From Gemmata sp. (GTDB lineage Bacteria; Planctomycetota; Planctomycetia; Gemmatales; Gemmataceae), in assembly GCA_025055115.1 (NCBI GenBank), contig JANWYJ010000029.1:124001-188000 (forward strand): a stretch of DNA of 64,000 bases. The letters run 5' to 3'. Positions 1 through 64,000 of the stretch are shown piece after piece. Position 1 is the stretch's first letter, and each line of letters opens with the position of its first letter. Under the pieces are notes generated by a model. It was given only the letters and a program-made list of their open reading frames with translations, did no database searches and was not told the origin of the DNA. The translations under genes were made by a program, and so were the position numbers.

Positions 1-18
1 CCACACAAGGCGGCGGTT

Positions 19-1056
19 TCACCAACCCAAGCCTTTGGTGGTCGTTTTGATACGGGTCAACTTGTCGTTGGTACACATATACAGAACGCTGCCGTCGTCG
101 CCCCAGCCCACGTTGGCTGTTTTATCGTTGGTGACGATCCGGCCCAGCAGCTTCCCTTGAGGCGAGAACACATACACGCCGTTGACCGCGGTGGCGAAGA
201 TGTGGCCGTCTTTATCCACCTTCATGCCGTCGGGCAAGCCTTTGTTCGGGTGGGCCTTCACGTCCGCGGTGGCATCGTACAACACTTTGCCTTCGCCCAG
301 GCTACCATCGTCCCGGATGGGGAAGGCCATCCAAATCGCTTTTTCAGGGTCGGAGTTGGCCACGTAGAGTGTTTTTTCGTCCGGGGAGAGGGCAATACCA
401 TTGGGCCGCGACATTTCTTTGGTCAGAAGTGTCAGTTCGCCTTTGCGGGAATAGCGATAAACCCCTTGGAAATCGAGTTCTTTGGTGGGGTCGTTCATCT
501 GTTTGGGTAAGCCGTAGGGCGGATCGGTGAAGTACATGTCGCCGTTTTGGGCGAACACCAGATCGTTGGGGCTGTTGAACCGTTTGCCCATGTACTTATC
601 CACGATGGTTGTGAAGGTTCCGTCGCGGTTCATCATGGCAACGCGGCGGTCGCCGTGTTGGCACAAAACCAGGCGGAAATCCTGGATGATAGCCAGCCCA
701 TTCGAACCGGGTTCGGCTCCGGTGAAGGGTTCTTTGCCGGTATAGCCGCTGGGTTTGAGAAACTGAGTCACGCCTTCTTTTTCTGACCAGCGCATGATGC
801 GATTGTTAGGAATATCCGAAAACAGCAAGGAATTGGTGCGTTTGTCCCACACCGGGCCTTCGGTCCATTTGAAACCGTCGGCGAGCAGTTCGATTTTGGC
901 ATCTTTGGGGATGAGGGTGTCGAACTTGGGGTCGAGCCGTTCGATCGAGCCGATGGTTTTGTAGGTTTTCTCATTCTCGGCCTCGGCCCGGGGCCCGACG
1001 CCGTTTGCCGAAACCACCATCAACAGCACCACAGTACCGACGAGCCAACGCACCAT
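19..1056 (-). CDS. Exported SMP-30/gluconolactonase-like beta-propeller protein
   Basis: This 345-residue protein resembles the SMP-30/gluconolactonase/LRE family, calcium-dependent six-bladed beta-propellers that hydrolyse sugar lactones. Residues 1-26 form a signal peptide (short basic start, hydrophobic core, AEA cleavage context), so it acts outside the cytoplasm. Family signatures are TEGPVW at residues 65-70 (metal-ligand Glu66), NSPNDLV at 161-167, FTDPP at 176-180 and RPNGIALSPD near 217-226. I chose the ATG at 1056 because AGGAGG lies 6 bases upstream; the in-frame ATG at 1071 lies on the far side of that site. The gene is transcribed away from the POT transporter at 1240. The substrate is unknown, and planctomycetes carry many paralogues of this family. 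Confidence 0.85.
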   Translation of the reverse strand: MVRWLVGTVVLLMVVSANGVGPRAEAENEKTYKTIGSIERLDPKFDTLIPKDAKIELLADGFKWTEGPVWDKRTNSLLFSDIPNNRIMRWSEKEGVTQFLKPSGYTGKEPFTGAEPGSNGLAIIQDFRLVLCQHGDRRVAMMNRDGTFTTIVDKYMGKRFNSPNDLVFAQNGDMYFTDPPYGLPKQMNDPTKELDFQGVYRYSRKGELTLLTKEMSRPNGIALSPDEKTLYVANSDPEKAIWMAFPIRDDGSLGEGKVLYDATADVKAHPNKGLPDGMKVDKDGHIFATAVNGVYVFSPQGKLLGRIVTNDKTANVGWGDDGSVLYMCTNDKLTRIKTTTKGLGW

Positions 1057-1239
1057 GAGAGGCCTCCTCATCGATTTTTCATCATAAGCGGCGAAAACCA
1101 TACGGCACCATGGTATCCGAACCCGTGGCAGGAACAAGCGGTAGGGAAGAATCCGCGTGCCTTGGATGAGCATCGTGTGTAAGATCGCTTTCACCGCCTC
1201 AGCGTATCTGAACGTTCTGCGAACCGAGAGGTTGTTAAC

Positions 1240-2784
1240 GTGGCGACAGAAGAAACCATCCCCACACCGCCGACTGAAGCGGCGGTCCCAGGCGTATCCG
1301 CGTCGTCTCCTTCGGCCGTAGCGGCTCTGGATGGGCAAGCTCCCGAAGCTCCCGGATTGATCCCCGAGGTGCCCACAACCCACCCCAAAGGGTTCTGGTT
1401 CATCTTCAGTGGCGAACTGGCCGAACGGGCCAGTTTCTACGGGATGAAAGCGGTTCTGACGCTCTACCTGGTGCATGTGTTTCTCTACACCCGCGACGAG
1501 GCCAGCAAACTGGTGCACCTTTATGTGGCCGGTTGCTATTTCTCCAGCTTGCTGGGCGGGGTAATCGCCGACCGGTTTTTGGGGAAATATTGGACGATTG
1601 TTCTTTTTGCGATTCCCTATATCATCGGGCAATTCGTCGTCGGTCTGTCGGTGGAATACCTGACCTACGGGGCCTTGGTGTTGTTAGCCCTGGGGAGTGG
1701 GATCATTAAACCCAACATCTCCACCTTGATGGGGTTGACCTACGACCAACAACGCCCCGGCCAAGAGCAACTCCGCAGCCAAGCCTTTGCCTGGTTCTAT
1801 GTGGCCATCAACATCGGTTCGTTCCTCTCAACTCTCATCTGCCCGTGGTTGCGGGATACCTTTGGCCGCGTCGATCCGGCCACCGGCATTCCGGCCGATC
1901 CGCAAACAGGGTATTTGGCCGCCTTCATGTTCCCCGCGATTTTGATGGTGGTGGCGTTGGGCTTTTTCGCCGCCGGGAAGAAGTATTACGCGGTGGAAGT
2001 GATCGATCGCACGCCGGTGTCGCCGGAAATTCGGGCGGCCCGGTGGAAAGTCGTCGGGCAGGTCTTTGGGTTGTTTTTCCTTGTCATGTTCTTCTGGGCG
2101 ATTTTCGATCAGCACGCCAGTACCTGGATTTACTTTGCCGAAGATTATCTCGATTTGAACGTTGCCGGTTTCCGCATCGCCCCGGACTCGATTCAGGCCC
2201 TCAACCCGTTGTTCATCGTGCTGTTTGTACCGCTGATGAACATGCTCTACGCCTATTTAGACCGGCGCGGTTTCAAGATTCGCCCCACCGATAAGATGAT
2301 CGCCGGTTTCATTCTCACCGCCGGCTGTATGGGCATTCACGCGGTCGCTGGTTATGTCGCGGTGCAACCTGATGGCAGCATTCAGAAGGTGTCGATCCTC
2401 TGGCAAGTCCTGGCGTTTGTGGTGATTACAGTTGCCGAGATTTTGATCTCAGTGACCGGTTTGGAACTGGCCTTCACCGCAGCGCCCAAAGCGATGAAGA
2501 GCTTTGTCACGTCGCTGTGGCTGGTGACGGTCGGGGCGGCGAACATGTTTGTCGCTACTCCCGTCACACAGATGTACCCGGGCAAGCCGGGCACATTCCG
2601 TTTGTTTGGTGTGGAATTGTTTGAAGTCCCCAAATTCAGTAACGCCGGGGAATACTTCTTGTTCCTGACGGTGGGGATGTTGGCTGTGGCGGCGGTGTTC
2701 TTTGTTGTCGCTCGTCGGTTCAACAAAACCCGGTCGTCGCCAACACCGGATGAAACCCGGCGGGACGTGGCCGCGGCAGAATGA
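1240..2784 (+). CDS. POT/PTR-family peptide MFS transporter
   Basis: A 514-residue, very hydrophobic protein of the proton-dependent oligopeptide transporter family (PTR2, DtpT-like), which imports di- and tripeptides with protons across the inner membrane. The signature GELAERASFYGMKAVLTLYL lies near residues 58-77, and the NISTLMG stretch and many transmembrane helices follow. The first 45 residues are a Pro/Ala-rich hydrophilic extension before the conserved FWFIFSGELAERASFYG segment. The start is a GTG preceded by a GAGAGG-like site. It is divergent from the SMP-30-like gene and no partner gene is adjacent. The family call is secure; the actual substrate is not shown. Confidence 0.9.
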   Translation: MATEETIPTPPTEAAVPGVSASSPSAVAALDGQAPEAPGLIPEVPTTHPKGFWFIFSGELAERASFYGMKAVLTLYLVHVFLYTRDEASKLVHLYVAGCYFSSLLGGVIADRFLGKYWTIVLFAIPYIIGQFVVGLSVEYLTYGALVLLALGSGIIKPNISTLMGLTYDQQRPGQEQLRSQAFAWFYVAINIGSFLSTLICPWLRDTFGRVDPATGIPADPQTGYLAAFMFPAILMVVALGFFAAGKKYYAVEVIDRTPVSPEIRAARWKVVGQVFGLFFLVMFFWAIFDQHASTWIYFAEDYLDLNVAGFRIAPDSIQALNPLFIVLFVPLMNMLYAYLDRRGFKIRPTDKMIAGFILTAGCMGIHAVAGYVAVQPDGSIQKVSILWQVLAFVVITVAEILISVTGLELAFTAAPKAMKSFVTSLWLVTVGAANMFVATPVTQMYPGKPGTFRLFGVELFEVPKFSNAGEYFLFLTVGMLAVAAVFFVVARRFNKTRSSPTPDETRRDVAAAE

Positions 2785-2825
2785 TCAGGCGGCGCCGTAG
2801 CCCACGTGGTGCTGCGGTCGAACGT

Positions 2826-2855
2826 CGAGGGGAACGGTCGCCGCCGCTCCCCTCG
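2826..2855 (+). terminator. Hairpin 3' of the POT transporter gene
   Basis: An 8-bp perfect inverted repeat (CGAGGGGA / TCCCCTCG) with a 14-base loop lies 42 bases past the transporter stop, in the gap between two convergent genes. It has no U-tract, so it is only a candidate terminator or mRNA 3' stabiliser. Confidence 0.3.
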
Positions 2856-2945
2856 ATTGTCGCCGCCGCTGGGTTGAGAGAATAGGTCCGTTGTCGGGGG
2901 AATACCGGCAGGACAAGTCACATCCGGCGGTTGGACAGCGGCGGT

Positions 2946-3248
2946 TCAATCGCCACCGCCATATTCCGGTTCGCCGTAGAGTTCGTCCAAGCTTCGGCGG
3001 TTCGACCTCGACCACGCCGCGGTGCGCGTGGCCGCCGACGAGGCGGACGTTGAGGAACAAGCCGTCGCGATGCAGCCGGGAGTCATCGAAGCGGGTTCTT
3101 CGATGGGGCGTGCCGGCACCAGTTTCAAGCGCACGGGCAGCGGTTCGCCCCCCGGACGATTCACAGATACCGTCACCTCCTGCGCTTCGGCTAAGAGAAA
3201 GCCCACTGGAACCACCACATGCAGTTCACCATGCTCGACTGTCGTCAT
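2946..3248 (-). CDS. Small protein, apparent double compensating frameshift
   Basis: An open frame of 100 codons begins at an ATG with GAGGTGG 6 bases upstream (MTTVEHGELHVVVPVG). It matches no family I recognise. The first 50 residues look like a beta-rich domain. In the middle third the annotated frame turns into low-complexity Ser/Thr/Ala, while the next frame reads like real protein (RFDDSRLHRDGLFLNVRLV, then GGHAHRGVVEVEPPK). The original frame regains sense at LDELYGEPEYGGGD before the stop. One missing base in the C-run near 3095-3100 and one extra base near 2990 would restore a continuous 100-residue protein. It may be a damaged gene or a sequence with two compensating errors. Confidence 0.5.
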   Translation of the reverse strand: MTTVEHGELHVVVPVGFLLAEAQEVTVSVNRPGGEPLPVRLKLVPARPIEEPASMTPGCIATACSSTSASSAATRTAAWSRSNRRSLDELYGEPEYGGGD

Positions 3249-3721
3249 CGCGACCACCTCAGAATGAGGGTGAAATGGGAACAAACCACCGATCGGCTCA
3301 AACTGGCGCAACAATCGTGGTCCGAAGGACCGGGAATGGAATTCCGCCGCGAGCCTTGAGAATGCCAGCGGAACTCCCGCAGGATAACGTCTTTTGGGCC
3401 GATGTCAAAGCGTTGTCGGAAGAATTCTTCGGGCGGATCACTCGGAGGGCGTTGCCGGGGGGCGTGTTCGAACAGGAGCTACTGTAGCGCCCAAGTGGCA
3501 GTTGTGCTAACTGAAGTGCGGGAAAAACCAAAAACTGCACAGCCCGGCCGTGCGGGTCGATAGGCGTGGAGAACTTGGTGAATGCGACCCGCAGAGGCGC
3601 CACCCCCAACGCCGCTGCGAGTGTACAATCGTTGGTCAATTCCGGGGACGCTCTCCGCGGGGCGACAGCGTGAAGTGTTCGGCCCTATCCCCGCGCGCGT
3701 CTTATCGCTGAACACCGGGAA
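3249..3721. other. Intergenic spacer, no supported gene
   Basis: This stretch of 473 bases separates two minus-strand genes. The open frames in it (including one over 3298-3639) have no ribosome site or recognisable family and look spurious. It should contain the promoter of the small protein at 2946-3248 and the terminator of the sigma-factor gene, but I could not define either. Confidence 0.5.
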
Positions 3722-5752
3722 CTATTCGTCTTCCTGATCTTTGTTTTCCTGATCTTTGTTGGGTTTTTCCTGATCTTTGTTGGGTTTGTCGGTGGGTTTG
3801 GGTTTGTCGCCGGGGTTAGGTTTGGGTTTGTCGCCGGAGCTGGGTTTGGGTTTGTCGCCATCGGCGTTTTTGTTACCAGCGGTGATGAGTACCACACCGG
3901 TTTCGTTCACCGAGAGCGTAACTTGGACGCGGCTACCGGTTTTGAGGTCCGTGATTTTGGCCTCTTGACCGTTGCTGATGACTTTCGTTGTGGGCCATAG
4001 CTGAATGACGCGATCGTTCTTCTCAGTGCGGATGGTGATGGTGCCCCGATCGATCTGTTGGATGGTGCCGTTGATGGTTGGACCATGCACGACGACTTCA
4101 CTGGCTTCGCGCAGCTGGCCATCTTTGGCCGATGCGAGCACGAACGAGGCCCAAGCGCCTTTGGGCACAGCGTCGAGCTGGGCGGCCTGACCATCGACGA
4201 CGATTTTGGCATTCGCGGTCAGTTTCACCGTAACTCCTTGCCCACCTTCACCTTTGGTAGCCAGTGTGATAGTGCGGGCCGCGACATCGACGGCGGTGAT
4301 CGGGCCGGCGAATTTGTTTTTCGCACTGGGTTTTTCCCCGGTGGCCTCGGCGGGTCGATGACCAGCGACCACGATGAGGGCCGCGGATTCGTCGGCAGTC
4401 AGGGTGATGGTGGCTTTACTGCCGGCGGCGATGTCGGCCAGTTTCGCCGGTTGGCCGTTGACGGTCACTTGGGCATTGGCCGCCAGTGCGAAGCTGCGCG
4501 GATTCTTTTCCCCTTCCAAGACAATCGTGTGGCCGCTCACCTGGGCGACAATCCCGCTGACGGTGGAACCGGTGATGCGTACTTCGGTCGCGATGGGCCA
4601 TTGGCCCTCTTTTTCGGTAGACAGGAGCAGGGCCGCGGTCGAATTCTTCGGCACATCGGCCAACGTGGCCTTTTTCCCATCAATGGTGATTTTGGCGTCT
4701 GGGGCCACCTTCACCAACCGTTCGACAATGCCCGCGTCGCTTTTGATAGCAAGCATCAGCGTGTGGGCTTTGGCATCCACACTGGCCACCTTGCCGCCGG
4801 ATTTGCGGACGGTGGGTTGAGCCGGTTTTTCACCCTCGGCGGGGGCGGGTTTGGAGCCGGGTTTTTCGGGTTTCACTGCGGGCTTGTCGCCTGGTGGTTG
4901 GGGCTTTTTCTCATCGGCCGCCAGAGCGTACAGGCCGGCACCACCACCCGAGAGAGCTACGACGAGTGCGACAACACCCCAGGATTGCAATTTCAGCAAG
5001 GTCATGGAACGGATTACCTCGTGGGCCAGAAGTTGAACAGCCGGACCGACCAGCGTACCGCCGCGGGCGGCTGTAATCGTTTGGGCGGTGAGAGTTCCAG
5101 GCACTGCTGCCGACAATCCCTCAGCCGATAACAGCGTGGCAAACACTGCCGCCGGAACCGCCACTCCGCGACGTTCGAGCCGTTGGCGAAGCATCTGCCG
5201 CGCCCGGGCGAGGCGGCTGGAGACCGTGCCTTCGGGTACGCCCAGTTGCGCTGCGATTTGCGCTTTGTTGAGGCCCTGGAGAGCACACAACCGCAGCGGC
5301 TCGCGGTATTTCGCCGGCAAGGCGAGCAATTGCTCGTCGAGCAGTTGCTGCAGTTCGGCAGAATCGTTGTGAAGTACTTGCCGAGCAAGATTTTCCGTCG
5401 CGTAGTGCCGTTCGGTTCGCTGTTGCCGCCAGGCGCGACCACGGGCTTTCAACGCGGTGCGATAAGCGACACCATACAGCCAAGCCCCGAGTTGTTCGGG
5501 GGGGTAAACGGCATCGGCTTTCTGGGCCAGTACCAGAAACGTCGCCTGGAAAGCATCCTCGGCCGCATGTGTATCGCGCAAGACACGCCGACACACCCCC
5601 CACACCATAGGACCATGTCGCCGTACTAGGGAACCGAAGGCGTCTGGATCGCGGTGTAGCCGGTAGCGCGTCAAAAGTTCGCCATCGGCCTGGGGGCTAG
5701 CCCGCAGATGGCCGAACAGTTCGCGGATCGCACGGAAAGCGGCCACAGCCAT
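3722..5752 (-). CDS. ECF RNA polymerase sigma factor fused to membrane anchor and outer repeat domain
   Basis: A 676-residue fusion. Residues about 25-100 are sigma-70 region 2 (DPDAFGSLVRRHGPMVWGVC, AEDAFQATFLVLAQKAD) and 145-192 are region 4 (helix-turn-helix around KAQIAAQLGVPEGTVSSRLA). A transmembrane segment follows at about 255-278 (WGVVALVVALSGGGAGLYAL). The rest, probably outside the cytoplasm, has about four copies of an 80-residue module (each roughly GxVxxVDxxxxTIxL, then AxVxVDGxxAxLxDVxxGxxAxL), and ends in a Lys/Pro/Asp/Gln repeat tail. Such sigma factors are known as an expanded class in planctomycetes, where the tail is thought to replace a separate anti-sigma sensor. The start at 5752 has GGAG 8 bases upstream; an open frame extends 51 codons further but lacks a site. 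The ligand is unknown. Confidence 0.85.
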   Translation of the reverse strand: MAVAAFRAIRELFGHLRASPQADGELLTRYRLHRDPDAFGSLVRRHGPMVWGVCRRVLRDTHAAEDAFQATFLVLAQKADAVYPPEQLGAWLYGVAYRTALKARGRAWRQQRTERHYATENLARQVLHNDSAELQQLLDEQLLALPAKYREPLRLCALQGLNKAQIAAQLGVPEGTVSSRLARARQMLRQRLERRGVAVPAAVFATLLSAEGLSAAVPGTLTAQTITAARGGTLVGPAVQLLAHEVIRSMTLLKLQSWGVVALVVALSGGGAGLYALAADEKKPQPPGDKPAVKPEKPGSKPAPAEGEKPAQPTVRKSGGKVASVDAKAHTLMLAIKSDAGIVERLVKVAPDAKITIDGKKATLADVPKNSTAALLLSTEKEGQWPIATEVRITGSTVSGIVAQVSGHTIVLEGEKNPRSFALAANAQVTVNGQPAKLADIAAGSKATITLTADESAALIVVAGHRPAEATGEKPSAKNKFAGPITAVDVAARTITLATKGEGGQGVTVKLTANAKIVVDGQAAQLDAVPKGAWASFVLASAKDGQLREASEVVVHGPTINGTIQQIDRGTITIRTEKNDRVIQLWPTTKVISNGQEAKITDLKTGSRVQVTLSVNETGVVLITAGNKNADGDKPKPSSGDKPKPNPGDKPKPTDKPNKDQEKPNKDQENKDQEDE

Positions 5753-6213
5753 TTCGCCACTCCGATCGGGGTTCCGCGACCCGTCAACCCGCACAGTCCC
5801 TGTGGCCCAATCCGGACCTGCCAGAGCGACGGAACGCGAAACTCCCACCCATGAAGTAATGCCCGCGCCGGGGCTTGCGGGTTCACAATTTTCCCAACAA
5901 AACACCGCCGCCGATTGTGAATCTGTGCAAACTGCGGTATTTCTTATGGTATCCTAAAGCTGAGGGAGGGTTTTTAGGGCGAGTCGCTTTTTGGCTTGCC
6001 CCCCGGCACCAGCGACGGTACACCACCGGGACAACCCATTGGGCGAACCCCTTCGTAAAGCTCAGCCCAAAGGTCCGGCACCGGCGCCGGTACACCACCG
6101 GGACAACCCAGGCTTTTCCGCTGGAACCAGGGGGCACCAACCCCACTTCCGGCTTGGCGATAGCGGCCAGTATTCATGGTGTCAGTATTTCTACCGCCCA
6201 CGGAGGGCCGACC
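5753..6213. other. Divergent spacer with paired direct repeats
   Basis: This region of 461 bases separates the sigma-factor gene and the lipoprotein gene, which point away from each other, so it should hold both promoters. Apart from the repeat pair at 6003-6110, I see an AT-richer stretch around 5930-5960 (ATTTCTTATGGTATCC) that could be promoter DNA. Confidence 0.4.
6003..6110. repeat. Pair of 36-bp direct repeats, period 72
   Basis: Copies lie at 6003-6038 and 6075-6110, with 34 of 36 bases identical; the 23 bases at 6016-6038 and 6088-6110 are exact. The 36-base spacer (6039-6074) carries its own short inverted ends (TTGGGC / GCCCAA). No further copies are seen in the window. Confidence 0.85.
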
Positions 6214-6675
6214 ATGAGCGCGTTACGGATAACTCGATCAAGCCCAAGCGGTTCCTGCGGAACGTGGGTGCGAATGGCTGTGGCCAGTGTGCTGTCCGTC
6301 GGTCTGATGGGCTGCGGGACACCACCGCCGCCAGGACCCGAACCCTCCCCCCACGCGGTCGGTTTGTACGATCCTGCGTGGATGCCCCATCGCCACGAAT
6401 TACCCCCACCGCAACTCGATCGCCTCAATTTCGACGAACGCACCCGGACCTTGTCGTTGTATCCCTTACCTGGCAATGGTCGGTGGATGGTGCAGATGCC
6501 CGGGGAACGCGAAGGCCGCCTTGTTTTACCGCAACACCGCCTGCCCGAGGCCGACCCAGCGGAGGTCTTGGTCTACTATGTGCAACCGGGGCGCAGGCCG
6601 TCGGTGCCGGTAACGATCAAACAGATTCAAGAGAGTGGCAGCGTTCACGTCAGCTTTGTGGCCCAGCCGCGCTAA
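6214..6675 (+). CDS. Small proline-rich lipoprotein, function unknown
   Basis: A 153-residue predicted lipoprotein. The N-terminus has a basic region and hydrophobic core ending in the lipobox LMGC (residues 31-34), so Cys34 would be lipidated. A Pro-rich linker (GTPPPPGPEPSP) and about 100 residues with no domain I recognise follow. The ATG at 6214 was chosen because GGAGGG lies 6-7 bases upstream and because it places the signal sequence at the start. Both flanks are repeat-rich spacers, and the gene appears monocistronic. Confidence 0.7.
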   Translation: MSALRITRSSPSGSCGTWVRMAVASVLSVGLMGCGTPPPPGPEPSPHAVGLYDPAWMPHRHELPPPQLDRLNFDERTRTLSLYPLPGNGRWMVQMPGEREGRLVLPQHRLPEADPAEVLVYYVQPGRRPSVPVTIKQIQESGSVHVSFVAQPR

Positions 6676-6960
6676 GTGGTGGTGAACTTCACCTCCTGAG
6701 GCGATGCTAGCGCCATCATCGAGCTTTTTTTCATGAAGCTTCCAATGACGGCGCGATTTTTTCATGAAGCTTCCAATGACGGGGCGATGGTGAATTTCAC
6801 CCCGAAGCGATGCTGGCCTCGGCCAGTTATGAAAAATTCTCCAACCGCCGCGTGCCGTCATGACCAGTGGTAGCGGCCATGGCCTGGCTCCGGCGAAGGG
6901 GTTGGAGGGAAAATCCAAGGCGTTGTCTGAATCAGGACAGGGACGGCGGCCATGGCTTTT
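6676..6960. repeat. Spacer with 31-bp tandem duplication
   Basis: Copies at 6726-6756 and 6757-6787 are head-to-tail and differ at one base; each runs from a T-tract through CATGAAGCTTCCAATGACGG. They are flanked by a looser direct repeat, GGTGAAYTTCACC plus GCGATGCT, near 6678-6712 and 6789-6815. The remaining sequence up to the histidine kinase stop at 6961 shows nothing coding. Confidence 0.8.
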
Positions 6961-8577
6961 CTACGATGGAGGGGGTGAAGGGGAGGCCGTGGCTGTCGGT
7001 GTGCTCGGAAGCACCGGCCAATATAAGGAAATGCTCGTTCCCTGACCGGGTGTCGTCGCGATGTGAATGCCCCCCTTGTGCGCCCGTACAATTCCCAACA
7101 CTGCGGCCAGGCCTAACCCGCGGCCTGGGAATTTGGTACTAAAAAACGGTTCAAAAATCCGCGAACGAATCTCTGCGGGGATGCCGCCGCCACGATCGCT
7201 GACCATCACCACTACATAACGGCCGGGTTCTGGGGGCAGGTGAAAACCGGAATCCACGGTCTCGGCACCAATGGCCTGTTCCCACAAGCGAATCGTAATT
7301 TCGCCGGCGGACTCCCCCATCGCTTCGGCCGCATTGGTGACGAGATTCATGATCGCCTGACGCACTTGTAACGGGTCGGCACGAATAGGGGTGAGGGGGC
7401 TAGCCGGTTCGAGGCGAATGGTGCATTTCCGAGCGGGAATGGTCAGCAGCGGGATCGATTCCTGCACCAATTCATACATATCTACCTCGCCATAGACGCC
7501 GGGGGTTCGCCCGGCATAGGCGAGCATCTGCCGGCACACATCGGCAGCGCGTCGGCAGGCATGTTCGATTTGCTGCAAATGATGACGCGCCGGCGCATCG
7601 GGGGCCAATTCGCGGGCCACCAATTCGGCGTGGCCCATAATGACGGTGAGAATGTTGTTGAAATCGTGGGCGATTCCGCCGGCGAGAACCCCCAAGCTTT
7701 CCCAACGCTGGGCATCTTGCAGTTGCCGGTTGAGGATGTCGCGCTCGGCCTCCAGCCGTTTGGAGTCGGTAATATCCGTGGTGACGGCAACCAGACGCAC
7801 CGGTTGCCCGTGGCTATCACGCACCACCTGGCCGCGGGTGGCAAACCAGCGGGTTTGGCCATCGGCGGTGGGGATACGGCCGCGGAATTCGTAGTGCATC
7901 GGTTCGTCCGTGGCGATCGCCCGCTGCCGCCCCGCCAACACGCGCGGAATATCGTCGGGGTGGATGGCTCGGAGCGCGGCTTCGGGGTTGCTGTAATCGG
8001 GGCCGGGTTCAACACCGTAAAACGTGGAAATATCGACGGTTGTTTCCCACCGATTGGCGACTAAATCCAAATCCCAGGCGAGCATTTTCGCGCTGGCCAA
8101 CGCTGCCCGCATCCGCGCCTCGCTGACCGCGAGGGCTTCTGCGGTCGCCCGCTGTTGGGTGATGTCCAAAACCAGCGACAGAGCCGAAACAATCGTTTGC
8201 GTTTCATCCGTCAGAACGGAGATGTACCATTCGCACCAAATCTTTTGCCCGGCCTTAGTCCGGGTGGGCATCGTGATGCGGCTGCGCGTCAGCCGCCCGG
8301 CGCGAGCTTCTGCCAGCAACTGCTCGACCGTTGCGCGGTTCTCCTCGTTGATCAGGTTCAATTCGTAAGCTGTTTGGCCGATGGCTTCCTGGGCGGTCCA
8401 GCCGAATATCCCTTCGGCTTGGGCATTCCAACGGCGTACCCGGATGTCGGCGTCCCACTCGATCACGGCCAGCGGGGTATTTTCCACATGAATGACCAAT
8501 TGTTGTTCGGCGCGGCGTAAGCGGTCTTCCGTCGGGCCATCGCCGCAGAATGGTGACGGTGTCAGACTATCCGACAT
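6961..8577 (-). CDS. Soluble PAS-domain sensor histidine kinase
   Basis: This 538-residue kinase has no transmembrane segment, so it should sense a cytoplasmic signal. Two PAS-type domains (about 25-145 and 155-272, each ending in a DIT motif typical of PAC) precede a HisKA-like domain with the phospho-accepting His at 304 ([13 protein letters not shown]). The ATPase domain has the N box ([10 protein letters not shown]), G1 (VSDRGGGIP), F (EPFFSTK) and G2 ([13 protein letters not shown]) boxes, so the catalytic core is complete. It ends in a Ser/Pro-rich tail without a receiver domain. No response regulator gene is adjacent, making it an orphan kinase. The ribosome site before ATG 8577 is weak. 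Confidence 0.88.
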
Positions 8578-8716
8578 ACTTACTGCGAGAGCGTGAGAAT
8601 TACTGATTTAATAGACTAATTGTAGAAAGTTTATAAGAAAACTTGCCATCAGCCGAGTCGGAAATTCCATTCCGCAACGAATTTTCTTTATCCACGATAA
8701 CTACAGTCCGCCTATT

Positions 8717-10096
8717 TCATGTCTTACGGTCCGCTCCATGCGGGGTCGTCAGTCTCTGCACAGCGGCCTGACACCGTGCGAGAAGGGTTTGTTGCCGTTG
8801 CGGTTGTGTGAATCGTCCCTGGGTGGCGATCCATTCGCGGGTCTGTTCGATGAGGTGTTGCAGGACTGCGACGGCAGCGGCCGGTGGTGCCGGCGAGCCG
8901 ATCGGTATGGCGGAAGTATGGGCGAAGGCCGGTTGGGTGCAGCGAGCCGCTACCCAGCCGGGCAGCACCGTCGCTTCGACCTCACCGCGACCGCTCGCTA
9001 TCACCTGCCCATTGGCGACAATCTCGACGGTGGTTGCGTCCCCATGCCATTGGGCCGAAGCACGGACCCGTTCACCGTCGTGGGCCAGCGTGAGGAGTGG
9101 TCCGGCTGTGACGAAGGTCTGGCCGGCGCGAATGCCCGCGATCCAAGATGGCCCGCGAACGTAGGTCCGCATGGCACCAACGGGTGTCTGATTGCTCTCT
9201 TTTCCACTAGCCCCCACCAGGGGCAGTAACAGGCCGGCATCCCACAAGCGATACACCCACGGTAACAGTGGGTTTTTCCGTGGCCCACCGGTGACTTCCA
9301 GAGCATCAATGTGGCCCAGAAGGGCCGCTACGAGAGCTTCTCCACCGATGATGCCCCCCAGTGGTTCAAACGGTTCACTCCACACGACCAGGCCCTTTTT
9401 GCGATGGCACTGAGCACACCAATCGGCCAGGCTCCAATCGTCGGTAGCGTCCACGCCGCCGAAGGTGAGGGGAAAAATGGGGCGGTGGGCGTGCAACAGG
9501 GCCACTTTTCCCAACACCGGATGCGTGTTGAAGGTGTTCACCACCACAGCGCAGCCGTCGCGTTCGAGGGCGGGGGTTTGCCCGCTGAAGGCCAGCAGGT
9601 TGGGGATTGTGATGTAGGTGTTGCCGTCGTGGGCCAGAAAAGGTTGCGGCACCGCCAACAGATGGGCGATGGCGATGTCTTCAGCTTGGGCTTCCAGCCA
9701 CGCGGTATGCGGCGGGAGGAAATGACAGCGGGTATCGACGGTTTGCCAACCATCGGCCCGGGAATTGGTCCATCGCTTGATGGCCAGGCGCAGGGAGATT
9801 TGCCCGGTACCCAGAACGACAGTTTCATTGATGGGCGTAAATTCAGGCCCTTTCATAACTTGGATGCGGAGAGGCACACCGGCCGGCAGTGGCACTTCGC
9901 ACGTGCCGTCGATGTACCACCAGCGTTCGCGGCCTAGCCGCAGGTGCCCGCCGACATCCTCATTGCGCCCGGTAGGAAATTCTCGCGAACGGCCCAGAGG
10001 CGGGAACTCTTGCCCGTCGGGGCTGCTGATACGCAGCCGCACGGGCGTGGGTCGGTACGTTTGGGCGTCGGTGATTCGCAGGTGAACTGTGAGCAT
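8717..10096 (-). CDS. CehA/McbA-like metallohydrolase family protein
   Basis: A 459-residue protein resembling planctomycete members of the CehA/McbA group, PHP-like metallohydrolases. The N-terminal part (MLTVHLRITDAQTYRPTPVR) is a beta-rich domain with the conserved pattern of RLRISSPDG and WWYIDGTCEVPLPAG. The central part keeps DTRCHFLPPH, HLLAV and LVVWSEPFEPLGG. Canonical PHP metal motifs of the DxHxH type are not evident here, since the first His position reads Arg in DTRCHF, so activity is uncertain. There is no signal peptide with this start. The ATG at 10096 has a poor ribosome site and a frame extends 35 codons upstream; I prefer 10096 because the recognisable domain starts there. 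Confidence 0.65.
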   Translation of the reverse strand: MLTVHLRITDAQTYRPTPVRLRISSPDGQEFPPLGRSREFPTGRNEDVGGHLRLGRERWWYIDGTCEVPLPAGVPLRIQVMKGPEFTPINETVVLGTGQISLRLAIKRWTNSRADGWQTVDTRCHFLPPHTAWLEAQAEDIAIAHLLAVPQPFLAHDGNTYITIPNLLAFSGQTPALERDGCAVVVNTFNTHPVLGKVALLHAHRPIFPLTFGGVDATDDWSLADWCAQCHRKKGLVVWSEPFEPLGGIIGGEALVAALLGHIDALEVTGGPRKNPLLPWVYRLWDAGLLLPLVGASGKESNQTPVGAMRTYVRGPSWIAGIRAGQTFVTAGPLLTLAHDGERVRASAQWHGDATTVEIVANGQVIASGRGEVEATVLPGWVAARCTQPAFAHTSAIPIGSPAPPAAAVAVLQHLIEQTREWIATQGRFTQPQRQQTLLARCQAAVQRLTTPHGADRKT

Positions 10097-10309
10097 ACGC
10101 CGATCGACCAATGATTTCCCAGGGCGATGGACGTTCCGTGACTTCCTACCGTCGAGTGTGTGGGCTGCCAACGAAGTAGCCATCCATCGGTTGCTGAGCA
10201 ATCAGAGAAGTTGCGGATTGACGCGCCAGGGGCGGAAATTCGCATCGGTTTTCTGGCCGATGCTGAAAATTGGGGCGGTGCGCGAAAATGTCTGCGGGTC
10301 GCGTGTGTC

Positions 10310-11326
10310 TCACGACTGCAGATGTTTGATGATTTCGTCGGTGATGGTGGCCGTCGTGCCGGTGCCGCCCAAGTCGCGGGTGAGGGCGACGCCGGCTTCC
10401 AGGGTTTTCATCACCGCGCGTTCGATCCGGGCGGCGGCTTCGCCGCGGCCGATGTGTTCGAGCATCAGCGCGGCACTGCGAATGACCGCGATGGGGTTAG
10501 CGATGCCTTGGCCGGCAATGTCGGGGGCGCTGCCGTGGACGGCTTCAAAGACGGCGTAGCGGTGGCCGTAGTTCGCTCCGGGAACCAGCCCCAATCCACC
10601 GCCTGGGCCGGCGGGGCCGATTAAACCGGCGGCCAGGTCGGAAATGACATCGCCAAACAGATTCTCCATGACCAAGACATCGTAATGGCTGGGGTCCATT
10701 GCCAATTCGAGGCAGACGTTGTCGATGGGTTTTTCTTCAAACTGAATGAACGGGTAGTCGTCGGCCACCGCGCGGGCGCATTCGAGGAATAAGCCGTCGG
10801 AAAGTCGCATCACATCGGCCTTATGGCAGAAGGTGACCATGCGGCGGTTGCGATGGCGGGCCAGTTCGAAGGCGAACCGCACGATCCGCTCGGCGGCCGG
10901 CTTGGTGATGAGGCGCACGCTTTCCACCACACCGGGGACGACCTCATGCTCCAAGCCGGCATAAAGACCCTCAGTATTCTCACGAACCACAATCAGGTTG
11001 ACGTTCTCAAAGGGTGTGCGAATCCCCGGCAACGAATTTACTGGTCGCACACTGGCAAAAAGTTCTAAACCTTGCCGCAGGCGGACGTTGATAGACCGGT
11101 AACCTTTGCCCACCGGCGTGGTGCACGGGCCTTTGAGGGCCACGCGGTAGCGGCGGATCATTTCTAATGTTTCTTCGGGCAGTGGTTCGCCAAACTGCTC
11201 TGCCGCGGGCAAACCGGCTGGGGCCTTCACCCAATCGACCTTCACCCCCGCAGCCGCGACCACCCGGCAGGCGGCCTGCGTTACTTCCGGGCCGATGCCG
11301 TCGCCTTCAATCAGTACGATCTGCAT
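10310..11326 (-). CDS. Isocitrate/isopropylmalate-family dehydrogenase (likely NAD-isocitrate type)
   Basis: A 338-residue beta-decarboxylating dehydrogenase. It has the N-terminal EGDGIGPEV motif, the substrate-binding RENTEGLYAGLEHE stretch, a Lys-Ala-Asp motif (HKADVMRLSDGLF) and the nucleotide and metal signature MENLFGDVISDLAAGLIG. The length and the EHEVVPGVVES segment fit the short NAD-dependent isocitrate dehydrogenase (IDH3-like) or homoisocitrate group better than LeuB, but specificity cannot be fixed by eye. It would oxidise and decarboxylate isocitrate to 2-oxoglutarate in the cytoplasm. GAGGTG lies 6 bases before the ATG. It is monocistronic and divergent from the caspase-like gene. 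Confidence 0.85.
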   Translation of the reverse strand: MQIVLIEGDGIGPEVTQAACRVVAAAGVKVDWVKAPAGLPAAEQFGEPLPEETLEMIRRYRVALKGPCTTPVGKGYRSINVRLRQGLELFASVRPVNSLPGIRTPFENVNLIVVRENTEGLYAGLEHEVVPGVVESVRLITKPAAERIVRFAFELARHRNRRMVTFCHKADVMRLSDGLFLECARAVADDYPFIQFEEKPIDNVCLELAMDPSHYDVLVMENLFGDVISDLAAGLIGPAGPGGGLGLVPGANYGHRYAVFEAVHGSAPDIAGQGIANPIAVIRSAALMLEHIGRGEAAARIERAVMKTLEAGVALTRDLGGTGTTATITDEIIKHLQS

Positions 11327-11515
11327 GAGTCACCTCGTGCCAGCTCGGGTTAATCTTCAGAATGCCGACCGGCCTCCGCTATGGCAACCCGGTTGGCATG
11401 GCGCAGAAAAGTGAAATCTTTTGCGGACAGTGCAATGCGGCGCATTTCTGGGAACAGAATCTGATAAAGTAGACTCTAACAAAACGTGGGACGGAGGACC
11501 TTGGGGAGAGAACGA

Positions 11516-13930
11516 ATGGAAGGGACCGTGCGGGCCACCTGCCCCCAATGCCAAACGGTATTGCGAATTCCGGCCCAGTGGCTGGGGCAAGCGCTGAAGT
11601 GCAAAAAGTGCGGCGCGGTGGTACGTTCCAAAGCCAAGACCGACAATACGGCTCCCGCTGCGCCGCTTCCATCACCGCCTCACCAGGCCCACGGGGGAGG
11701 GTATCAACAAGCGCAAGCTGTGCCGGCCCCGGTTCCAGCGGCCGAGTCGCCGCCGCCACCCCTCCTCACGGCCCCCCCGCCATCGGCTCCGCAGCCCGGT
11801 TATCCTTATCCTCAACTGGCATTGGATGACGACGGTCCCCCTCTGCCGGCAGGCTATCCGTATGTGGTTCCGCCTGGGCATTCGTATGTGCCGCCACCGG
11901 GGTATCCGCCGACAAGTCCCCCCGCGGTGGAACCCCTGGGAACCGTTCCCGTGGTGGGCTATCCCAACCCACCGCCGCCGGGTTATGCCCCGCAGCCACC
12001 GTCGCAGCTCCCGTATCTGCCACACGGGCTGGCGGCTGGTGGCGGGTATCCTGCGGCGGTGCAGTGGGATTCGCCAGCAGCCAAGGATGGTCACGGAATG
12101 CCGGCTCCGGTCTCATGGAGCCGCCCTAGGGCGGCGTCGCGTTCGCGCGGGTTTTTCTGGATCGGCTTCTGCTTGCTTCTGACCGCCGGTTTAGTCGCGG
12201 CGGGAGTCTACGGGAGCAAGCATCTGCCCCGTTACATGGGCACTTCCGAGAAGAAAGACACTCAGGCCGACAAAGGCTCACCGGCGCCGCCACCGGTTCC
12301 CAAAACCGCCCAAGCCACATTTCCGCGGCGCTTGTTATTCATTTCGATCACCAAATACATGTATCTGAACCCGCTGACCGCCGCGCAACCCGGAGCGCCT
12401 GATCGCACTCGGCCGGCCGCCCAGCGCTGGGCCTACGATTGGCGCATTCCCACCGAGAAGAACAACGATCAGGTCTTTTTGCTCTCCGATACGATGGCCG
12501 GCGCGGCTGACCGGCTGCCTCTCAAAGAGGTGGTGCAGAAAACCTATCAGGAATTCTGCCGGACCAGCCGGGCGCAAGACCGCATCATCATCTACTTCGG
12601 CGGGCACGCCATCGCCAAAAACGGCCAGGCCTACATCATCCCCATGGAAGGCGAAATCGATGGAGAAGGCTGGGAAGAAACTCTCATTCCCCTGAGCGAT
12701 TTTTATGGGCATCTCCACAAGTGCAAGGCCACGCAGAAAGTCGTGGTGTGGGACGTGTGCCGGTTCAACCCGGAGAAAGGGCATGTGCGCCCCGGTTCCG
12801 AACCGATGACCGAAGAACTGTACAACGCCCTCACCTCGCCGCCGCCGGGTATTCAAGTGGTGGTGACGTGCAAACCCACCGAAAACGCTATGGAGTTCAA
12901 CGCCTTGCGTCCGGAGGGTTTTGCCGGACCGGTCTACAGCGGCAGCTGTTTCCTTGAAGCGATGAAGTTTGTGGCCGAGCCGCGCAACAACCGCATGCCG
13001 AAAACGACGCCCACTCCGGCAGATCCGTTCCCCATGGCCGAGTGGGTTCAAGCGATTGCCAAGCGGGTCAACGAGATGATGGATATGGCCGCACGGGCGG
13101 GCAGCCCGGGCAAACAAACGGTGACCCTCGCCGGCTCGCCGCCACCCACTTGGGTTTCGCCCGACCCCAACGAAGCAGTCGCGGCACGCTTCGAATGGCC
13201 GCGATTGCCCCAAGGCGCTTCGTTTGCAGAAATCAAAGCGGTGGAAAGCGAATTCTACTTGCCACCGATGAAACCGGGCCTCAATGAAGTCGGTCTGGCC
13301 GAGTTCCCCTTCCCCCTCGACATCATGAAAGACTATCAATCGGATGGGGTAACCCTCGAACAGATCCAGCGCGAGCCAGACCGGTACCCCTTCCGCGCTC
13401 AAGTTCTCAAAACCTTCGATTTGCTCCGCAGCAAATGGTCGAACACTGCCGCCACGCAACTGCGCAACGAGGTTCTGGCCCCCATCAATGACGACCTGAA
13501 GAATGCCGTCAAGAATGAACAGGAGTTTTGGGCTATCGGCATCAGCGAACTCGAAGTCCAACTCGAAGCGCTGAAGCTGGTTGGCGAAATGCGCGACAGC
13601 CAACCTAAACGCTGGCAAGCCCACTACGACTACGCCCTGGCCGCTCTCAAAGCCCGGCTGGCCTATATGAACGAGTACAACAAACTGCTCGGTAATCTGA
13701 TCACCGAAACACTGCCACCACTGACGGAAGGGCAAGACGGGTACTTGTTGGTGGCGAGCGAAACTCTCAAAAGCGGTCGGGAAATCCGCAAACTGGCCGA
13801 CGAAGCCAAAGAACTGTTCCAAGAAATCGCCGTCAAATACAAAGGCACCCCGTGGGCCGTTCAGGCCAAGGAGGAAAAGTCGGTCACGATCGGCCTCAAC
13901 TGGAAAGCCGCGTCGCTGAAGAAAGAGTAG
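11516..13930 (+). CDS. Membrane-anchored caspase-like (C14) protein with N-terminal zinc ribbon
   Basis: An 804-residue multidomain protein. Residues 6-34 form an MJ0042-type zinc ribbon (Cys9, Cys12, Cys29, Cys32). About 170 residues of Pro/Gly/Tyr-rich linker follow, then one transmembrane helix (213-232), and then a caspase/peptidase C14-like domain from about 270. The expected catalytic dyad is visible: His364 in IYFGGHAIA and Cys415 in VVVWDVCRFNP. The C-terminal 250 residues are helical and rich in charge. The topology places the zinc ribbon and protease on opposite sides of the membrane. The start at 11516 has GGGGAGAG 5-10 bases upstream, better than the GTG at 11486. Substrate and role are unknown. 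Confidence 0.85.
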   Translation: MEGTVRATCPQCQTVLRIPAQWLGQALKCKKCGAVVRSKAKTDNTAPAAPLPSPPHQAHGGGYQQAQAVPAPVPAAESPPPPLLTAPPPSAPQPGYPYPQLALDDDGPPLPAGYPYVVPPGHSYVPPPGYPPTSPPAVEPLGTVPVVGYPNPPPPGYAPQPPSQLPYLPHGLAAGGGYPAAVQWDSPAAKDGHGMPAPVSWSRPRAASRSRGFFWIGFCLLLTAGLVAAGVYGSKHLPRYMGTSEKKDTQADKGSPAPPPVPKTAQATFPRRLLFISITKYMYLNPLTAAQPGAPDRTRPAAQRWAYDWRIPTEKNNDQVFLLSDTMAGAADRLPLKEVVQKTYQEFCRTSRAQDRIIIYFGGHAIAKNGQAYIIPMEGEIDGEGWEETLIPLSDFYGHLHKCKATQKVVVWDVCRFNPEKGHVRPGSEPMTEELYNALTSPPPGIQVVVTCKPTENAMEFNALRPEGFAGPVYSGSCFLEAMKFVAEPRNNRMPKTTPTPADPFPMAEWVQAIAKRVNEMMDMAARAGSPGKQTVTLAGSPPPTWVSPDPNEAVAARFEWPRLPQGASFAEIKAVESEFYLPPMKPGLNEVGLAEFPFPLDIMKDYQSDGVTLEQIQREPDRYPFRAQVLKTFDLLRSKWSNTAATQLRNEVLAPINDDLKNAVKNEQEFWAIGISELEVQLEALKLVGEMRDSQPKRWQAHYDYALAALKARLAYMNEYNKLLGNLITETLPPLTEGQDGYLLVASETLKSGREIRKLADEAKELFQEIAVKYKGTPWAVQAKEEKSVTIGLNWKAASLKKE

Positions 13931-14399
13931 ACGACGTTCTGCACAGGTTTGCCGCCCGTGTGGTTGGCGCTAGCCCACCGCGGCCATGCACTCGTTGCAT
14001 CATCCTACGCGGCGCAGCAGAAACCGCATCGCATGACAAATCGCATGACAACTTGGGGCGTTGTTTCGCCCTATTTGCTACCACTGGGGCGTTTTTTTAC
14101 ACTGTTTGCTCGAGTCCGTTTGCAAACACTGGGATAGTTGCCGAATACGGCTTATCGTTCGGCTTTGTGGGGGGTTGCAACAGTCTCTACCACGCGGGCG
14201 TTTGTTGTTACAACTTGGGCCGTTTTTTTCACCCCTTTTGTAACACTTTATCTTGGGCCGTTTTTTCCGCCCCTTTTTTGACGGCGAGCATGTCGGGGCA
14301 TTCTGCGCTGATCGCGGCACAATCTTGCGCGTTCTGGTGGTCACAATCTCGCGCGTGTTGGTGGTCCTTGTGTGCCCGCCTGGAGTGGCCAACGGCTTC
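13931..14399. repeat. Convergent spacer packed with short duplications
   Basis: No gene is seen. An exact 12-bp tandem lies at 14028-14039/14040-14051 and a 24-bp tandem (3 mismatches) at 14318-14341/14342-14365. A motif TTGGGSCGTTKTTT recurs at about 14052, 14083, 14214 and 14252. The T-tracts after GGGCCG could stop transcription of the caspase-like gene, but none forms a clean hairpin. Confidence 0.7.
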
Positions 14400-15773
14400 C
14401 TAGGACAGAATCGCCCGGATGGGTTCCGCACGATAGACGGCCAACGGGCGGCCGAGCGTATCGTGAATCTCGGCATCGGGCGGAATGCCCAGGCAGTGGT
14501 AGATAGTTGCATGCAGTTGTTGGGGCGTGACGCAGCCGTCTTTGGGATAGGCCGCGAGTTTGTCGCTCGCTCCGTACACCACACCGCCTCGAACGCCCCC
14601 GCCAGCCAGGGCTACCGAAAAACACGGCCCCCAGTGATCACGACCGCCGGCCCCGTTGATCTTCGGCGTGCGGCCAAATTCTGCCATCCACACCACGAGC
14701 GTATCTTCCAGCAGTCCGCGATCGTCGAGGTCTTCGAGCAGGGCCGAATAGGCGGTGTCGAGAATGGGCATCAACAGTCGCACACTTTCGCTATTTTTCG
14801 TGTGGGTATCCCAATGGCCGTTGTTGGGGGTGTTGGGAACGCGCGACCAATTGACGCGAATCAGCGGCACACCGGCTTCGACCAACCGGCGGGCTAACAA
14901 ACAGCATTGCCCAAAGCGGCTTCGGCCGTAGCGGTCGCGGAGTTTGACGCTTTCCGACTCCAGATCGAACGCCCGTCGGGCCGCGGGGGAGCTGATCATC
15001 GCGAGCGCCTGCTGCGCATGGGTCGCGATGCGGGTATCCGGAGGAATCGCGGCCGCCTGCGCTTCGAGAGCGGCCCACAGCTCACGCCGGGCCGCCAGGC
15101 GTGCCGGTGGGACTTCCGCCGGCAAGGTCAATTCCGGGATTTCCAATCGCCCCGTTTCCGGTTGGCAGTGCAACACCCACGGATCGAAAGCCCGGCCCAG
15201 AAAGCCCGCGTCTTGGCCCGGCCACGTCAGATTGCCATCGTTGGCCGCAGTCTCGGGAAGAGTAACCGCCGCGGGCAAGGAACAGCGCGCTTGTAACAGC
15301 TTCCGCACGATCCCGCCCATACTCGGCCAATCGTTGGGCGCGCCCGGTTTGGCATTCTCGACTTGCTTGGGTTGATGCTCCACTCCAGTGGTCATGAAGT
15401 ATCCCGAGGCGGAATGAGCATTGTCGTTGGTTTGGCAGGCCCGCAGTACGGCGATTTTGTGGGTTAACCGGGCCGTTTGAACCATCGTTTCGCCAATGAT
15501 CAACCCGGGTGTAGCGGTCCGGATGACGCCCATATCACCCCGGGCTTCGACCGGGGAATCCGGCTTGGGGTCCCAGGTCTCCTGTTGAGGGGGCGCACCC
15601 AGCAAAAACAGCAGAATCACACTCTTAGGACGCGCAGCCGGGCGATTGGCTCGGGCTTGGAGGAGTTGCGGCCAGGCCAATCCCGCTGTTCCCAAAGCCC
15701 CAATGGTCATCACGTCGCGACGTGACCAACCATCACACAGCCGCACAGGTTGGGGGGTGAATACGGAGAACAT
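14400..15773 (-). CDS. DUF1501 protein with Tat signal
   Basis: This 457-residue DUF1501 protein belongs to the sulfatase-like alkaline phosphatase superfamily abundant in planctomycetes. A twin-arginine signal (SRRDVMTIGALGTAGLAWP, residues 17-35) indicates folded export. The family hallmarks are visible: VILLFLLGAPPQQETWDPKP, NDNAHSASGYFMTTG, RFGQCCLLARRLVEAGV, WDTH and FGRTPKINGAGGRDHWG. In planctomycetes this gene usually sits beside a DUF1549/DUF1553 cytochrome-type partner; none is here. The start at ATG 15773 follows GAGA and puts the Tat motif near the N-terminus. The substrate is unknown. Confidence 0.9.
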   Translation of the reverse strand: MFSVFTPQPVRLCDGWSRRDVMTIGALGTAGLAWPQLLQARANRPAARPKSVILLFLLGAPPQQETWDPKPDSPVEARGDMGVIRTATPGLIIGETMVQTARLTHKIAVLRACQTNDNAHSASGYFMTTGVEHQPKQVENAKPGAPNDWPSMGGIVRKLLQARCSLPAAVTLPETAANDGNLTWPGQDAGFLGRAFDPWVLHCQPETGRLEIPELTLPAEVPPARLAARRELWAALEAQAAAIPPDTRIATHAQQALAMISSPAARRAFDLESESVKLRDRYGRSRFGQCCLLARRLVEAGVPLIRVNWSRVPNTPNNGHWDTHTKNSESVRLLMPILDTAYSALLEDLDDRGLLEDTLVVWMAEFGRTPKINGAGGRDHWGPCFSVALAGGGVRGGVVYGASDKLAAYPKDGCVTPQQLHATIYHCLGIPPDAEIHDTLGRPLAVYRAEPIRAILS

Positions 15774-15876
15774 AGCTATCTCGCGACAGATCCGGAAATG
15801 CAGCATTACGGCGGGAGAAATCGCAGTTCTATAGAGTATGCCGTAAATTCCGACACAAGGAAAGCGAAAACTCCCA

Positions 15877-16812
15877 ATGCGAATCGCAGTGTACGAATTC
15901 CTGACAGCCACCCGGCGCGGCTGCGACCCGCAATCGCCCGAGCATGCCCTGTACCGCGAAGGCCGGGCTATGCACGATGCGCTGATGGCCGACTTCGGCC
16001 GCATTCCAGGCTGCTGCGTCTCCTCACTGTCCGACCTTCACAACCTTCCCGAGGATACCGACCTGGTGGTGATCGCACCCGAGACCGGGGGACTACTGGC
16101 GGAGTTGGTCCGGTGTCGGCCGTCGCCTCTCAACGCTACTGTCGAAGCGATTGAACTGACCACCGATAAAGCCCGACTCGCCGAACACTGGCAGCATCAC
16201 GGCATTCCCACGCCGACCACGACACAACGCCCCCCCCGCGCCGATGACTCCTTCCCGATGGTGTGGAAACCACGAGACGGCGCCGGCTCGACCGATACCT
16301 TCCTCATCCGCGATCCTGCCGGTCTGGCTACCGCTATGGCTCAATGCCCATCCCACCACGACATGATCGTACAGCCATTCATACCAGGGTGTGCCGCGAG
16401 TGTAGCGTTTCTGTGCGGTCCCCGGCAGACCGTTCCCTTAATCCCCACCTTTCAGCATCTGGCCGTCGATGATCGCTTGCACTACACCGGGGGGGAATTG
16501 CCGCTTCCCGAAGCGCTGGCAGAACGTGCCGTGCGCTTGGCGCAGCGTGCCATCGCTTGTGTGCCGGGGCTGCGTGGCTATGTGGGTGTGGATGTGGTAC
16601 TCGGGGAACCCACCGACGGCTCGGGGGATTATGCCATCGAAATCAATCCGCGACTGACGACCTCCTACATCGGCCTGCGAGTGGCGGCCGCGTTCAACAT
16701 CGCCGAGCTATGGTGGCGCATTGCCCGGGGAGAACCGGTGGCGGCAGATGCCGCGCACTGGCAGCCGGGGCGCGTCCGCTGGAACACCGCGGGCACCATC
16801 GCCCGGGCGTGA
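15877..16812 (+). CDS. ATP-grasp ligase, possibly tetrahydromethanopterin-related
   Basis: A 311-residue ATP-grasp protein. The N-terminus (MRIAVYEFLTATRRG) is followed by the ATP-binding region (VWKPRDGAGSTDTF, MIVQPFIPGCAASVAFLC) and the metal-binding end (YAIEINPRLTTSYIGLR). The overall pattern resembles COG1821, the group of tyramine-glutamate ligase MfnD and of ATP-grasp proteins found in tetrahydromethanopterin gene sets of methylotrophs and planctomycetes. Assignment to cofactor synthesis is an inference; nothing in the neighbourhood supports it directly. It lies 150 bases before a co-directional sugar isomerase/epimerase. Confidence 0.75.
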   Translation: MRIAVYEFLTATRRGCDPQSPEHALYREGRAMHDALMADFGRIPGCCVSSLSDLHNLPEDTDLVVIAPETGGLLAELVRCRPSPLNATVEAIELTTDKARLAEHWQHHGIPTPTTTQRPPRADDSFPMVWKPRDGAGSTDTFLIRDPAGLATAMAQCPSHHDMIVQPFIPGCAASVAFLCGPRQTVPLIPTFQHLAVDDRLHYTGGELPLPEALAERAVRLAQRAIACVPGLRGYVGVDVVLGEPTDGSGDYAIEINPRLTTSYIGLRVAAAFNIAELWWRIARGEPVAADAAHWQPGRVRWNTAGTIARA

Positions 16813-16962
16813 CCGCGCTCAGGATAGCCCCCCGTGGGTTTTGTGGTTTCAGAAAGTGATGACTCTTTTCACGACAGCAAGCCGCTTCGATGCTGGCTCG
16901 CCGAAGTACGCGTCGCCACCTATTGTGATAGCGATTGTTCCCACCACTGCCGGGTGCATGCT

Positions 16963-17820
16963 ATGTTCCGACTCAGCGCGTTCGCCGACGAAATCTCCCC
17001 CGATCCCCGTGAACAAGTGGATGTTCTCAAGCGATGCCGCATCCGCTTCATCGAGTTCCGCTCCATCTACAGGACGAATGTCTTGATGCTTTCCGATGAG
17101 CAGATCAAGGAATTCAAGAAACTGCTGGATGGCGAAGGCTTCGCATTGTCGGCGATTGGTTCACCTGTGGGCAAAGTCGCCATCGACGCGGATTTTCCCT
17201 CCCATCTGGCAAAACTCCAACGGGCTATCGAACTGTGTGGTATCTTCGGTACCCGGGCCATTCGTATTTTCAGCTTCTATCCGCCAGGCAACGACCCTCA
17301 CTTCAATCCCGCCAATTGGCCGCAGTATCGCGAAGAAGTGATGCGGCGGTTATCCGTAATGGCCGAACTGGCTGCCCGAAACAATCTGGTGCTCTTTCAT
17401 GAGAATGAACACCGCATCTACGGGGATTCGCCGGATCGTGTCGCAGATATTCTGCGCACTGTCAACAGCCCGGCTCTCCGCGCCGCCTACGATGCTGCCA
17501 ATTACGCTTACTGCAACTACGATCCCGTGGAAGGATGGGAAAAAACCAAGGAATTCACCGCCCACTTCCACATCAAAGATTGGAAAAAAGGCGGGCATGC
17601 CGCCGGCCACGACTACGGCATGATCCCCGGTACCGGCGACGGCCACATCGCCCACAGCATTCGCGGCGCTGTGGCCATGGGGTACGATGGCTTTGCCGTG
17701 ATGGAACCACACCTCCGCGGCGGTGGCCCCACGGGTGGCATCACCGGACCCGACCTCTTCCCCTGTGCGGTTGAAGCCTTCCGCGCGATCCTCCATGATT
17801 GTGGTGCCACCGAGGGGTAG
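16963..17820 (+). CDS. Sugar phosphate isomerase/epimerase (TIM barrel)
   Basis: A 285-residue cytoplasmic protein of the xylose-isomerase-like/AP endonuclease 2 superfamily. Visible family features are FADEISPDPREQVDVLKRC at the start, the metal ligand Glu in LVLFHENEH, the His pair in TAHFHIKDWKKGG, and the C-terminal FAVMEPHLRGGG. Such enzymes act on keto sugars or inositols, but the specific substrate cannot be read. I chose ATG 16963 because the family domain begins immediately after; the frame stays open for 43 codons upstream but that part is not domain-like. No signal peptide is present. Confidence 0.85.
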   Translation: MFRLSAFADEISPDPREQVDVLKRCRIRFIEFRSIYRTNVLMLSDEQIKEFKKLLDGEGFALSAIGSPVGKVAIDADFPSHLAKLQRAIELCGIFGTRAIRIFSFYPPGNDPHFNPANWPQYREEVMRRLSVMAELAARNNLVLFHENEHRIYGDSPDRVADILRTVNSPALRAAYDAANYAYCNYDPVEGWEKTKEFTAHFHIKDWKKGGHAAGHDYGMIPGTGDGHIAHSIRGAVAMGYDGFAVMEPHLRGGGPTGGITGPDLFPCAVEAFRAILHDCGATEG

Positions 17821-18292
17821 TCGGCCTAGCTCCCTGCGGTTCCCTCAGCTTGTGCCAAACGGTTGCGGATAAGCGCACCTGCAAGCTGTGTGTGGTTTTA
17901 TGCCACAAAAGCTGGCTGAGCCTGGTGTTATGCCACGCCACGCTGATAGCGCAGCCCAGCTTCCCCGCAATCCACCCCAGCGTGCAGAAAATCCCCCCCA
18001 GCGCGCAGAGAATCCCCCCAAAACGCAGAAAATTACCCCCAGCACGCAGAAAATTCCCCCCAACGCGCAGAGAATCCCCCCAAAACGCGCAGAGAATCCA
18101 CACAGCGCGCACAAAAATCCACCACAGCGCGCAGAAAAATCCACCACAACGCACAAAAATCCCCCAAAAACGCAGAGAATTCCCCAAAAACGCAGAAAAT
18201 TCCCCCCCAAAAACTTGACTTGGCGAAAAGATCGCCCATAGTTGTAACAGGCTGCTTTGTGAACTTGGGTATACTTATGAACCTAATTATAC
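17821..18292. repeat. Degenerate tandem array of about 21 bp x 11
   Basis: Between two convergent genes, bases about 17976-18212 consist of roughly 11 head-to-tail units of 20-22 bp with consensus near CGCGCAGAAAATCCCCCCAA. The array has strong strand asymmetry (C and A on the plus strand). Because the period is close to 21, the minus strand stays open for over 120 codons and would encode a Gly/Phe/Cys/Leu heptad repeat, probably not a gene. A looser repeat, GGTKTTATGCCAC, lies before it at about 17895-17945. Confidence 0.85.
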
Positions 18293-20548
18293 TTATCGCC
18301 GCTTGATCACTTTGAGCTTGACTTTCTCGCCAGCGAAGAGTTTTTCGCCGTGGCTGGGGAAGCGAACGCGGATTTTGCGGAAGGCCCCAAAGCCACTGAT
18401 CTCCTCGATCTTGCCCACGCCGTACTGTTCGTGTTGAACGAGGGTACCCGGTTCCAGTTCGCCACTCGGTGCATCGCCGATCGCCGGTGGGACCACAGCC
18501 CGGCGCTGGGCCTTGGGCGGGGGGAGGTACGGGCGTGCGCCAGTATCGGCCCAATCGCGGGCGACAGGGCCGATTTTGGCCCGGTATTCGTCGGCTGCGG
18601 TGCGAGCATAGTTGTGTGACAGTGTGGTGTCAATGTGCTGCACGTCGGTTGGTAGTTCCTGTAAAAACCGGCTGGGAATGCAGTAATTCGGTGTGCCACG
18701 ATATTCCCGCATTCGGGCATTGCACAAGTAGAGTTCTTTCATCGCTCGTGTCATGCCGACGAAGCAGAGCCGCCGTTCCTCCTCTTCTTCGTCCGGTCGG
18801 CCGATGCAGCGCTCATGTGGAAGCAAGCCTTCCTCAACAGCCAAAATGTAAACCACAGGAAATTCCAACCCTTTGGAGGCATGTAAAGTCATGACGGAAA
18901 CATGATCCGCCTGTTCATCCCAACTATCCACATCCGAGGCCAGTGTGATTTGCTCCAGAAAGTCGCTAATTGTCCGGGTGTGGTCTTCGTCCCAGAATTG
19001 TTTGGCCGCGGTGATCAATTCGCCGACGTTGGCGAGCCGGTCGGCGTCTTCTTCGTCGGCGGAATCGCGGAGCATGGCTTCGTAGCCGCTTTTGTCGAGA
19101 ACCAGTTGTACCAGCTCGTGCGGCGGCAGGTCGAGTTTTGTCCGCAGTTCGGTGAGCGTTTTGTGGAAGTCGCGCAGGCCCGTGGCCGCTTTTCCTTTGA
19201 TCGCCGTGATACGTGCGATCTGCCCGGCGGCGGCAAAAAGACTGATGTCATGGCGGCTGGCGAAATCCTGCAATTTGTCGAGGGAGGCTTTGCCGATCCC
19301 GCGGGCCGGCTCGTTGGCAATTCGTAGGAAACTGATGTTATCGTTGGGGTTCACCAGCAAGCGCAGGTAGGCGAGAACATCGCGGTTCTCCTTGCGCTCG
19401 AAGAAGGCCAGCCCTTTGACAATCTGAAATGGCACCCCGTGCTTGACAAAAGCACTCTCCAACGAACGGGTCAAGGCGTTGATTCGCAAAAAGATGGCAT
19501 GGTCGCGGTAACGGAACTGGCCGGCCGCCACGGCTTGTTTAATCCGCAGCACCACCCCTTCGGCTTCTTCCAGACCATTGTCGAACGTGATGATGCGGAC
19601 CGGCTCACCGCGTTCGTTGTCGGTGACGAGTGATTTTTTCTTGCGTTGCTGGTTGTGGGCGATGAGCGTGTTGGCCGCCTGAATGATCGATTGCGTGCTG
19701 CGGTAATTGCGGCTCAGCAGCACCACGCGCGCCTGAGGAAAGTCGCGTTCGAAATCGAGAATGTTGCGGATGTCGGCATTGCGCCACTTGTAGATGGATT
19801 GGTCCGGATCACCGACCACGCACAGGTTGGGGTAATCTTGACTGAGCCGCTTGGCGATTTCGTATTGGGCCAGGTTGGTGTCTTGGTATTCATCGATGAG
19901 AATGTAGCGGAAGCGGCGATCGAGTTCGCGGCGAAGCTGGTCGTTGGATTGAAGAGCCAATGCTGGAAGAAAGAGCAAGTCGTCGAAGTCCACAGCGTTG
20001 GCATGGCGGAGTTGCCGTTGGTAGATGGGGTACACCTTGGCGACGGTTTGTTCGAAGAAATCGCTGGCTTGCTTCGCATAATGATTGGGAGTCAGCAGAA
20101 GATTTTTGGCGCGGCTGATCGCTCCCCCGATGCGTTCGGGGGTGAATTTGACGTTGTCCAAACCGGCGGCGTCGATTGCGTTTTTGACGACGCGGGCACG
20201 ATCGTCCATGTCGTAGATGGTGAAATTGCGGTCGATGGCGAACTGGTCAGCGTATTGCCGCAATAAGCGCGCGCCGAAGCTGTGGAAGGTGCCCACCCAC
20301 ACCCGGTGACCCGGCACCAGCTTCTCGATCCGAGCTTTCATCTCGCCGGCAGCTTTGTTGGTGAAGGTGATCGCCAAAATGTTCTGGGCCGGTACGCCTT
20401 GGGCCAGCAGGTAGGCGACGCGGCGCGTGATCACACGCGTCTTGCCGCTGCCAGCGCCGGCGAGAATCAACAGCGGACCATCCCCATGTTCGACTGCGGC
20501 CCGTTGTTCGTCGGTCAGATCAGCCAGTAGCGAGACAAGGTGCGCCAT
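18293..20548 (-). CDS. pcrA: UvrD/PcrA-type superfamily 1 DNA helicase
   Basis: A 751-residue ATP-dependent 3'-5' DNA helicase of the UvrD/Rep/PcrA family, used in repair and in removing proteins from DNA. Motif Q/I is LTDEQRAAVEHGDGP, with Walker A GAGSGKT at 31-37. Later motifs are AITFTNKAA (Ia), LIDEYQDTN (II), GDPDQSIYKWR (III), LSRNYRST (IV), VMTLHASKGLEFP (V) and RLCFVGMTRA (VI). The C-terminus (LVQHEQYGVGKIEEI, KIRVRFPSHGEKLF) is the Tudor-like module typical of PcrA and UvrD. Length is normal. AAAGGA lies 6 bases before the ATG at 20548. It is divergent from the holo-ACP synthase gene. Confidence 0.93.
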   Translation of the reverse strand: MAHLVSLLADLTDEQRAAVEHGDGPLLILAGAGSGKTRVITRRVAYLLAQGVPAQNILAITFTNKAAGEMKARIEKLVPGHRVWVGTFHSFGARLLRQYADQFAIDRNFTIYDMDDRARVVKNAIDAAGLDNVKFTPERIGGAISRAKNLLLTPNHYAKQASDFFEQTVAKVYPIYQRQLRHANAVDFDDLLFLPALALQSNDQLRRELDRRFRYILIDEYQDTNLAQYEIAKRLSQDYPNLCVVGDPDQSIYKWRNADIRNILDFERDFPQARVVLLSRNYRSTQSIIQAANTLIAHNQQRKKKSLVTDNERGEPVRIITFDNGLEEAEGVVLRIKQAVAAGQFRYRDHAIFLRINALTRSLESAFVKHGVPFQIVKGLAFFERKENRDVLAYLRLLVNPNDNISFLRIANEPARGIGKASLDKLQDFASRHDISLFAAAGQIARITAIKGKAATGLRDFHKTLTELRTKLDLPPHELVQLVLDKSGYEAMLRDSADEEDADRLANVGELITAAKQFWDEDHTRTISDFLEQITLASDVDSWDEQADHVSVMTLHASKGLEFPVVYILAVEEGLLPHERCIGRPDEEEEERRLCFVGMTRAMKELYLCNARMREYRGTPNYCIPSRFLQELPTDVQHIDTTLSHNYARTAADEYRAKIGPVARDWADTGARPYLPPPKAQRRAVVPPAIGDAPSGELEPGTLVQHEQYGVGKIEEISGFGAFRKIRVRFPSHGEKLFAGEKVKLKVIKRR

Positions 20549-20651
20549 GAGAAATCCTTTCGGGGTTCCTTCTGAACCGCAGGCGACTAAGAAAGAACTA
20601 ACAGGAGAATTTTATCCTCTCCGAACACTACGGCGTAGCTCAGCTGAACCT

Positions 20652-21074
20652 ATGGAAATTCTCGGACTGGGCACCCAAGTCATGGAATGCGCCCGGGTGC
20701 GACAACTGATCGACGAACACGCGGAAACGTTTCTCAAACAGGTCTATACCGACCGGGAAGTGAGCTACTGTAACAGCAAAAAGCACGTCACCGAGCAGTT
20801 CACAGCCTTGTGGGCCGCGAAAGAGGCGGTGTTTCGGGCGCTGGGAACAACCTGGAAGCGTGGCATGAATTGGAAAGACATTGAGATCATTTGCGAAAAC
20901 GGTGGCAGCCCCCAGGTCGCCGTCTGCGGGGCGACCCGCGAACTGATGCTGGCCCGCGGTGTCAATCACTTTCTCCTGACAACCGCCTTTTGCCGTAGCT
21001 TCGCCACGGCCACCGCGATTGCCGTTCACTCGGTAGCGCTGCCTGTTGCGGAAGACACCGCCTTGGACGACTAG
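20652..21074 (+). CDS. acpS: Holo-ACP synthase (AcpS)-like phosphopantetheinyl transferase with altered active site
   Basis: A 140-residue AcpS-family protein, expected to move 4'-phosphopantetheine from CoA to the serine of acyl carrier protein. The fold signature is clear: MEILGLGT at the N-terminus and WAAKEAVFRALGTTW in the middle, keeping the metal-ligand Glu of KEA. Two usual features differ. The magnesium-binding Asp of GTDIVE is Gln9 (GTQVMECAR), and the SxSH motif near the end reads LLTTAFCRSFATA. I recall the GTQ form in other planctomycete AcpS sequences, so this may be a lineage variant that is still active. The ribosome site is unclear. Confidence 0.75.
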   Translation: MEILGLGTQVMECARVRQLIDEHAETFLKQVYTDREVSYCNSKKHVTEQFTALWAAKEAVFRALGTTWKRGMNWKDIEIICENGGSPQVAVCGATRELMLARGVNHFLLTTAFCRSFATATAIAVHSVALPVAEDTALDD

Positions 21075-21077
21075 CCA

Positions 21078-21140
21078 GCCGCCAGCCACCTTGGCGACTG
21101 GCGGCCAAAGGCTTTCGGAACCGATGCTTTCGGAACCGAT
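21078..21140. terminator. Hairpin plus 15-bp tandem repeat between convergent genes
   Basis: An 8-bp inverted repeat (GCCGCCAG, 21078-21085; CTGGCGGC, 21098-21105) begins 4 bases after the acpS stop and may end its transcript. It is followed by an exact 15-bp tandem duplication, GCTTTCGGAACCGAT, at 21111-21125 and 21126-21140, abutting the stop of the next gene on the minus strand. Confidence 0.55.
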
Positions 21141-21353
21141 TCAGCTACCCGTTTCCCCAATTTCTTTAATCAGATTGCGGGCAATCCGGTAGGCGGTCCG
21201 CACGCTCATGGCCCGGCCTTCGATCTGATCGGCCGTAAAGGGTCGCCCCGGCTCGCCTTTGGGCAGACCGGCCAGCTCCAGCGTCAGCGGTAAGAGTTTG
21301 ATGAACTCCGTCATACGGCTTTGTTTCAGTTCGTTGCTCACGGGTTGATCCAC
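21141..21353 (-). CDS. Small conserved-looking hypothetical protein
   Basis: A 70-residue hydrophilic protein with no family I can name. The C-terminal half (GRPFTADQIEGRAMSVRTAY, then RIARNLIKEIG) looks like a helix-turn-helix-type helical bundle, so a DNA- or protein-binding role is possible but unproven. The start is inferred from the ribosome site: AGGAGG is followed after 8 bases by a GTG (VDQPVSNEL), while the GTG two codons earlier would be only 2 bases from the site. It has no operon partner. Confidence 0.6.
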   Translation of the reverse strand: MDQPVSNELKQSRMTEFIKLLPLTLELAGLPKGEPGRPFTADQIEGRAMSVRTAYRIARNLIKEIGETGS

Positions 21354-21696
21354 GGTCACAACCTCCTGGAGATAGGAATTCGGCAAAACGGAAAAGGTAC
21401 GCGCTTCAGCCTATCGCGGAAAGACGTTCGGCTCAAGCCACAGACGGACTGTCTTGGGGCGAATCCCTAGGTTGTGATATTTTCCCTGTCGACGAAGTTT
21501 CTGCTCGTTGCGCGAAGTCCCGAACTTGAGCCAGGAGGAGAAAAATCTCGGTTTAGACCAACAAACTAGCTAAATTCTTCGGGTTACTCCGTCGATGGTT
21601 GATGAGACGCCTCCGCATCGAGAGGACTGGCGCAGCGTTGGCGCGGGTCTGTGGCCGTCGCGACGCAGCGCCAGAGGGGGAGTGGGGATCACACAC
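21354..21696. other. Divergent spacer, promoter region of the TolC-like gene
   Basis: These 343 bases contain no supported gene. A TATTTTCC stretch near 21478 could be a promoter element. The AGGAGGAG at about 21533-21540 resembles a ribosome site, but the triplets that follow reach a stop within a few codons and contain no ATG or GTG. Confidence 0.4.
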
Positions 21697-24273
21697 ATGA
21701 GCCGGAACCGGTGGATCAAACGGGTACTCGCCGGACTATTCGTGATAACGCCAGGTGGTGGATGTAAACAGCAATTGTTCATGGAACCCGCCGACTACGT
21801 GGAAGCCGTCAAGGTAGCCCCCCCTCGGGAATTGGAAACGAATGTTCACGCCCCCATCGCTCCCGGACAAGTGGATAACATCGGCAAGCTGTCCGACGTG
21901 ACCGATTTTGTTCGCCCCCCGAAGTACATGAAGCTCAGCGAGTGCATCGCCTTGGCGCTGGAGCAAGGGAACGTCGGTGCGCAGGCCCCCAACAACTTCG
22001 GCTTCAAAAACGAGAACCTCGAACAATTTCTGGGCCGCAACGTCAGCGGTACCGATGCCATCCGAGCCTTCGCCATCGACCCGGCGATTGCCGCGGCGGA
22101 AGTGGAACGCGCGCTGAGCCGCTTCGATGCCCGCTGGGTCACCACGATGCAGTGGCAAAAATTCGATCAACCGGTGGCGGCCCAGTTCCTCGCCTTCCAA
22201 CAATCGCGCGACGCAGCCTTGCTGAGTACGACCTTGGCGAAAGGATTGCCCACCGGCGGTGTGGTCGGCATCACCGCCAGTACCGATTACAACAAGTTTT
22301 CCCGCATCGCCGCCACGCAAACAGCGTTGATCAACCCCAACTACACGCCGCGGGTGCAGTTCACCTTGGAGCAACCGCTGTTGCGGCTCTATGGTGTGGA
22401 GATCAACCAGATCTCCAATATCGGGCCACTGCAACAAGGGAGCCTGTTGCTGCCAGGGATTCAACCCGCCGGTGGAGTGGGTACCGAAGGTATCTTGATT
22501 ACCCGCATCCGCTTGGATCAGAACCGGGCGACATTCGATTTGCTCGTCAACTACATGTTGGCCAACGTGGAAGCGGCCTATTGGAACCTGTATGCGGCCT
22601 ACTACAACCTGTACGCTCAAGAAGAGGGCTTGCGGCAGGCTTTTGAAGGCTACCGCTTCATCAAACTGCGTGTGGAAATCGGTCAAGCTCCGCCGCAGGA
22701 CCTCAACCAAATTCAAGCCCAGTTCCACCGCTTTCAGCGGCAAGTGCTGCAAGCGCGTGGGCAGGTGCTGGAAAGCGAACGGCAACTCCGCGGCTTACTG
22801 GGTCTGCGCAGCGATGATGGCTTCCGCATCGTGCCGATTGATGAGCCGAACCTGGCCCCGTACATTCCCGATTTCCGCGAAGCGGCGATCGACGCCATCG
22901 CCAATCGGCCCGAATTGATGATCGCTCGTCAGGATGTCAAATTCCGCCAACTGGATCTGCTGCTGCAAAAGAACTTGCGCCGGCCCGATTTGCGCAGCTA
23001 TTTTTCGTACGATATCGCCGGCTTGGGAACGCGGCTGGGCGGCTCGACCAACGATCTGGGGCCAGATGGCATCCTGACCCCGGGGAATGCCTTCGGTAGT
23101 CTGGCCGAAAACCGCTTCAACAGTTGGACCATCGGTTTCCGGCTCGACATGCCGCTCGGCTTCCGCGATGCCAACGGCCTGGTTCGCCAGGCGCAGTTGA
23201 ACCTCACCAAAAGCTATGTGCAACTGCGCGACTCGGAGCTGAAAGCGATCGAGTATCTTGCCGGCCAGTACCGCCGGGTGATTCAGAGCTACCGGGAAAT
23301 TGCTCCGGCTCGGGCCGAACGGGAAGAACTGCAAAAGTATCTGTGGCGGATTGGCGAAGTCATTCGCATCGGCAACTGGAACCAAGCCTTCTTCCTGAAC
23401 TACCTGACGGTTCAGCAACAGTTGGCTGCAGCAATTGCGGCCGAATCGCAAGCGATTGCCAACTACAACATCGCTTTGGCGGCGTTTGAATTCGCGAAAG
23501 GAACGATTCAACAGTACAACAATGTGACGGTCAGTGAAGGCCCACTGCCGCCGTGGGTCAACAAGCGGGCCAAAGACTACATCCGCGAGCGCACCGAGGC
23601 GGCTCTCAAGTTGCGGGAACAGCCCCTGCCGCCGGGTGGCGTGGCCCTCGGGGGGCATCCGATCGCCCCCGCCGGTGGCGTCAACTCGGTGCTGAACTTG
23701 CCATTGTTCCACGACAAACGCGAGCCGATTCCGGATCGGCTTCCTCCGCCGCGAGAAACTGATCCCAAAGTCGCGCCGGAACCTCGCCCGCTGCCGGGGA
23801 TGAACAACCTCAATAGTCTGAACGCTTCCCCGAACCTGCCGGGGGGTGCGATGATGCGTCCACTGCCGACCTTCGGAGCCACGCCTGCGACTACGGCCCC
23901 GGCGGCCAGTGATTTCACCCCCAGTGGCACGGTGAAGGTGCCCGCACTGCCCGCCGGTGTGCAACCGCTCAGCGAACCACCACAACCACCGCGGACCGGT
24001 GTACCCCCAAGTGCCGGCAGTGCTGACTTCGTCCCCACCGAGCGTGTCAAAGTGCCCTCATTGCCCGCGGGAACCCCACCGGTTGCTATCGAACCACCGC
24101 CGCGGCCTGCTGCAAGCACGCCTGGCACCGGCAGCGACTTCTCCGCTCAAGGAACAGTCACCATTCCCAAGCCGAAGCCACCGGCGGAACATGTTTGGTC
24201 GCCACCGAGTCCTGGCGAAACAGCGCCATTGGTGCCCCCCGCGATTTCGCCGGCGCTGCCACCGATGCGCTAG
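21697..24273 (+). CDS. TolC-like outer membrane efflux lipoprotein with Pro-rich tail
   Basis: An 858-residue TolC-family protein, the outer-membrane channel of efflux or type I secretion systems. The N-terminus is a short signal sequence with a lipobox-like GGGC (residues 25-28). The body shows the long helical coiled-coil character of TolC, for example YMLANVEAAYWNLYAAYYN and LNLTKSYVQLRDSELKAIEY, and two related halves. Unusually, about 220 residues at the C-terminus are Pro-rich and carry three versions of an SDFxPxGTVKVPxLPAG repeat. ATG 21697 was preferred over 21595 because it starts the signal sequence. No pump or adaptor gene is adjacent, so its partners are encoded elsewhere. Confidence 0.85.
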   Translation: MSRNRWIKRVLAGLFVITPGGGCKQQLFMEPADYVEAVKVAPPRELETNVHAPIAPGQVDNIGKLSDVTDFVRPPKYMKLSECIALALEQGNVGAQAPNNFGFKNENLEQFLGRNVSGTDAIRAFAIDPAIAAAEVERALSRFDARWVTTMQWQKFDQPVAAQFLAFQQSRDAALLSTTLAKGLPTGGVVGITASTDYNKFSRIAATQTALINPNYTPRVQFTLEQPLLRLYGVEINQISNIGPLQQGSLLLPGIQPAGGVGTEGILITRIRLDQNRATFDLLVNYMLANVEAAYWNLYAAYYNLYAQEEGLRQAFEGYRFIKLRVEIGQAPPQDLNQIQAQFHRFQRQVLQARGQVLESERQLRGLLGLRSDDGFRIVPIDEPNLAPYIPDFREAAIDAIANRPELMIARQDVKFRQLDLLLQKNLRRPDLRSYFSYDIAGLGTRLGGSTNDLGPDGILTPGNAFGSLAENRFNSWTIGFRLDMPLGFRDANGLVRQAQLNLTKSYVQLRDSELKAIEYLAGQYRRVIQSYREIAPARAEREELQKYLWRIGEVIRIGNWNQAFFLNYLTVQQQLAAAIAAESQAIANYNIALAAFEFAKGTIQQYNNVTVSEGPLPPWVNKRAKDYIRERTEAALKLREQPLPPGGVALGGHPIAPAGGVNSVLNLPLFHDKREPIPDRLPPPRETDPKVAPEPRPLPGMNNLNSLNASPNLPGGAMMRPLPTFGATPATTAPAASDFTPSGTVKVPALPAGVQPLSEPPQPPRTGVPPSAGSADFVPTERVKVPSLPAGTPPVAIEPPPRPAASTPGTGSDFSAQGTVTIPKPKPPAEHVWSPPSPGETAPLVPPAISPALPPMR

Positions 24274-24790
24274 GTGGTCAACAATCCCAGAACGACGACA
24301 GAACCCCGGACCTGCGCGCCGGGGTGGGCTAGCGTTACCGTTTCGGTGCTGCTGCTGATGGTGGCCCGAGTCGCTCCCAGGGTTCATAAGGCTTGAGAAA
24401 GGGTTTACAAGGCTTGAGAGAAGCCACAGTGTTGCAATCCGCGACTAGGCTCCAATGGGCGTCGGGCGTGAGGCGCTAGCAAGCTGCGGGCTGGCAAGCT
24501 GCGGATTGGGCCATTGCGGGGTGGAAGGCTTCAACACAGCCCGCAACCGTGCGGTGTGGTCGGCACGCTTCTTAGTACCTGCGGCTGTCTGGAGAAGGGC
24601 AGACTATGGGCGCAACGCTCAGGAGGAATCGTCGGTACGACGATGATCATCCTGTTTTTGTCTGGAGATGATCATCCTGTTGTTGTCTGGAGAAGGGGAA
24701 ACTTTTGCCGCTCGGCAAGGGCCGGGCTGTCCACGACGATACCCTTTTTACGGCTGTCTGGATTTTTACGGCTGTCTGGGGAAGAGCGGA
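24274..24790. repeat. Convergent spacer with five local duplications
   Basis: There is no gene in these 517 bases. Direct repeats are: 24381-24400/24402-24421 (20 bp, about 80-85% identical), 24479-24493/24494-24508 (15 bp, 2 mismatches) and 24644-24668/24669-24693 (25 bp, 1 mismatch). A block of about 33 bp beginning TGTCTGGRGAAG occurs at about 24586, 24684 and 24773. CGGCTGTCTGG also occurs at 24751 and 24769. Confidence 0.8.
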
Positions 24791-26176
24791 CTATTGGCGC
24801 AGGGGGGGAGGCCGCTCGCCACTGTAGCTAGCCCACAGGGCATCGACGGGATGGGCACACCAAATGCCCGGGTCGACCGCTTTCAAGTGCCGGGTAATCT
24901 GCATGAGGCAGCCGACATTGCCGGTGAACAAGGCTCTGGCTCCGGTGGCCGCGATATGGGATGTTTTGCGGCGGCCGAGGCGGTCGGCCATTTCCGGCTG
25001 CGTCAGGTTGTAGCTGCCAGCGGCTCCACAGCACAGTTCGCTTTCGGGCAACGGCACCAGTTCCAAGCCGGGGATCATTTTGAGTAACTGCCGTGGTTGC
25101 TGGAAGATTTGCTGGGCATGCCGCAGGTGGCAGGCGTCGTGGTAGGTGGCTCGGACGGGCAGCGGATGTTGCGGGGCGATCGGCTCCAGTTCCATCAAGA
25201 ATTCGCTGATGTCGCGGACTTTGCTCTGAAAGCGGGCGGCGGCTTCAGCCTGGGGCGTAGCGTGGAGAATGTGGGCGTAGTCTTTGAGTTGGCAGCCACA
25301 GCCGGCGGCGTTGGTGACGATTGCGTCAAGGGTTTGAAACTGCGCGGGGTCGGTCGCGGCAAACGCTTCGCAGTTTTGCCGGGCGAATGCGCGCGCGGGT
25401 TCTTCTTGCGCGGCATGATAGTGCAAGGCCCCGCAGCAGGCTTGCTGCCGGGGAATCCACACCTCGCAACCATTGGCTTGCAGCACCTTAGCCGTGGCAT
25501 AGTTCGTTTCGGGATAAAGGGCATCTGCGACACAACCCAGAAACAGCGCGACGCGTGCGCGTTTCGGGCCGATCGGTTCGAGAATTTCGGGCAGATACCC
25601 ATAGTGCGGTTGCAGGTTCGGCAGCATTTGCTTCATGGCCCGCAGCGAGGATGGCACGAGGTTCATCAGTCCTGTTTTTTCGGCGAGCCAATCAAGCCCT
25701 GTCCATTGCAGCAGCCGTGCTGGGGCCAGCGTCAGACGGTTGCGCCAGCGATAAGGGAAGACGTGGAAGAGCAAAAACCGTTGCAGGGCGTTGAGCGTGG
25801 CGACTTGCCGCCCGGGTTCAAGCTGATCCATGTACACGCGGAATGGTTCGATCAGCTTGCCGTACTGCACGCCGGAGGGGCAGGCAGTTTCGCAGGCTCG
25901 GCAGTTGAGGCATAGGTCGAGGTGGCGTTGGACGTCGGCATCGAGAGGCAATGTGCCATCGATGACGTTCCGCATCAGATAAATTCGGCCGCGGGGTGAA
26001 TCGGCTTCGTTGGCGGTTTCAACATACGTGGGGCAGCTGGCGGTGCAAAGCCCACAATGGACACAATCGAGGAGCAGTTCATAGTCCAGTGCTGGTCCCG
26101 GCTTGGGTGGCTGTGGGGCGGCACTTGTCTGTGGGAGAACCGGTAATGCGGTTTTGGCGAGCGTTGTGGTGGCCAT
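24791..26176 (-). CDS. glcF: GlcF-like Fe-S oxidoreductase subunit
   Basis: A 461-residue protein resembling the iron-sulfur subunit of glycolate oxidase. Two [4Fe-4S] motifs lie near the N-terminus (CVHCGLCTASCP, about residues 38-49, and CLNCRACETACP, about 89-100). Two CCG domains follow (QQACCGALHYH and ELCCGAAGSYN, with DACHLRHAQ and NAAGCGCQLKDY). It would pass electrons from a flavin dehydrogenase to the respiratory chain. The flavin partners GlcD and GlcE are not in the window, so the substrate could be glycolate, lactate or another hydroxy acid. The start at ATG 26176 lacks a strong ribosome site. Its 3' end faces the repeat-rich spacer. Confidence 0.85.
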   Translation of the reverse strand: MATTTLAKTALPVLPQTSAAPQPPKPGPALDYELLLDCVHCGLCTASCPTYVETANEADSPRGRIYLMRNVIDGTLPLDADVQRHLDLCLNCRACETACPSGVQYGKLIEPFRVYMDQLEPGRQVATLNALQRFLLFHVFPYRWRNRLTLAPARLLQWTGLDWLAEKTGLMNLVPSSLRAMKQMLPNLQPHYGYLPEILEPIGPKRARVALFLGCVADALYPETNYATAKVLQANGCEVWIPRQQACCGALHYHAAQEEPARAFARQNCEAFAATDPAQFQTLDAIVTNAAGCGCQLKDYAHILHATPQAEAAARFQSKVRDISEFLMELEPIAPQHPLPVRATYHDACHLRHAQQIFQQPRQLLKMIPGLELVPLPESELCCGAAGSYNLTQPEMADRLGRRKTSHIAATGARALFTGNVGCLMQITRHLKAVDPGIWCAHPVDALWASYSGERPPPLRQ

Positions 26177-26385
26177 ACGGTTAGCTTAGCAATCCGCGGG
26201 GCTTCAGCGAAGCGGTATCCCCCGCGCCGAGGGGGAAATTGTTGGAAGGTTTCCCTAAGAGACCACAGCGTGTTCTGGTTCATCCTAGGCCCATCATCGG
26301 GGATATGGTGGGCGGCTGCGGGGAATTGTCATCCGATCGGGAGACGTTAATTTGAAAGAGAGGTGAAACGCGGGAGATACCATTC

Positions 26386-27444
26386 ATGATGGCGCGATCC
26401 ATCCTGGGACTACTGGTTCTGTTCGCTGTCCTCGGCTGTTATGGATCGATCGAACAACGTTCGGCTGAGGAGAGCGAACCGCCGACGTATTCTTTACGTG
26501 TTCGTGTCCCGGGGGAAGGAGCCGTACTGCACGGAGCGGCGGCGATCGATCTGACCGTGACCGTGCACGACCAGAGTCATGACGCCGCCGCTGCGACCGA
26601 TCCGCAATCCGCCAAAACCTACGTCATTCGTGAAGAAATCCGTTACCGGGAAACGATTGAAGCCTTTCCCGCGGGGGCCAAACGCCCCACTCGAGCGCGG
26701 GTGGTTTTCACCCAATGGCACAAGGAGCATCCTTTCGCTGGGCCAAGCACCACCGAGCCGTTGCCACGCGTTGTGGGCCGCGAAATCGTTATCCAAAAAC
26801 TCAATGGCTGGTACGACATCTTCGCGACCGACGGCCATCCCATTGATCCGCATTTGCGGCTGTTCATCGATCAGCGCTATTCCGACTTTCACGAGGCTTT
26901 CACCACACACGATATGGTTCCCCCGCAACCGGTGCGTGTGGGCGAGTCGTGGCCGATTCCGGTGATGAAATGGACACGTTGGCTCGATCAGTTGGCCTTC
27001 CTCTCTCTCGATGACCAGCAATCGCACGGGTTCGCCCGGCTGGTGAGCATTTTTGAACGCAACAACCGCCAGTATGCTCGCCTGGCGGTGGCCACACACC
27101 TGGTTCCGCACAAGACCGCACGGACGGTGCCAGGGAGTTCGCCCCCGCTCGATGTGCATTGGGACGTGACCTTGTGCGTTGATGGTACCTGGCACGATGT
27201 CGAAGCCGTGGCGCGCGTACAAATGGCCACGGCGCCACTTGATCCCGACGAGCCACCGACCGGAACCCACGTCCGCGGTACGGTGAGCTGGACGGAAACC
27301 GAAGAACGGGGCGAGCCAACCGCTGTGCGGTCATCGGGCGCCAAAGTTCCTAGCATGTTGCCCGAGGTAACACCATCCCGAGCCGAAGAGATCGTTCCCT
27401 CGATTCCTGTGGCTCAGCCACCGCCGCCATTTCCCAAGAACTGA
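26386..27444 (+). CDS. Predicted lipoprotein, function unknown
   Basis: A 352-residue predicted lipoprotein with a short hydrophobic signal and lipobox VLGC (residues 15-18). The mature part is mostly beta-strand-like and hydrophilic, with no family I can identify. The middle contains WTRWLDQLAFLSLDDQ, and the tail is Pro-rich. GGAG is 9 bases before the first of two adjacent ATG codons. The gene converges on rpe with a gap of only 16 bases and is not in an operon. Confidence 0.75.
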   Translation: MMARSILGLLVLFAVLGCYGSIEQRSAEESEPPTYSLRVRVPGEGAVLHGAAAIDLTVTVHDQSHDAAAATDPQSAKTYVIREEIRYRETIEAFPAGAKRPTRARVVFTQWHKEHPFAGPSTTEPLPRVVGREIVIQKLNGWYDIFATDGHPIDPHLRLFIDQRYSDFHEAFTTHDMVPPQPVRVGESWPIPVMKWTRWLDQLAFLSLDDQQSHGFARLVSIFERNNRQYARLAVATHLVPHKTARTVPGSSPPLDVHWDVTLCVDGTWHDVEAVARVQMATAPLDPDEPPTGTHVRGTVSWTETEERGEPTAVRSSGAKVPSMLPEVTPSRAEEIVPSIPVAQPPPPFPKN

Positions 27445-27460
27445 GCGCCCGCCGAACTTT

Positions 27461-28117
27461 TCAGACAATTTTCGCCAACTGCTGTAACTCTTGGAGGGCC
27501 GCCGCGGGGCCTTTGGCCGCACCAAAGATGGCTGTCCCCGCGACGAAGACCGTCGCTCCTGCACTGGCCGCTTCGCGGATCGTCCGCGCGTCGATCCCGC
27601 CATCGACTTCAATTTCGCACGCCGGGTTGTGCATGTTCACCATCGCCCGTAGCTTCTTGATCCGCTGCGTACTTTCGGGAATGTAGGCTTGCCCGCCAAA
27701 GCCGGGGAAGACCGTCATACACAAAGCCAGGTCTATATCGCGCAAAAATGGTTCGATCCGTTCCACGGCCATATCCGGGTTGAACGCCAAGCCGACTTTC
27801 TTGCCCAGACTGCGGATTTGCTCAATCATCGGCCGCGGATCGGGCAGCACTTCGAGATGAACAATCAGGGTGTCGGCACCGGCTTTCACAAAACCATCGA
27901 GGAAGCGGCCGGGGTCTTCGACCATCAGGTGAACTTCCAGCGGCAGCGTTGTGATGGGTCGCAATCCTTTGACAACGACAGAACCCATGCTCAGATTCGG
28001 GACGAAGTGCCCATCCATCACGTCAATGTGAATCCGGTTTGCCCCGGCATCGGCGACTTCGCGAACCTGCTCGCCCAGCCGCGCGAAATCGGCTGCCAGT
28101 ATCGACGGTGCGATCAT
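27461..28117 (-). CDS. rpe: Ribulose-phosphate 3-epimerase
   Basis: This 218-residue TIM-barrel enzyme interconverts ribulose 5-phosphate and xylulose 5-phosphate in the pentose phosphate pathway. All metal and catalytic ligands are visible: His30, Asp32 and Asp35 in RIHIDVMDGHFVPN, His63 in EVHLMVEDP, and Asp172 in EVDGGI. The phosphate-binding stretch MTVFPGFGGQ (usually M-S-V-N-P) is present. ATG 28117 was chosen because AGGA lies about 7 bases upstream and it gives the normal family length and the usual IAPSILAADF start; longer in-frame starts add non-conserved sequence. It diverges from the Mpo1-like gene. Confidence 0.95.
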   Translation of the reverse strand: MIAPSILAADFARLGEQVREVADAGANRIHIDVMDGHFVPNLSMGSVVVKGLRPITTLPLEVHLMVEDPGRFLDGFVKAGADTLIVHLEVLPDPRPMIEQIRSLGKKVGLAFNPDMAVERIEPFLRDIDLALCMTVFPGFGGQAYIPESTQRIKKLRAMVNMHNPACEIEVDGGIDARTIREAASAGATVFVAGTAIFGAAKGPAAALQELQQLAKIV

Positions 28118-28410
28118 TGCGACTTCCTCATGAATGGCTGATCGACGCATATAACCTCGGGCTTGGCTGGCGGGTTTGTATTCCCGGAGTGCGCGTGGGC
28201 CACCGTTGGCCCGCCAGAGCACTTTCCCACCGGCGGTGGAGGTCCCTGCAGACAGTCTGTCGACGGACAGCCGCTTCGCCAAGTTGCCCCGCGCGACAGC
28301 CGGAAAACTTCTCCGACCGAATCAGCGACCGGCCCCCATCGTATGCGGCCAAAATATCCGATCGCGGTGACAACTTGAAACTTCTGGGGCCGAATTAGAA
28401 ACTAACAGGC

Positions 28411-28743
28411 ATGAAGTATCGTTTTCCCATCGCTCGCAAACTGTTAGCACTCGCTGGCCGTGCGCGGCGGAATTGGTTGGAGCGGCACCAAACGCCGGCC
28501 AACTACTGGATTCACATGGTTGGTATCCCTCTGGCTGTGGCCGGTGTGCTGTTGTTGTTTGTCGCCCCGTGGTATTGGGGCGTGGGAGCGATCATCGTCG
28601 GCTATTTGTTGCAATGGATCGGCCACCGTATTGAGGGCAACGATGTCGGGGAATTCATCCCGATCAAACGCTGGCTCGGTTGGCCGGTCGTAGCGATTGC
28701 GCCGCAGTACCAGAAACCGAGCCCACCGCCGCCGCCCGCATGA
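28411..28743 (+). CDS. Mpo1-like (DUF962) small membrane protein
   Basis: A 110-residue protein with two predicted membrane helices (about 35-55 and 58-75). The conserved features of the Mpo1/DUF962 family are present: the N-terminal His-containing TPANYWIHMVGIPL and QWIGHRIEGNDVGEF in the second half. In yeast, Mpo1 is an iron-dependent dioxygenase that alpha-oxidises 2-hydroxy fatty acids; a similar role here is only an inference. The C-terminus is a Pro-rich tail. The ribosome site is weak. It is divergent from rpe. Confidence 0.7.
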   Translation: MKYRFPIARKLLALAGRARRNWLERHQTPANYWIHMVGIPLAVAGVLLLFVAPWYWGVGAIIVGYLLQWIGHRIEGNDVGEFIPIKRWLGWPVVAIAPQYQKPSPPPPPA

Positions 28744-29113
28744 CGCCATCCCTGACGGATCCGCAGCACAGCTGCGCTGTCGTTGGCACGTCGTGAATCT
28801 CGATGATCATTTTATCGCCCTTCTCTGACTCGGGACGGATCCGCAGCTGTGTTGCGCTGCCGTTGGCACTCACCCGCACGACGATACGTCGCGCGGAGTC
28901 TTCGCCGCTGAGAGTGGGCGTGACGCACACGGCGATGCAGCCGAGCGGGCGTGCCGCGGTCATCCGCATCGGAAGGCCCTGGGCTTGCTGTCCTGGCCAA
29001 TCCGATCCGCGGTCCTTTCTCGGGATGATCCGTGGTCGTTTTTCGGGACAAGAACAGGCCAGCCGCGTGGGTAACGACGGGGGGCCGATGCGTCTTCGAT
29101 TCGGTGTCGCGAT
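28744..29113. repeat. Convergent spacer with a 35-bp repeat pair
   Basis: The copies at 28755-28789 and 28835-28869 are 35 bp, 30 identical, with a period of 80. Each begins ACGGATCCGCAGC and ends CGTTGGCAC. The first contains a near-palindrome (CAGCACAGCTGCGCTG). An open frame over 28664-28969 on the minus strand crosses both copies and the Mpo1-like gene and is likely spurious. Nothing else is evident to 29113. Confidence 0.65.
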
Positions 29114-32100
29114 TCAGCGGTCGGCGGTATGTGGGGGGGCAGTTTCTGGGGCAAAGCCGCGGCGCATCTGATTCTCGGTGATTGTGCGCGGAAGGAGGAA
29201 TTGCCGCAGGTAATCCGGGCCGCCGGCTTTACTGCCGATGCCGCTGAGCTTGAAACCGCCGAAGGGTTGGCGATCCACCAAAGCGCCGGTGCATTTGCGG
29301 TTGATGTACAAATTGCCGACCCGGAATTTTCGTTTCACCAACTCAATGTGATGCGGGCTGCGGCTGTAACAGCCTCCGGTGAGGGCGTATTTGGTGCTGT
29401 TGGCGATGCGCAAGGCATCGTCGAGGTCGTTGGCGCGAATCACCGCCAGTACCGGGCCGAAGATTTCCTCCTGGGCGATGGTGGCATTTTCGGGAACCTC
29501 CGCAAAGATGGTGGGGGGAACGAAGTAGCCGACTTCCGCCAGGGGGCCGAGATCGGCTTGGTAGACGAGTTTGGCTTCCCGTTGGCCGATGTCGATGAAG
29601 CGCTGAATGCGATCACGAGCTTCTGCGTCGATCACCGGGCCGACGAAACAGCCGGGATCGTCCGCGGGTTTGACGGCTAGGCTTTTGGTTGCTTCGATGA
29701 GCCGATTGAGGAATTGATCGTAGATGCCGCTCAGGACGATAGCCCGCGAGCCGGCCGAACACTTCTGCCCGCTGTAGCCGAACGCCGAATCGACCACACC
29801 TTTGATGGCTTCATCGAGGTCGGCATCGGTATCGACGATGATGGCATTCTTGCCGCCCATCTCGGCGATGACCTTCTTAACGAAGTTCTGGCCGCCGGGG
29901 GTTTTAGCGGCTTGTTCGTTGATGGCCAAGGCTACCGGGAGCGAACCGGTGAAGGCGATCAGGGCCACATCGGGGTGTGTTACCAACAGGGGGCCGATAG
30001 CTTCGCCTTCGCCGGGTAGCAAGTTGGCCACTCCGGGGGGCAATCCGGCCGCTTGCAGGCATTCCATCAGTTGGGAGGCGACCACGCTGCTCTGTTCGGC
30101 CGGTTTGAGCACCACGGTATTGCCGGTCACCAGAGCGGCGGTGGCCATTCCTGTGAGGATCGCCAGCGGGAAGTTCCACGGGGCGATGACGACCGCGACG
30201 CCTCGGGGTTCGTAGAAGTAGCGGTTGTCTTCACCGGGTACGTCGCGTTGTTGTGGTGCCTCCAGTTTGAGCATTTCCTGCGCATAATATTCGCAGAAAT
30301 CGATGGCCTCGGCGACATCAGCATCGGCTTCGCGCCAGGGTTTGCCGACTTCGTGAACAATCCACGCAGCCAGTTCCCAGCGCCGTTTGCGGAATTGCTG
30401 TGCTGTGCGGCGGAGCAATGCCGCGCGTTCGGGCACTGGGGTTTCCCGCCAGGTGTCGAACGCCCGCAGGCACGACGCCACCGCTTGCCGCGCTTGATCG
30501 GGTGTGGCCATCGCCACCCGACCAACCACCTCCGTGATCCGCGAGGGATTCACACGCTCGCGGATCTGGACTATCGGTTGCGCGATGTTGTCGATGATGA
30601 TTGGGTAGCTGCGGCCGAATTGCTGCCGGACGTCGGCTAGCGCAGCCTGCATCGCGGCACGGTTGGCGGCGATCGCGAAATCGGTCAGCGGTTCGTTGGT
30701 GAAACGGGCATAGTTCGAGGTTGGCATTGGCGGCTCGGGGGGGGATGGGGCGGGGGGAAGGTTGGTGTCGGGTGGGTGCGTTGTGGCCAACTCGGTCGGG
30801 TTCATCAGCAGCACCTCGTCCGATACACCTTCCGCAAAACCTTGTCGGAGGAACGAATCGTTCGACGAATTTTCGAGCAATCGGCGGACCAGGTAGGCCA
30901 TTCCTGGCAACAACTGACCATAGGGCGTGTAGATGCGCACCCGGTAGTTGAGGGATTGGATCGCTTCGGTGATCGGCTCGGCCATACCGTAGAGCATTTG
31001 GAACTCGTAGCGGCGCGGCGGCACCTTCAGATGCTCGGCGACGGCCATGGCATGGGCGATGCTGCGGATATTGTGCGAGCCAAACGCCGGCACCAGCCAA
31101 TCGACATTCGCCAGTAGGAATGCCGTGAGCTTCTCGAAGTTGGCATCGGATTGCCATTTCTGCGTGAATACGGGGGTTGGCCAATGATGCTGGGCCGCGA
31201 TCACCGTTTCGTAATCCCAATATGCGCCTTTGACGAGGCGAATCCCCACAGGGGTTTTGCGGGTATTCTGCGCCCAATCGAGCAGTTGGTGCAGGTCCTT
31301 TTCGGTGTCCTTGAGGTAGGCCTGCATCGCGATGCCGACGTGGGGCCAATCGCGAAATTCCGGCTCCATGAGGATGTTGCGGAAAATGTGCAGGGTTGTG
31401 TCTTTGAAGCTGTACTGCTCCATATCGAAATTGACGAACGCCCCGGTTTGCCGGGCTAAGGCCAGGATCGGTCGCAAGCGTGCGGAAACAGCCCGGGCTG
31501 TGCCGTCGGGATCAATTGGATCGAACTGACTGTAGAGGGCAGAGAGTTTGACGGAAACATTCACACGCGGGATGGGGCCGCGGTCGTCGCAATCAATGAT
31601 GGGTTCTTCCGGCCACTGGTTGACTTCCCGCGTCAGCCCGGCCAGCAGTTCGAGGTACTGCTTTTGGACATGGTCGGCTTCGGCTTCGGTGATGGTGGCT
31701 TCGCCCAGTAAGTCGATGGTGAAGGCCAGGCGGCGTTGCCGCAGGCGGCGCACCGCGTCGATGGCTTCGGCGACGTTCGAGCCGGCGATGAACTTGCGGG
31801 CCATGAGTCGGGCCCCGGTTTGGGCGGCGAAGGCCAAGAGCCGCCCCCCCACACCGCCCTGGGGGATCAGCTTCATGCCCCAGCGGACCCAGCGGGGCAA
31901 TTGGTCGCTGGCCTCGTCGAGATATTCCCGCAGGTGCCGCGAAACTTCTTCCGGCGTGTGGAGGTAAGGTAACGTATCAACGAAGCGGAACAGTTGCACC
32001 TTCAGGGCGGCATCATGCATGCCCAGGCTCATGAGCTGCTCGTCCAACCAGGCGCGGGTCAATGGCAGCGGCCCGGACCGCGGGAGCCGGGCGAAAATTT

Positions 32101-32143
32101 CTCGGCCGTACTGCTGGGTGCGTTCGTCGAGGGAGAGGTTCAT
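29114..32143 (-). CDS. putA: Bifunctional proline dehydrogenase / L-glutamate gamma-semialdehyde dehydrogenase
   Basis: A 1009-residue PutA that converts proline to glutamate. The FAD-dependent proline dehydrogenase domain spans about 90-440, with motifs VNVSVKLSALYSQFDP, IRLVKGAYWDYE (301-312) and RRYEFQMLYGM (377-387). A Pro-rich linker at about 455-475 joins it to the aldehyde dehydrogenase domain (510-1000), with Glu761 in EMGGKNAIIVD, catalytic Cys795 in SGQKCSAGSR, and EEIFGPVLAV. There is no N-terminal ribbon-helix-helix domain, so this is the non-regulatory short type. ATG 32143 was preferred over an upstream TTG at 32149. No putP or regulator is adjacent. Confidence 0.93.
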   Translation of the reverse strand: MNLSLDERTQQYGREIFARLPRSGPLPLTRAWLDEQLMSLGMHDAALKVQLFRFVDTLPYLHTPEEVSRHLREYLDEASDQLPRWVRWGMKLIPQGGVGGRLLAFAAQTGARLMARKFIAGSNVAEAIDAVRRLRQRRLAFTIDLLGEATITEAEADHVQKQYLELLAGLTREVNQWPEEPIIDCDDRGPIPRVNVSVKLSALYSQFDPIDPDGTARAVSARLRPILALARQTGAFVNFDMEQYSFKDTTLHIFRNILMEPEFRDWPHVGIAMQAYLKDTEKDLHQLLDWAQNTRKTPVGIRLVKGAYWDYETVIAAQHHWPTPVFTQKWQSDANFEKLTAFLLANVDWLVPAFGSHNIRSIAHAMAVAEHLKVPPRRYEFQMLYGMAEPITEAIQSLNYRVRIYTPYGQLLPGMAYLVRRLLENSSNDSFLRQGFAEGVSDEVLLMNPTELATTHPPDTNLPPAPSPPEPPMPTSNYARFTNEPLTDFAIAANRAAMQAALADVRQQFGRSYPIIIDNIAQPIVQIRERVNPSRITEVVGRVAMATPDQARQAVASCLRAFDTWRETPVPERAALLRRTAQQFRKRRWELAAWIVHEVGKPWREADADVAEAIDFCEYYAQEMLKLEAPQQRDVPGEDNRYFYEPRGVAVVIAPWNFPLAILTGMATAALVTGNTVVLKPAEQSSVVASQLMECLQAAGLPPGVANLLPGEGEAIGPLLVTHPDVALIAFTGSLPVALAINEQAAKTPGGQNFVKKVIAEMGGKNAIIVDTDADLDEAIKGVVDSAFGYSGQKCSAGSRAIVLSGIYDQFLNRLIEATKSLAVKPADDPGCFVGPVIDAEARDRIQRFIDIGQREAKLVYQADLGPLAEVGYFVPPTIFAEVPENATIAQEEIFGPVLAVIRANDLDDALRIANSTKYALTGGCYSRSPHHIELVKRKFRVGNLYINRKCTGALVDRQPFGGFKLSGIGSKAGGPDYLRQFLLPRTITENQMRRGFAPETAPPHTADR

Positions 32144-32262
32144 TTCCAATTGGCTGTGGAGGAGTTACGATGGTCGATGGATGAGAGAACGCCGCAGTTG
32201 CGGCCATGTGTTATCATCCATCAGTGACTCCGCATTTATCTTATCGTGTATGTGGTGCTCCG

Positions 32263-33120
32263 ATGGCGCTTGATCGAATCGGCAAGTTTACCATCCTGGG
32301 CGAACTCGGCAACGGTGCCCACAGTCGTATTCTACACATCCGCCGGGCGGACGACGAAATGGAGTATGCCCTCAAAATCGTCAATATCGAGGACAAGGAC
32401 GACCTCAAGTATCTGGAACAAGTCAAACACGAATTCCGCGTTGGGCAAATGCTCCAGCATCCCAATTTGGTGAAAGTGTACGCCCTGGAGGTGGAAAGCG
32501 GCTGGTTCTCCGGCCCCAAGAAGGCTAAACTGCTGCTCGAATATGTCCCCGGCACCACGATGGATAAACTGCCGCTTTTGCGCATGGCCAAAGCCATTCG
32601 GGTGTTTGAACGCATCGCCGATGCGCTGACACACATGCACAAACAGGGCGTCTTTCATGGTGACTTGAAGCCGAACAACCTGATTTACGAACGGGGGACA
32701 CGGGTCAAGGTGATCGACTATGGCCTGGCGTGGATTCGCGGTGAACCGAAAGACCGCGTTCAGGGAACCCCCGAGTACATGGCCCCCGAAACGGTGTCGC
32801 ACAAACTCATCAACGAGCGCACCGACATCTATAACTTGGGGGCGACCATGTATCGGTTGGTCACCCTGCAATTGCCCCCCTGCTGGGCCAGTAACGAAGA
32901 ATCGTTACCTATGACCAACAAACTGTTTCGCGAACAGCTCAAACCGGTCAAAGCGATCAATCCCATGGTGCCCGATGGTCTGGCTGAACTGATTCATCAA
33001 TGCTTGGAACCCAATGCCAATAAGCGCCCCGAGCGGATGAGCCATGTTCAAGGCTGGCTCGACCAGTTGGCCGACGAAGCCGCAGCCAAGCTCGACGATC
33101 CGGCGTCGTTGGAGGAATAA
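32263..33120 (+). CDS. Eukaryote-like Ser/Thr protein kinase
   Basis: A 285-residue cytoplasmic kinase of the Hanks type without a membrane anchor. The glycine loop is degenerate (GELGNGAHSRI, residues 13-23), and Lys38 is in YALKIV. The catalytic loop is HGDLKPNN at 132-139 (Asp134 present, but the usual Arg of HRD is Gly). The metal motif is DYG (152-154) instead of DFG, and the activation segment ends TPEYMAPE. The Arg loss suggests activity that does not need activation-loop phosphorylation. It starts 119 bases from divergent putA and is followed by a membrane protein on the same strand. The last codons are duplicated in the spacer (33105-33165). Confidence 0.88.
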   Translation: MALDRIGKFTILGELGNGAHSRILHIRRADDEMEYALKIVNIEDKDDLKYLEQVKHEFRVGQMLQHPNLVKVYALEVESGWFSGPKKAKLLLEYVPGTTMDKLPLLRMAKAIRVFERIADALTHMHKQGVFHGDLKPNNLIYERGTRVKVIDYGLAWIRGEPKDRVQGTPEYMAPETVSHKLINERTDIYNLGATMYRLVTLQLPPCWASNEESLPMTNKLFREQLKPVKAINPMVPDGLAELIHQCLEPNANKRPERMSHVQGWLDQLADEAAAKLDDPASLEE

Positions 33121-33165
33121 GTTGAGTCGTGGGAGGAATAAGTTGATAGGGAATAAGTTGATAGG
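33105..33165 (+). repeat. Nested tandem duplications at the end of the kinase gene
   Basis: A 21-bp unit spanning the last codons and stop (33105-33125) is repeated directly after it (33126-33146, 1 mismatch). Overlapping this, an exact 15-bp tandem, GAATAAGTTGATAGG, lies at 33136-33150 and 33151-33165. The gene's stop codon TAA is inside the first copy. Confidence 0.85.
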
Positions 33166-33237
33166 GTGGGGAAGATAACGCCACGAGCGCAGCCGTGACG
33201 ACAACCTTTTTTGCTGGTCCTGGCCGTTGATTGGGCG

Positions 33238-34464
33238 ATGGCGCGCGAACACTATATCCCTCTTCGCATTACTGATTTGGTCAGCTATCTTTGTTCCCAT
33301 TCTGGGATCAATGGGGAACCGCCGCTGGCCGAGGAACATCAAACCGCCTTCCGCCGCTTCGCCGCCGCCGTCATCGCCCATCTGCATACCCTCTATCAAA
33401 CCGAAATCCGGCAACTCAAAGAAGCCTACGCCGCCTTCGACCCCGACGCCGACCCTCCACCCCTGGTGCCCCTCACCGCCGCCCAACGGGCCAGCGCTTT
33501 GGATCAGCTCTTCCAGACCTTCGACCGCCTCATGATCCGGGCCAATTATGTGCGCCTGAGCCGTCATGCCATCGAAGAAGTCATGCGCGGAGCCAGTGCG
33601 TGGGGCTTGGAAATGGATGTGCCGTGGGAGGCGTTCGAACGGGTCGAAATGTACTACCGCGGGGAAGGTATTGGTTACCGCGTGCGGCGCACATGGTGGA
33701 AATTGTGGCGCAGAGAACTCGTGGCCGTGCCCACTTTTGGCCGGGTCGCCGTCATCTTCAAACAGCGGGCTCACCCACGGCTGGGAACCGATCCCGATAC
33801 CCAGAGCGTCTTTCTCAAACTGTTCAAAGATATGCCGCAAATGGATGTCGAAATGCTCCTGCCTGGCGGGCGGGTCCGCATGCCCAAAATCGACCGGCTC
33901 AAACTCGGTGGCACCGTGGCCAGCTCCGTCGCCTATGTGGCCTGGAAACTCAGTACCTTTCCGCTGGTGTCGCTGCTCGGCGGCCTGACCACCGGAGTGT
34001 TGATGGCACTCTACACCCCTTTGGCACTCATCGCCGGCTACGGTTACAAAACGTGGTATACCTTCCAATCCGCCCGGCAAACCTACGCTCTGCAATTGAC
34101 GCAAAGCCTCTATTACCAGAACCTCGATAACAATTCTGGCGTCATGTACCGGCTACTGGACGAAGCCGAAGAACAAGAAACCCGGGAAGTGCTGCTGGCG
34201 TACTACTACCTGTGGCGCTTTGCCGGAAGTCGTGGTTGGACCGCAGAAGAACTTGATTTCGCCATCGAACGCGATCTGAGCGCGTTGCTTCGCACACCCA
34301 TCAATTTTGAAGTTCTCGATGCCCTCCACAAACTCGCCCGCGGTGGTTTGCTCGACTGCGACCATGAGCGCTACCGCGTGGTGCCAATCGCGGTGGCCGA
34401 AGACCGCCTGGCAGCTTTGTGGCAACAGTACGCCCGACCCGAACCGTCGCCTTCCCCGTTGTGA
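33238..34464 (+). CDS. DUF3754/TMEM143-like membrane protein
   Basis: A 408-residue protein resembling the DUF3754 family (related to eukaryotic TMEM143), function unknown. The N-terminal half is soluble ([15 protein letters not shown], then a helical region). The core [20 protein letters not shown] precedes two membrane helices (about 240-290, [20 protein letters not shown]). The C-terminal part ([20 protein letters not shown], then [12 protein letters not shown]) resembles a winged-helix-like fold. ATG 33238 was chosen because the conserved domain starts immediately after; the ribosome site is poor. The gene is co-directional with the kinase (118-base gap), so a shared transcript is possible. 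Confidence 0.75.
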
Positions 34465-34527
34465 TGTGCGTTCGCGGCAATCAGCGACATCGTCGATTGC
34501 CTGATCAGATCGTCGCGGCCCGCATCC

Positions 34528-35721
34528 TCACGCCGCGTAACGGGGTGGGGTAGCTTCAGACTGACCTAAGACGCGACGGTAAACCCGATACACCCGTTGG
34601 GCACAGGCTTCCCAGGTGAAGGTCGCAGCGTGGGTGAATCCACGGCGGCGGTAGTCGGCGAGAAAATCGGGTTCGGTGGCGATACGCCCCAGTACATGAC
34701 GCCAAGCGGCCTCGTCGTGGGGGTCGATTGTCAGGGCGTGGGAACCAACGACTTCCCGCACTGCCGCCGCGGTGGACGTGACGGCCACAGTGCCACAGGC
34801 CATCGCTTCCAACGGCGGCATGCCAAAGCCTTCATAAAAGCTCGGGTACAGCAGAGCCGCGGCCCCCGAATACAGCGCGGGAAGATCGGCATCGGGGACG
34901 TAACCGATATGCCGCGCGCCGCAGTGCCGCGCCTGCGTGTCGAACAGTTCACGTTCCGTGTCGGTTTTCCAGCCCCATCCGCCCGCCAAGACCAATGGGC
35001 AGGCGCGCTGTTGTACTGCTGGCAGGGAACAGAAGACGCGCAGCAACAAGCCCACATTCTTCCGCGGTTCAATCGTGCCCACATACAACAGGTATCGCGG
35101 GGGAAGCTGGTACTTCGCTCGAACAGCGGCGATCGCTTCCGCCGGTTGCGGACGAAAGCGCCGGTCCACGCCGCAAAACATGGCTGTGACCCGTTCGGCG
35201 GCTACGCCCAGATACTTCTGCACCTCGGCGCGGACCGTTTCTGTGCCGACCAACACATGGTCAGCGAACGCCAACCGCTGGTGATAGGCGGCTTCGTGGG
35301 CTTTCACCCGCTCGGCGGGGTGCCACTGCGGGAAAAGCAACACCGATAGATCGAAGACCGTGACCACCACGGGCAGATGCGTGCGAAAGGGCACGAAATT
35401 CGGTTCGTGATAGAGGTCGAATGAGCCACACCGGGCGATGGTGTGAAAATGCGCGGCGTAGGCCGTTTGGGTCGCGGCGTGGAGCAGTTGCCGCCAGCGG
35501 CGGGGGTGATGCGGGGCCTTGGGGGTCGGTCGGGAAGACGCAGCGGTTGGACCCGAGGGGCGAAAGAAGTGGCTGGCGATGCGGGAAACCGTTGTTCCCG
35601 GGTAAAGCCAGAACGTGTCGGCCGGGTAAGCGGCCACCAACGCGGCGTGCAAATGGGCCGCGGCGTGGGCAATGCCCGTTCGCGGCTTCAGCAGTGTGAT
35701 GCCGTTGAACAACACTCGCAC
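34528..35721 (-). CDS. Glycosyltransferase, GT4 family
   Basis: A 397-residue GT-B retaining glycosyltransferase. The C-terminal half carries the GT4 signatures: YLLYVGTIEPRKNVGLLLR, the AGGWGWKT turn and the donor-binding YEGFGMPPLEAMACGTVAV (EX7E motif). The N-terminus starts directly with MRVLFNGITLLKPRTG and lacks a signal, so it acts on the cytoplasmic side. It is the last gene of a three-gene operon with an ABC-2 permease and ATPase, which points to assembly of a surface polysaccharide or O-antigen. The start is GTG with a weak site. The donor sugar is unknown. Confidence 0.88.
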   Translation of the reverse strand: MRVLFNGITLLKPRTGIAHAAAHLHAALVAAYPADTFWLYPGTTVSRIASHFFRPSGPTAASSRPTPKAPHHPRRWRQLLHAATQTAYAAHFHTIARCGSFDLYHEPNFVPFRTHLPVVVTVFDLSVLLFPQWHPAERVKAHEAAYHQRLAFADHVLVGTETVRAEVQKYLGVAAERVTAMFCGVDRRFRPQPAEAIAAVRAKYQLPPRYLLYVGTIEPRKNVGLLLRVFCSLPAVQQRACPLVLAGGWGWKTDTERELFDTQARHCGARHIGYVPDADLPALYSGAAALLYPSFYEGFGMPPLEAMACGTVAVTSTAAAVREVVGSHALTIDPHDEAAWRHVLGRIATEPDFLADYRRRGFTHAATFTWEACAQRVYRVYRRVLGQSEATPPRYAA

Positions 35722-35793
35722 AGGTCTTCTCGCTGGTTCGAGCCGTTCCTCAGAATGGAGCTTTTGTTCACTTTTGTCCTGCTGCGGAGTTCC

Positions 35794-36558
35794 TCACGCG
35801 GCCAGGGCTTGCTGCGCTTGGCGGTGCATAGCGGCGACGTATTCGTCGACCACTTCGTCGGTGGGGCCGCTGCGGAGGATTTGGCCGTGGGCCATCCACA
35901 GTACGCGGGTACACATTTGGCGAATCGACACCAGGTCGTGCGCGACCATCACCATCAGACGGGCCGATTGCATCAATTCGCGCATCCGGGCTTGGGCTTT
36001 GGTTTGAAAGGCCAGGTCGCCGACGGCCAACACTTCGTCGATCAGCAGCACTTCGGGATCGATGGCGGTGGCGATGGAGAAGGCCAGCCGCATCATCATA
36101 CCGGCAGAGTAGTTCCGTACGGGGATGTTGAGGAAAGCACCCAATTCGGAGAAGGCGGCGATGGCGTCGAGTTTGCCGCGAATGCTCCGCGGCGTTTCGC
36201 CTTGTAAGTACGCGCGGTACAGGATGTTCTCCCAGCCGGTGGCTTCGGGTTCAAAGCCGGTCATGATGTCGAACAGCGAGCAAATTTTCCCCTCGACAAT
36301 CCGGGTGCCGGTCGTGGGGGGGTAAATGCCCGCCAGCGTTTTCAACAGGGTGCTTTTGCCTGCGCCATTGTGGCCGATAACGCCGATCCGGTCACCGTCG
36401 CCAGCTACCAGATTGATGCCGGTTAGCGCATGAACCCGCATCGGCGGGTTGACCGAAGGGCGAAATAATCCGCGTACCAGGTATTCCTTCAAGCTCACCC
36501 GCTTTTGCGGGTGGGCATTGAAGACAATCGAAACGTCGGTCAGTTCAATCTTGGCCAT
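35794..36558 (-). CDS. Polysaccharide-export ABC transporter ATPase (Wzt/TagH-like)
   Basis: A 254-residue ATP-binding subunit. Walker A is GHNGAGKST (62-70), the signature is YSAGM (150-154), Walker B is LLIDE (171-175) and the switch His is in MVAHD. The MRVHALTGINLVAGDGDRIG start and the helical KEYLVRGLF stretch are typical of the Wzt/KpsT/TagH group that exports polysaccharides. There is no C-terminal carbohydrate-binding extension as in some Wzt proteins, so the substrate is likely recognised without one. It lies 67 bases after the permease and 72 bases before the glycosyltransferase, all co-directional. Confidence 0.92.
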   Translation of the reverse strand: MAKIELTDVSIVFNAHPQKRVSLKEYLVRGLFRPSVNPPMRVHALTGINLVAGDGDRIGVIGHNGAGKSTLLKTLAGIYPPTTGTRIVEGKICSLFDIMTGFEPEATGWENILYRAYLQGETPRSIRGKLDAIAAFSELGAFLNIPVRNYSAGMMMRLAFSIATAIDPEVLLIDEVLAVGDLAFQTKAQARMRELMQSARLMVMVAHDLVSIRQMCTRVLWMAHGQILRSGPTDEVVDEYVAAMHRQAQQALAA

Positions 36559-36625
36559 GAATACCATCCGGTCGGGCTAGGGGAACGTTCAGCGGCAACG
36601 CCACTCTCCACAGGTTTGGGCCGAC

Positions 36626-37432
36626 TTAGAGGTAGAAGATCACTTTTTTCTGCAACCAACTGACGACCGCCGTGGCCAAACCGATCAAAACCCCAGTGAA
36701 GACCAGCGCCGCCGCATACGCGTGACCGAGCTGCACCAATCCTTCCGCAGATGGAATACCCCCCAACAGCGGATCGCGAATGACCGACAAATACAGATTC
36801 ACTGGGTTGATGTCGACAACCCAGCCCAAGCCGCGTTGATCCAGCAAACTCCGCCGGTACATGATCGGTGTCAGGAAAAAGCCGATTTGACAACCCACCT
36901 CCAGAATTTGTGCGGTATCGTGGAAGAAGGCATTAATGAAGGCCCCGATGGTGGCGATGGCCCACGCCGCCAGCAGCGCCAGAATCATTCCGGGAATGGC
37001 CAACGCGACCCCTACCAACACCCCCGGATCGCCTTTCCAAAAGACAAGCAAACAGACGACAATCAGAAGGGCCAGTGAGGAATGAATCGCCTGCCCCAGA
37101 ACTGTTCGCAAGGTGTAAATCGTGTAGGGCATTGGGCTTTGGCGAATGTAAGCCTCGTTCTGCAGGAAGGCTCGGCTACCACTGGTCGCCGCTTCGCGTA
37201 AAAACCCCCACACCGCCAGACCGGCCAACGCGAACGCCGCATAACCGACGGGGTTGCTATCCCCGAACAATTGGCTGAAAACCACGGTAAAAACAATCGT
37301 CATCGCGATGGGATGCAACAGCGACCAGCCAACCCCCAAGACCGAACGCCGGTAACGCAACCGCAAGTCCAGTTGAACCAACGCCAAAAGAAAATGACGA
37401 GCCGTCCAAACGGCGGACAAGTGGTGCAACAT
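36626..37432 (-). CDS. ABC-2 polysaccharide-export permease (Wzm-like)
   Basis: This 268-residue inner-membrane permease has six predicted helices. The N-terminal amphipathic part (LVQLDLRLRYRRSVLGVGWS) is a hallmark of ABC-2 polysaccharide exporters, and the central PMPYTIYTLR and FFLTPIMYR motifs fit. It pairs with the ATPase downstream to move undecaprenyl-linked glycan across the membrane. ATG 37432 was chosen because GGAGCAGGG lies just upstream; a 37-codon extension to 37543 lacks conserved sequence. First gene of the operon. Confidence 0.9.
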   Translation of the reverse strand: MLHHLSAVWTARHFLLALVQLDLRLRYRRSVLGVGWSLLHPIAMTIVFTVVFSQLFGDSNPVGYAAFALAGLAVWGFLREAATSGSRAFLQNEAYIRQSPMPYTIYTLRTVLGQAIHSSLALLIVVCLLVFWKGDPGVLVGVALAIPGMILALLAAWAIATIGAFINAFFHDTAQILEVGCQIGFFLTPIMYRRSLLDQRGLGWVVDINPVNLYLSVIRDPLLGGIPSAEGLVQLGHAYAAALVFTGVLIGLATAVVSWLQKKVIFYL

Positions 37433-38167
37433 CCCTGCTCCCACACAAACGATCCGCAAGCCGGTCCCCATCGACGCGGCTGTTGTGCACCCACAGTAGC
37501 GAACAGTGGTTTTTCCCGCTAGTCCAACTGAGCCGTGTGGCAACAGGGCAAGAACGAACCCGGAGGAAAGGAAATCACCACGCGGAATTCAACAATTCCC
37601 AGGACCGATTGGGAGGGAGGAAAGCCGAGTGGCTGTGCAAGGCCGTTGCAAAGCCCATGATAGACCGGACAATGAGAAGGGCGTCAGCGCCATCACCATC
37701 GGCCGGACAATGAGAAGGGCATCAGCACCTGAGAAGGGCATCAGCACCATCGGCCGGACAATGAGAAGGGCGTCGGCACCATCATCTGTTGAGACAACTT
37801 CGACCCAAGGGTTATGGTGTTGGATATCCCGCCTGTAACGCCAACGGAGTGAGACCCGCGCAAGCCACTCGGCCACACCGTGCAGGTAGTCGGTTGCACA
37901 CTAGCGCCAACGGTAGGAGGGAAACAAGCGCCCGCCACCGGGGCGATACCCGAGTGGCTCACCCGACAATCTGACCTGGATACTTCACATCCCAAACGTT
38001 CTATGCGATTCCGTCCGAAGATCAGATTGCTCGGGAATGTCCGCGAGGAACGCACTCGGGCATCATTGGGCACAGATTGGAGTGTGCTCCAGAAACGTGC
38101 CTCAATCGTCATCGACCGACTTCGAAGGTCCGTGGCCTGGGTGAGGAACCGACAGGCCGGGCGAAGC
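37433..38167. repeat. Long spacer with a tandem array and an inverted repeat
   Basis: No supported gene in 735 bases. Units of about 33 bp built on RGCCGGACAATGAGAAGGGC occur at 37663-37700, 37701-37729, 37730-37751 (partial) and 37752-37786. An inverted repeat, AGCCACTCGG (37863-37872) / CCGAGTGGCT (37950-37959), encloses 77 bases, with a direct RCGCCAACGG pair (37838, 37904) around it. A third CCGAGTGGCT lies near 37625. Confidence 0.75.
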
Positions 38168-38626
38168 TTATTCGCTTTGGCCTGCGGTGATCGCGATTCG
38201 GCGTGGTTTGGCCGTTTCGTACTTCGGGCAGGTCACGGTCAGTACACCATTGGCCAGTTTGGCTTCGACTTTGTTGGTGTCGACCCCTGCCGGCAAAGCA
38301 ATCCGTTGCGCGAACCGACCATACAGACGGTTATCGTAACCGTTCTTCTTTTCCGGCGCTTTGCGTTCGCCGCGAATGATCAAATCACCATCTTGAACGG
38401 TCAGCTCAATATCCTTTTCGCTGACACCCGGAGCGTCGATCTCGACATAGAGGGCGTTCTCATCTTCCCACAACGACATCGGGAAGCTGGTCCAGGCCGA
38501 CGTGACGTTGAGCGGGGCGACGAAGGCCTCGTCCAGCATCCGGTCGAAGTGGTCGAAGATCGACGACAGCCGATTCCACGGTTGGGTGACCAACGCCGAG
38601 CTATGGTTCCGCAAAACAGGTAGCAT
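38168..38626 (-). CDS. Small heat shock protein Hsp20
   Basis: A 152-residue alpha-crystallin-type chaperone that holds unfolding proteins. The alpha-crystallin domain spans about 45-140: WEDENALYVEIDAPGVSEKD, DLIIRGER, the GRFAQRIALPAGVD stretch, and the family-defining end NGVLTVTCPK (the A-x-x-x-n-G-v-L motif). AAGGAGGTG lies 7 bases upstream of ATG 38626, one of the strongest sites in the window. A long hairpin upstream may control it. No partner gene is adjacent. Confidence 0.93.
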   Translation of the reverse strand: MLPVLRNHSSALVTQPWNRLSSIFDHFDRMLDEAFVAPLNVTSAWTSFPMSLWEDENALYVEIDAPGVSEKDIELTVQDGDLIIRGERKAPEKKNGYDNRLYGRFAQRIALPAGVDTNKVEAKLANGVLTVTCPKYETAKPRRIAITAGQSE

Positions 38627-38697
38627 AGTGACACCTCCTTCTGCAAGTTCACGGGCCACTAGAGAAAGGGAATCGCCATGCTAGGGCTTGCGGGAGT

Positions 38698-38727
38698 CCC
38701 CGCCGTTCGCCCGTGAGAACGGCGGGG
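38698..38727 (-). promoter_or_regulatory. 11-bp hairpin upstream of hsp20
   Basis: A perfect 11-bp inverted repeat, CCCCGCCGTTC / GAACGGCGGGG, with an 8-base loop lies 72 bases 5' of the hsp20 start. It has no T-tract, so it is not a clear terminator. It is not a CIRCE box (TTAGCACTC), but it could be an operator or part of the 5' leader. Confidence 0.4.
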
Positions 38728-39406
38728 CGAGTGGTTTACTCCCGCACTCCAGTAGATGGGAGTGGGCGTGAAAAGGATTCACGCCGTGGCCTTTTTTTTC
38801 CGCCGTCGAGACCAGCGAGAAGATTCTCCCGCCGGTCGAGGTGAAAAGGATTCACGCCGTGGCCTTTTTTTTCCGCACTCTGCCTTTTTTGGCCCCCCGG
38901 TGGATGTTTTTTACCCCCCCGGTGGATAATGATCCGGCCTAACTTTTCGGCACCCCAGGTGGGCGATGATCCCGCGGGACATTTTCGCTCCTAGCGCGAT
39001 AAATGAATGTATTTGATGAATCAGTGATCAATAGAACGAAAGATTTAATGGCCGACAGCTGACAGGCAGCGGCGGCAAGCCGGATCGTTCATGAGCGGGC
39101 TGAAACGGATCAGCAGTTCAGCTCTCACCAGACCCCAGGATTGCACTCTGGACAACGAAACCGCGTTCTGCGTACCCCCGACAGCATCCACCGCCGACCG
39201 CGGGTGTCGCCCACAAAGCAAGTTGGATTTCTTGCCGCTTTGATGATGAGGCCAGCTGAGTGGGGCTTGGCCGGGTCAGCGGTTGGTTCCGGGTCAGCGG
39301 TTGGTTCCGGGTCTGTTCAGCACTCGAGCTGGGTTCACTGGGACTTCGTAGTTCGATGTATCGCCGTCGAAGTCCGGTTCCGGGTCTATTCAGCGCTCGG
39401 GCCTGA
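38728..39406. repeat. Spacer with exact 36-bp repeat pair and further duplications
   Basis: The copies at 38768-38803 and 38841-38876 are 36 bp and identical (period 73), each holding a short GTGAA/TTCAC stem and a T8 run. Then CCCCCCGGTGGAT occurs twice (about 38895 and 38915). Further on lie an exact 18-bp tandem at 39273-39290/39291-39308 and a 24-bp pair (2 mismatches) at 39303-39326/39376-39399, period 73. No gene is supported. Confidence 0.85.
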
Positions 39407-41740
39407 TTAACGGCGTTCTTTCCGCGAACCGACCCACAACAAGAACGCCCCCAACAGCCCGAATATCACTACGGACGCGATTTTGGCCCCCAGCACCTCG
39501 TCCGGTTTCCATTCATGAATCCCCTGGTCGTTGATTTCACCAAATAGGTATCGACCAAGATTCAGCGTCTCCTGAATTTCCGGGACAAACGCCGTAAAGG
39601 CGATGAGTAAGCCACACAACGTTCCGCCGGCGATAAAGCCGCTGGCCAGCAACACCCCGGGGCTGGTTTCGGTTTCTGTTTCGCTGTGGGATTGGCCGCG
39701 GATCCGGTCGGCGACCAAGCGCAGCATACCACCAAGGAAAATTGGGGTACTCGAAGCCAAAGACAGATACATTCCCACGGCCACCGGCAGCGCTGAGACG
39801 CGACACAACTCCAACACCACGGCAATCATCACCCCGGCGATGATGAGCGACCATTCCAGCGTCCCACCGAGAATCCCTTCGATGATGTTGGCAAAGAGCC
39901 GCGGTTGGGGTGCGGTGAATTCCCGCGGTGCGTCGGTGCCGTTATCCATTGTTTTTTCTTCGCGCGCGATGGGAACATCGGTGCGGTAAACGGGTTGGCC
40001 GTCGGCCGTGACCAGATACCGCCCCGGTTTGAGAAGGTCGTGTTCACCGCGGCGAACGTGAACCACGAAGTAGTCGTTGGTATCCAGCCGCTCGCCCGCA
40101 TTGTAGGGCCGGCCCGGCTTCTCTTTCGGGGCATCGGCTGGGATCGCCAGCTTCACGTCGGCGGGAATTCCCTTCTTGGTGGTGTGAACAGCGGCTTGGT
40201 TCAAAAGCAACATCGTGACGCCAATCACTAACGCCGACGACACCGCCCCAATCAAGATGCCCCACTGTTGCTTGGACGGAGTCGCACCCACCAGATAACC
40301 GGTTTTGAGGTCTTGCGAGGTCGTGCCGCCGTTGCTGGAGGCGATACACACCACCGCAGCAATCGTCAGGGCGGTGAGCATCGCCGCTGGCCCGGTGCGG
40401 CCCAGCAGCAGGAAAATGAGACAAACCAGCAGCAGCGTGGCGATGGTCATCCCCGAAATCGGGTTTGATGAACTGCCGACTTCACCCGTCAGCCGGCTGG
40501 AAACGGTCACGAACAAGAAGCCAAACAGCAGAATCATCACCGCGCCAAGCAAGCCCTGCACATTCAGTCCTAAGCCCAATTGCGGCACCAAGGCCAGAAT
40601 CACCACCAAGCCAATACTGCCCCATAACACCACCGTCATCGGCATATCGCGCTCGGTGCGTGGTACAGTTTGGACTCCCTGCCCGTTGGCGGCCGCGGCC
40701 CGGGCTGCACGCATGTCGCGTAACCCGGCGATGATCGAGCTGATGATCAGCGGCATGGCCCGGACCATGCTGATAATGCCGCCGGCGGCCACCGCGCCGG
40801 CACCGATGTAACGCAAATAGGTGACGCGCAGGTCGTCCGGTTCCATATTGCGAATCAGACCGGGGTTGGTCATGTCTTGGGGGTAGTCCGGGTTCCACCG
40901 CGCCGGGGCCACCGGTTCCTGCAACGCCTCGCCAAATGTCGCAATCAGCGGCCCTAACACGAAGTATGAAATGACTGCCCCGGCCATCATCAGCGCCGCC
41001 ACCCGCGGCCCGATGAGAAACCCCACGCCCATCAACTCCGGGGATAACTCGCCACTGAGTTGCCCACCTTTCAGCCCCGATTTCGCCCCGGTGGCCGGGT
41101 CCTGGACATACAACTTCGTCGCGGGTTCCGAGGCCCACAACTTGCTCGCCGCGGTCAGGAATTTGTGGAGAAACGCCACACCAAAGCCAATGAACACCAT
41201 TTTGGCCGTCGCCCCGCCTTTCTCCCCGGCGATCAGCACCTCGGCGCAGGCGGTTCCCTCGGGGTAAATCAACTTCCCATGCTGCTTGACGATAAATGCC
41301 CGCCGCAGGGGGATCATCATGAGAATGCCCAGAACCGCCCCCAAGACCGACACGGTCATAACGCGAATCGGGTCCATCTCGAAGCCTAACAGCAACAACG
41401 CCGGCATCGTCACGCCCACGCCAAAGGCGATGCTCTCACCAGCGCTGCCGGTCGTCTGGACGATGTTGTTTTCCAGAATGGTGGCCTTGCGGAAGCCAAA
41501 GGCTTTCGAGAACGCCCGAAAGAGCGTGATCGACAAAACCGCAATCGGTACCGAGGCCGACACCGTCAGGCCGACTTTCAGCACCAAATACAACGACGAT
41601 GCGCCAAAGATGATGCCCAGAATCACCCCAGTCAGCACCGCGGGGAAAGTGAACTCCGGAGGCGATTGCGTGGGTGGGATGAAGGGCTGATGCGAGGGCG
41701 GTGAGGCATCGCTGGGCGAAGCGGCCGATGCAGACGACAT
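39407..41740 (-). CDS. OPT-family oligopeptide transporter
   Basis: A 777-residue inner-membrane protein of the OPT family (bacterial type), which imports peptides or metal-chelator complexes using ion gradients. The N-terminus has a Ser/Ala/Pro-rich cytoplasmic stretch and then many helices. Family motifs include TVSASVPIAVLSITLFRAF, NNIVQTTGSAGESIAFGVG, GTACAEVLIAGEKGG and LKTGYLVGATPSKQQ. About residues 545-630 form a hydrophilic insert, unusual in the family, with VKLAIPADAPKEKPGRPYN and GRYLVTADGQPVYRTDV. ATG 41740 follows AAGGA at about 10 bases. No accessory gene is adjacent. Confidence 0.9.
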   Translation of the reverse strand: MSSASAASPSDASPPSHQPFIPPTQSPPEFTFPAVLTGVILGIIFGASSLYLVLKVGLTVSASVPIAVLSITLFRAFSKAFGFRKATILENNIVQTTGSAGESIAFGVGVTMPALLLLGFEMDPIRVMTVSVLGAVLGILMMIPLRRAFIVKQHGKLIYPEGTACAEVLIAGEKGGATAKMVFIGFGVAFLHKFLTAASKLWASEPATKLYVQDPATGAKSGLKGGQLSGELSPELMGVGFLIGPRVAALMMAGAVISYFVLGPLIATFGEALQEPVAPARWNPDYPQDMTNPGLIRNMEPDDLRVTYLRYIGAGAVAAGGIISMVRAMPLIISSIIAGLRDMRAARAAAANGQGVQTVPRTERDMPMTVVLWGSIGLVVILALVPQLGLGLNVQGLLGAVMILLFGFLFVTVSSRLTGEVGSSSNPISGMTIATLLLVCLIFLLLGRTGPAAMLTALTIAAVVCIASSNGGTTSQDLKTGYLVGATPSKQQWGILIGAVSSALVIGVTMLLLNQAAVHTTKKGIPADVKLAIPADAPKEKPGRPYNAGERLDTNDYFVVHVRRGEHDLLKPGRYLVTADGQPVYRTDVPIAREEKTMDNGTDAPREFTAPQPRLFANIIEGILGGTLEWSLIIAGVMIAVVLELCRVSALPVAVGMYLSLASSTPIFLGGMLRLVADRIRGQSHSETETETSPGVLLASGFIAGGTLCGLLIAFTAFVPEIQETLNLGRYLFGEINDQGIHEWKPDEVLGAKIASVVIFGLLGAFLLWVGSRKERR

Positions 41741-42067
41741 AGCTATCAGGTCCTTATTCGAAGGTCGAGGGGTCAATGGGTGGGTGGTGAACTCGGTTCG
41801 TCAGCCTGTTCTTGGCGGTTTGCCGGGCCTGGTAATCGAGTGGCAAGAGTTCTGGGTAGTGAACTCGGTTCGTCAGTCTCTTCTCGGTGGTTTCAGTGTA
41901 TCCGGGGCTGGGAGTCGATCGCCCGCCTCTCAGGAGCAGCAAGTCCACCCTCTGGAGCGGGTGTCGCCCGCTCCCAGTCTGGGGGGTATCGGATGGCATC
42001 GGCGGCCCCTGTGTCATCCCCAGAGTGCGGAGGGGCGGGGCTTTTCGCTGTGGCCTGAAAATTCGGC
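41741..42067. repeat. Spacer with 35-bp repeat pair, period 72
   Basis: The copies at 41787-41821 and 41859-41893 are 35 bp with 4 mismatches, each starting GTGAACTCGGTTCGTCAG. The 37-base gap between them is unrelated. No gene, promoter or terminator is evident in the remaining sequence to 42067. Confidence 0.75.
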
Positions 42068-42499
42068 TCAGGCCGTACCAAGCTCCGCGAGGATGGTGGC
42101 GGCCCGGTTGGCATCGCTGACCGTGTCGAAGGTGGCATACCCTACGAACTTTCCTCCCACCACCGACATCACTAAACCATGCAAGTTGATCCCGGCCATT
42201 TCCCAGGCTTGTGTCAGTCGTCCCCCCAGGCCCGCTTTGTCGTCGCCTTCTACGCGCATCACAATCGGTTCACTGACCTCATGCAACCCGGCTTCCCGGG
42301 CGGCTTTCAGCTCGCCGTTGCCGTGCAACGGGGCCACATACAAATCCCCCATCCCGGGTTTGGTGGCCGAACGCTGGCTGTAGACGTACTCCAGATGCGC
42401 TCCGGCCTCGGCTAACTTCTTCAACTTGGCCGCAATGCCCCCGGGTTTATCTTCCACTTCTGTGTGAAACAGATGAACACGTTGCATTTTGAAGCTCAT
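42068..42499 (-). CDS. ACT-domain protein (tandem ACT)
   Basis: A 143-residue cytoplasmic protein with two ACT-like halves, as in the regulatory domains of amino acid enzymes. The first half starts VHLFHTEVEDKPGGIAAKLK and the second IVMRVEGDDKAGLGGRLTQA. It has no catalytic domain, so it probably binds a small ligand and may regulate a partner. AGGAG lies about 9 bases before ATG 42499. It is divergent from the amidohydrolase at 42677, which is bracketed by a second ACT protein at 45613-46104. Confidence 0.8.
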   Translation of the reverse strand: MSFKMQRVHLFHTEVEDKPGGIAAKLKKLAEAGAHLEYVYSQRSATKPGMGDLYVAPLHGNGELKAAREAGLHEVSEPIVMRVEGDDKAGLGGRLTQAWEMAGINLHGLVMSVVGGKFVGYATFDTVSDANRAATILAELGTA

Positions 42500-42676
42500 G
42501 AGAAGGGTCTCCTGGGGTGCGGCGAGCTGCCGCGATTGTCGAGAAATGTCGCGTGTCCCGCTTCCATCGAAGTGTTCCATGCGACAAACCATCCATTGGC
42601 GATGATAACTCTGGCCAGGCGCTTTGCAACTGTGTAGCTTCTGTGAAATCGCCCGGTGTGTCTGTCAGGAGTCCGC

Positions 42677-45283
42677 ATGTACCGATTTGCACCACTGATT
42701 CCAATAGCCATTGGATTGTCGCTCCCGCTTCTGCCCGCGGTACCCCTGGCGCCGCCGGCGGCTAAACGCCTCGCCTTCACCGGCGCCACAATCTATACCG
42801 CCACAAGCGAACAACCCATCGACAACGGTCTTCTCCTCATCCACAACGGGACAATCGAATACGTCGGCCCGTTTCCAGACATGTTCGATCGCACCAACAC
42901 AGACGTGATCGACCTCAAAGGCCGGGTCATCATTCCGGGCCTTGTGGATACGCACTCACACCTGGGCGTCTGGAGTCGGCCGGGCGTCCCTGGCAATACC
43001 GACGGCAACGAAATGAGCGGACCGGTGCAACCGGCCGTGCGGGCTATCGATTCCTTCAATCCCGATGACCCTGGTATCAACATGGCTCTGGCCGGTGGCA
43101 TCACCACCGCCAACGTCATGCCTGGCAGCGGCAATGTCATTGGTGGCCAAACCGTCTATGTGAAGTACCGCGGACGAAGCATTGACGAAATGCGCATCAC
43201 CGGGCGGCACCATGGTCGCGAAATCCTTGGCGGCCTGAAGATGGCCAACGGCGAAAACCCCAAAGGCTACGGTCGCAATAAGCAGCAAGCGCCGTTCACG
43301 CGGATGAAGATTGCGGCTCTGCAGCGCGAAACCTTCCAGAGGGCGCAGGAATACAAGGCTCGGCTCGACGCCGGCGAGAAACCCGCCCGCGACATTGCCC
43401 TCGAACCGCTCGTCGAAGTGCTGGAAGGCCGCCGCACCGTCCACTTCCACTGTCACCGTGCCGACGATCTGCTCACCGCCATCCGGATCAGCGAAGAATT
43501 CGGCTTCGAGATCGTGTTGCAACACGCTACCGAGGGCTATCGCGTGGCCGAGGTTCTGGCGAAGAAGAAAATTCCCGTCTCGCTTACCTTGCTCGATGCC
43601 CCTGGTGGCAAAGCCGAGACGATGGGGTTATTGGAAGAAAATGCCGCCATCCTGGAAAAAGCCGGCGTGACTGTCACCATCAACACCGACGACAGCATTA
43701 CCGAATCGCGGTTCTTCCTTCGCACCGGGGCCATCGCCGTGCGCGGCGGCATGAGCGAAGCCGCGGCCCTGAAAGCCCTCACGCTCAACGCGGCCCGGTT
43801 ATTACATCTCGATCACCGCCTTGGCTCGCTGGAAAAGGGCAAAGATGCCGACTTTGTTATCCTCAGTGGCCCGCCGTTCAGCGTCTACACGCAGGTTCTG
43901 CAAACCTGGATCGACGGTCAGAAAGTGTTCGATGTGACGACTGATCGCGCCTACCAAACAGGCGGGTTTGCCCTGCCCGCAGGCGAAAAGCTGCCGCCAC
44001 CCAAACGGCCCGGCGAATTCCAGGGCGTCCGGGCAGGCGGCGCGGTCCCGACGTTCGATGGCCAAACGCCACCGTGGAAGAACGCGATCGCCGTCGTTGC
44101 CGATCAGATTCACACGGCCGGTCCGCGCGGGTCCTTCCGCGGCGCGATCCTCATCCGGGACGGCAGAATCGCCAATGTCACCGTGGGCGATGCCGTGATT
44201 CAGAACATGCCCGTGTACAAAGCCAAGCACGTCACACCGGGGTTGATCGATAGCTTCTGTGTCGCGGGGCTATCGGGTGCCTGGAACATCCCCGCCGATC
44301 AGGATCAGGACGAACTGAGCGACCCCCACCAAGCCGATCTGCGCGTTCTCGATGGTTTCAACGCTCGCGAACCGCTGCTCGAATTCCTCCAGGCCAACGG
44401 AACCACCATCGTGCATACCACGCCCGGGCGGCAGAACCCCCTGGCAGGACGCAGCGGTATCTTCCGTACCGATGGCCACACCACCGAAGCCGCGAGCATC
44501 ACACCCGTTTATGCCGTGGTGGTGAATCTTGGTGAAGTTCCCAAAAGCCGCCACATTACCACCCGCATGGGCGTTGCCGCCCTGGTCCGCAAAGCTTTCA
44601 GCGAAGCACAACATTATGCGAAACAAAACCTTGCGACGAAGAATCCCAAGCTCGAGGCCTTGATTTTGGCCCTGGAAAGGAAAGTTCCCGTCTACTTCGC
44701 GGCCCACCGCAAAGACGACATTCAAACCGCGTTACGCATCGCGCAGGAGTTCAACCTCCAACCGGTCGTGGCGCTGGGTACCGAAGCCTATCGCATGGTC
44801 GACGAGTTGAAGAAAGCGGGGGTTCCGGTCGTTGTTCACCCCACCATGCAGCGCGCCGGCAGCAGTATCGAAACCCTCCACTCCTTCACTGCCAACGCCG
44901 CCACCCTCGATGGGGCTGGTATCCCAGTGACCATCTGCACAGGCTTTGAAGGTTACGTTCCCAAAACTCGCGTGCTGCGTCACGAAGCGGCCATGGCCGT
45001 CGCGGCGGGGATGGACAAAGACCGCGCCTTGCACGCCATCACCATCAACGCCGCCAAACTGCTGGGCCTCGACAAGGACTACGGCAGTATCGAAGTGGGG
45101 AAAGTCGCCGATTTGGTACTGTACGACGGCGACCCGTTTGAACACACCACGCACGTGACCCACACCCTCCAACGCGGCCAGGTTGTCTACAACCGCGACG
45201 ACTACCTGAAGTTGCCCTTTGAACGCCGCATCTTGCCGCTGCTGGGAGGAGGGCCAGGTTCTGGGTGTTGCCTGAGCTGGTAG
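42677..45283 (+). CDS. Exported two-domain amidohydrolase, second domain degenerate
   Basis: An 868-residue protein with a signal peptide (residues 1-29), so it is exported. The first domain (about 35-440) is an imidazolonepropionase/dihydroorotase-type amidohydrolase: His93 and His95 in THSHLG, FHCHRADD, LQHATEGY and the Asp in TINTDDS. The second domain (about 460-855) has the same fold and C-terminal GSIEVGKVADLVLYDGDPF, but its metal motif position reads LIDSFCV, without an HxH, so it is probably structural. ATG 42677 was chosen because AGGAG lies 6 bases upstream and it begins the signal peptide. The substrate is unknown; planctomycetes carry several. Confidence 0.85.
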   Translation: MYRFAPLIPIAIGLSLPLLPAVPLAPPAAKRLAFTGATIYTATSEQPIDNGLLLIHNGTIEYVGPFPDMFDRTNTDVIDLKGRVIIPGLVDTHSHLGVWSRPGVPGNTDGNEMSGPVQPAVRAIDSFNPDDPGINMALAGGITTANVMPGSGNVIGGQTVYVKYRGRSIDEMRITGRHHGREILGGLKMANGENPKGYGRNKQQAPFTRMKIAALQRETFQRAQEYKARLDAGEKPARDIALEPLVEVLEGRRTVHFHCHRADDLLTAIRISEEFGFEIVLQHATEGYRVAEVLAKKKIPVSLTLLDAPGGKAETMGLLEENAAILEKAGVTVTINTDDSITESRFFLRTGAIAVRGGMSEAAALKALTLNAARLLHLDHRLGSLEKGKDADFVILSGPPFSVYTQVLQTWIDGQKVFDVTTDRAYQTGGFALPAGEKLPPPKRPGEFQGVRAGGAVPTFDGQTPPWKNAIAVVADQIHTAGPRGSFRGAILIRDGRIANVTVGDAVIQNMPVYKAKHVTPGLIDSFCVAGLSGAWNIPADQDQDELSDPHQADLRVLDGFNAREPLLEFLQANGTTIVHTTPGRQNPLAGRSGIFRTDGHTTEAASITPVYAVVVNLGEVPKSRHITTRMGVAALVRKAFSEAQHYAKQNLATKNPKLEALILALERKVPVYFAAHRKDDIQTALRIAQEFNLQPVVALGTEAYRMVDELKKAGVPVVVHPTMQRAGSSIETLHSFTANAATLDGAGIPVTICTGFEGYVPKTRVLRHEAAMAVAAGMDKDRALHAITINAAKLLGLDKDYGSIEVGKVADLVLYDGDPFEHTTHVTHTLQRGQVVYNRDDYLKLPFERRILPLLGGGPGSGCCLSW

Positions 45284-45612
45284 GCGAACGGGGCATTATC
45301 CGATCATTGAGGAATGATGGAAGGAAGATGCGGCCGACGGAAGATGCGGCCGCCGCGCGAACTTCCCTTCCTTCCATCATTCGTACCGCCACCGGCGACC
45401 TTCTTCATCGGCCTTTCTGCCCCTGTGGCGCTGTTGGTCCGGGCATCGGGAATTCGCGCGATGGGATCAGCGTGCGCAGGGCCAGAATCTCATGGCGAGA
45501 ATTCGGTCGCCCCCTTTCTCCAGAGGCGAAACTCCAGAGACGGTTCCCAAACCCCACGCACGTTGGAAAACAAGGTGGATGCGATACCCCATCACAAGTT
45601 ATGAAACCACCT
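45284..45612. repeat. Convergent spacer with a 16-bp inverted repeat
   Basis: A perfect 16-bp inverted repeat at 45312-45327 and 45367-45382 (GAATGATGGAAGGAAG and its complement) encloses 39 bases. The 16-bp unit GGAAGATGCGGCCGAC is duplicated in tandem at about 45324-45355 with one change. It lies 28 bases after the amidohydrolase stop, so a terminator role is possible, but it has no T-tract. Nothing else coding is supported. Confidence 0.7.
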
Positions 45613-46104
45613 TTACTCGCCCAAATCGGCTTCGGTAAAGAGGGTGAACCCTTGGGTATCCAACGCGGCCGCCGCCCCTTCGAAGTCGTCGACATAGACG
45701 GCCACCGCGGTATTGCCCATCGGCCCTACGCCGGCCAAAAGCGGATACATATAGCACACGTTGATTTCCGCGGTCAGAAGGGCCTTCATGATGGTCAGCA
45801 GGGGGTGATCGTCGTCGGGCAATTTCACCACCAAAAGATCGCTTTCGGTGAAGGCGAACTTCGCCGCAGTGAGAATTTCGTACCCACGTTCGTAATCGCT
45901 GGGTACCAGGCGGATGATCGCGCAGTCGGCGGTTTCCACCACCGTCAGCGACACGACGCGAATATCGGTTTGCTCGAAGCGGCGAACCAAATCGAGCAAT
46001 GCGCCCATCCGGTTAGCCAAGAACACATTGAACTGACGCACACTGGGCCAATCACGACCTTTGGCGGTCGCATAATCGACCTCGGCCTTGTCGCCGAAAC
46101 TCAT
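45613..46104 (-). CDS. ACT-domain protein
   Basis: A 163-residue cytoplasmic protein with ACT-like folds in both halves: VRQFNVFLANRMGALLDLVR, IRVVSLTVVETADCAIIRL, then LLVVKLPDDDHPLLTIMKA and INVCYMYPLLAGV. It resembles small ACT regulators of amino acid metabolism and lacks catalytic motifs. AAGGAG sits 5 bases before ATG 46104; a GTG at 46110 would be too close to that site. It converges on the exported amidohydrolase and is distinct from the other ACT gene at 42068-42499. Confidence 0.8.
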   Translation of the reverse strand: MSFGDKAEVDYATAKGRDWPSVRQFNVFLANRMGALLDLVRRFEQTDIRVVSLTVVETADCAIIRLVPSDYERGYEILTAAKFAFTESDLLVVKLPDDDHPLLTIMKALLTAEINVCYMYPLLAGVGPMGNTAVAVYVDDFEGAAAALDTQGFTLFTEADLGE

Positions 46105-46526
46105 TGACACTCCTTATTTACCGTCGCGGAACACGAACGCGGGCAAGGACTTGTGCCCCAAGAAGTGTACAGGTTCCTGGTAGGGTTGGTCAACTACCCC
46201 CGCGTGGACGCACAATCGAGAAAAATTTTCCAAAAAATACTTGACAACGACAAAAAATTGCGCAAAGAACCCAATAGAGAAAATTTGTTCACTTAAGCCC
46301 AAGATTCAGAAAGGCAGAAAGGCCAACAAGATTCAGAAAGCCCAACAAGATTCAGAAAGCCCAAGATAAAGAAAGGCCACGATAAAGAAAAGCCCAAGAT
46401 AAAGAAAGAAGATAAGGATTGTGCGAAAATTCGATGAACTTTCTTGTCCCCGGCGACACACCGGATAGCATTCTCGCCACTTGTCGTTGATTCCATCTCG
46501 ATTCGATTTCGATAGGGAGGTTCCTG
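46105..46526. repeat. Spacer with purine-rich tandem repeats
   Basis: At about 46296-46412, variants of an 18-19 bp unit GATTCAGAAAGCCCAACAA and then GATAAAGAAAGGCCAC repeat about six times, giving a strongly A/G-rich plus strand. Just before it, TTGACA at about 46242 resembles a -35 element in an AT-rich stretch; a matching -10 is not clear. The minus-strand frames here are only the repeat read through. The region is upstream of the PEP-CTERM gene. Confidence 0.75.
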
Positions 46527-47222
46527 ATGCTAGCACGGCGACGCATGTGGGGATGGGCGGCGATATGGGCCACCTTGGCCATCAACTCGGCCACGGCGGC
46601 TCCTGTGAGCGTGACGTGGACAACCACGGGCAACGCCGGGAATGAAACCTCAGTCACAGCAACGGTAACGGGTGCCAACGTTAGCGCGATTCCGCTCACA
46701 CGCGGCGCTGGCTTAGGCCCCAACGCCGGTACCAATTCCTTCAACTCCAACGGTTGGACCGGAGAAGCTACCGACTATGTGCAGTTTGGTATTTCCATCG
46801 ATCCGGGCTTTCAAGCCACCCTCAACACCGTCAGTTTCTCACGCCAAGCCTCCAGTACAGGGCCGGGAACAATGGGGCTATTCAGCTCGTTGGATAACTT
46901 CACCACGGCCATCACGACTTTCTCTTCGGGCACTAGTGCCGCGAGCATCAGTATCCCGCTGAGCAGTCTGGGGACTGTTACGGGTGATGTGACCTTGCGC
47001 TTGTTCGCGATTGGCACCACCAGTGCGAGTGGCGGAACGACCGCTGCCGGTGGCACGTTCCGGGTGATCAATCCGACACTCACAGGCGAGGTCAGCGTGA
47101 TTCCTCAAGCGCCGGCGCATGAAACAGCACCTGAACCCACGACGATGTGGACTTTGGCCGTGCTGGGAGTGTTCGCTCTGGTTTTTCGCCTCCGCCGACG
47201 TTGGGTGCCTTGCGTAGCCTGA
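46527..47222 (+). CDS. PEP-CTERM sorting-signal surface protein
   Basis: A 231-residue exported protein with a signal peptide (residues 1-25) and a Ser/Thr/Gly-rich beta-type body. It ends in a PEP-CTERM signal: PEP at the start of the tail (APEPTTMWTLAVLGVF), a hydrophobic helix and the basic RLRRR end. Such proteins are processed by an exosortase, which is not in this window. The body resembles no enzyme. GGGAGG lies 6-7 bases before ATG 46527. The stop is inside a repeat that recurs 75 bases on and is followed by a good terminator. Confidence 0.88.
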   Translation: MLARRRMWGWAAIWATLAINSATAAPVSVTWTTTGNAGNETSVTATVTGANVSAIPLTRGAGLGPNAGTNSFNSNGWTGEATDYVQFGISIDPGFQATLNTVSFSRQASSTGPGTMGLFSSLDNFTTAITTFSSGTSAASISIPLSSLGTVTGDVTLRLFAIGTTSASGGTTAAGGTFRVINPTLTGEVSVIPQAPAHETAPEPTTMWTLAVLGVFALVFRLRRRWVPCVA

Positions 47223-47335
47223 TGGCGTCATGCCGATAGCGATCGACACAAAACCCCGGCGGGCGAGGTCCGACTAGACGAGGTCGTGGACGCGCGATGG
47301 CGTCATGCCGATAGTGATCGACACAAAACCCCGGC
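47221..47335. repeat. 40-bp direct repeat pair, period 75, covering the PEP-CTERM stop
   Basis: The copies at 47221-47260 and 47296-47335 differ at a single base. The first begins within the stop codon of the PEP-CTERM gene; the second ends inside the terminator hairpin, so the upstream copy is a half hairpin. Confidence 0.9.
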
Positions 47336-47353
47336 TACGCACCGGGGTTTTGT
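47323..47353. terminator. Rho-independent terminator after the PEP-CTERM gene
   Basis: A perfect 12-bp stem, ACAAAACCCCGG / CCGGGGTTTTGT, with a 7-base loop. T-rich arms give a weak U-tract on either strand, so it may act bidirectionally. It lies 101 bases after the stop and is the clearest terminator in this part of the window. Confidence 0.75.
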
Positions 47354-47376
47354 CGTGAGGTGAATGTGAGCCAGGG

Positions 47377-47474
47377 AGGATTTCTCATGCCGTGGGGTAG
47401 GGTTCAGGAAGGATTTCTCATCCGTGGAGTGGGGTTCAGGAAGGATTTCTCATGCCGTGGGGTGGGGTTCAGGA
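47377..47474 (+). repeat. Three tandem 32-33 bp units upstream of nrnA
   Basis: Units at 47377-47409, 47410-47441 and 47442-47474 share AGGATTTCTCATGCCGTGGG; the middle one lacks a base. Each contains AGGA followed by ATG or a near miss at a spacing like a translation start, so the array resembles repeated decoy starts ahead of the real gene, which begins about 40 bases after the last unit. Confidence 0.85.
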
Positions 47475-47513
47475 ATAGAATGATTGTATCCCCGCCGAAT
47501 GGAACGCGTCCTC

Positions 47514-48515
47514 ATGCCGCTGGATTGGTCGCCGCTTGTGGCTTGGTTGCGTCGCTATGAACGCCCCTTGCTGATGACCCACATTCGCCCCGATGCCGAC
47601 GGGCTGGGGTCGCAACTGGCTTTGCAGGAGGCCCTCACGGCTATCGGCCAGCAGCCCCGGGTGGCCATCGCGAGCAAACTCCCCCCCCGCTATACCTTCC
47701 TCGATCCACACCGGCAATGGATCGAAGACTTCCACCCCACGTTGTTCAGCGACCGAGATTGTGTGCTGATTCTCGATACGGGAACGTGGAACCAGTTGGG
47801 TGATTTTGGCCAGTGGCTGCAAGCCTCATCATTGCCGCGTGCGGTCGTCGATCACCACCGTACGCAAGACGACCTCGGCGGACTTCGTTTGGTTGATACT
47901 ACCGCAGAAGCCACTGGCCGTTTGGCATACGAGATCATCACGGCCTTGGGTCTGCCGCTGAGTCCGCGGATGGCCCAGCATCTGTTCATGGCTGTCGCCA
48001 CTGATACTGGCTGGTTCCGACATGCGAACACTACGCCAGCGACTTTCGCTCTGTGTGGCGAATTGGTTGCGCGCGGGGCCAACCCCACGGTTCTCTACGA
48101 GCAGCTGTACGAATCCGCGACGCTGGCCCGCTTGAAACTGACGGCGTTGGCTCTGGAACGGCTCCAGGTGGTCGCCGATGGGAAAATCGCGTACACCGAA
48201 ATTCGCTTGGCCGACTATGCCGCCACCGGAGCTGTGCCAGGCGATACGGAAGACCTCATCAACTACCCTCGCGGCATTGATGGCGTCGCAATTGCCGTGT
48301 TGTTCATCGAACAGCCTGATGGTGGCACCAAGGTGAGTTGGCGTTCGCGGGCGGTCGATGTTTCGCAATTAGCCGAGCGCTGGGGCGGCGGCGGACACAA
48401 ACTTGCCAGCGGTGCCCGAGTATTGCAACCGCTCGATCAGGTTCGCCCCGAGGTGTTGAACGCCACAGCGGCCCTGCTGCGTGGAGACTGGACCTGTGCC
48501 GGGGAGAGAGGTTGA
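47514..48515 (+). CDS. nrnA: DHH-family phosphoesterase, NrnA-like
   Basis: A 333-residue DHH/DHHA1 protein resembling NrnA, which degrades short oligoribonucleotides and 3'-phosphoadenosine 5'-phosphate. The DHH motifs are complete: THIRPDADGLGSQ (I), ILDTGTWNQLG (II), VVDHHRTQ (III) and FMAVATDTGWFRH (IV). The DHHA1 end reads WGGGGHKLASGA. I place the start at ATG 47514 because the family's typical sequence begins there; ATG 47499 is an alternative. The next gene begins 15 bases after the stop, so the two are likely co-transcribed. Confidence 0.88.
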   Translation: MPLDWSPLVAWLRRYERPLLMTHIRPDADGLGSQLALQEALTAIGQQPRVAIASKLPPRYTFLDPHRQWIEDFHPTLFSDRDCVLILDTGTWNQLGDFGQWLQASSLPRAVVDHHRTQDDLGGLRLVDTTAEATGRLAYEIITALGLPLSPRMAQHLFMAVATDTGWFRHANTTPATFALCGELVARGANPTVLYEQLYESATLARLKLTALALERLQVVADGKIAYTEIRLADYAATGAVPGDTEDLINYPRGIDGVAIAVLFIEQPDGGTKVSWRSRAVDVSQLAERWGGGGHKLASGARVLQPLDQVRPEVLNATAALLRGDWTCAGERG

Positions 48516-48530
48516 TAGTGGGAGTGGCTT

Positions 48531-50219
48531 ATGTCGTACACGCTTCGCGATTTACCGCTGCCGGTGAAGGTGGTGGCGTCGGTCTTTTTGTTGGCGGTGG
48601 GGTTGGGTTACTCTTCGGCGATGGTGCAATTGCACATGCAGGACGCGAAGTCGGGCCAGCCGATGCCCACTGTGGACGACGTGATCCGCAAATACACCGG
48701 CAAGGTGAAATACGACCCCAATAATCCGCCGCCGGCTCCGATGTCGCGGCTCGAAGCCCTGATCAGCAGCCCGTTGATCGAGATCAGCTCGGCCTCGATG
48801 GCGGGGGCGTTTTTCGCCCAAAGTCGGGCCGAACGCGAACGGAATCCCATTCCGGAAGACGTTTTCCGCGCCCAACGCACCGGCGAGCAAACCGCAATTC
48901 AACTGTGGATCAACACGCCCGAAGACCAACGTCAAGCCGCCTACAATGCCGATCGGTTCATCCCCCCTCCCGGGAAAATGCCCGCGGCAATCACGCCCGA
49001 ATTTCTGGCTGGCGAAGCGATCAAGGTGAAGTCCATTCTCGATAAACGCTGCGGTTCGTGCCACTCGCATGGCGGCGAAAAGGAGAATATCCCCCTCGAT
49101 ACTTACGAGGGCTTCCGGCCCTATCTGGTGGTCGAAGCTGCGGCCCCGGTGGCCGGGTATGTGAAAGTGGAAGAACCCATCAGCATCACCAAACTGACGC
49201 AATCGACCCATGCCCACCTGCTCAGTTGGGCCGTGCTCTTTTCACTCACCGGCCTGATCTTTGCCTTCAGCAGCTACCCCACGGTGGTTCGGTGCATTCT
49301 CGGACCGTGGGTGGTGATCGCAGTCTTCGCCGATACGTCGTTGTGGTGGGCAGCGCGGCTGAGCGATGCCTGGGGGCCCTACTTCGCAATGGGCATCATC
49401 GGTACCGGGGCGGCTGCCGGTTTGGGCCTGGCCGCACAGATCGTCCTCAGTCTTTTCAACATGTACCGCACCACGGGGAAGATCGTATTGGCCGCTCTGT
49501 TCGCTCTGGGTGCCGGAATCGCCGGCTGGCTGTGGACAAGCACGATCCAACCGGCACTGGCCGAAAAACAACGCGCCGCCCAGCTCACGAAAGTGAACCC
49601 CCGCCCCACCGAACACCCCCCCAAGGACCCCACCCAACCCCAGACCGACCCCAACAACAACCGCCCCAAACCTGAACCCAAAGCCTACCAACCCCTCAAC
49701 GACCTCGACCGCCTCCTGACACTCCCGGTGCGCGATGACAACGGCCAACCCCTGCCGCCCGACCAGATTCAGTTCAACGGCGGCCCCAAAGGCAGCATGG
49801 TCGCAGCCTTCTTCGAGAAAGACAAAGACTACAAAAAATGGATGGACGACCCCACCATTCCCCAAGAAACCAAAGCCCAACGCCAAGCCGAACGCGACGC
49901 CGAACTGGCCGCGCTGCAAGCCTGGGTTCGTAGTCCGGAGGCTATTCGCAAACCAGCCTACGAAGCCAACAGCTTCCCCGTGCCCGAATCGCTCGCCGCC
50001 CGCCTGACCTCAGAATTCATCCACAATGGCAAGGTCCGGATCAAATCCCTCATCGATGCCCGCTGTGGGACCTGCCACGCTCCGGAGAAGAAGCAAGAAG
50101 ACTACCCTCTGACCACCTACGAAGAATTATCGCTGTACCTGAAACCACTGGCCCCCCAACCGCCCGCGCCCAACCCGGCGCCCCCACCCCCGGTCCCACC
50201 CGCCCAAGACGACAACTAA
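48531..50219 (+). CDS. Membrane protein with two CxxCH heme-type motifs
   Basis: A 562-residue membrane protein. There is one N-terminal helix (about 12-32), an extracytoplasmic segment with Cys174-x-x-Cys177-His178, four more helices (about 226-340) and a second soluble segment ending in Cys512-x-x-Cys515-His516. Both sites sit in matching KSI(L/I)DxRCGxCH contexts, so they are a duplicated heme or metal module. The linker and C-terminus are Pro-rich. It resembles planctomycete membrane-bound cytochrome-like proteins without a known function. GGGAG sits 6 bases before ATG 48531. It is probably in an operon with nrnA, a curious pairing. Confidence 0.75.
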   Translation: MSYTLRDLPLPVKVVASVFLLAVGLGYSSAMVQLHMQDAKSGQPMPTVDDVIRKYTGKVKYDPNNPPPAPMSRLEALISSPLIEISSASMAGAFFAQSRAERERNPIPEDVFRAQRTGEQTAIQLWINTPEDQRQAAYNADRFIPPPGKMPAAITPEFLAGEAIKVKSILDKRCGSCHSHGGEKENIPLDTYEGFRPYLVVEAAAPVAGYVKVEEPISITKLTQSTHAHLLSWAVLFSLTGLIFAFSSYPTVVRCILGPWVVIAVFADTSLWWAARLSDAWGPYFAMGIIGTGAAAGLGLAAQIVLSLFNMYRTTGKIVLAALFALGAGIAGWLWTSTIQPALAEKQRAAQLTKVNPRPTEHPPKDPTQPQTDPNNNRPKPEPKAYQPLNDLDRLLTLPVRDDNGQPLPPDQIQFNGGPKGSMVAAFFEKDKDYKKWMDDPTIPQETKAQRQAERDAELAALQAWVRSPEAIRKPAYEANSFPVPESLAARLTSEFIHNGKVRIKSLIDARCGTCHAPEKKQEDYPLTTYEELSLYLKPLAPQPPAPNPAPPPPVPPAQDDN

Positions 50220-50794
50220 CCCCCCGGTTCGGCAAATAGTTCGGCAAATAAACGCATTCCATCCTGTGGGGCATTGCCCGCCATGAGGTCATGCCCCCAA
50301 TAGCGGACACGCGCATCCACTTCGACTTTCGCCATTGACTTTCGACTTTCGCCATTGACTGAGGATGCCGACAACACGTTATCCACCGTTTGCGTGCAGA
50401 CAATAAGCGATGAATCCGCTGTGATCCGGACCCAAGGCAGACCTATCGTGTTCCAACGTCGCCGCGGCGAGTCCCCAATCGTGTGCTGCTCGCCGCACCA
50501 TACGCAGCAGTCCGAGGCCAAGGACGTGAAGGAGTCGCGAAAGCCATAGGCTGAGATGTTATCCTTCCGATGTGCGTGAATTGTCGTGAGGGAATCTCAT
50601 CGCGAAATGGATCGTCAGATTCGTCGTCGTGGATGGTCATTCGCTGTACAATCACTACCGATGCGTCCATCCGCTGTGACCTCGCCCGGATTGGGCTAAT
50701 GGATTGGGCTGATGTGACCATGCGAAGACCTGTTTGCAGCGAGCCAGTCCCTGCCACGACATCATCCAGCCGCCTGTGACCCGGAGACCGCATT
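50220..50794. repeat. Spacer with 12- and 20-bp tandem duplications
   Basis: There is no supported gene in 575 bases. An exact 12-bp tandem (GTTCGGCAAATA) lies at 50227-50238/50239-50250 and an exact 20-bp tandem (TTCGACTTTCGCCATTGACT) at 50321-50340/50341-50360. The first follows the stop of the CxxCH gene by 7 bases. Short open frames over 50216-50808 on both strands look spurious. Confidence 0.85.
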
Positions 50795-51847
50795 GTGAAT
50801 GCCATCATGATGGAACCGTTGGTTTCTTCGCCAAGGATGGCTCAGAAAGCGATATGCTTATATTGCGGTGGCTCCGAACTGCAACTCGCCTATCGTGGAG
50901 TTCGCGACCGCCTGGGGTTTGTTCCCGGGGAGCGCGAATTTTGGCAATGCCAGGAGTGTGGTTCGCTCGTCTTGCATCCGATTCCTCGATGGGAAGAAGT
51001 CGCATCCTTCTATCCGCCTGTGTACACCTTTACCTATGACCTCGCGGAGGCCAACAGCCTCAAGCGTCGGCTGACGCGATGGGAGTATCGGGCCTTCTAC
51101 CGCCCACAATATCATGGACAAGCGAACATAGTCCTTCGGCATCTGGCTCATCAACCGCCTCCTGGCCGCAAGCTGCTCGATATTGGGTGTGGGCGGGGGC
51201 TGAGGCTCCTCGAGTTCCGAGCGCGGGGTTGGGACGTTCATGGCGCCGATTTCGATAGCGCTTGTGTCCACTACCTCCGCCATACATTGGGTATTCCCGC
51301 TGTCTGTGCCGATGCGGCCAGCGTGGGCCAGCACTATCCGCACCACTCCTTCGACCTGGTGACCGCATTTCACCTGCTCGAACACTTACCCGACGTCTCC
51401 AGTGTTCTGGCTGTTGGCTTCGATCTGCTCAAACCCGGCGGCTGGCTGGCGATCGCCTGTCCTCTCGCCGACAATCCCGGACTACGGCTGTTCGGAACTC
51501 ACTGGTGTGCGGTCAGCGAAGCTCCGCGGCACATGACAATCCCCTCCAGACGCGGTTTAATCCTGGCGGCCATGAATCATGGTTTTCAGAACCCCACGGT
51601 CCTTCCTGATCATTTCTTCCAGTGTGCTGCGACCTACGCGCTGTCGGCCGTTCCTATGGCGAATACCACGAGTGCGATGGCTCGTGGTTTTGTCGGTGCC
51701 CTCACAGCACGCTTGCTCGGTGGCATTGGTTTGATTGGTGGGCTACTGGCTCGGGCCATAGAAATAACGAGCGGGGCTGCCCCCTCCTGTGGCATCCTGC
51801 TGGCCCGCAAACCGGCCCGCGAGGCTGCCCCCGAGGTTGTTTCCTAA
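50795..51847 (+). CDS. Class I SAM-dependent methyltransferase with N-terminal zinc-finger-like segment
   Basis: A 350-residue protein. The N-terminal part has a Cys-rich motif (CLYCGGSEL, residues 21-29, then WQCQECGSLVLHPIP), a possible zinc ribbon. The methyltransferase domain (about 125-260) has SAM-binding motif I LLDIGCGRGLRLLEF and later VTAFHLLEHLPD and LLKPGGWLAI. A C-terminal Gly/Ala-rich helix at about 300-325 may be membrane-associated. This layout is common in methyltransferases of surface-glycan gene sets. The GTG start at 50795 has GGAG 8 bases upstream. The substrate is unknown; no glycan genes are adjacent. Confidence 0.82.
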   Translation: MNAIMMEPLVSSPRMAQKAICLYCGGSELQLAYRGVRDRLGFVPGEREFWQCQECGSLVLHPIPRWEEVASFYPPVYTFTYDLAEANSLKRRLTRWEYRAFYRPQYHGQANIVLRHLAHQPPPGRKLLDIGCGRGLRLLEFRARGWDVHGADFDSACVHYLRHTLGIPAVCADAASVGQHYPHHSFDLVTAFHLLEHLPDVSSVLAVGFDLLKPGGWLAIACPLADNPGLRLFGTHWCAVSEAPRHMTIPSRRGLILAAMNHGFQNPTVLPDHFFQCAATYALSAVPMANTTSAMARGFVGALTARLLGGIGLIGGLLARAIEITSGAAPSCGILLARKPAREAAPEVVS

Positions 51848-52148
51848 CGCCGGGGGGGGCAGAATGCGGCTTATTTTCAGCTGTTGGGGGGTGGAGACTG
51901 TTTCAAAACCCGAAAAAAGCCGAACGATATGCCGTAATCGGCAACTAGTAATCGGCAACTATCCCGGTGTTTGGAAACGTCCTCCAGGAACTGTTCTCAG
52001 CTTTTGGGGGGTAGGAACGGCCTCCCATCAACCAGGTTTACGGATGACTTCGCCACGCCCTTCCTGTTGAACGCTTTGCTTCAACGTCTTATTGTGGATT
52101 GGCTATGACTCTTGCCACAAGTGCCCATTCACTGGCGACGATGAACGC
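51848..52148. repeat. Convergent spacer with local duplications
   Basis: An exact 14-bp tandem, GTAATCGGCAACTA, lies at 51934-51947/51948-51961. A 27-bp block, TTYTCAGCTKTTGGGGGGTR and onward, occurs at 51874-51900 and 51994-52020. The 301-base spacer lies between the methyltransferase and coiled-coil genes and holds no other recognisable feature. Confidence 0.75.
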
Positions 52149-53186
52149 TCAGCGGCGCGAGTTGGGTGAACCGGGGTTAGCCATCACTTCCTGCGCGCGG
52201 CGTTGGAATTTGGCCATCTGTTCGCGGAGGCCGGAGTCGCCACGTTGAAGCAGTTCCAGCTCGTGTTGAATTTCGGCACTCAGGCGTCGGAGTTCGGTTT
52301 CTTGTCGGGCCAAAAGTGCCCGTTCGCGAGCCATCGAGACTTCCATGGACCGCATTTGGTTTTCGAGGGCTTCCTCGTCCTCGCGGAGCTGGCGGCGTTC
52401 ATCTTCGAGGCGTTTGCGTTCTTGGGCGAGTTTAGCGCTTTCTTTCTCCAGCTCATCCGCCCATTCTTCCAATTCTGTGCGTGTCTTGGGAGCCGGCGGC
52501 GGCGGGACCAATTCCCCCTTGGCGATTTGCTCTTCAATGGCTCCTAATTGTGCACTGAGTGCTTCGATTTGCGCATCTTTGGCCTGGAGGGCTTCTTCGT
52601 ATTGTTGTTGTTGGGCCACCCATTGCTGTTCGGTATTGCTGGCTTCCTGGAGCAGGTGTTTCATTTCTTCCAACAGGGAACGGAGTTCGCTATTTTCAGC
52701 GCGCAGGCGTTGAATTTCGACCAAAGGGGAATCATCGTGGCGCTGGGCGGCCAGCGTCAGATCGTGGAGATGATTCAGCGCTCCAGCGATGGTAGCATCG
52801 TAGTAACGGCTGGTTGGCGGCTGGGTACGGCGATTCACCGGAGGGCGAACGGGCAAAGCTTCGGGAACTGACGGCGGGGGAGCGATGACCGATCGTGGCG
52901 GTGGTACCGGAACTGCCCCGGACTTGCCCGGCATCCGCAGACGGGCGAGCAAATCGGTGGAACTCGAACGGCTCGGTGGCGGCGCAACTGCTGGTGTGGG
53001 CGTCGGTTGCGGCGGCGCAACGGGAAGTGCTGCGGTCAGTTCCGCGGTCAGTTCCGCGGGCGATTCCGCGGTGGTGGCGGCCGCGGCCAACGGCGGTGGC
53101 GTGGAAGCTAGCAACCGCCGCCGCAGTTCCGCCGCGGAAATCGACGTATTCGGTTGATCGCTCGGGGGGGGGGTCGGATTCGCCAT
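52149..53186 (-). CDS. Coiled-coil protein with Pro/Ser-rich N-terminus
   Basis: A 345-residue hydrophilic protein with no enzyme motif. Residues 1-150 are Pro/Ala/Ser/Thr-rich (for example SAAELRRRLLAST, then disordered). From about 165 on, long Glu/Gln/Arg-rich heptads (EEMKHLLQEASNTEQQW, LEEWADELEKESAKLAQERK) form a coiled coil to residue about 335. This suggests a structural or scaffolding role, but no family is recognised. The ATG at 53186 has a weak ribosome site. It is divergent from the large VWA gene, though no link is known. Confidence 0.7.
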   Translation of the reverse strand: MANPTPPPSDQPNTSISAAELRRRLLASTPPPLAAAATTAESPAELTAELTAALPVAPPQPTPTPAVAPPPSRSSSTDLLARLRMPGKSGAVPVPPPRSVIAPPPSVPEALPVRPPVNRRTQPPTSRYYDATIAGALNHLHDLTLAAQRHDDSPLVEIQRLRAENSELRSLLEEMKHLLQEASNTEQQWVAQQQQYEEALQAKDAQIEALSAQLGAIEEQIAKGELVPPPPAPKTRTELEEWADELEKESAKLAQERKRLEDERRQLREDEEALENQMRSMEVSMARERALLARQETELRRLSAEIQHELELLQRGDSGLREQMAKFQRRAQEVMANPGSPNSRR

Positions 53187-53660
53187 GATCGGATGAATTG
53201 GTTGTTGAGAGTCTCGATCCGGTGGGATTTTTTGCCATAAAAGCAACGGCAGATTGAATTTATAGCACTGAGGCTGGACCGTTCCCTGCACCATCCCACA
53301 ACGGCCGACAGAACGCTCCCTACCGGGGAACGTAGGCCGTGGAATCCGCAAGTCAAATCAAAATCGCTGCGCCGGATAGGGGGATTTCACCGAAAAAACG
53401 GTCGTTAAGCCGTGAGTGCGTTGCGGGAAACCGTGGAACTCGCCAACAGAATCATCCCGGGGGCGTTACACCGGGTAGACTTCGAGCAACCGCTAACCCG
53501 GGGCCGGTCTTTGGCCACCCCCGTCGCACTCGTGAAGGGGGTTCGCCAAAGACGTGTGGCGATACCACCGGGGGTTATCGTACAATCAACCTTGAGAGTT
53601 CGTACACGTTGGGCCTTCCGACTTGCTGGCCGGATGCCCTCCAGTAGGAGCGATTGGGCA
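53187..53660. other. Divergent spacer with a hairpin and promoter-like element
   Basis: A hairpin at 53507-53553 combines an 8-bp arm (GTCTTTGG / CCAAAGAC) and a CCCCC / GGGGG inner stem. About 25 bases further, TACAAT near 53580 resembles a -10 element for the VWA gene. No supported gene is in these 474 bases; the frame continuing upstream of 53661 has no conserved content. Confidence 0.45.
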
Positions 53661-56600
53661 ATGACACTTCTAAAACGGCTACGGTATCTACCAGCATTAC
53701 TGGGGGTGGCAGCCTCCGTGGCGGCCCTGTCGACCACCTTATTTGGGGATGCCCGCTCTGGTTCGGCACCGCCGGTGGCCGTCGAGACGCCAACCCGGCC
53801 GAATACCCAACGGCTTGCGGAAGAGTTGGCCGCGACGAAATTCAGTCAACTGCCCGTTCTGACCTACCAACCCAAAGAGGGGGAATTACTCTTCGCCTGG
53901 CAGATTCGACCCACGGTTGCGGCCCCCGCACCTCGTCCCCGTGATATTCTCATCCTGGTTGATACGACCGCTAGCCAAGCGGGTCGACCTCTCAAGCAAG
54001 CCCGGCAGATCATCACATCCCTGGCCGCCAGTCTACAGGCCGACGACCGCATCAGCGTTTGGACTCTGAACACGCCCGCCGCGACCCGTGCTTTGACCCG
54101 CGACTTCCAACCGGCGAATTCCCCTGAGGTGCAAAAAGCGGCGGTGGCTCTGACGGAAATCGAATACGGTGCCGGCGCCGCCGATCTGAAAAATGGTTTG
54201 CAGAAGGCTGTGGCCACCATCGCCCCCAATCGTGGCCGCCACCAACTCATCCTCTATCTGGGGGACGGCGAAAGTGCTTTCAACAAACTAACGGAAGCTG
54301 ACCGCCTCGCCCTCGGCAATCAGATGGACCAGAAGGACATTTACTTCTTCGCCGTACCGTTGGGGATCAAGCTCGATGCCTACAATCTGCACGGATTGGC
54401 GGCCATTACTGGCGGCGCGGTCGTGCGTGTGATGGAGGATCTCAATCGACCGGCCCAGCAAGCCGAGTTCGTAAGCCGGCTGAAGACCGCGTTGGATGTT
54501 CCGGTTGTCAAGCCGGTGAAATGGAAGTTTGGTGATGAAGTTGGTGAAGTTTATCCTACCAAACTCCCCCCCCTACGGGCTGACCGAGCGACGTTGGTGA
54601 TGGGGAAGCTCGCCCAACCTGCCGCCGGCACTGTCACCGCGACGATCACGGGGCTGGTGAATGGTCAGGAGGTGGCCTTCAATTTCAGTCAGCCGCTGCC
54701 AGCGCCAACGGTGGAACACTACTTCCTGAATTTGATGTTCGCCCAGTGGCGGGAAGCTCCCCACAAGGACGCCCCGGCGATGCTCCAAGCCGACCGGGCG
54801 TTGGCTCTCGCGAACACCCAAGTGAACCTTTACCGCGAGGAGTTCCTCACGCAAGCGGTGTGGGCGGTCAGCGCCAAGCGCTATGACGAAGCCGAAAAGC
54901 TCTACGATGCCGCGTTGAAGATCGCCCCCGGTGACCGCGAAGCCACCACCGGGAAAGCCCTTCTGGCACAAATGAAGGCTGGCAAGGTCACCCTCGAGGA
55001 CCTTGCCAAGAAAATCAAGCAAAAGACTGGGGCCGTGAAGCTCGACGGCGGTACCATTCGCGAAATTCTCCAAGAACCGGGAGCACCGGTCCAACCCGAA
55101 CCGCAACCGGGGGTCAATCCGCCGCCTGCGGCCCAAGACTTGCTCAAGGAAGCGGCTGCCCGGCGTCGTGTGGAGGAAGAACGTTACAAAGTTCTCGTCG
55201 AGGCCACAATTCGCCGGGCCACGCAACTATTGCGCTCGGATCCGGACGCCGCCTACCAAGACCTCAAGCGGCAACGTGACGAAATCCTCGCCTATGATGG
55301 CATTGGCAACGACGCCCGCCGACAAATGGTGGCCGATCTCGAAGCCAAAATGCGCGAAGTCTTCGTGAAGGGGGCGGAAATCAAGCGGCAAGCCGATGCG
55401 GAACGCCAAGCCATCGCCCGCACCAAACAGCGTATCAATGAATTCGACCGCCAAGAGGAAGCCAATGCTCGCGACCAAAACCGGATCAATCAATTCCGGC
55501 AATTGATGCAAGAAGCCCGCTACGAGCTGGCCTACCAAGAAGCCCAAGTGATGATTCAAGAAAAGGTTTCGCGGGGGCTGCCCGTGCCACCCACCGCAAC
55601 CGCCAGTTACATCATCGGGCAAAGCGCCACCCAATTGCGGGAGTGGAAGGAATTGGTCCGGCTTCGCGAAGATCGCTTCCTGCTCACCATGTTGCAGGTT
55701 GAGAAATCGCACATTCCCTACCCGGATGAACCGCCCGTGCACTTCCCGCCGGCGGCGGTGTGGCGCGAATTGACGGGCTTGCGTCGCGAAGCCTATCTCA
55801 ATTCCAACCTCGGCCCCACGCCCAGCCGCTCCCAGATTGAACTGCGGAGCATCCTGGAAAACACAGAAGTGCAGCTCAAGGACGACATGAACATCAACGA
55901 AATCCCGCTCTTTGAGTTGCTCAGCCAACTGTCGGCCAAATACAACGTGACCTTCGTCATCATGGAGGAATACTTCAAGAAGGACGACATCAACATCCGC
56001 GAAGCCCGACCCAAACTGGCCGCCACGCAATTGCGCGGACTGAAACTGGGTAACTTCCTCGACATCGTGCTACTGTCGATGGGTGCCACCTACATCGTGC
56101 GTCCGGAATATATCGAAATCACCACCTTTGATCGCCGCTTGGAAGAAAAAGTGACACGCGTCTTCCCAGTGGAAGACCTGGTCATCCCGATTCCCATGGC
56201 GGTCAACCAAGCGACGCTCTTCCAAAACCTGTTCTTCCAAAACCAAACGCTGGCTATCTTCGGTGCCGCCAGCCTCTTCGGCGGCGGATTGCAAAACATC
56301 GGGGGCCAGTTTGGCTTTGGCCAGTTTGGCTTTGGGGCACCGCAGTTTGGCGGTGGCATCCCCGGGCAGCAATTTGGCCAATTTGGTAACCCGGGTCCCT
56401 TCGGAAACAACGCCGCCCAGTTCGGCATCCAAGGAACCGTGAACCTCGGCTTCGGCGGTGGTTTCACCGGCTTCACCGGGGGGCAATTGGGCCAGTTCGG
56501 GAACCTCGGGGGTCAGTTTGGTATCCAGGGTGGCGACCAAAGCCAACTGCTGCTCCAACTGATCTTCGAAACGGTGGCCAAAGGCGAGTGGGCCAACCTG

Positions 56601-58274
56601 CCCGGTGTGACCCCAGTTCCCGGTATGGGCGGTGAAGAGGAAGTTCCTGTGCTACCGGCCGAACAACTCAACTCGCTTGGCTATTACCCGCCAGCCAAAG
56701 CGTTGATTATCCGCGGTACTTCGCGCTATCACTCGGCCGCATCGATCAAACTGAAGAAACGCGGCGACGGCTTTGCTCAAGCTCCCGTGAATCCCAACCT
56801 CCCCAAAGACCCCGTCGTCATCGGGCCGAACCCCTCCCCGAAACCGGCCAACCCCACCAACCCGCCCAAAGACCCCGTTGTGGTGAAAAACCCGCCCTCG
56901 GAACCACCGGCCATCGCCCCCAGCACCAAACCCACCCTCCGCGATCCCAAAGTGGACGTGGCAGCCCTGCGGAAAAAACTCGGCAACGATCCGCGGACCA
57001 TGTGGCATCAAGCCATCGACTGGACTGTCGATGACCCGGGGCTAATTCTGGCCAGTGTGGAATTCCTCATGGAATTCGACGAACCCCAGGCGGCGGCTGA
57101 AGTTCTCAAGGGCAACCTGCGCAAAGGTCTGGCGACCGACCCATGGGTGCATGAAGCCCTCACCATCGCCCTGCAAACCGCCCAGGCCACCCCGGCGGAG
57201 ATCGAACGGGCTGCGGTTTCCGGCATGGATCTGGAACCGACAAGCGCCAAGGCCTACCTCAAAGCTGCGAGTGTAGAAGCGAAACTCAATAACCACAACC
57301 AGGCCTTCCTCTTCTGCCGTCGTGCGGCGGAATTCAGCCCCAACGACCCCACGCCCTATGCCAACGCTATGGCCTACGCTGAACACGCCACCGACGTTCA
57401 GAGTGACGCGGTCATGTGGGCCGCCAATAACCTGCTCAAACGTGATTGGCCCAATGGCGATGGCATTGATTATCACCAGCAAGTCAAAGAACGGCTGCCG
57501 AAGCTGGAAGCCGCTCTCAGAAAAGCCGGTCAGGACACCGCGCTCTTGGGCCAGGCCATCGCCGAACAAAATCGCCGCGATCTGGTGATTGAGCTGCTCT
57601 GGCAGGGCAATGCCGATCTCGATCTGATCGTCGCGGAGCCGCCGGGGTCGGTGTGTTCGGCCCTGAACAAACGTACCACTGGCGGCGGCGTCCTCAAAGC
57701 GGATATCCTGGATCAAAACGACGACCGCTCCGAGGTGTACACGGCCGCCAGCGCCTTCAGCGGCACCTATCGCGTCAGTGTCCGGCAAGCCTTTGGTCGT
57801 GCCATCGGTGGGGCCCGGTTGAAGGTGACCAAGTTTAAGGGTACACCGCGTGAGAGTGTCGATCTGATCGATGTTCGGCTGGATGGCCCCCCCATCGAAA
57901 TTCACTTGAACGGTGGATCGCGGACCACACTGGCCGACATCACGGAAGATGTAGCACCGCGGGATTACCGCAACGAAGCCACAGGAGCAGCGCTGACCAG
58001 CGGCGTATCTGGGTTGGGCGGTGGCTTTGGTACCGCCGGCTCAGCCCTGCTGTCGCCCACCACCAGCAGTGGCGGACCGCCGTTACCCCTGGTGGCCCCA
58101 CCCACCGAAATGCGCGTGGCCGGAATCGCTCCCAACACCGCGGATCTCCGCGCCACCTATAAACTCAACCCGGATCGCAAAACCTACAGTATCACAGTCA
58201 ACCCGGTCTTCGCCGGCCCTGGCGAGGTCCAATTGCCCAAAGTCCCTCTGCTGCCCGGCGGTGAAGGACGCTAG
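53661..58274 (+). CDS. Giant exported VWA protein with STN-like, Gly/Gln/Phe-repeat and DUF2135-like domains
   Basis: A 1537-residue secreted or membrane-anchored protein. After a hydrophobic N-terminal segment (about 8-28) comes a von Willebrand A domain (about 93-280) with a DxTxS MIDAS (ILVDTTASQAG). A charged coiled coil spans about 497-633. A secretin/TonB short N-terminal (STN)-like domain lies at about 743-840 (MNINEIPLFELLSQLSAKYN, LGNFLDIVLLSMGA). A Gly/Gln/Phe-rich region at 877-960 repeats FGxFG. A Pro-rich linker, a helical TPR-like part (about 1110-1290) and a C-terminal DUF2135-like domain (about 1307-1420, LLWQGNADLDLIV) follow. AGGAG is 10 bases before ATG 53661. Probably a cell-surface adhesive or structural protein. 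Confidence 0.8.
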   Translation: MTLLKRLRYLPALLGVAASVAALSTTLFGDARSGSAPPVAVETPTRPNTQRLAEELAATKFSQLPVLTYQPKEGELLFAWQIRPTVAAPAPRPRDILILVDTTASQAGRPLKQARQIITSLAASLQADDRISVWTLNTPAATRALTRDFQPANSPEVQKAAVALTEIEYGAGAADLKNGLQKAVATIAPNRGRHQLILYLGDGESAFNKLTEADRLALGNQMDQKDIYFFAVPLGIKLDAYNLHGLAAITGGAVVRVMEDLNRPAQQAEFVSRLKTALDVPVVKPVKWKFGDEVGEVYPTKLPPLRADRATLVMGKLAQPAAGTVTATITGLVNGQEVAFNFSQPLPAPTVEHYFLNLMFAQWREAPHKDAPAMLQADRALALANTQVNLYREEFLTQAVWAVSAKRYDEAEKLYDAALKIAPGDREATTGKALLAQMKAGKVTLEDLAKKIKQKTGAVKLDGGTIREILQEPGAPVQPEPQPGVNPPPAAQDLLKEAAARRRVEEERYKVLVEATIRRATQLLRSDPDAAYQDLKRQRDEILAYDGIGNDARRQMVADLEAKMREVFVKGAEIKRQADAERQAIARTKQRINEFDRQEEANARDQNRINQFRQLMQEARYELAYQEAQVMIQEKVSRGLPVPPTATASYIIGQSATQLREWKELVRLREDRFLLTMLQVEKSHIPYPDEPPVHFPPAAVWRELTGLRREAYLNSNLGPTPSRSQIELRSILENTEVQLKDDMNINEIPLFELLSQLSAKYNVTFVIMEEYFKKDDINIREARPKLAATQLRGLKLGNFLDIVLLSMGATYIVRPEYIEITTFDRRLEEKVTRVFPVEDLVIPIPMAVNQATLFQNLFFQNQTLAIFGAASLFGGGLQNIGGQFGFGQFGFGAPQFGGGIPGQQFGQFGNPGPFGNNAAQFGIQGTVNLGFGGGFTGFTGGQLGQFGNLGGQFGIQGGDQSQLLLQLIFETVAKGEWANLPGVTPVPGMGGEEEVPVLPAEQLNSLGYYPPAKALIIRGTSRYHSAASIKLKKRGDGFAQAPVNPNLPKDPVVIGPNPSPKPANPTNPPKDPVVVKNPPSEPPAIAPSTKPTLRDPKVDVAALRKKLGNDPRTMWHQAIDWTVDDPGLILASVEFLMEFDEPQAAAEVLKGNLRKGLATDPWVHEALTIALQTAQATPAEIERAAVSGMDLEPTSAKAYLKAASVEAKLNNHNQAFLFCRRAAEFSPNDPTPYANAMAYAEHATDVQSDAVMWAANNLLKRDWPNGDGIDYHQQVKERLPKLEAALRKAGQDTALLGQAIAEQNRRDLVIELLWQGNADLDLIVAEPPGSVCSALNKRTTGGGVLKADILDQNDDRSEVYTAASAFSGTYRVSVRQAFGRAIGGARLKVTKFKGTPRESVDLIDVRLDGPPIEIHLNGGSRTTLADITEDVAPRDYRNEATGAALTSGVSGLGGGFGTAGSALLSPTTSSGGPPLPLVAPPTEMRVAGIAPNTADLRATYKLNPDRKTYSITVNPVFAGPGEVQLPKVPLLPGGEGR

Positions 58275-58309
58275 AATGATGCGAATCACCTACCATCTGC
58301 GGTGAACCT

Positions 58310-58346
58310 CCAGCCCGGCGAGGATGTCTTCTCCTCGTCGGGCTGG
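58310..58346 (+). terminator. Rho-independent terminator of the VWA gene
   Basis: A 15-bp stem (CCAGCCCGGCGAGGA with its complement, one G-T pair) and 7-base loop, followed by TGTGCTTTT. It lies 35 bases after the VWA stop and upstream of hflX. Confidence 0.85.
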
Positions 58347-58379
58347 TGTGCTTTTCAATTGTCCTAGGAGGAACCAGCG

Positions 58380-59738
58380 ATCAGTAAAGCATTCGATACG
58401 CCGCGTGATGATCTGTCGGTCGTCAGTGAACGGGCGATTCTTGTGAGTGTGGCCCTGCCCGAACGGCAGTGGCTCAACGAAGCCGATCCCTGTGATGAGA
58501 TTCGCGGCCTGGCAGAAACCGCCGGAGCCTGTGTCGTCGGTGAGCTAACGCAAAAACGCCACGATATTCAGCTCGCTACTTATATCGGTGCCGGCAAACT
58601 GGCCGAACTTCAACAACTGGTGCAGGCTTGCGATGCCGATGTAGTGATCTTCGATAACGATCTGTCGCCGGCCCAGGCCCGCAACCTGGAAAAGGCGATC
58701 GGGGTGAAGGTTCTCGATCGCAGCGAGTTGATCCTGGACATTTTCGCTACCCGCGCACGCACGGCCGAAGCCAAATTGCAAGTCGAACTGGCCCAACTCG
58801 AATACTCCCTGCCACGCCTCAAACAGATGTGGACGCACCTGTCCCGGCAAAAAGGTGGCGGCATCGGCCTGCGCGGACCGGGCGAAACCCAGCTCGAAAC
58901 CGACCGTCGCCTCGTCAGCAATCGCATTCGCGACCTCAAACACAAACTCGAAGAGGTTTTGGCCCGCAAAGAACGCGAAGTCAAAAGCCGCAGCGAGGAA
59001 CACACGGTTTCCCTCGTCGGCTATACCAACGCCGGCAAGTCGCAGTTGATGAACACCCTCACCAAAGCCGGGGTTTTGGTGAAAAACCAGCTTTTCTCCA
59101 CGCTCGACACCCGCACGCGGCAATGGCATATCCGCGATTGGGGGCGTGTGCTGTTGTCAGATACCGTCGGCTTCATCCGTGATCTGCCGCACCATCTGGT
59201 GGCGTCGTTCAAAGCCACGTTGTCGGAAGCCCGGCACGCCAAACTGCTTCTGCATGTGGTTGATGCCAGCAGCCCCCAAGCCGAAGACCATATTCGCGCG
59301 GTCAACAGCGTCCTCCAAGAACTCGGCTGTGCCGATAAACCCACCCTGCTTGTTCTCAATAAAATCGACAGAATCACCGATCGCTCACAATTGACTCTCC
59401 TGGAAGCTCACCACCCGCAGGCGATCGCGATCAGCGGCCTGACCGGCGAAGGCATCGACCGGCTGGAAGACGCGGTGATGGAAACACTCGCCGCCGAATT
59501 CGCAGACGCCGAAGTGGTGACCCACGCCGGCAATGGCCGGGTGCTGGCCTTCCTCAATGCCCACGCCGAAGTTTACCGTCAAGAATTCCACGACGAAGCC
59601 AACGAAGTGGTCATCCGCTGCCATATTCCCAAGCATCTGTTGCACCATATCGCCGGTCCGACCGTCCATGTCCGTTTCGTGACCGCCGACGGTTCGCCAC
59701 CGGTACCCGGGCCAACACCTTACGCCGCGATGCGATAG
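58380..59738 (+). CDS. hflX: GTPase HflX, apparent ATC start
   Basis: A 452-codon ribosome-associated GTPase that splits stalled or hibernating ribosomes. It has the N-terminal HflX domain (TYIGAGKLAELQQLV, FDNDLSPAQARNLE), the GxGE region GGGIGLRGPGETQLETDRR, and the G1 motif GYTNAGKS (214-221), then DTVGF (G3) and NKID (G4). The first standard start is GTG 58443, giving 431 residues, but it has no good ribosome site and cuts into the N-terminus. A perfect AGGAGG at 58366-58371 is followed after 8 bases by ATC AGT AAA GCA TTC in frame, exactly where I expect the family's ATG-SK. I therefore place the start there; GTG 58443 remains possible. Confidence 0.85.
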   Translation: MSKAFDTPRDDLSVVSERAILVSVALPERQWLNEADPCDEIRGLAETAGACVVGELTQKRHDIQLATYIGAGKLAELQQLVQACDADVVIFDNDLSPAQARNLEKAIGVKVLDRSELILDIFATRARTAEAKLQVELAQLEYSLPRLKQMWTHLSRQKGGGIGLRGPGETQLETDRRLVSNRIRDLKHKLEEVLARKEREVKSRSEEHTVSLVGYTNAGKSQLMNTLTKAGVLVKNQLFSTLDTRTRQWHIRDWGRVLLSDTVGFIRDLPHHLVASFKATLSEARHAKLLLHVVDASSPQAEDHIRAVNSVLQELGCADKPTLLVLNKIDRITDRSQLTLLEAHHPQAIAISGLTGEGIDRLEDAVMETLAAEFADAEVVTHAGNGRVLAFLNAHAEVYRQEFHDEANEVVIRCHIPKHLLHHIAGPTVHVRFVTADGSPPVPGPTPYAAMR

Positions 59739-59857
59739 GACTCCGCCAGCGGTGCCACTTCGGGTTAGGAAATACGGGTTGATCCAAAGACCAGCCCCCG
59801 CGGCCGCATCGTCTGTTCATTTTTTGACCAGACCCTCGGGGATTCACCCACACGGTG

Positions 59858-59965
59858 TGGAAACGGTTATGTGGATGGTTCAGCAACGATCGGTGGTCGC
59901 GGCGTCATAGCCAGCGCGAACAACGCGAGTGGAAATGGTTATGTGGATGGTTCAGCAACGATCGG
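59858..59965 (+). repeat. 36-bp repeat pair, period 72, the second copy covering a gene start
   Basis: Copies at 59858-59893 and 59930-59965 differ at one base. The second contains the start codons of the TPR-like gene; the first reads the same codons and reaches a stop after about 13, so it is an aborted copy of the gene's beginning. Confidence 0.9.
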
Positions 59966-60948
59966 CGCCGCTGGAGCGGGCATTGCAATTGGCCGCGGCC
60001 GGTCAGACCGCGGAAGCGGAACAAGTCGTTCGTCAAGCGGCCCTGGCGGCCAAAGCCAAGTACGGTTCGGGGTCGCATCCGCTGACGTGTGCTTATGGCG
60101 ACATGGGCCGCTTTCACCTCTACTTGGGGGTTTACGACCGGGCCGCCCACGAATTCCGCCATGCCCACAAAAGCCCCATGCCCTCGGATGCTCCGGCGCG
60201 ACAGGACCGGTTGCTGATTCTCTTCGGGTGGGCTGAAGCCCTCACGGGGCTGGGGCGGTTCCATGAGGCCGATCAATTGCTTCAAGAATGTGTCGACTTT
60301 GCGAAAAAACTGCATGGGTCTTCGAGTGGACCTGCTTGGGCCGCCAATGCCCCACGCCTGGTTGTGTGGCTTAAGCTCGGCCAAATCACCGAGGCGATGC
60401 AATTAGCCCAGGAATGTTATGATGTTCTCTGGTCGATGGGTGATGCCCACATCACGCCCATTATGGCCGTCCGGGCCGAAGTGTTCAAAGCGCTGGGGCG
60501 TACTGAGAATCCCTTTGGGGATTTGATGGAATTACCCGACGAACTGGCCGCCCAAGCGGTTCAGGAGGCGATTGCCTGGTCGCTCTATGGTCATCCCGTG
60601 CGCATCCGGGCCGTATTAGCCGACTTGCTGGCCCTGGCTGATAAGAAATTCGGCGATGGCCACCCCGCGACTGCCGCGGCACTCGCCGCGATCATTCGTC
60701 ATGAAGAACGTCTGGGCGAGCGTGGCGATCCCCACGTGCGTCAGAAGGCCCTTCGCCGGTGGTTGTGGTCGTCGGCCGTGCGGCGGATGCCAGACTTGTT
60801 GGCCAATTTGGAAGTGGAGTTAGAAACCGATGGTTTCTTGCATCTGGTTCCGCATCTGACCCGTCCGGCGGATATTCCAGAAATCGAACAACTCGAAGCG
60901 GTTCTGAATCAAGCGCTGGATGAACTGTATCCCCCGGCGGCTGTCTAG
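59935..60948 (+). CDS. TPR-like helical protein
   Basis: A 337-residue, all-helical cytoplasmic protein with TPR-type repeats. Examples are LERALQLAAAGQTAEAEQVV near the start, LLILFGWAEALTGLGRFHEA, and WLKLGQITEAMQLAQECYDV. The central EELRG-type pattern is not strict, and no catalytic domain is seen. It may scaffold protein interactions. The start is ambiguous: ATG at 59935, 59941 or 59947, all inside the second copy of a 36-bp repeat; no strong ribosome site decides it. It is downstream of hflX and not obviously linked to it. Confidence 0.75.
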   Translation: MVMWMVQQRSAPLERALQLAAAGQTAEAEQVVRQAALAAKAKYGSGSHPLTCAYGDMGRFHLYLGVYDRAAHEFRHAHKSPMPSDAPARQDRLLILFGWAEALTGLGRFHEADQLLQECVDFAKKLHGSSSGPAWAANAPRLVVWLKLGQITEAMQLAQECYDVLWSMGDAHITPIMAVRAEVFKALGRTENPFGDLMELPDELAAQAVQEAIAWSLYGHPVRIRAVLADLLALADKKFGDGHPATAAALAAIIRHEERLGERGDPHVRQKALRRWLWSSAVRRMPDLLANLEVELETDGFLHLVPHLTRPADIPEIEQLEAVLNQALDELYPPAAV

Positions 60949-61294
60949 AGCTTGTTTGCGAACGCTGAGTCGGTTGTTACAAGCCCGTGGTTGTCCGACG
61001 TTTTTCGAGTTTGGGATGGAAACCACCTCTTGCAGGAATGTCATAAGCGCCACGATCGGTGGTCCTGATCCGATGAAACGAATGTGGTCCTGATCCGATG
61101 AAACGAATCATTTGTCATCTTGCAATCGTCATAATGGATCCATGTCGATCATCCGCAGCGACGCGGGAGTTGGCCACAAGCGCCGGGGGCGGCCTCTGCG
61201 GTGGCACGGACTTCTTGGGAGTAGGAGCGGGTGGAAGGTTGCCGTCCGGGAGCCGGTGGGGCGGTACCCGTTCACGCCAGCCCAACGCGGCCGG
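60949..61294. repeat. Convergent spacer with a 24-bp tandem duplication
   Basis: An exact 24-bp unit, TGGTCCTGATCCGATGAAAC plus GAAT, lies at 61060-61083 and 61085-61108 (period 25). The remainder of the 346-base spacer between the TPR-like and kdgK genes holds no gene or clear terminator. Confidence 0.8.
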
Positions 61295-62281
61295 TTAGCG
61301 CCGGATGCGCAGGTTGGGGCCTTGCAGCGCGGCTTCGATCTCGTCACGAGTGAGCCACGGCAAATCCCCCGGAACCGTGTGCTTCAGTGCTCCTAGGGCG
61401 GCTCCGTAGTGGATGGCTTTCTTGAGGTCGTTATCGAGCAAACCGTGAAGAAGCCCGGCGGCCAGGGCATCGCCAGCGCCGAGCCGATCGACAATTTCCA
61501 CGTCATACCATTCGGATTCGACGGTTTTCCCAGCACTGTAGCCGACGGCCGCGAAGCGATTCCGCCACACCAGGGGGGCTTCCCGACGTGTTCCGGCGAC
61601 GATTTTCACCCCAAATCGGGCTACCCATTCTTCCGCGACTTCTGTGAAATCTTCGCCGGTAATGCCGAACAGATGCTCAGCGTCGGCTTCACTGGCAATC
61701 AGCAATTCGACCTTGGGTAACAACCGGGCCAGGACGGCGGCGGCTTTCTCGCGGGACCATAATTGGGAGCGGTAGTTCAGATCGAAACTGACCTTCACCC
61801 GCGCTTGTTGAGCCGCGTCGAGAGCTTCCTCGACGACCTCGGCAGCCCCGGGGCTGAGGGCGGCAGTGATGCCGGAGATGTGCAACCAGCGGGCTTGATC
61901 CAGAATGGCCGGCCAATCGAATAATCCCCGGCGAAGGTGTGCCATGGCGGAATCGCGACGGTCGTAGAGGATGGCACTGGGGCGCGGGGCAGCGCCGAAT
62001 TCGAGGAAGTACAGGCCACAGCGGCCTTCCTCGCTCATTTGGATGAACGGATCGGCCACGCCGATTTCCCGGACGCGGTTGGCGATGAGCCGTCCCAAGG
62101 CATTGTTGGGTAGCCGCGACACCCAGGCGACCCGGCGGCCCAAACGGGCCAGCGCCGCCGCCGTGTTCAGCTCGGCACCGCCAATTTCCACATCCAACGT
62201 CCGGGCCTGTTCAAGACGCTGAAAATGCGGCGGCGCTAACCGCACCATCGCTTCGCCGAAAGCAATCACATCGTAGGGCAT
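61295..62281 (-). CDS. kdgK: PfkB-family sugar kinase, probable 2-keto-3-deoxygluconate kinase
   Basis: A 328-residue PfkB/ribokinase-family sugar kinase. The N-terminal motif IGGAELNTAAALARLGRR and the C-terminal signature VDRLGAGDALAAGLLHGLL, with the catalytic Asp in GAGD, are complete. Adjacency to KDPG aldolase argues for KDG kinase: phosphorylate 2-keto-3-deoxygluconate to KDPG, which the aldolase then splits. ATG 62281 is 4 bases after the eda stop, so the pair is an operon. It could also act on another ketose, since no transporter is nearby. Confidence 0.88.
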   Translation of the reverse strand: MPYDVIAFGEAMVRLAPPHFQRLEQARTLDVEIGGAELNTAAALARLGRRVAWVSRLPNNALGRLIANRVREIGVADPFIQMSEEGRCGLYFLEFGAAPRPSAILYDRRDSAMAHLRRGLFDWPAILDQARWLHISGITAALSPGAAEVVEEALDAAQQARVKVSFDLNYRSQLWSREKAAAVLARLLPKVELLIASEADAEHLFGITGEDFTEVAEEWVARFGVKIVAGTRREAPLVWRNRFAAVGYSAGKTVESEWYDVEIVDRLGAGDALAAGLLHGLLDNDLKKAIHYGAALGALKHTVPGDLPWLTRDEIEAALQGPNLRIRR

Positions 62282-62285
62282 AGGG

Positions 62286-62933
62286 TCAACTCATGCGGTG
62301 TTGGCGAACAATTTCGACATATTGTTGGGCTAAGTGGGTAATCCCGGCCCAATCGCCGGCGGCCACCAATTGCGGGTCTACCAACTGCCCGCCAATCCCC
62401 AAGCACGCGGCCCCGGCTTTCAAAAAAAGCCCCGCGGTGGCGACATCAACCCCCCCCGTGGGCATCAGGCGCACTTGGGGTAACGGACCGCGCAACGCCC
62501 GGAAAAAGGCTGGACCGACGACATCGGCCGGGAAAACCTTCACAATATCGGCCCCGGCCTCCCAAGCCCGCAGAACTTCTGTCGGCGTCAAAGCGCCGGG
62601 TATCACGACTTTGTCGTAACGACGACACAGTCGAATCACGTCGATGTTCAGGGTTGGCGCCACCAGGAATTCCGCGCCGGCCAGCAGGGCTGCCCGCGCC
62701 GTTTCCGGATCGAGAACCGTCCCCGCCCCCAAAAGCATCCGCGAGCCAAGTTGCCGTTGGGCGGCCCGGATCACCTCCAGAGCATTCGGGACCGTGAAGG
62801 TCACTTCGGCAACCTCCACACCCCCCGCGCACAAGGCTTCCATCACCGCCAGCAGCGGCTCTGGATCATCAAAACGCACCACAGCGACAATGCCACCGCG
62901 GAGAATCCGTTGCAGATTGTGTTCACGGCTCAT
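62286..62933 (-). CDS. eda: 2-dehydro-3-deoxyphosphogluconate (KDPG) aldolase
   Basis: A 215-residue class I aldolase that splits KDPG to pyruvate and glyceraldehyde 3-phosphate. The Schiff-base Lys132 is in DIVKVFPADVVG, Glu43 in EVAEVTFTVPNA, and the phosphate-binding turn in PTGGV. The length fits the family. The start is ATG 62933; a longer frame begins 12 codons earlier but has no ribosome site. It is the first gene of the eda-kdgK operon, part of the Entner-Doudoroff or uronate pathway. Confidence 0.93.
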   Translation of the reverse strand: MSREHNLQRILRGGIVAVVRFDDPEPLLAVMEALCAGGVEVAEVTFTVPNALEVIRAAQRQLGSRMLLGAGTVLDPETARAALLAGAEFLVAPTLNIDVIRLCRRYDKVVIPGALTPTEVLRAWEAGADIVKVFPADVVGPAFFRALRGPLPQVRLMPTGGVDVATAGLFLKAGAACLGIGGQLVDPQLVAAGDWAGITHLAQQYVEIVRQHRMS

Positions 62934-63028
62934 GTCCGGGATTGTTACGCTTGGAACGGCGATTGGCAACTGGTAGTTCCGCCTCGGGTTCGTAGACTTC
63001 TAGCGTTCCCTTCTGTGAAGGACATGCC

Positions 63029-64000
63029 ATGTCGGAACGTCTCAGGTCGTGGTGGTTTCTGGCACTGGGTTTGGCGGTGTTGCTGCTCGCAGTCTGGCGG
63101 CCAGTGATCGCTCAACCCACCCCCAGCGCAGGGCCTGACGACCGCGATCCAGCGTACTTCCCCCAGGTGATTGTTGTTCCGGCCGCCGGTGGAGCCAGTA
63201 TTGAAGGCCGATGGCAACAATCCACTGTCACGCTGCAAACCGATTATGGTAGTACAACTATTCGATTGCAGCATGTGAAGCGAATCACGTTCCAGATGAA
63301 CCCCGAAGGCGAGAGCTACGATACGGTCCAATTGGTGGACAAAACCATCCTCCGCGGCCGGGTGGTGGCGGATACGTTTCTCATCGAGTTGAAGGCAGCG
63401 CACCAGCCCCTACCGATGACGCGCGCTGAGATTCGCGAAATTCGGGTCGTCAACCCGGCCAGTTGGTCGCTCGTCGCTGTCGTCTTGGGGCTGGTTACCT
63501 TGGCGGCGATGGAGATTGTTCTGGGCGTTGATAACATCATTTTTCTGGCAATTATTGCCAGCCGCTTACCGCCGGAGCAGCAGCCCAAGGCGCGGAAAAT
63601 CGGCCTTGGCGCGGCTCTGGGGACACGCTTGGCTCTCCTTGGCTCGTTGTGGTTGTTGTTGGGTTTGACCGCACCGCTTTTCACCTTGCCCGATCTTGGC
63701 GTTCTCCGCGATATGGAAGCGCGGGAAGTGTCCCTTCGCGATCTGATTCTGCTGGCTGGTGGTTTGTTTCTCATCGGCAAAAGCACTTTTGAGATTCATA
63801 AGAAGCTCGAAGAGGCCCGCGCCGCCGCCCACGGGGATGCTTCGGCCACGCCCCGACCCGCCAGTTTTGCTTGGACCATTGTGACCATCGCCATCATCGA
63901 CATCGTATTCTCCCTCGATTCGGTCATTACGGCCATTGGGATGGTGGAGCAAATTTGGGTGATGGTTGTGGCGATGGTGATCGCTATGGTCGTGATGCTC
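63029..64000 (+). CDS. TerC-family membrane protein with exported N-terminal domain (partial, cut by window end)
   Basis: The visible 324 codons have no stop before the window end. Residues 1-28 form a signal-type hydrophobic segment (LALGLAVLLLAVW), and about 40-150 form an extracytoplasmic beta-type domain. The TerC core begins at about 158: AMEIVLGVDNIIFLAIIASR with its conserved Asp-Asn, and later IVFSLDSVITAIGM. TerC proteins are implicated in metal-ion export or tellurium resistance. The added N-terminal domain is a planctomycete-type elaboration as I recall. GAAGGA lies 6 bases before ATG 63029; the ATG at 63024 is out of frame. Confidence 0.85.
   Translation, partial: MSERLRSWWFLALGLAVLLLAVWRPVIAQPTPSAGPDDRDPAYFPQVIVVPAAGGASIEGRWQQSTVTLQTDYGSTTIRLQHVKRITFQMNPEGESYDTVQLVDKTILRGRVVADTFLIELKAAHQPLPMTRAEIREIRVVNPASWSLVAVVLGLVTLAAMEIVLGVDNIIFLAIIASRLPPEQQPKARKIGLGAALGTRLALLGSLWLLLGLTAPLFTLPDLGVLRDMEAREVSLRDLILLAGGLFLIGKSTFEIHKKLEEARAAAHGDASATPRPASFAWTIVTIAIIDIVFSLDSVITAIGMVEQIWVMVVAMVIAMVVML

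Follow-up and report, generated by a model that had tools for sequence, protein, structure and literature searches.

A conserved AUC codon very probably starts translation of HflX in Gemmata and related Gemmataceae

A probable AUC start codon for hflX

The hflX gene of Gemmata and related Gemmataceae is very probably translated from an AUC codon that follows a strong Shine-Dalgarno (SD) sequence by 8 nt. We studied this gene in a 64,000-nt stretch of DNA (the window) that comes from contig C22 of an assembly of 4.9 Mb in 100 contigs and whose genome has Gemmata and other Gemmataceae as its nearest named relatives. The start is indicated by a codon that is conserved among relatives, by an SD sequence at working distance, and by coding constraint that begins at the ATC. 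To our knowledge, very few bacterial genes keep a start outside ATG, GTG and TTG, and such starts are invisible to gene callers. The hflX case, fixed across much of the Gemmataceae alongside infC, lengthens the short list of conserved non-canonical starts and suggests that the N-termini of Gemmataceae HflX are likely misannotated. A survey of 61,358 ancestral AUG starts reconstructed a single switch to AUU (PMC5622118). In the open literature we found no report of an hflX with an AUC or AUU start or of this Gemmata start codon; conserved non-canonical starts as such are already known, and as far as we found hflX has apparently not been described as an example before.

The identity of the gene product is clear. 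It matches the GTPase HflX model TIGR03156 over its full length with 461.6 bits, passing the equivalog cut-off of 216.75, and is hit by the domain models PF13167, PF16360, PF01926 and PF19275, with the N, middle and G domains in order. Its closest solved structure is E. coli HflX (PDB 5ady; E 7.9e-96), and with the whole-length match covering domains N, M, G and C the Gemmata member is unusual in its start codon only. The layout of the locus in the window is as follows:

58365 to 58367, forward strand: in-frame TAG four codons 5' of the ATC, barring any start farther upstream
58366 to 58371, forward strand: SD sequence AGGAGG, overlapping the in-frame stop; an SD at an aligned spacing of 5 to 9 nt is found in all 33 relatives
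58372 to 58379, forward strand: spacer AACCAGCG, 8 nt from AGGAGG to ATC
58380 to 58382, forward strand: putative AUC start codon of hflX
58380 to 59738, forward strand: hflX coding sequence from ATC to TAG (59736-59738), 452 codons plus stop, matching TIGR03156 and 5ady
58383 to 58433, forward strand: N-terminal leader SKAFDTPRDDLSVVSER, conserved and under protein-level selection, judging by codon-position differences in ten relatives
58443 to 58445, forward strand: GTG, the first canonical start codon in frame, read as an internal Val codon in the first strand AILVSVALP and not as a start

The arrangement that the initial annotation had described, AGGAGG followed after 8 bases by an ATC in frame with HflX, was confirmed at these positions. 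So was its remark that no ATG precedes the GTG at 58443, and in fact GTG and TTG are absent as well from the frame between the TAG and that codon. The motif of a perfect SD followed by ATH is by itself at chance level, with four occurrences of AGGAGG-N5-9-ATH in the window against 3.85 expected, and its significance comes from conservation. Predicted mRNA structure at the start site is no more stable than that of shuffled sequences (z 0.14).

Conservation and coding constraint begin at the ATC

We compared HflX from 59 genomes, 30 of them fetched as loci, together with 80 loci of a second collection, giving 94 distinct sequences. At the place of the start codon, 32 distinct hflX genes carry ATC and one carries ATT, all 33 belonging to a single Gemmataceae clade, and the codon is kept in every one of them although the N-terminus of HflX is otherwise variable. 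The proposal of the initial annotation that hflX starts at this ATC thereby gains strong support, and the peptide that it had likened to the family N-terminus, SKAFDTPRDDLSV, is the true one within Gemmataceae. Its suggestion to align orthologues likewise bore out the codon: ATC recurs across numerous independent assemblies from this genus and family, which rules out an error of sequencing, base-calling or assembly.

The SD sequence is conserved along with the codon. A match of at least 4 nt at an aligned spacing of 5 to 9 nt precedes the codon in 33 of 33 sequences, compared to 14% of internal codons and 16% of internal Ile codons, and a match of at least 5 nt precedes it in 24 of 33, compared to 4-5% of internal codons. 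In 13 of the 33, the window and 12 further sequences, the frame from the upstream stop to the ATC or ATT is free of ATG, GTG and TTG. Where sequence on both sides could be aligned, in ten close relatives with alignable leaders, the 13 codons before the ATC differ pairwise at codon positions 1, 2 and 3 by 0.26, 0.21 and 0.19, and the 13 codons after it by 0.043, 0.015 and 0.205. This profile switches at the ATC, so that constraint at the protein level starts there.

These data bear on two other placements of the start, both of which we rejected on codon-position constraint, indels and non-conservation. Translation could begin at a downstream canonical codon, with the stretch led by ATC left untranslated; in the window this would be the GTG at 58443, which as the first canonical start in frame is what automatic gene callers would pick. 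We regard this as very improbable, since the stretch before the GTG is conserved as protein, with its differences falling in third positions, and no conserved SD stands ahead of the GTG, which is not kept as a start codon among relatives. A start there would also cut into the alignment with E. coli HflX, which runs from residue 8 of the latter, and would drop AILV from its first segment. Among relatives the next canonical codon varies in place from +3 to +76 codons; it lies 50 codons in for L016 and L076, and L015 has none within the 80 codons scanned, so that starting at such distant codons would cost part of the conserved domain in these three sequences.

Alternatively, the start might lie at a canonical codon upstream, which would make the ATC an ordinary conserved Ile codon. 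Several relatives do show an ATG in frame 12 codons upstream, and about 10 of the 33 have a GTG or ATG at codon -2 relative to the ATC that could serve. The former, however, falls in a TACAAT-like box that L007, L008 and L009 carry out of frame, while the latter stands just 2 nt from the SD, and other relatives have CCA, ATA, CTG, ACG, AAT or CAC in its place. Third positions show no excess of differences upstream of the ATC, and with the window's TAG four codons upstream and no canonical codon in between, as likewise in the 12 other relatives, there is hardly any chance that this account holds. Ribosomes might also reach the hflX frame by a programmed frameshift in an open frame farther upstream, stimulated by AGGAGG much as SD-like sequences stimulate known frameshifts. 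This is extremely unlikely because no long open frame crosses the site in the window, and subclades do not share a conserved upstream sequence.

A single origin within Gemmataceae

In a tree built from the HflX core with the start region excluded, the sequences with ATC or ATT form one clade that accounts for the trait by one change (SH-aLRT 91), with zero reversals among its 33 rows. Sister Gemmatales and other Planctomycetes start hflX with GTG, ATG or TTG, and outside the ATC clade the starts of the phylum are mostly GTG rather than ATG, as judged by start calls that beyond Gemmataceae are automatic and rough. The phylum thus seems habitually to use a weak start (GTG), and the Gemmataceae clade stands one step beyond. 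One further Gemmataceae hflX, L092, has no ATG, GTG or TTG near the N-terminus and shows AGAGGAG followed by CTG AAT AAC ACC, making a CTG start possible in this sequence.

infC and the rarity of non-canonical starts

The infC gene of the window genome (L056) begins with ATC CCA CCG after GGAG, and in most relatives examined infC starts with ATC or ATT. Two other genes of the ribosome cycle are without the trait, frr starting with ATG and hpf with GTG. As a base rate, we took 398 non-overlapping gene pairs with clear codon-type conservation from syntenic stretches of the window genome and the relative G017, a sample that covers part of the genome only and in which infC was placed deliberately. 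Of these pairs, 34 were flagged and read by hand, leaving only hflX and infC as genes whose coding clearly opens without a canonical start, and hflX as the sole unprompted case.

Possible control by IF3

The initial annotation had suggested that a ribosome-splitting GTPase with a weak start could be autoregulated by initiation stringency. Stringency control is plausible, helped by the ATC of infC in the same genome, but "autoregulated" is probably the wrong word: start-codon selection is a task of IF3 and is not a known role of HflX. We infer that control by IF3 would be a better reading than autoregulation. The AUC starts of hflX and infC in the same genomes suggest that both may be held in check by IF3, though the infC codon is only suggestive as a sign that hflX is repressed in this way.

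The reading that we favour is that AUC initiation of hflX is repressed by IF3 and that IF3 and HflX are set by one stringency signal. Initiator fMet-tRNA would mispair with AUC at the third position, and IF3 would destabilise the mismatched initiation complex, so that HflX output should be low and go up when IF3 is scarce relative to 30S subunits. A shortage of the anti-association factor would in this manner raise the splitting factor. IF3 is indeed known as an anti-association factor and HflX as a splitting factor for stalled 70S ribosomes (PMC9067457), and a shared signal would make sense if one keeps apart the subunits that the other splits. That HflX output is sensitive to IF3 appears, on balance, slightly favoured. 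More tentatively, Gemmataceae might possess a small IF3-stringency regulon in which HflX and IF3, linked via their AUC or AUU starts, form a homeostatic circuit for the subunit pool, HflX rising together with IF3 whenever IF3 falls short of free 30S. We know of no other lineage with such a circuit of HflX and IF3. The hflX/infC pair makes it testable whether start-codon stringency acts as a signal that sets the ribosomal subunit pool.

Known systems offer several parallels. Like hflX, infC combines a strong SD with a lineage-conserved AUC or AUU start, is found in the window genome and encodes a factor that keeps ribosomal subunits apart, but infC feeds back on its own product whereas control of hflX would act in trans. 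Such control in trans has a precedent in sigR of Streptomyces (GTC start), which IF3 represses as it does infC (ATT/ATC) and whose SD is also unusually strong (PMC5472188). The sigR gene further resembles hflX in its lineage-wide non-canonical start, its extended SD and its misannotation by gene callers; it differs in codon, phylum and gene, and IF3 control was shown by experiment for sigR, while for hflX we infer it from sigR and from the infC starts of E. coli (ATT) and Streptomyces (ATC). In E. coli, the AUU start of pcnB limits a protein that is harmful in excess; it shares the non-canonical AUH start with hflX but is an unrelated gene.

It is also conceivable, if rather unlikely in our judgement, that the AUC merely fixes a low and constant level of HflX with no role for IF3, or that it is a near-neutral relic kept by a compensating strong SD. 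E. coli can do without HflX under normal growth (PMC9067457), which would fit either version, as would the mostly GTG starts of other HflX in the phylum, where a weak start is the rule. Against this, a single base change would turn the ATC into ATG, yet ATC is kept in 32 of 33 sequences over deep divergence and none of the 33 has switched to ATG, GTG or TTG at this codon, and the trait is common only to infC among some 400 genes. Repression by IF3 remains the account of the AUC start that we prefer.

The hflX leader and neighbouring observations

The intergenic region upstream of the SD carries one prominent structure:

58310 to 58346, forward strand: terminator-like hairpin between the upstream gene and hflX, with a T-rich tail to 58355

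This hairpin is strong (15 pairs, 11 of them G-C), begins 36 nt past the upstream gene and lies directly before the hflX SD. It persists in the homologous locus of G017 (L002), where the inner stem differs by paired changes. A TAGAAT box stands at 58272-58277; if it were a promoter, the hairpin would fall inside the hflX leader, and attenuation is possible there in the window's subclade. A riboswitch-like reading was rejected: the 3' arm of the hairpin allows anti-SD pairing in the window, but this pairing is lost in L002, a close relative. The main Gemmata subclade (L003-L012, L018) conserves a promoter-like TTACAAT box about 40 nt ahead of the hflX start, which the subclade of the window does not share.

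The gene that follows hflX carries at its start (59866-59960) a repeat of about 30 bases, GGTTATGTGGATGGTTCAGCAACGATCGG, with the two copies 63 nt apart; in G017 this gene is broken up. Elsewhere in the window genome, a TGA at L176:16139-16141 (G000:C70, ~76094-76096) interrupts a frame resembling formylmethanofuran dehydrogenase subunit B (GVIDSHTSL*HGPTEIAAQ); its place is conserved between the window genome and G017, and it reads like a selenocysteine codon.
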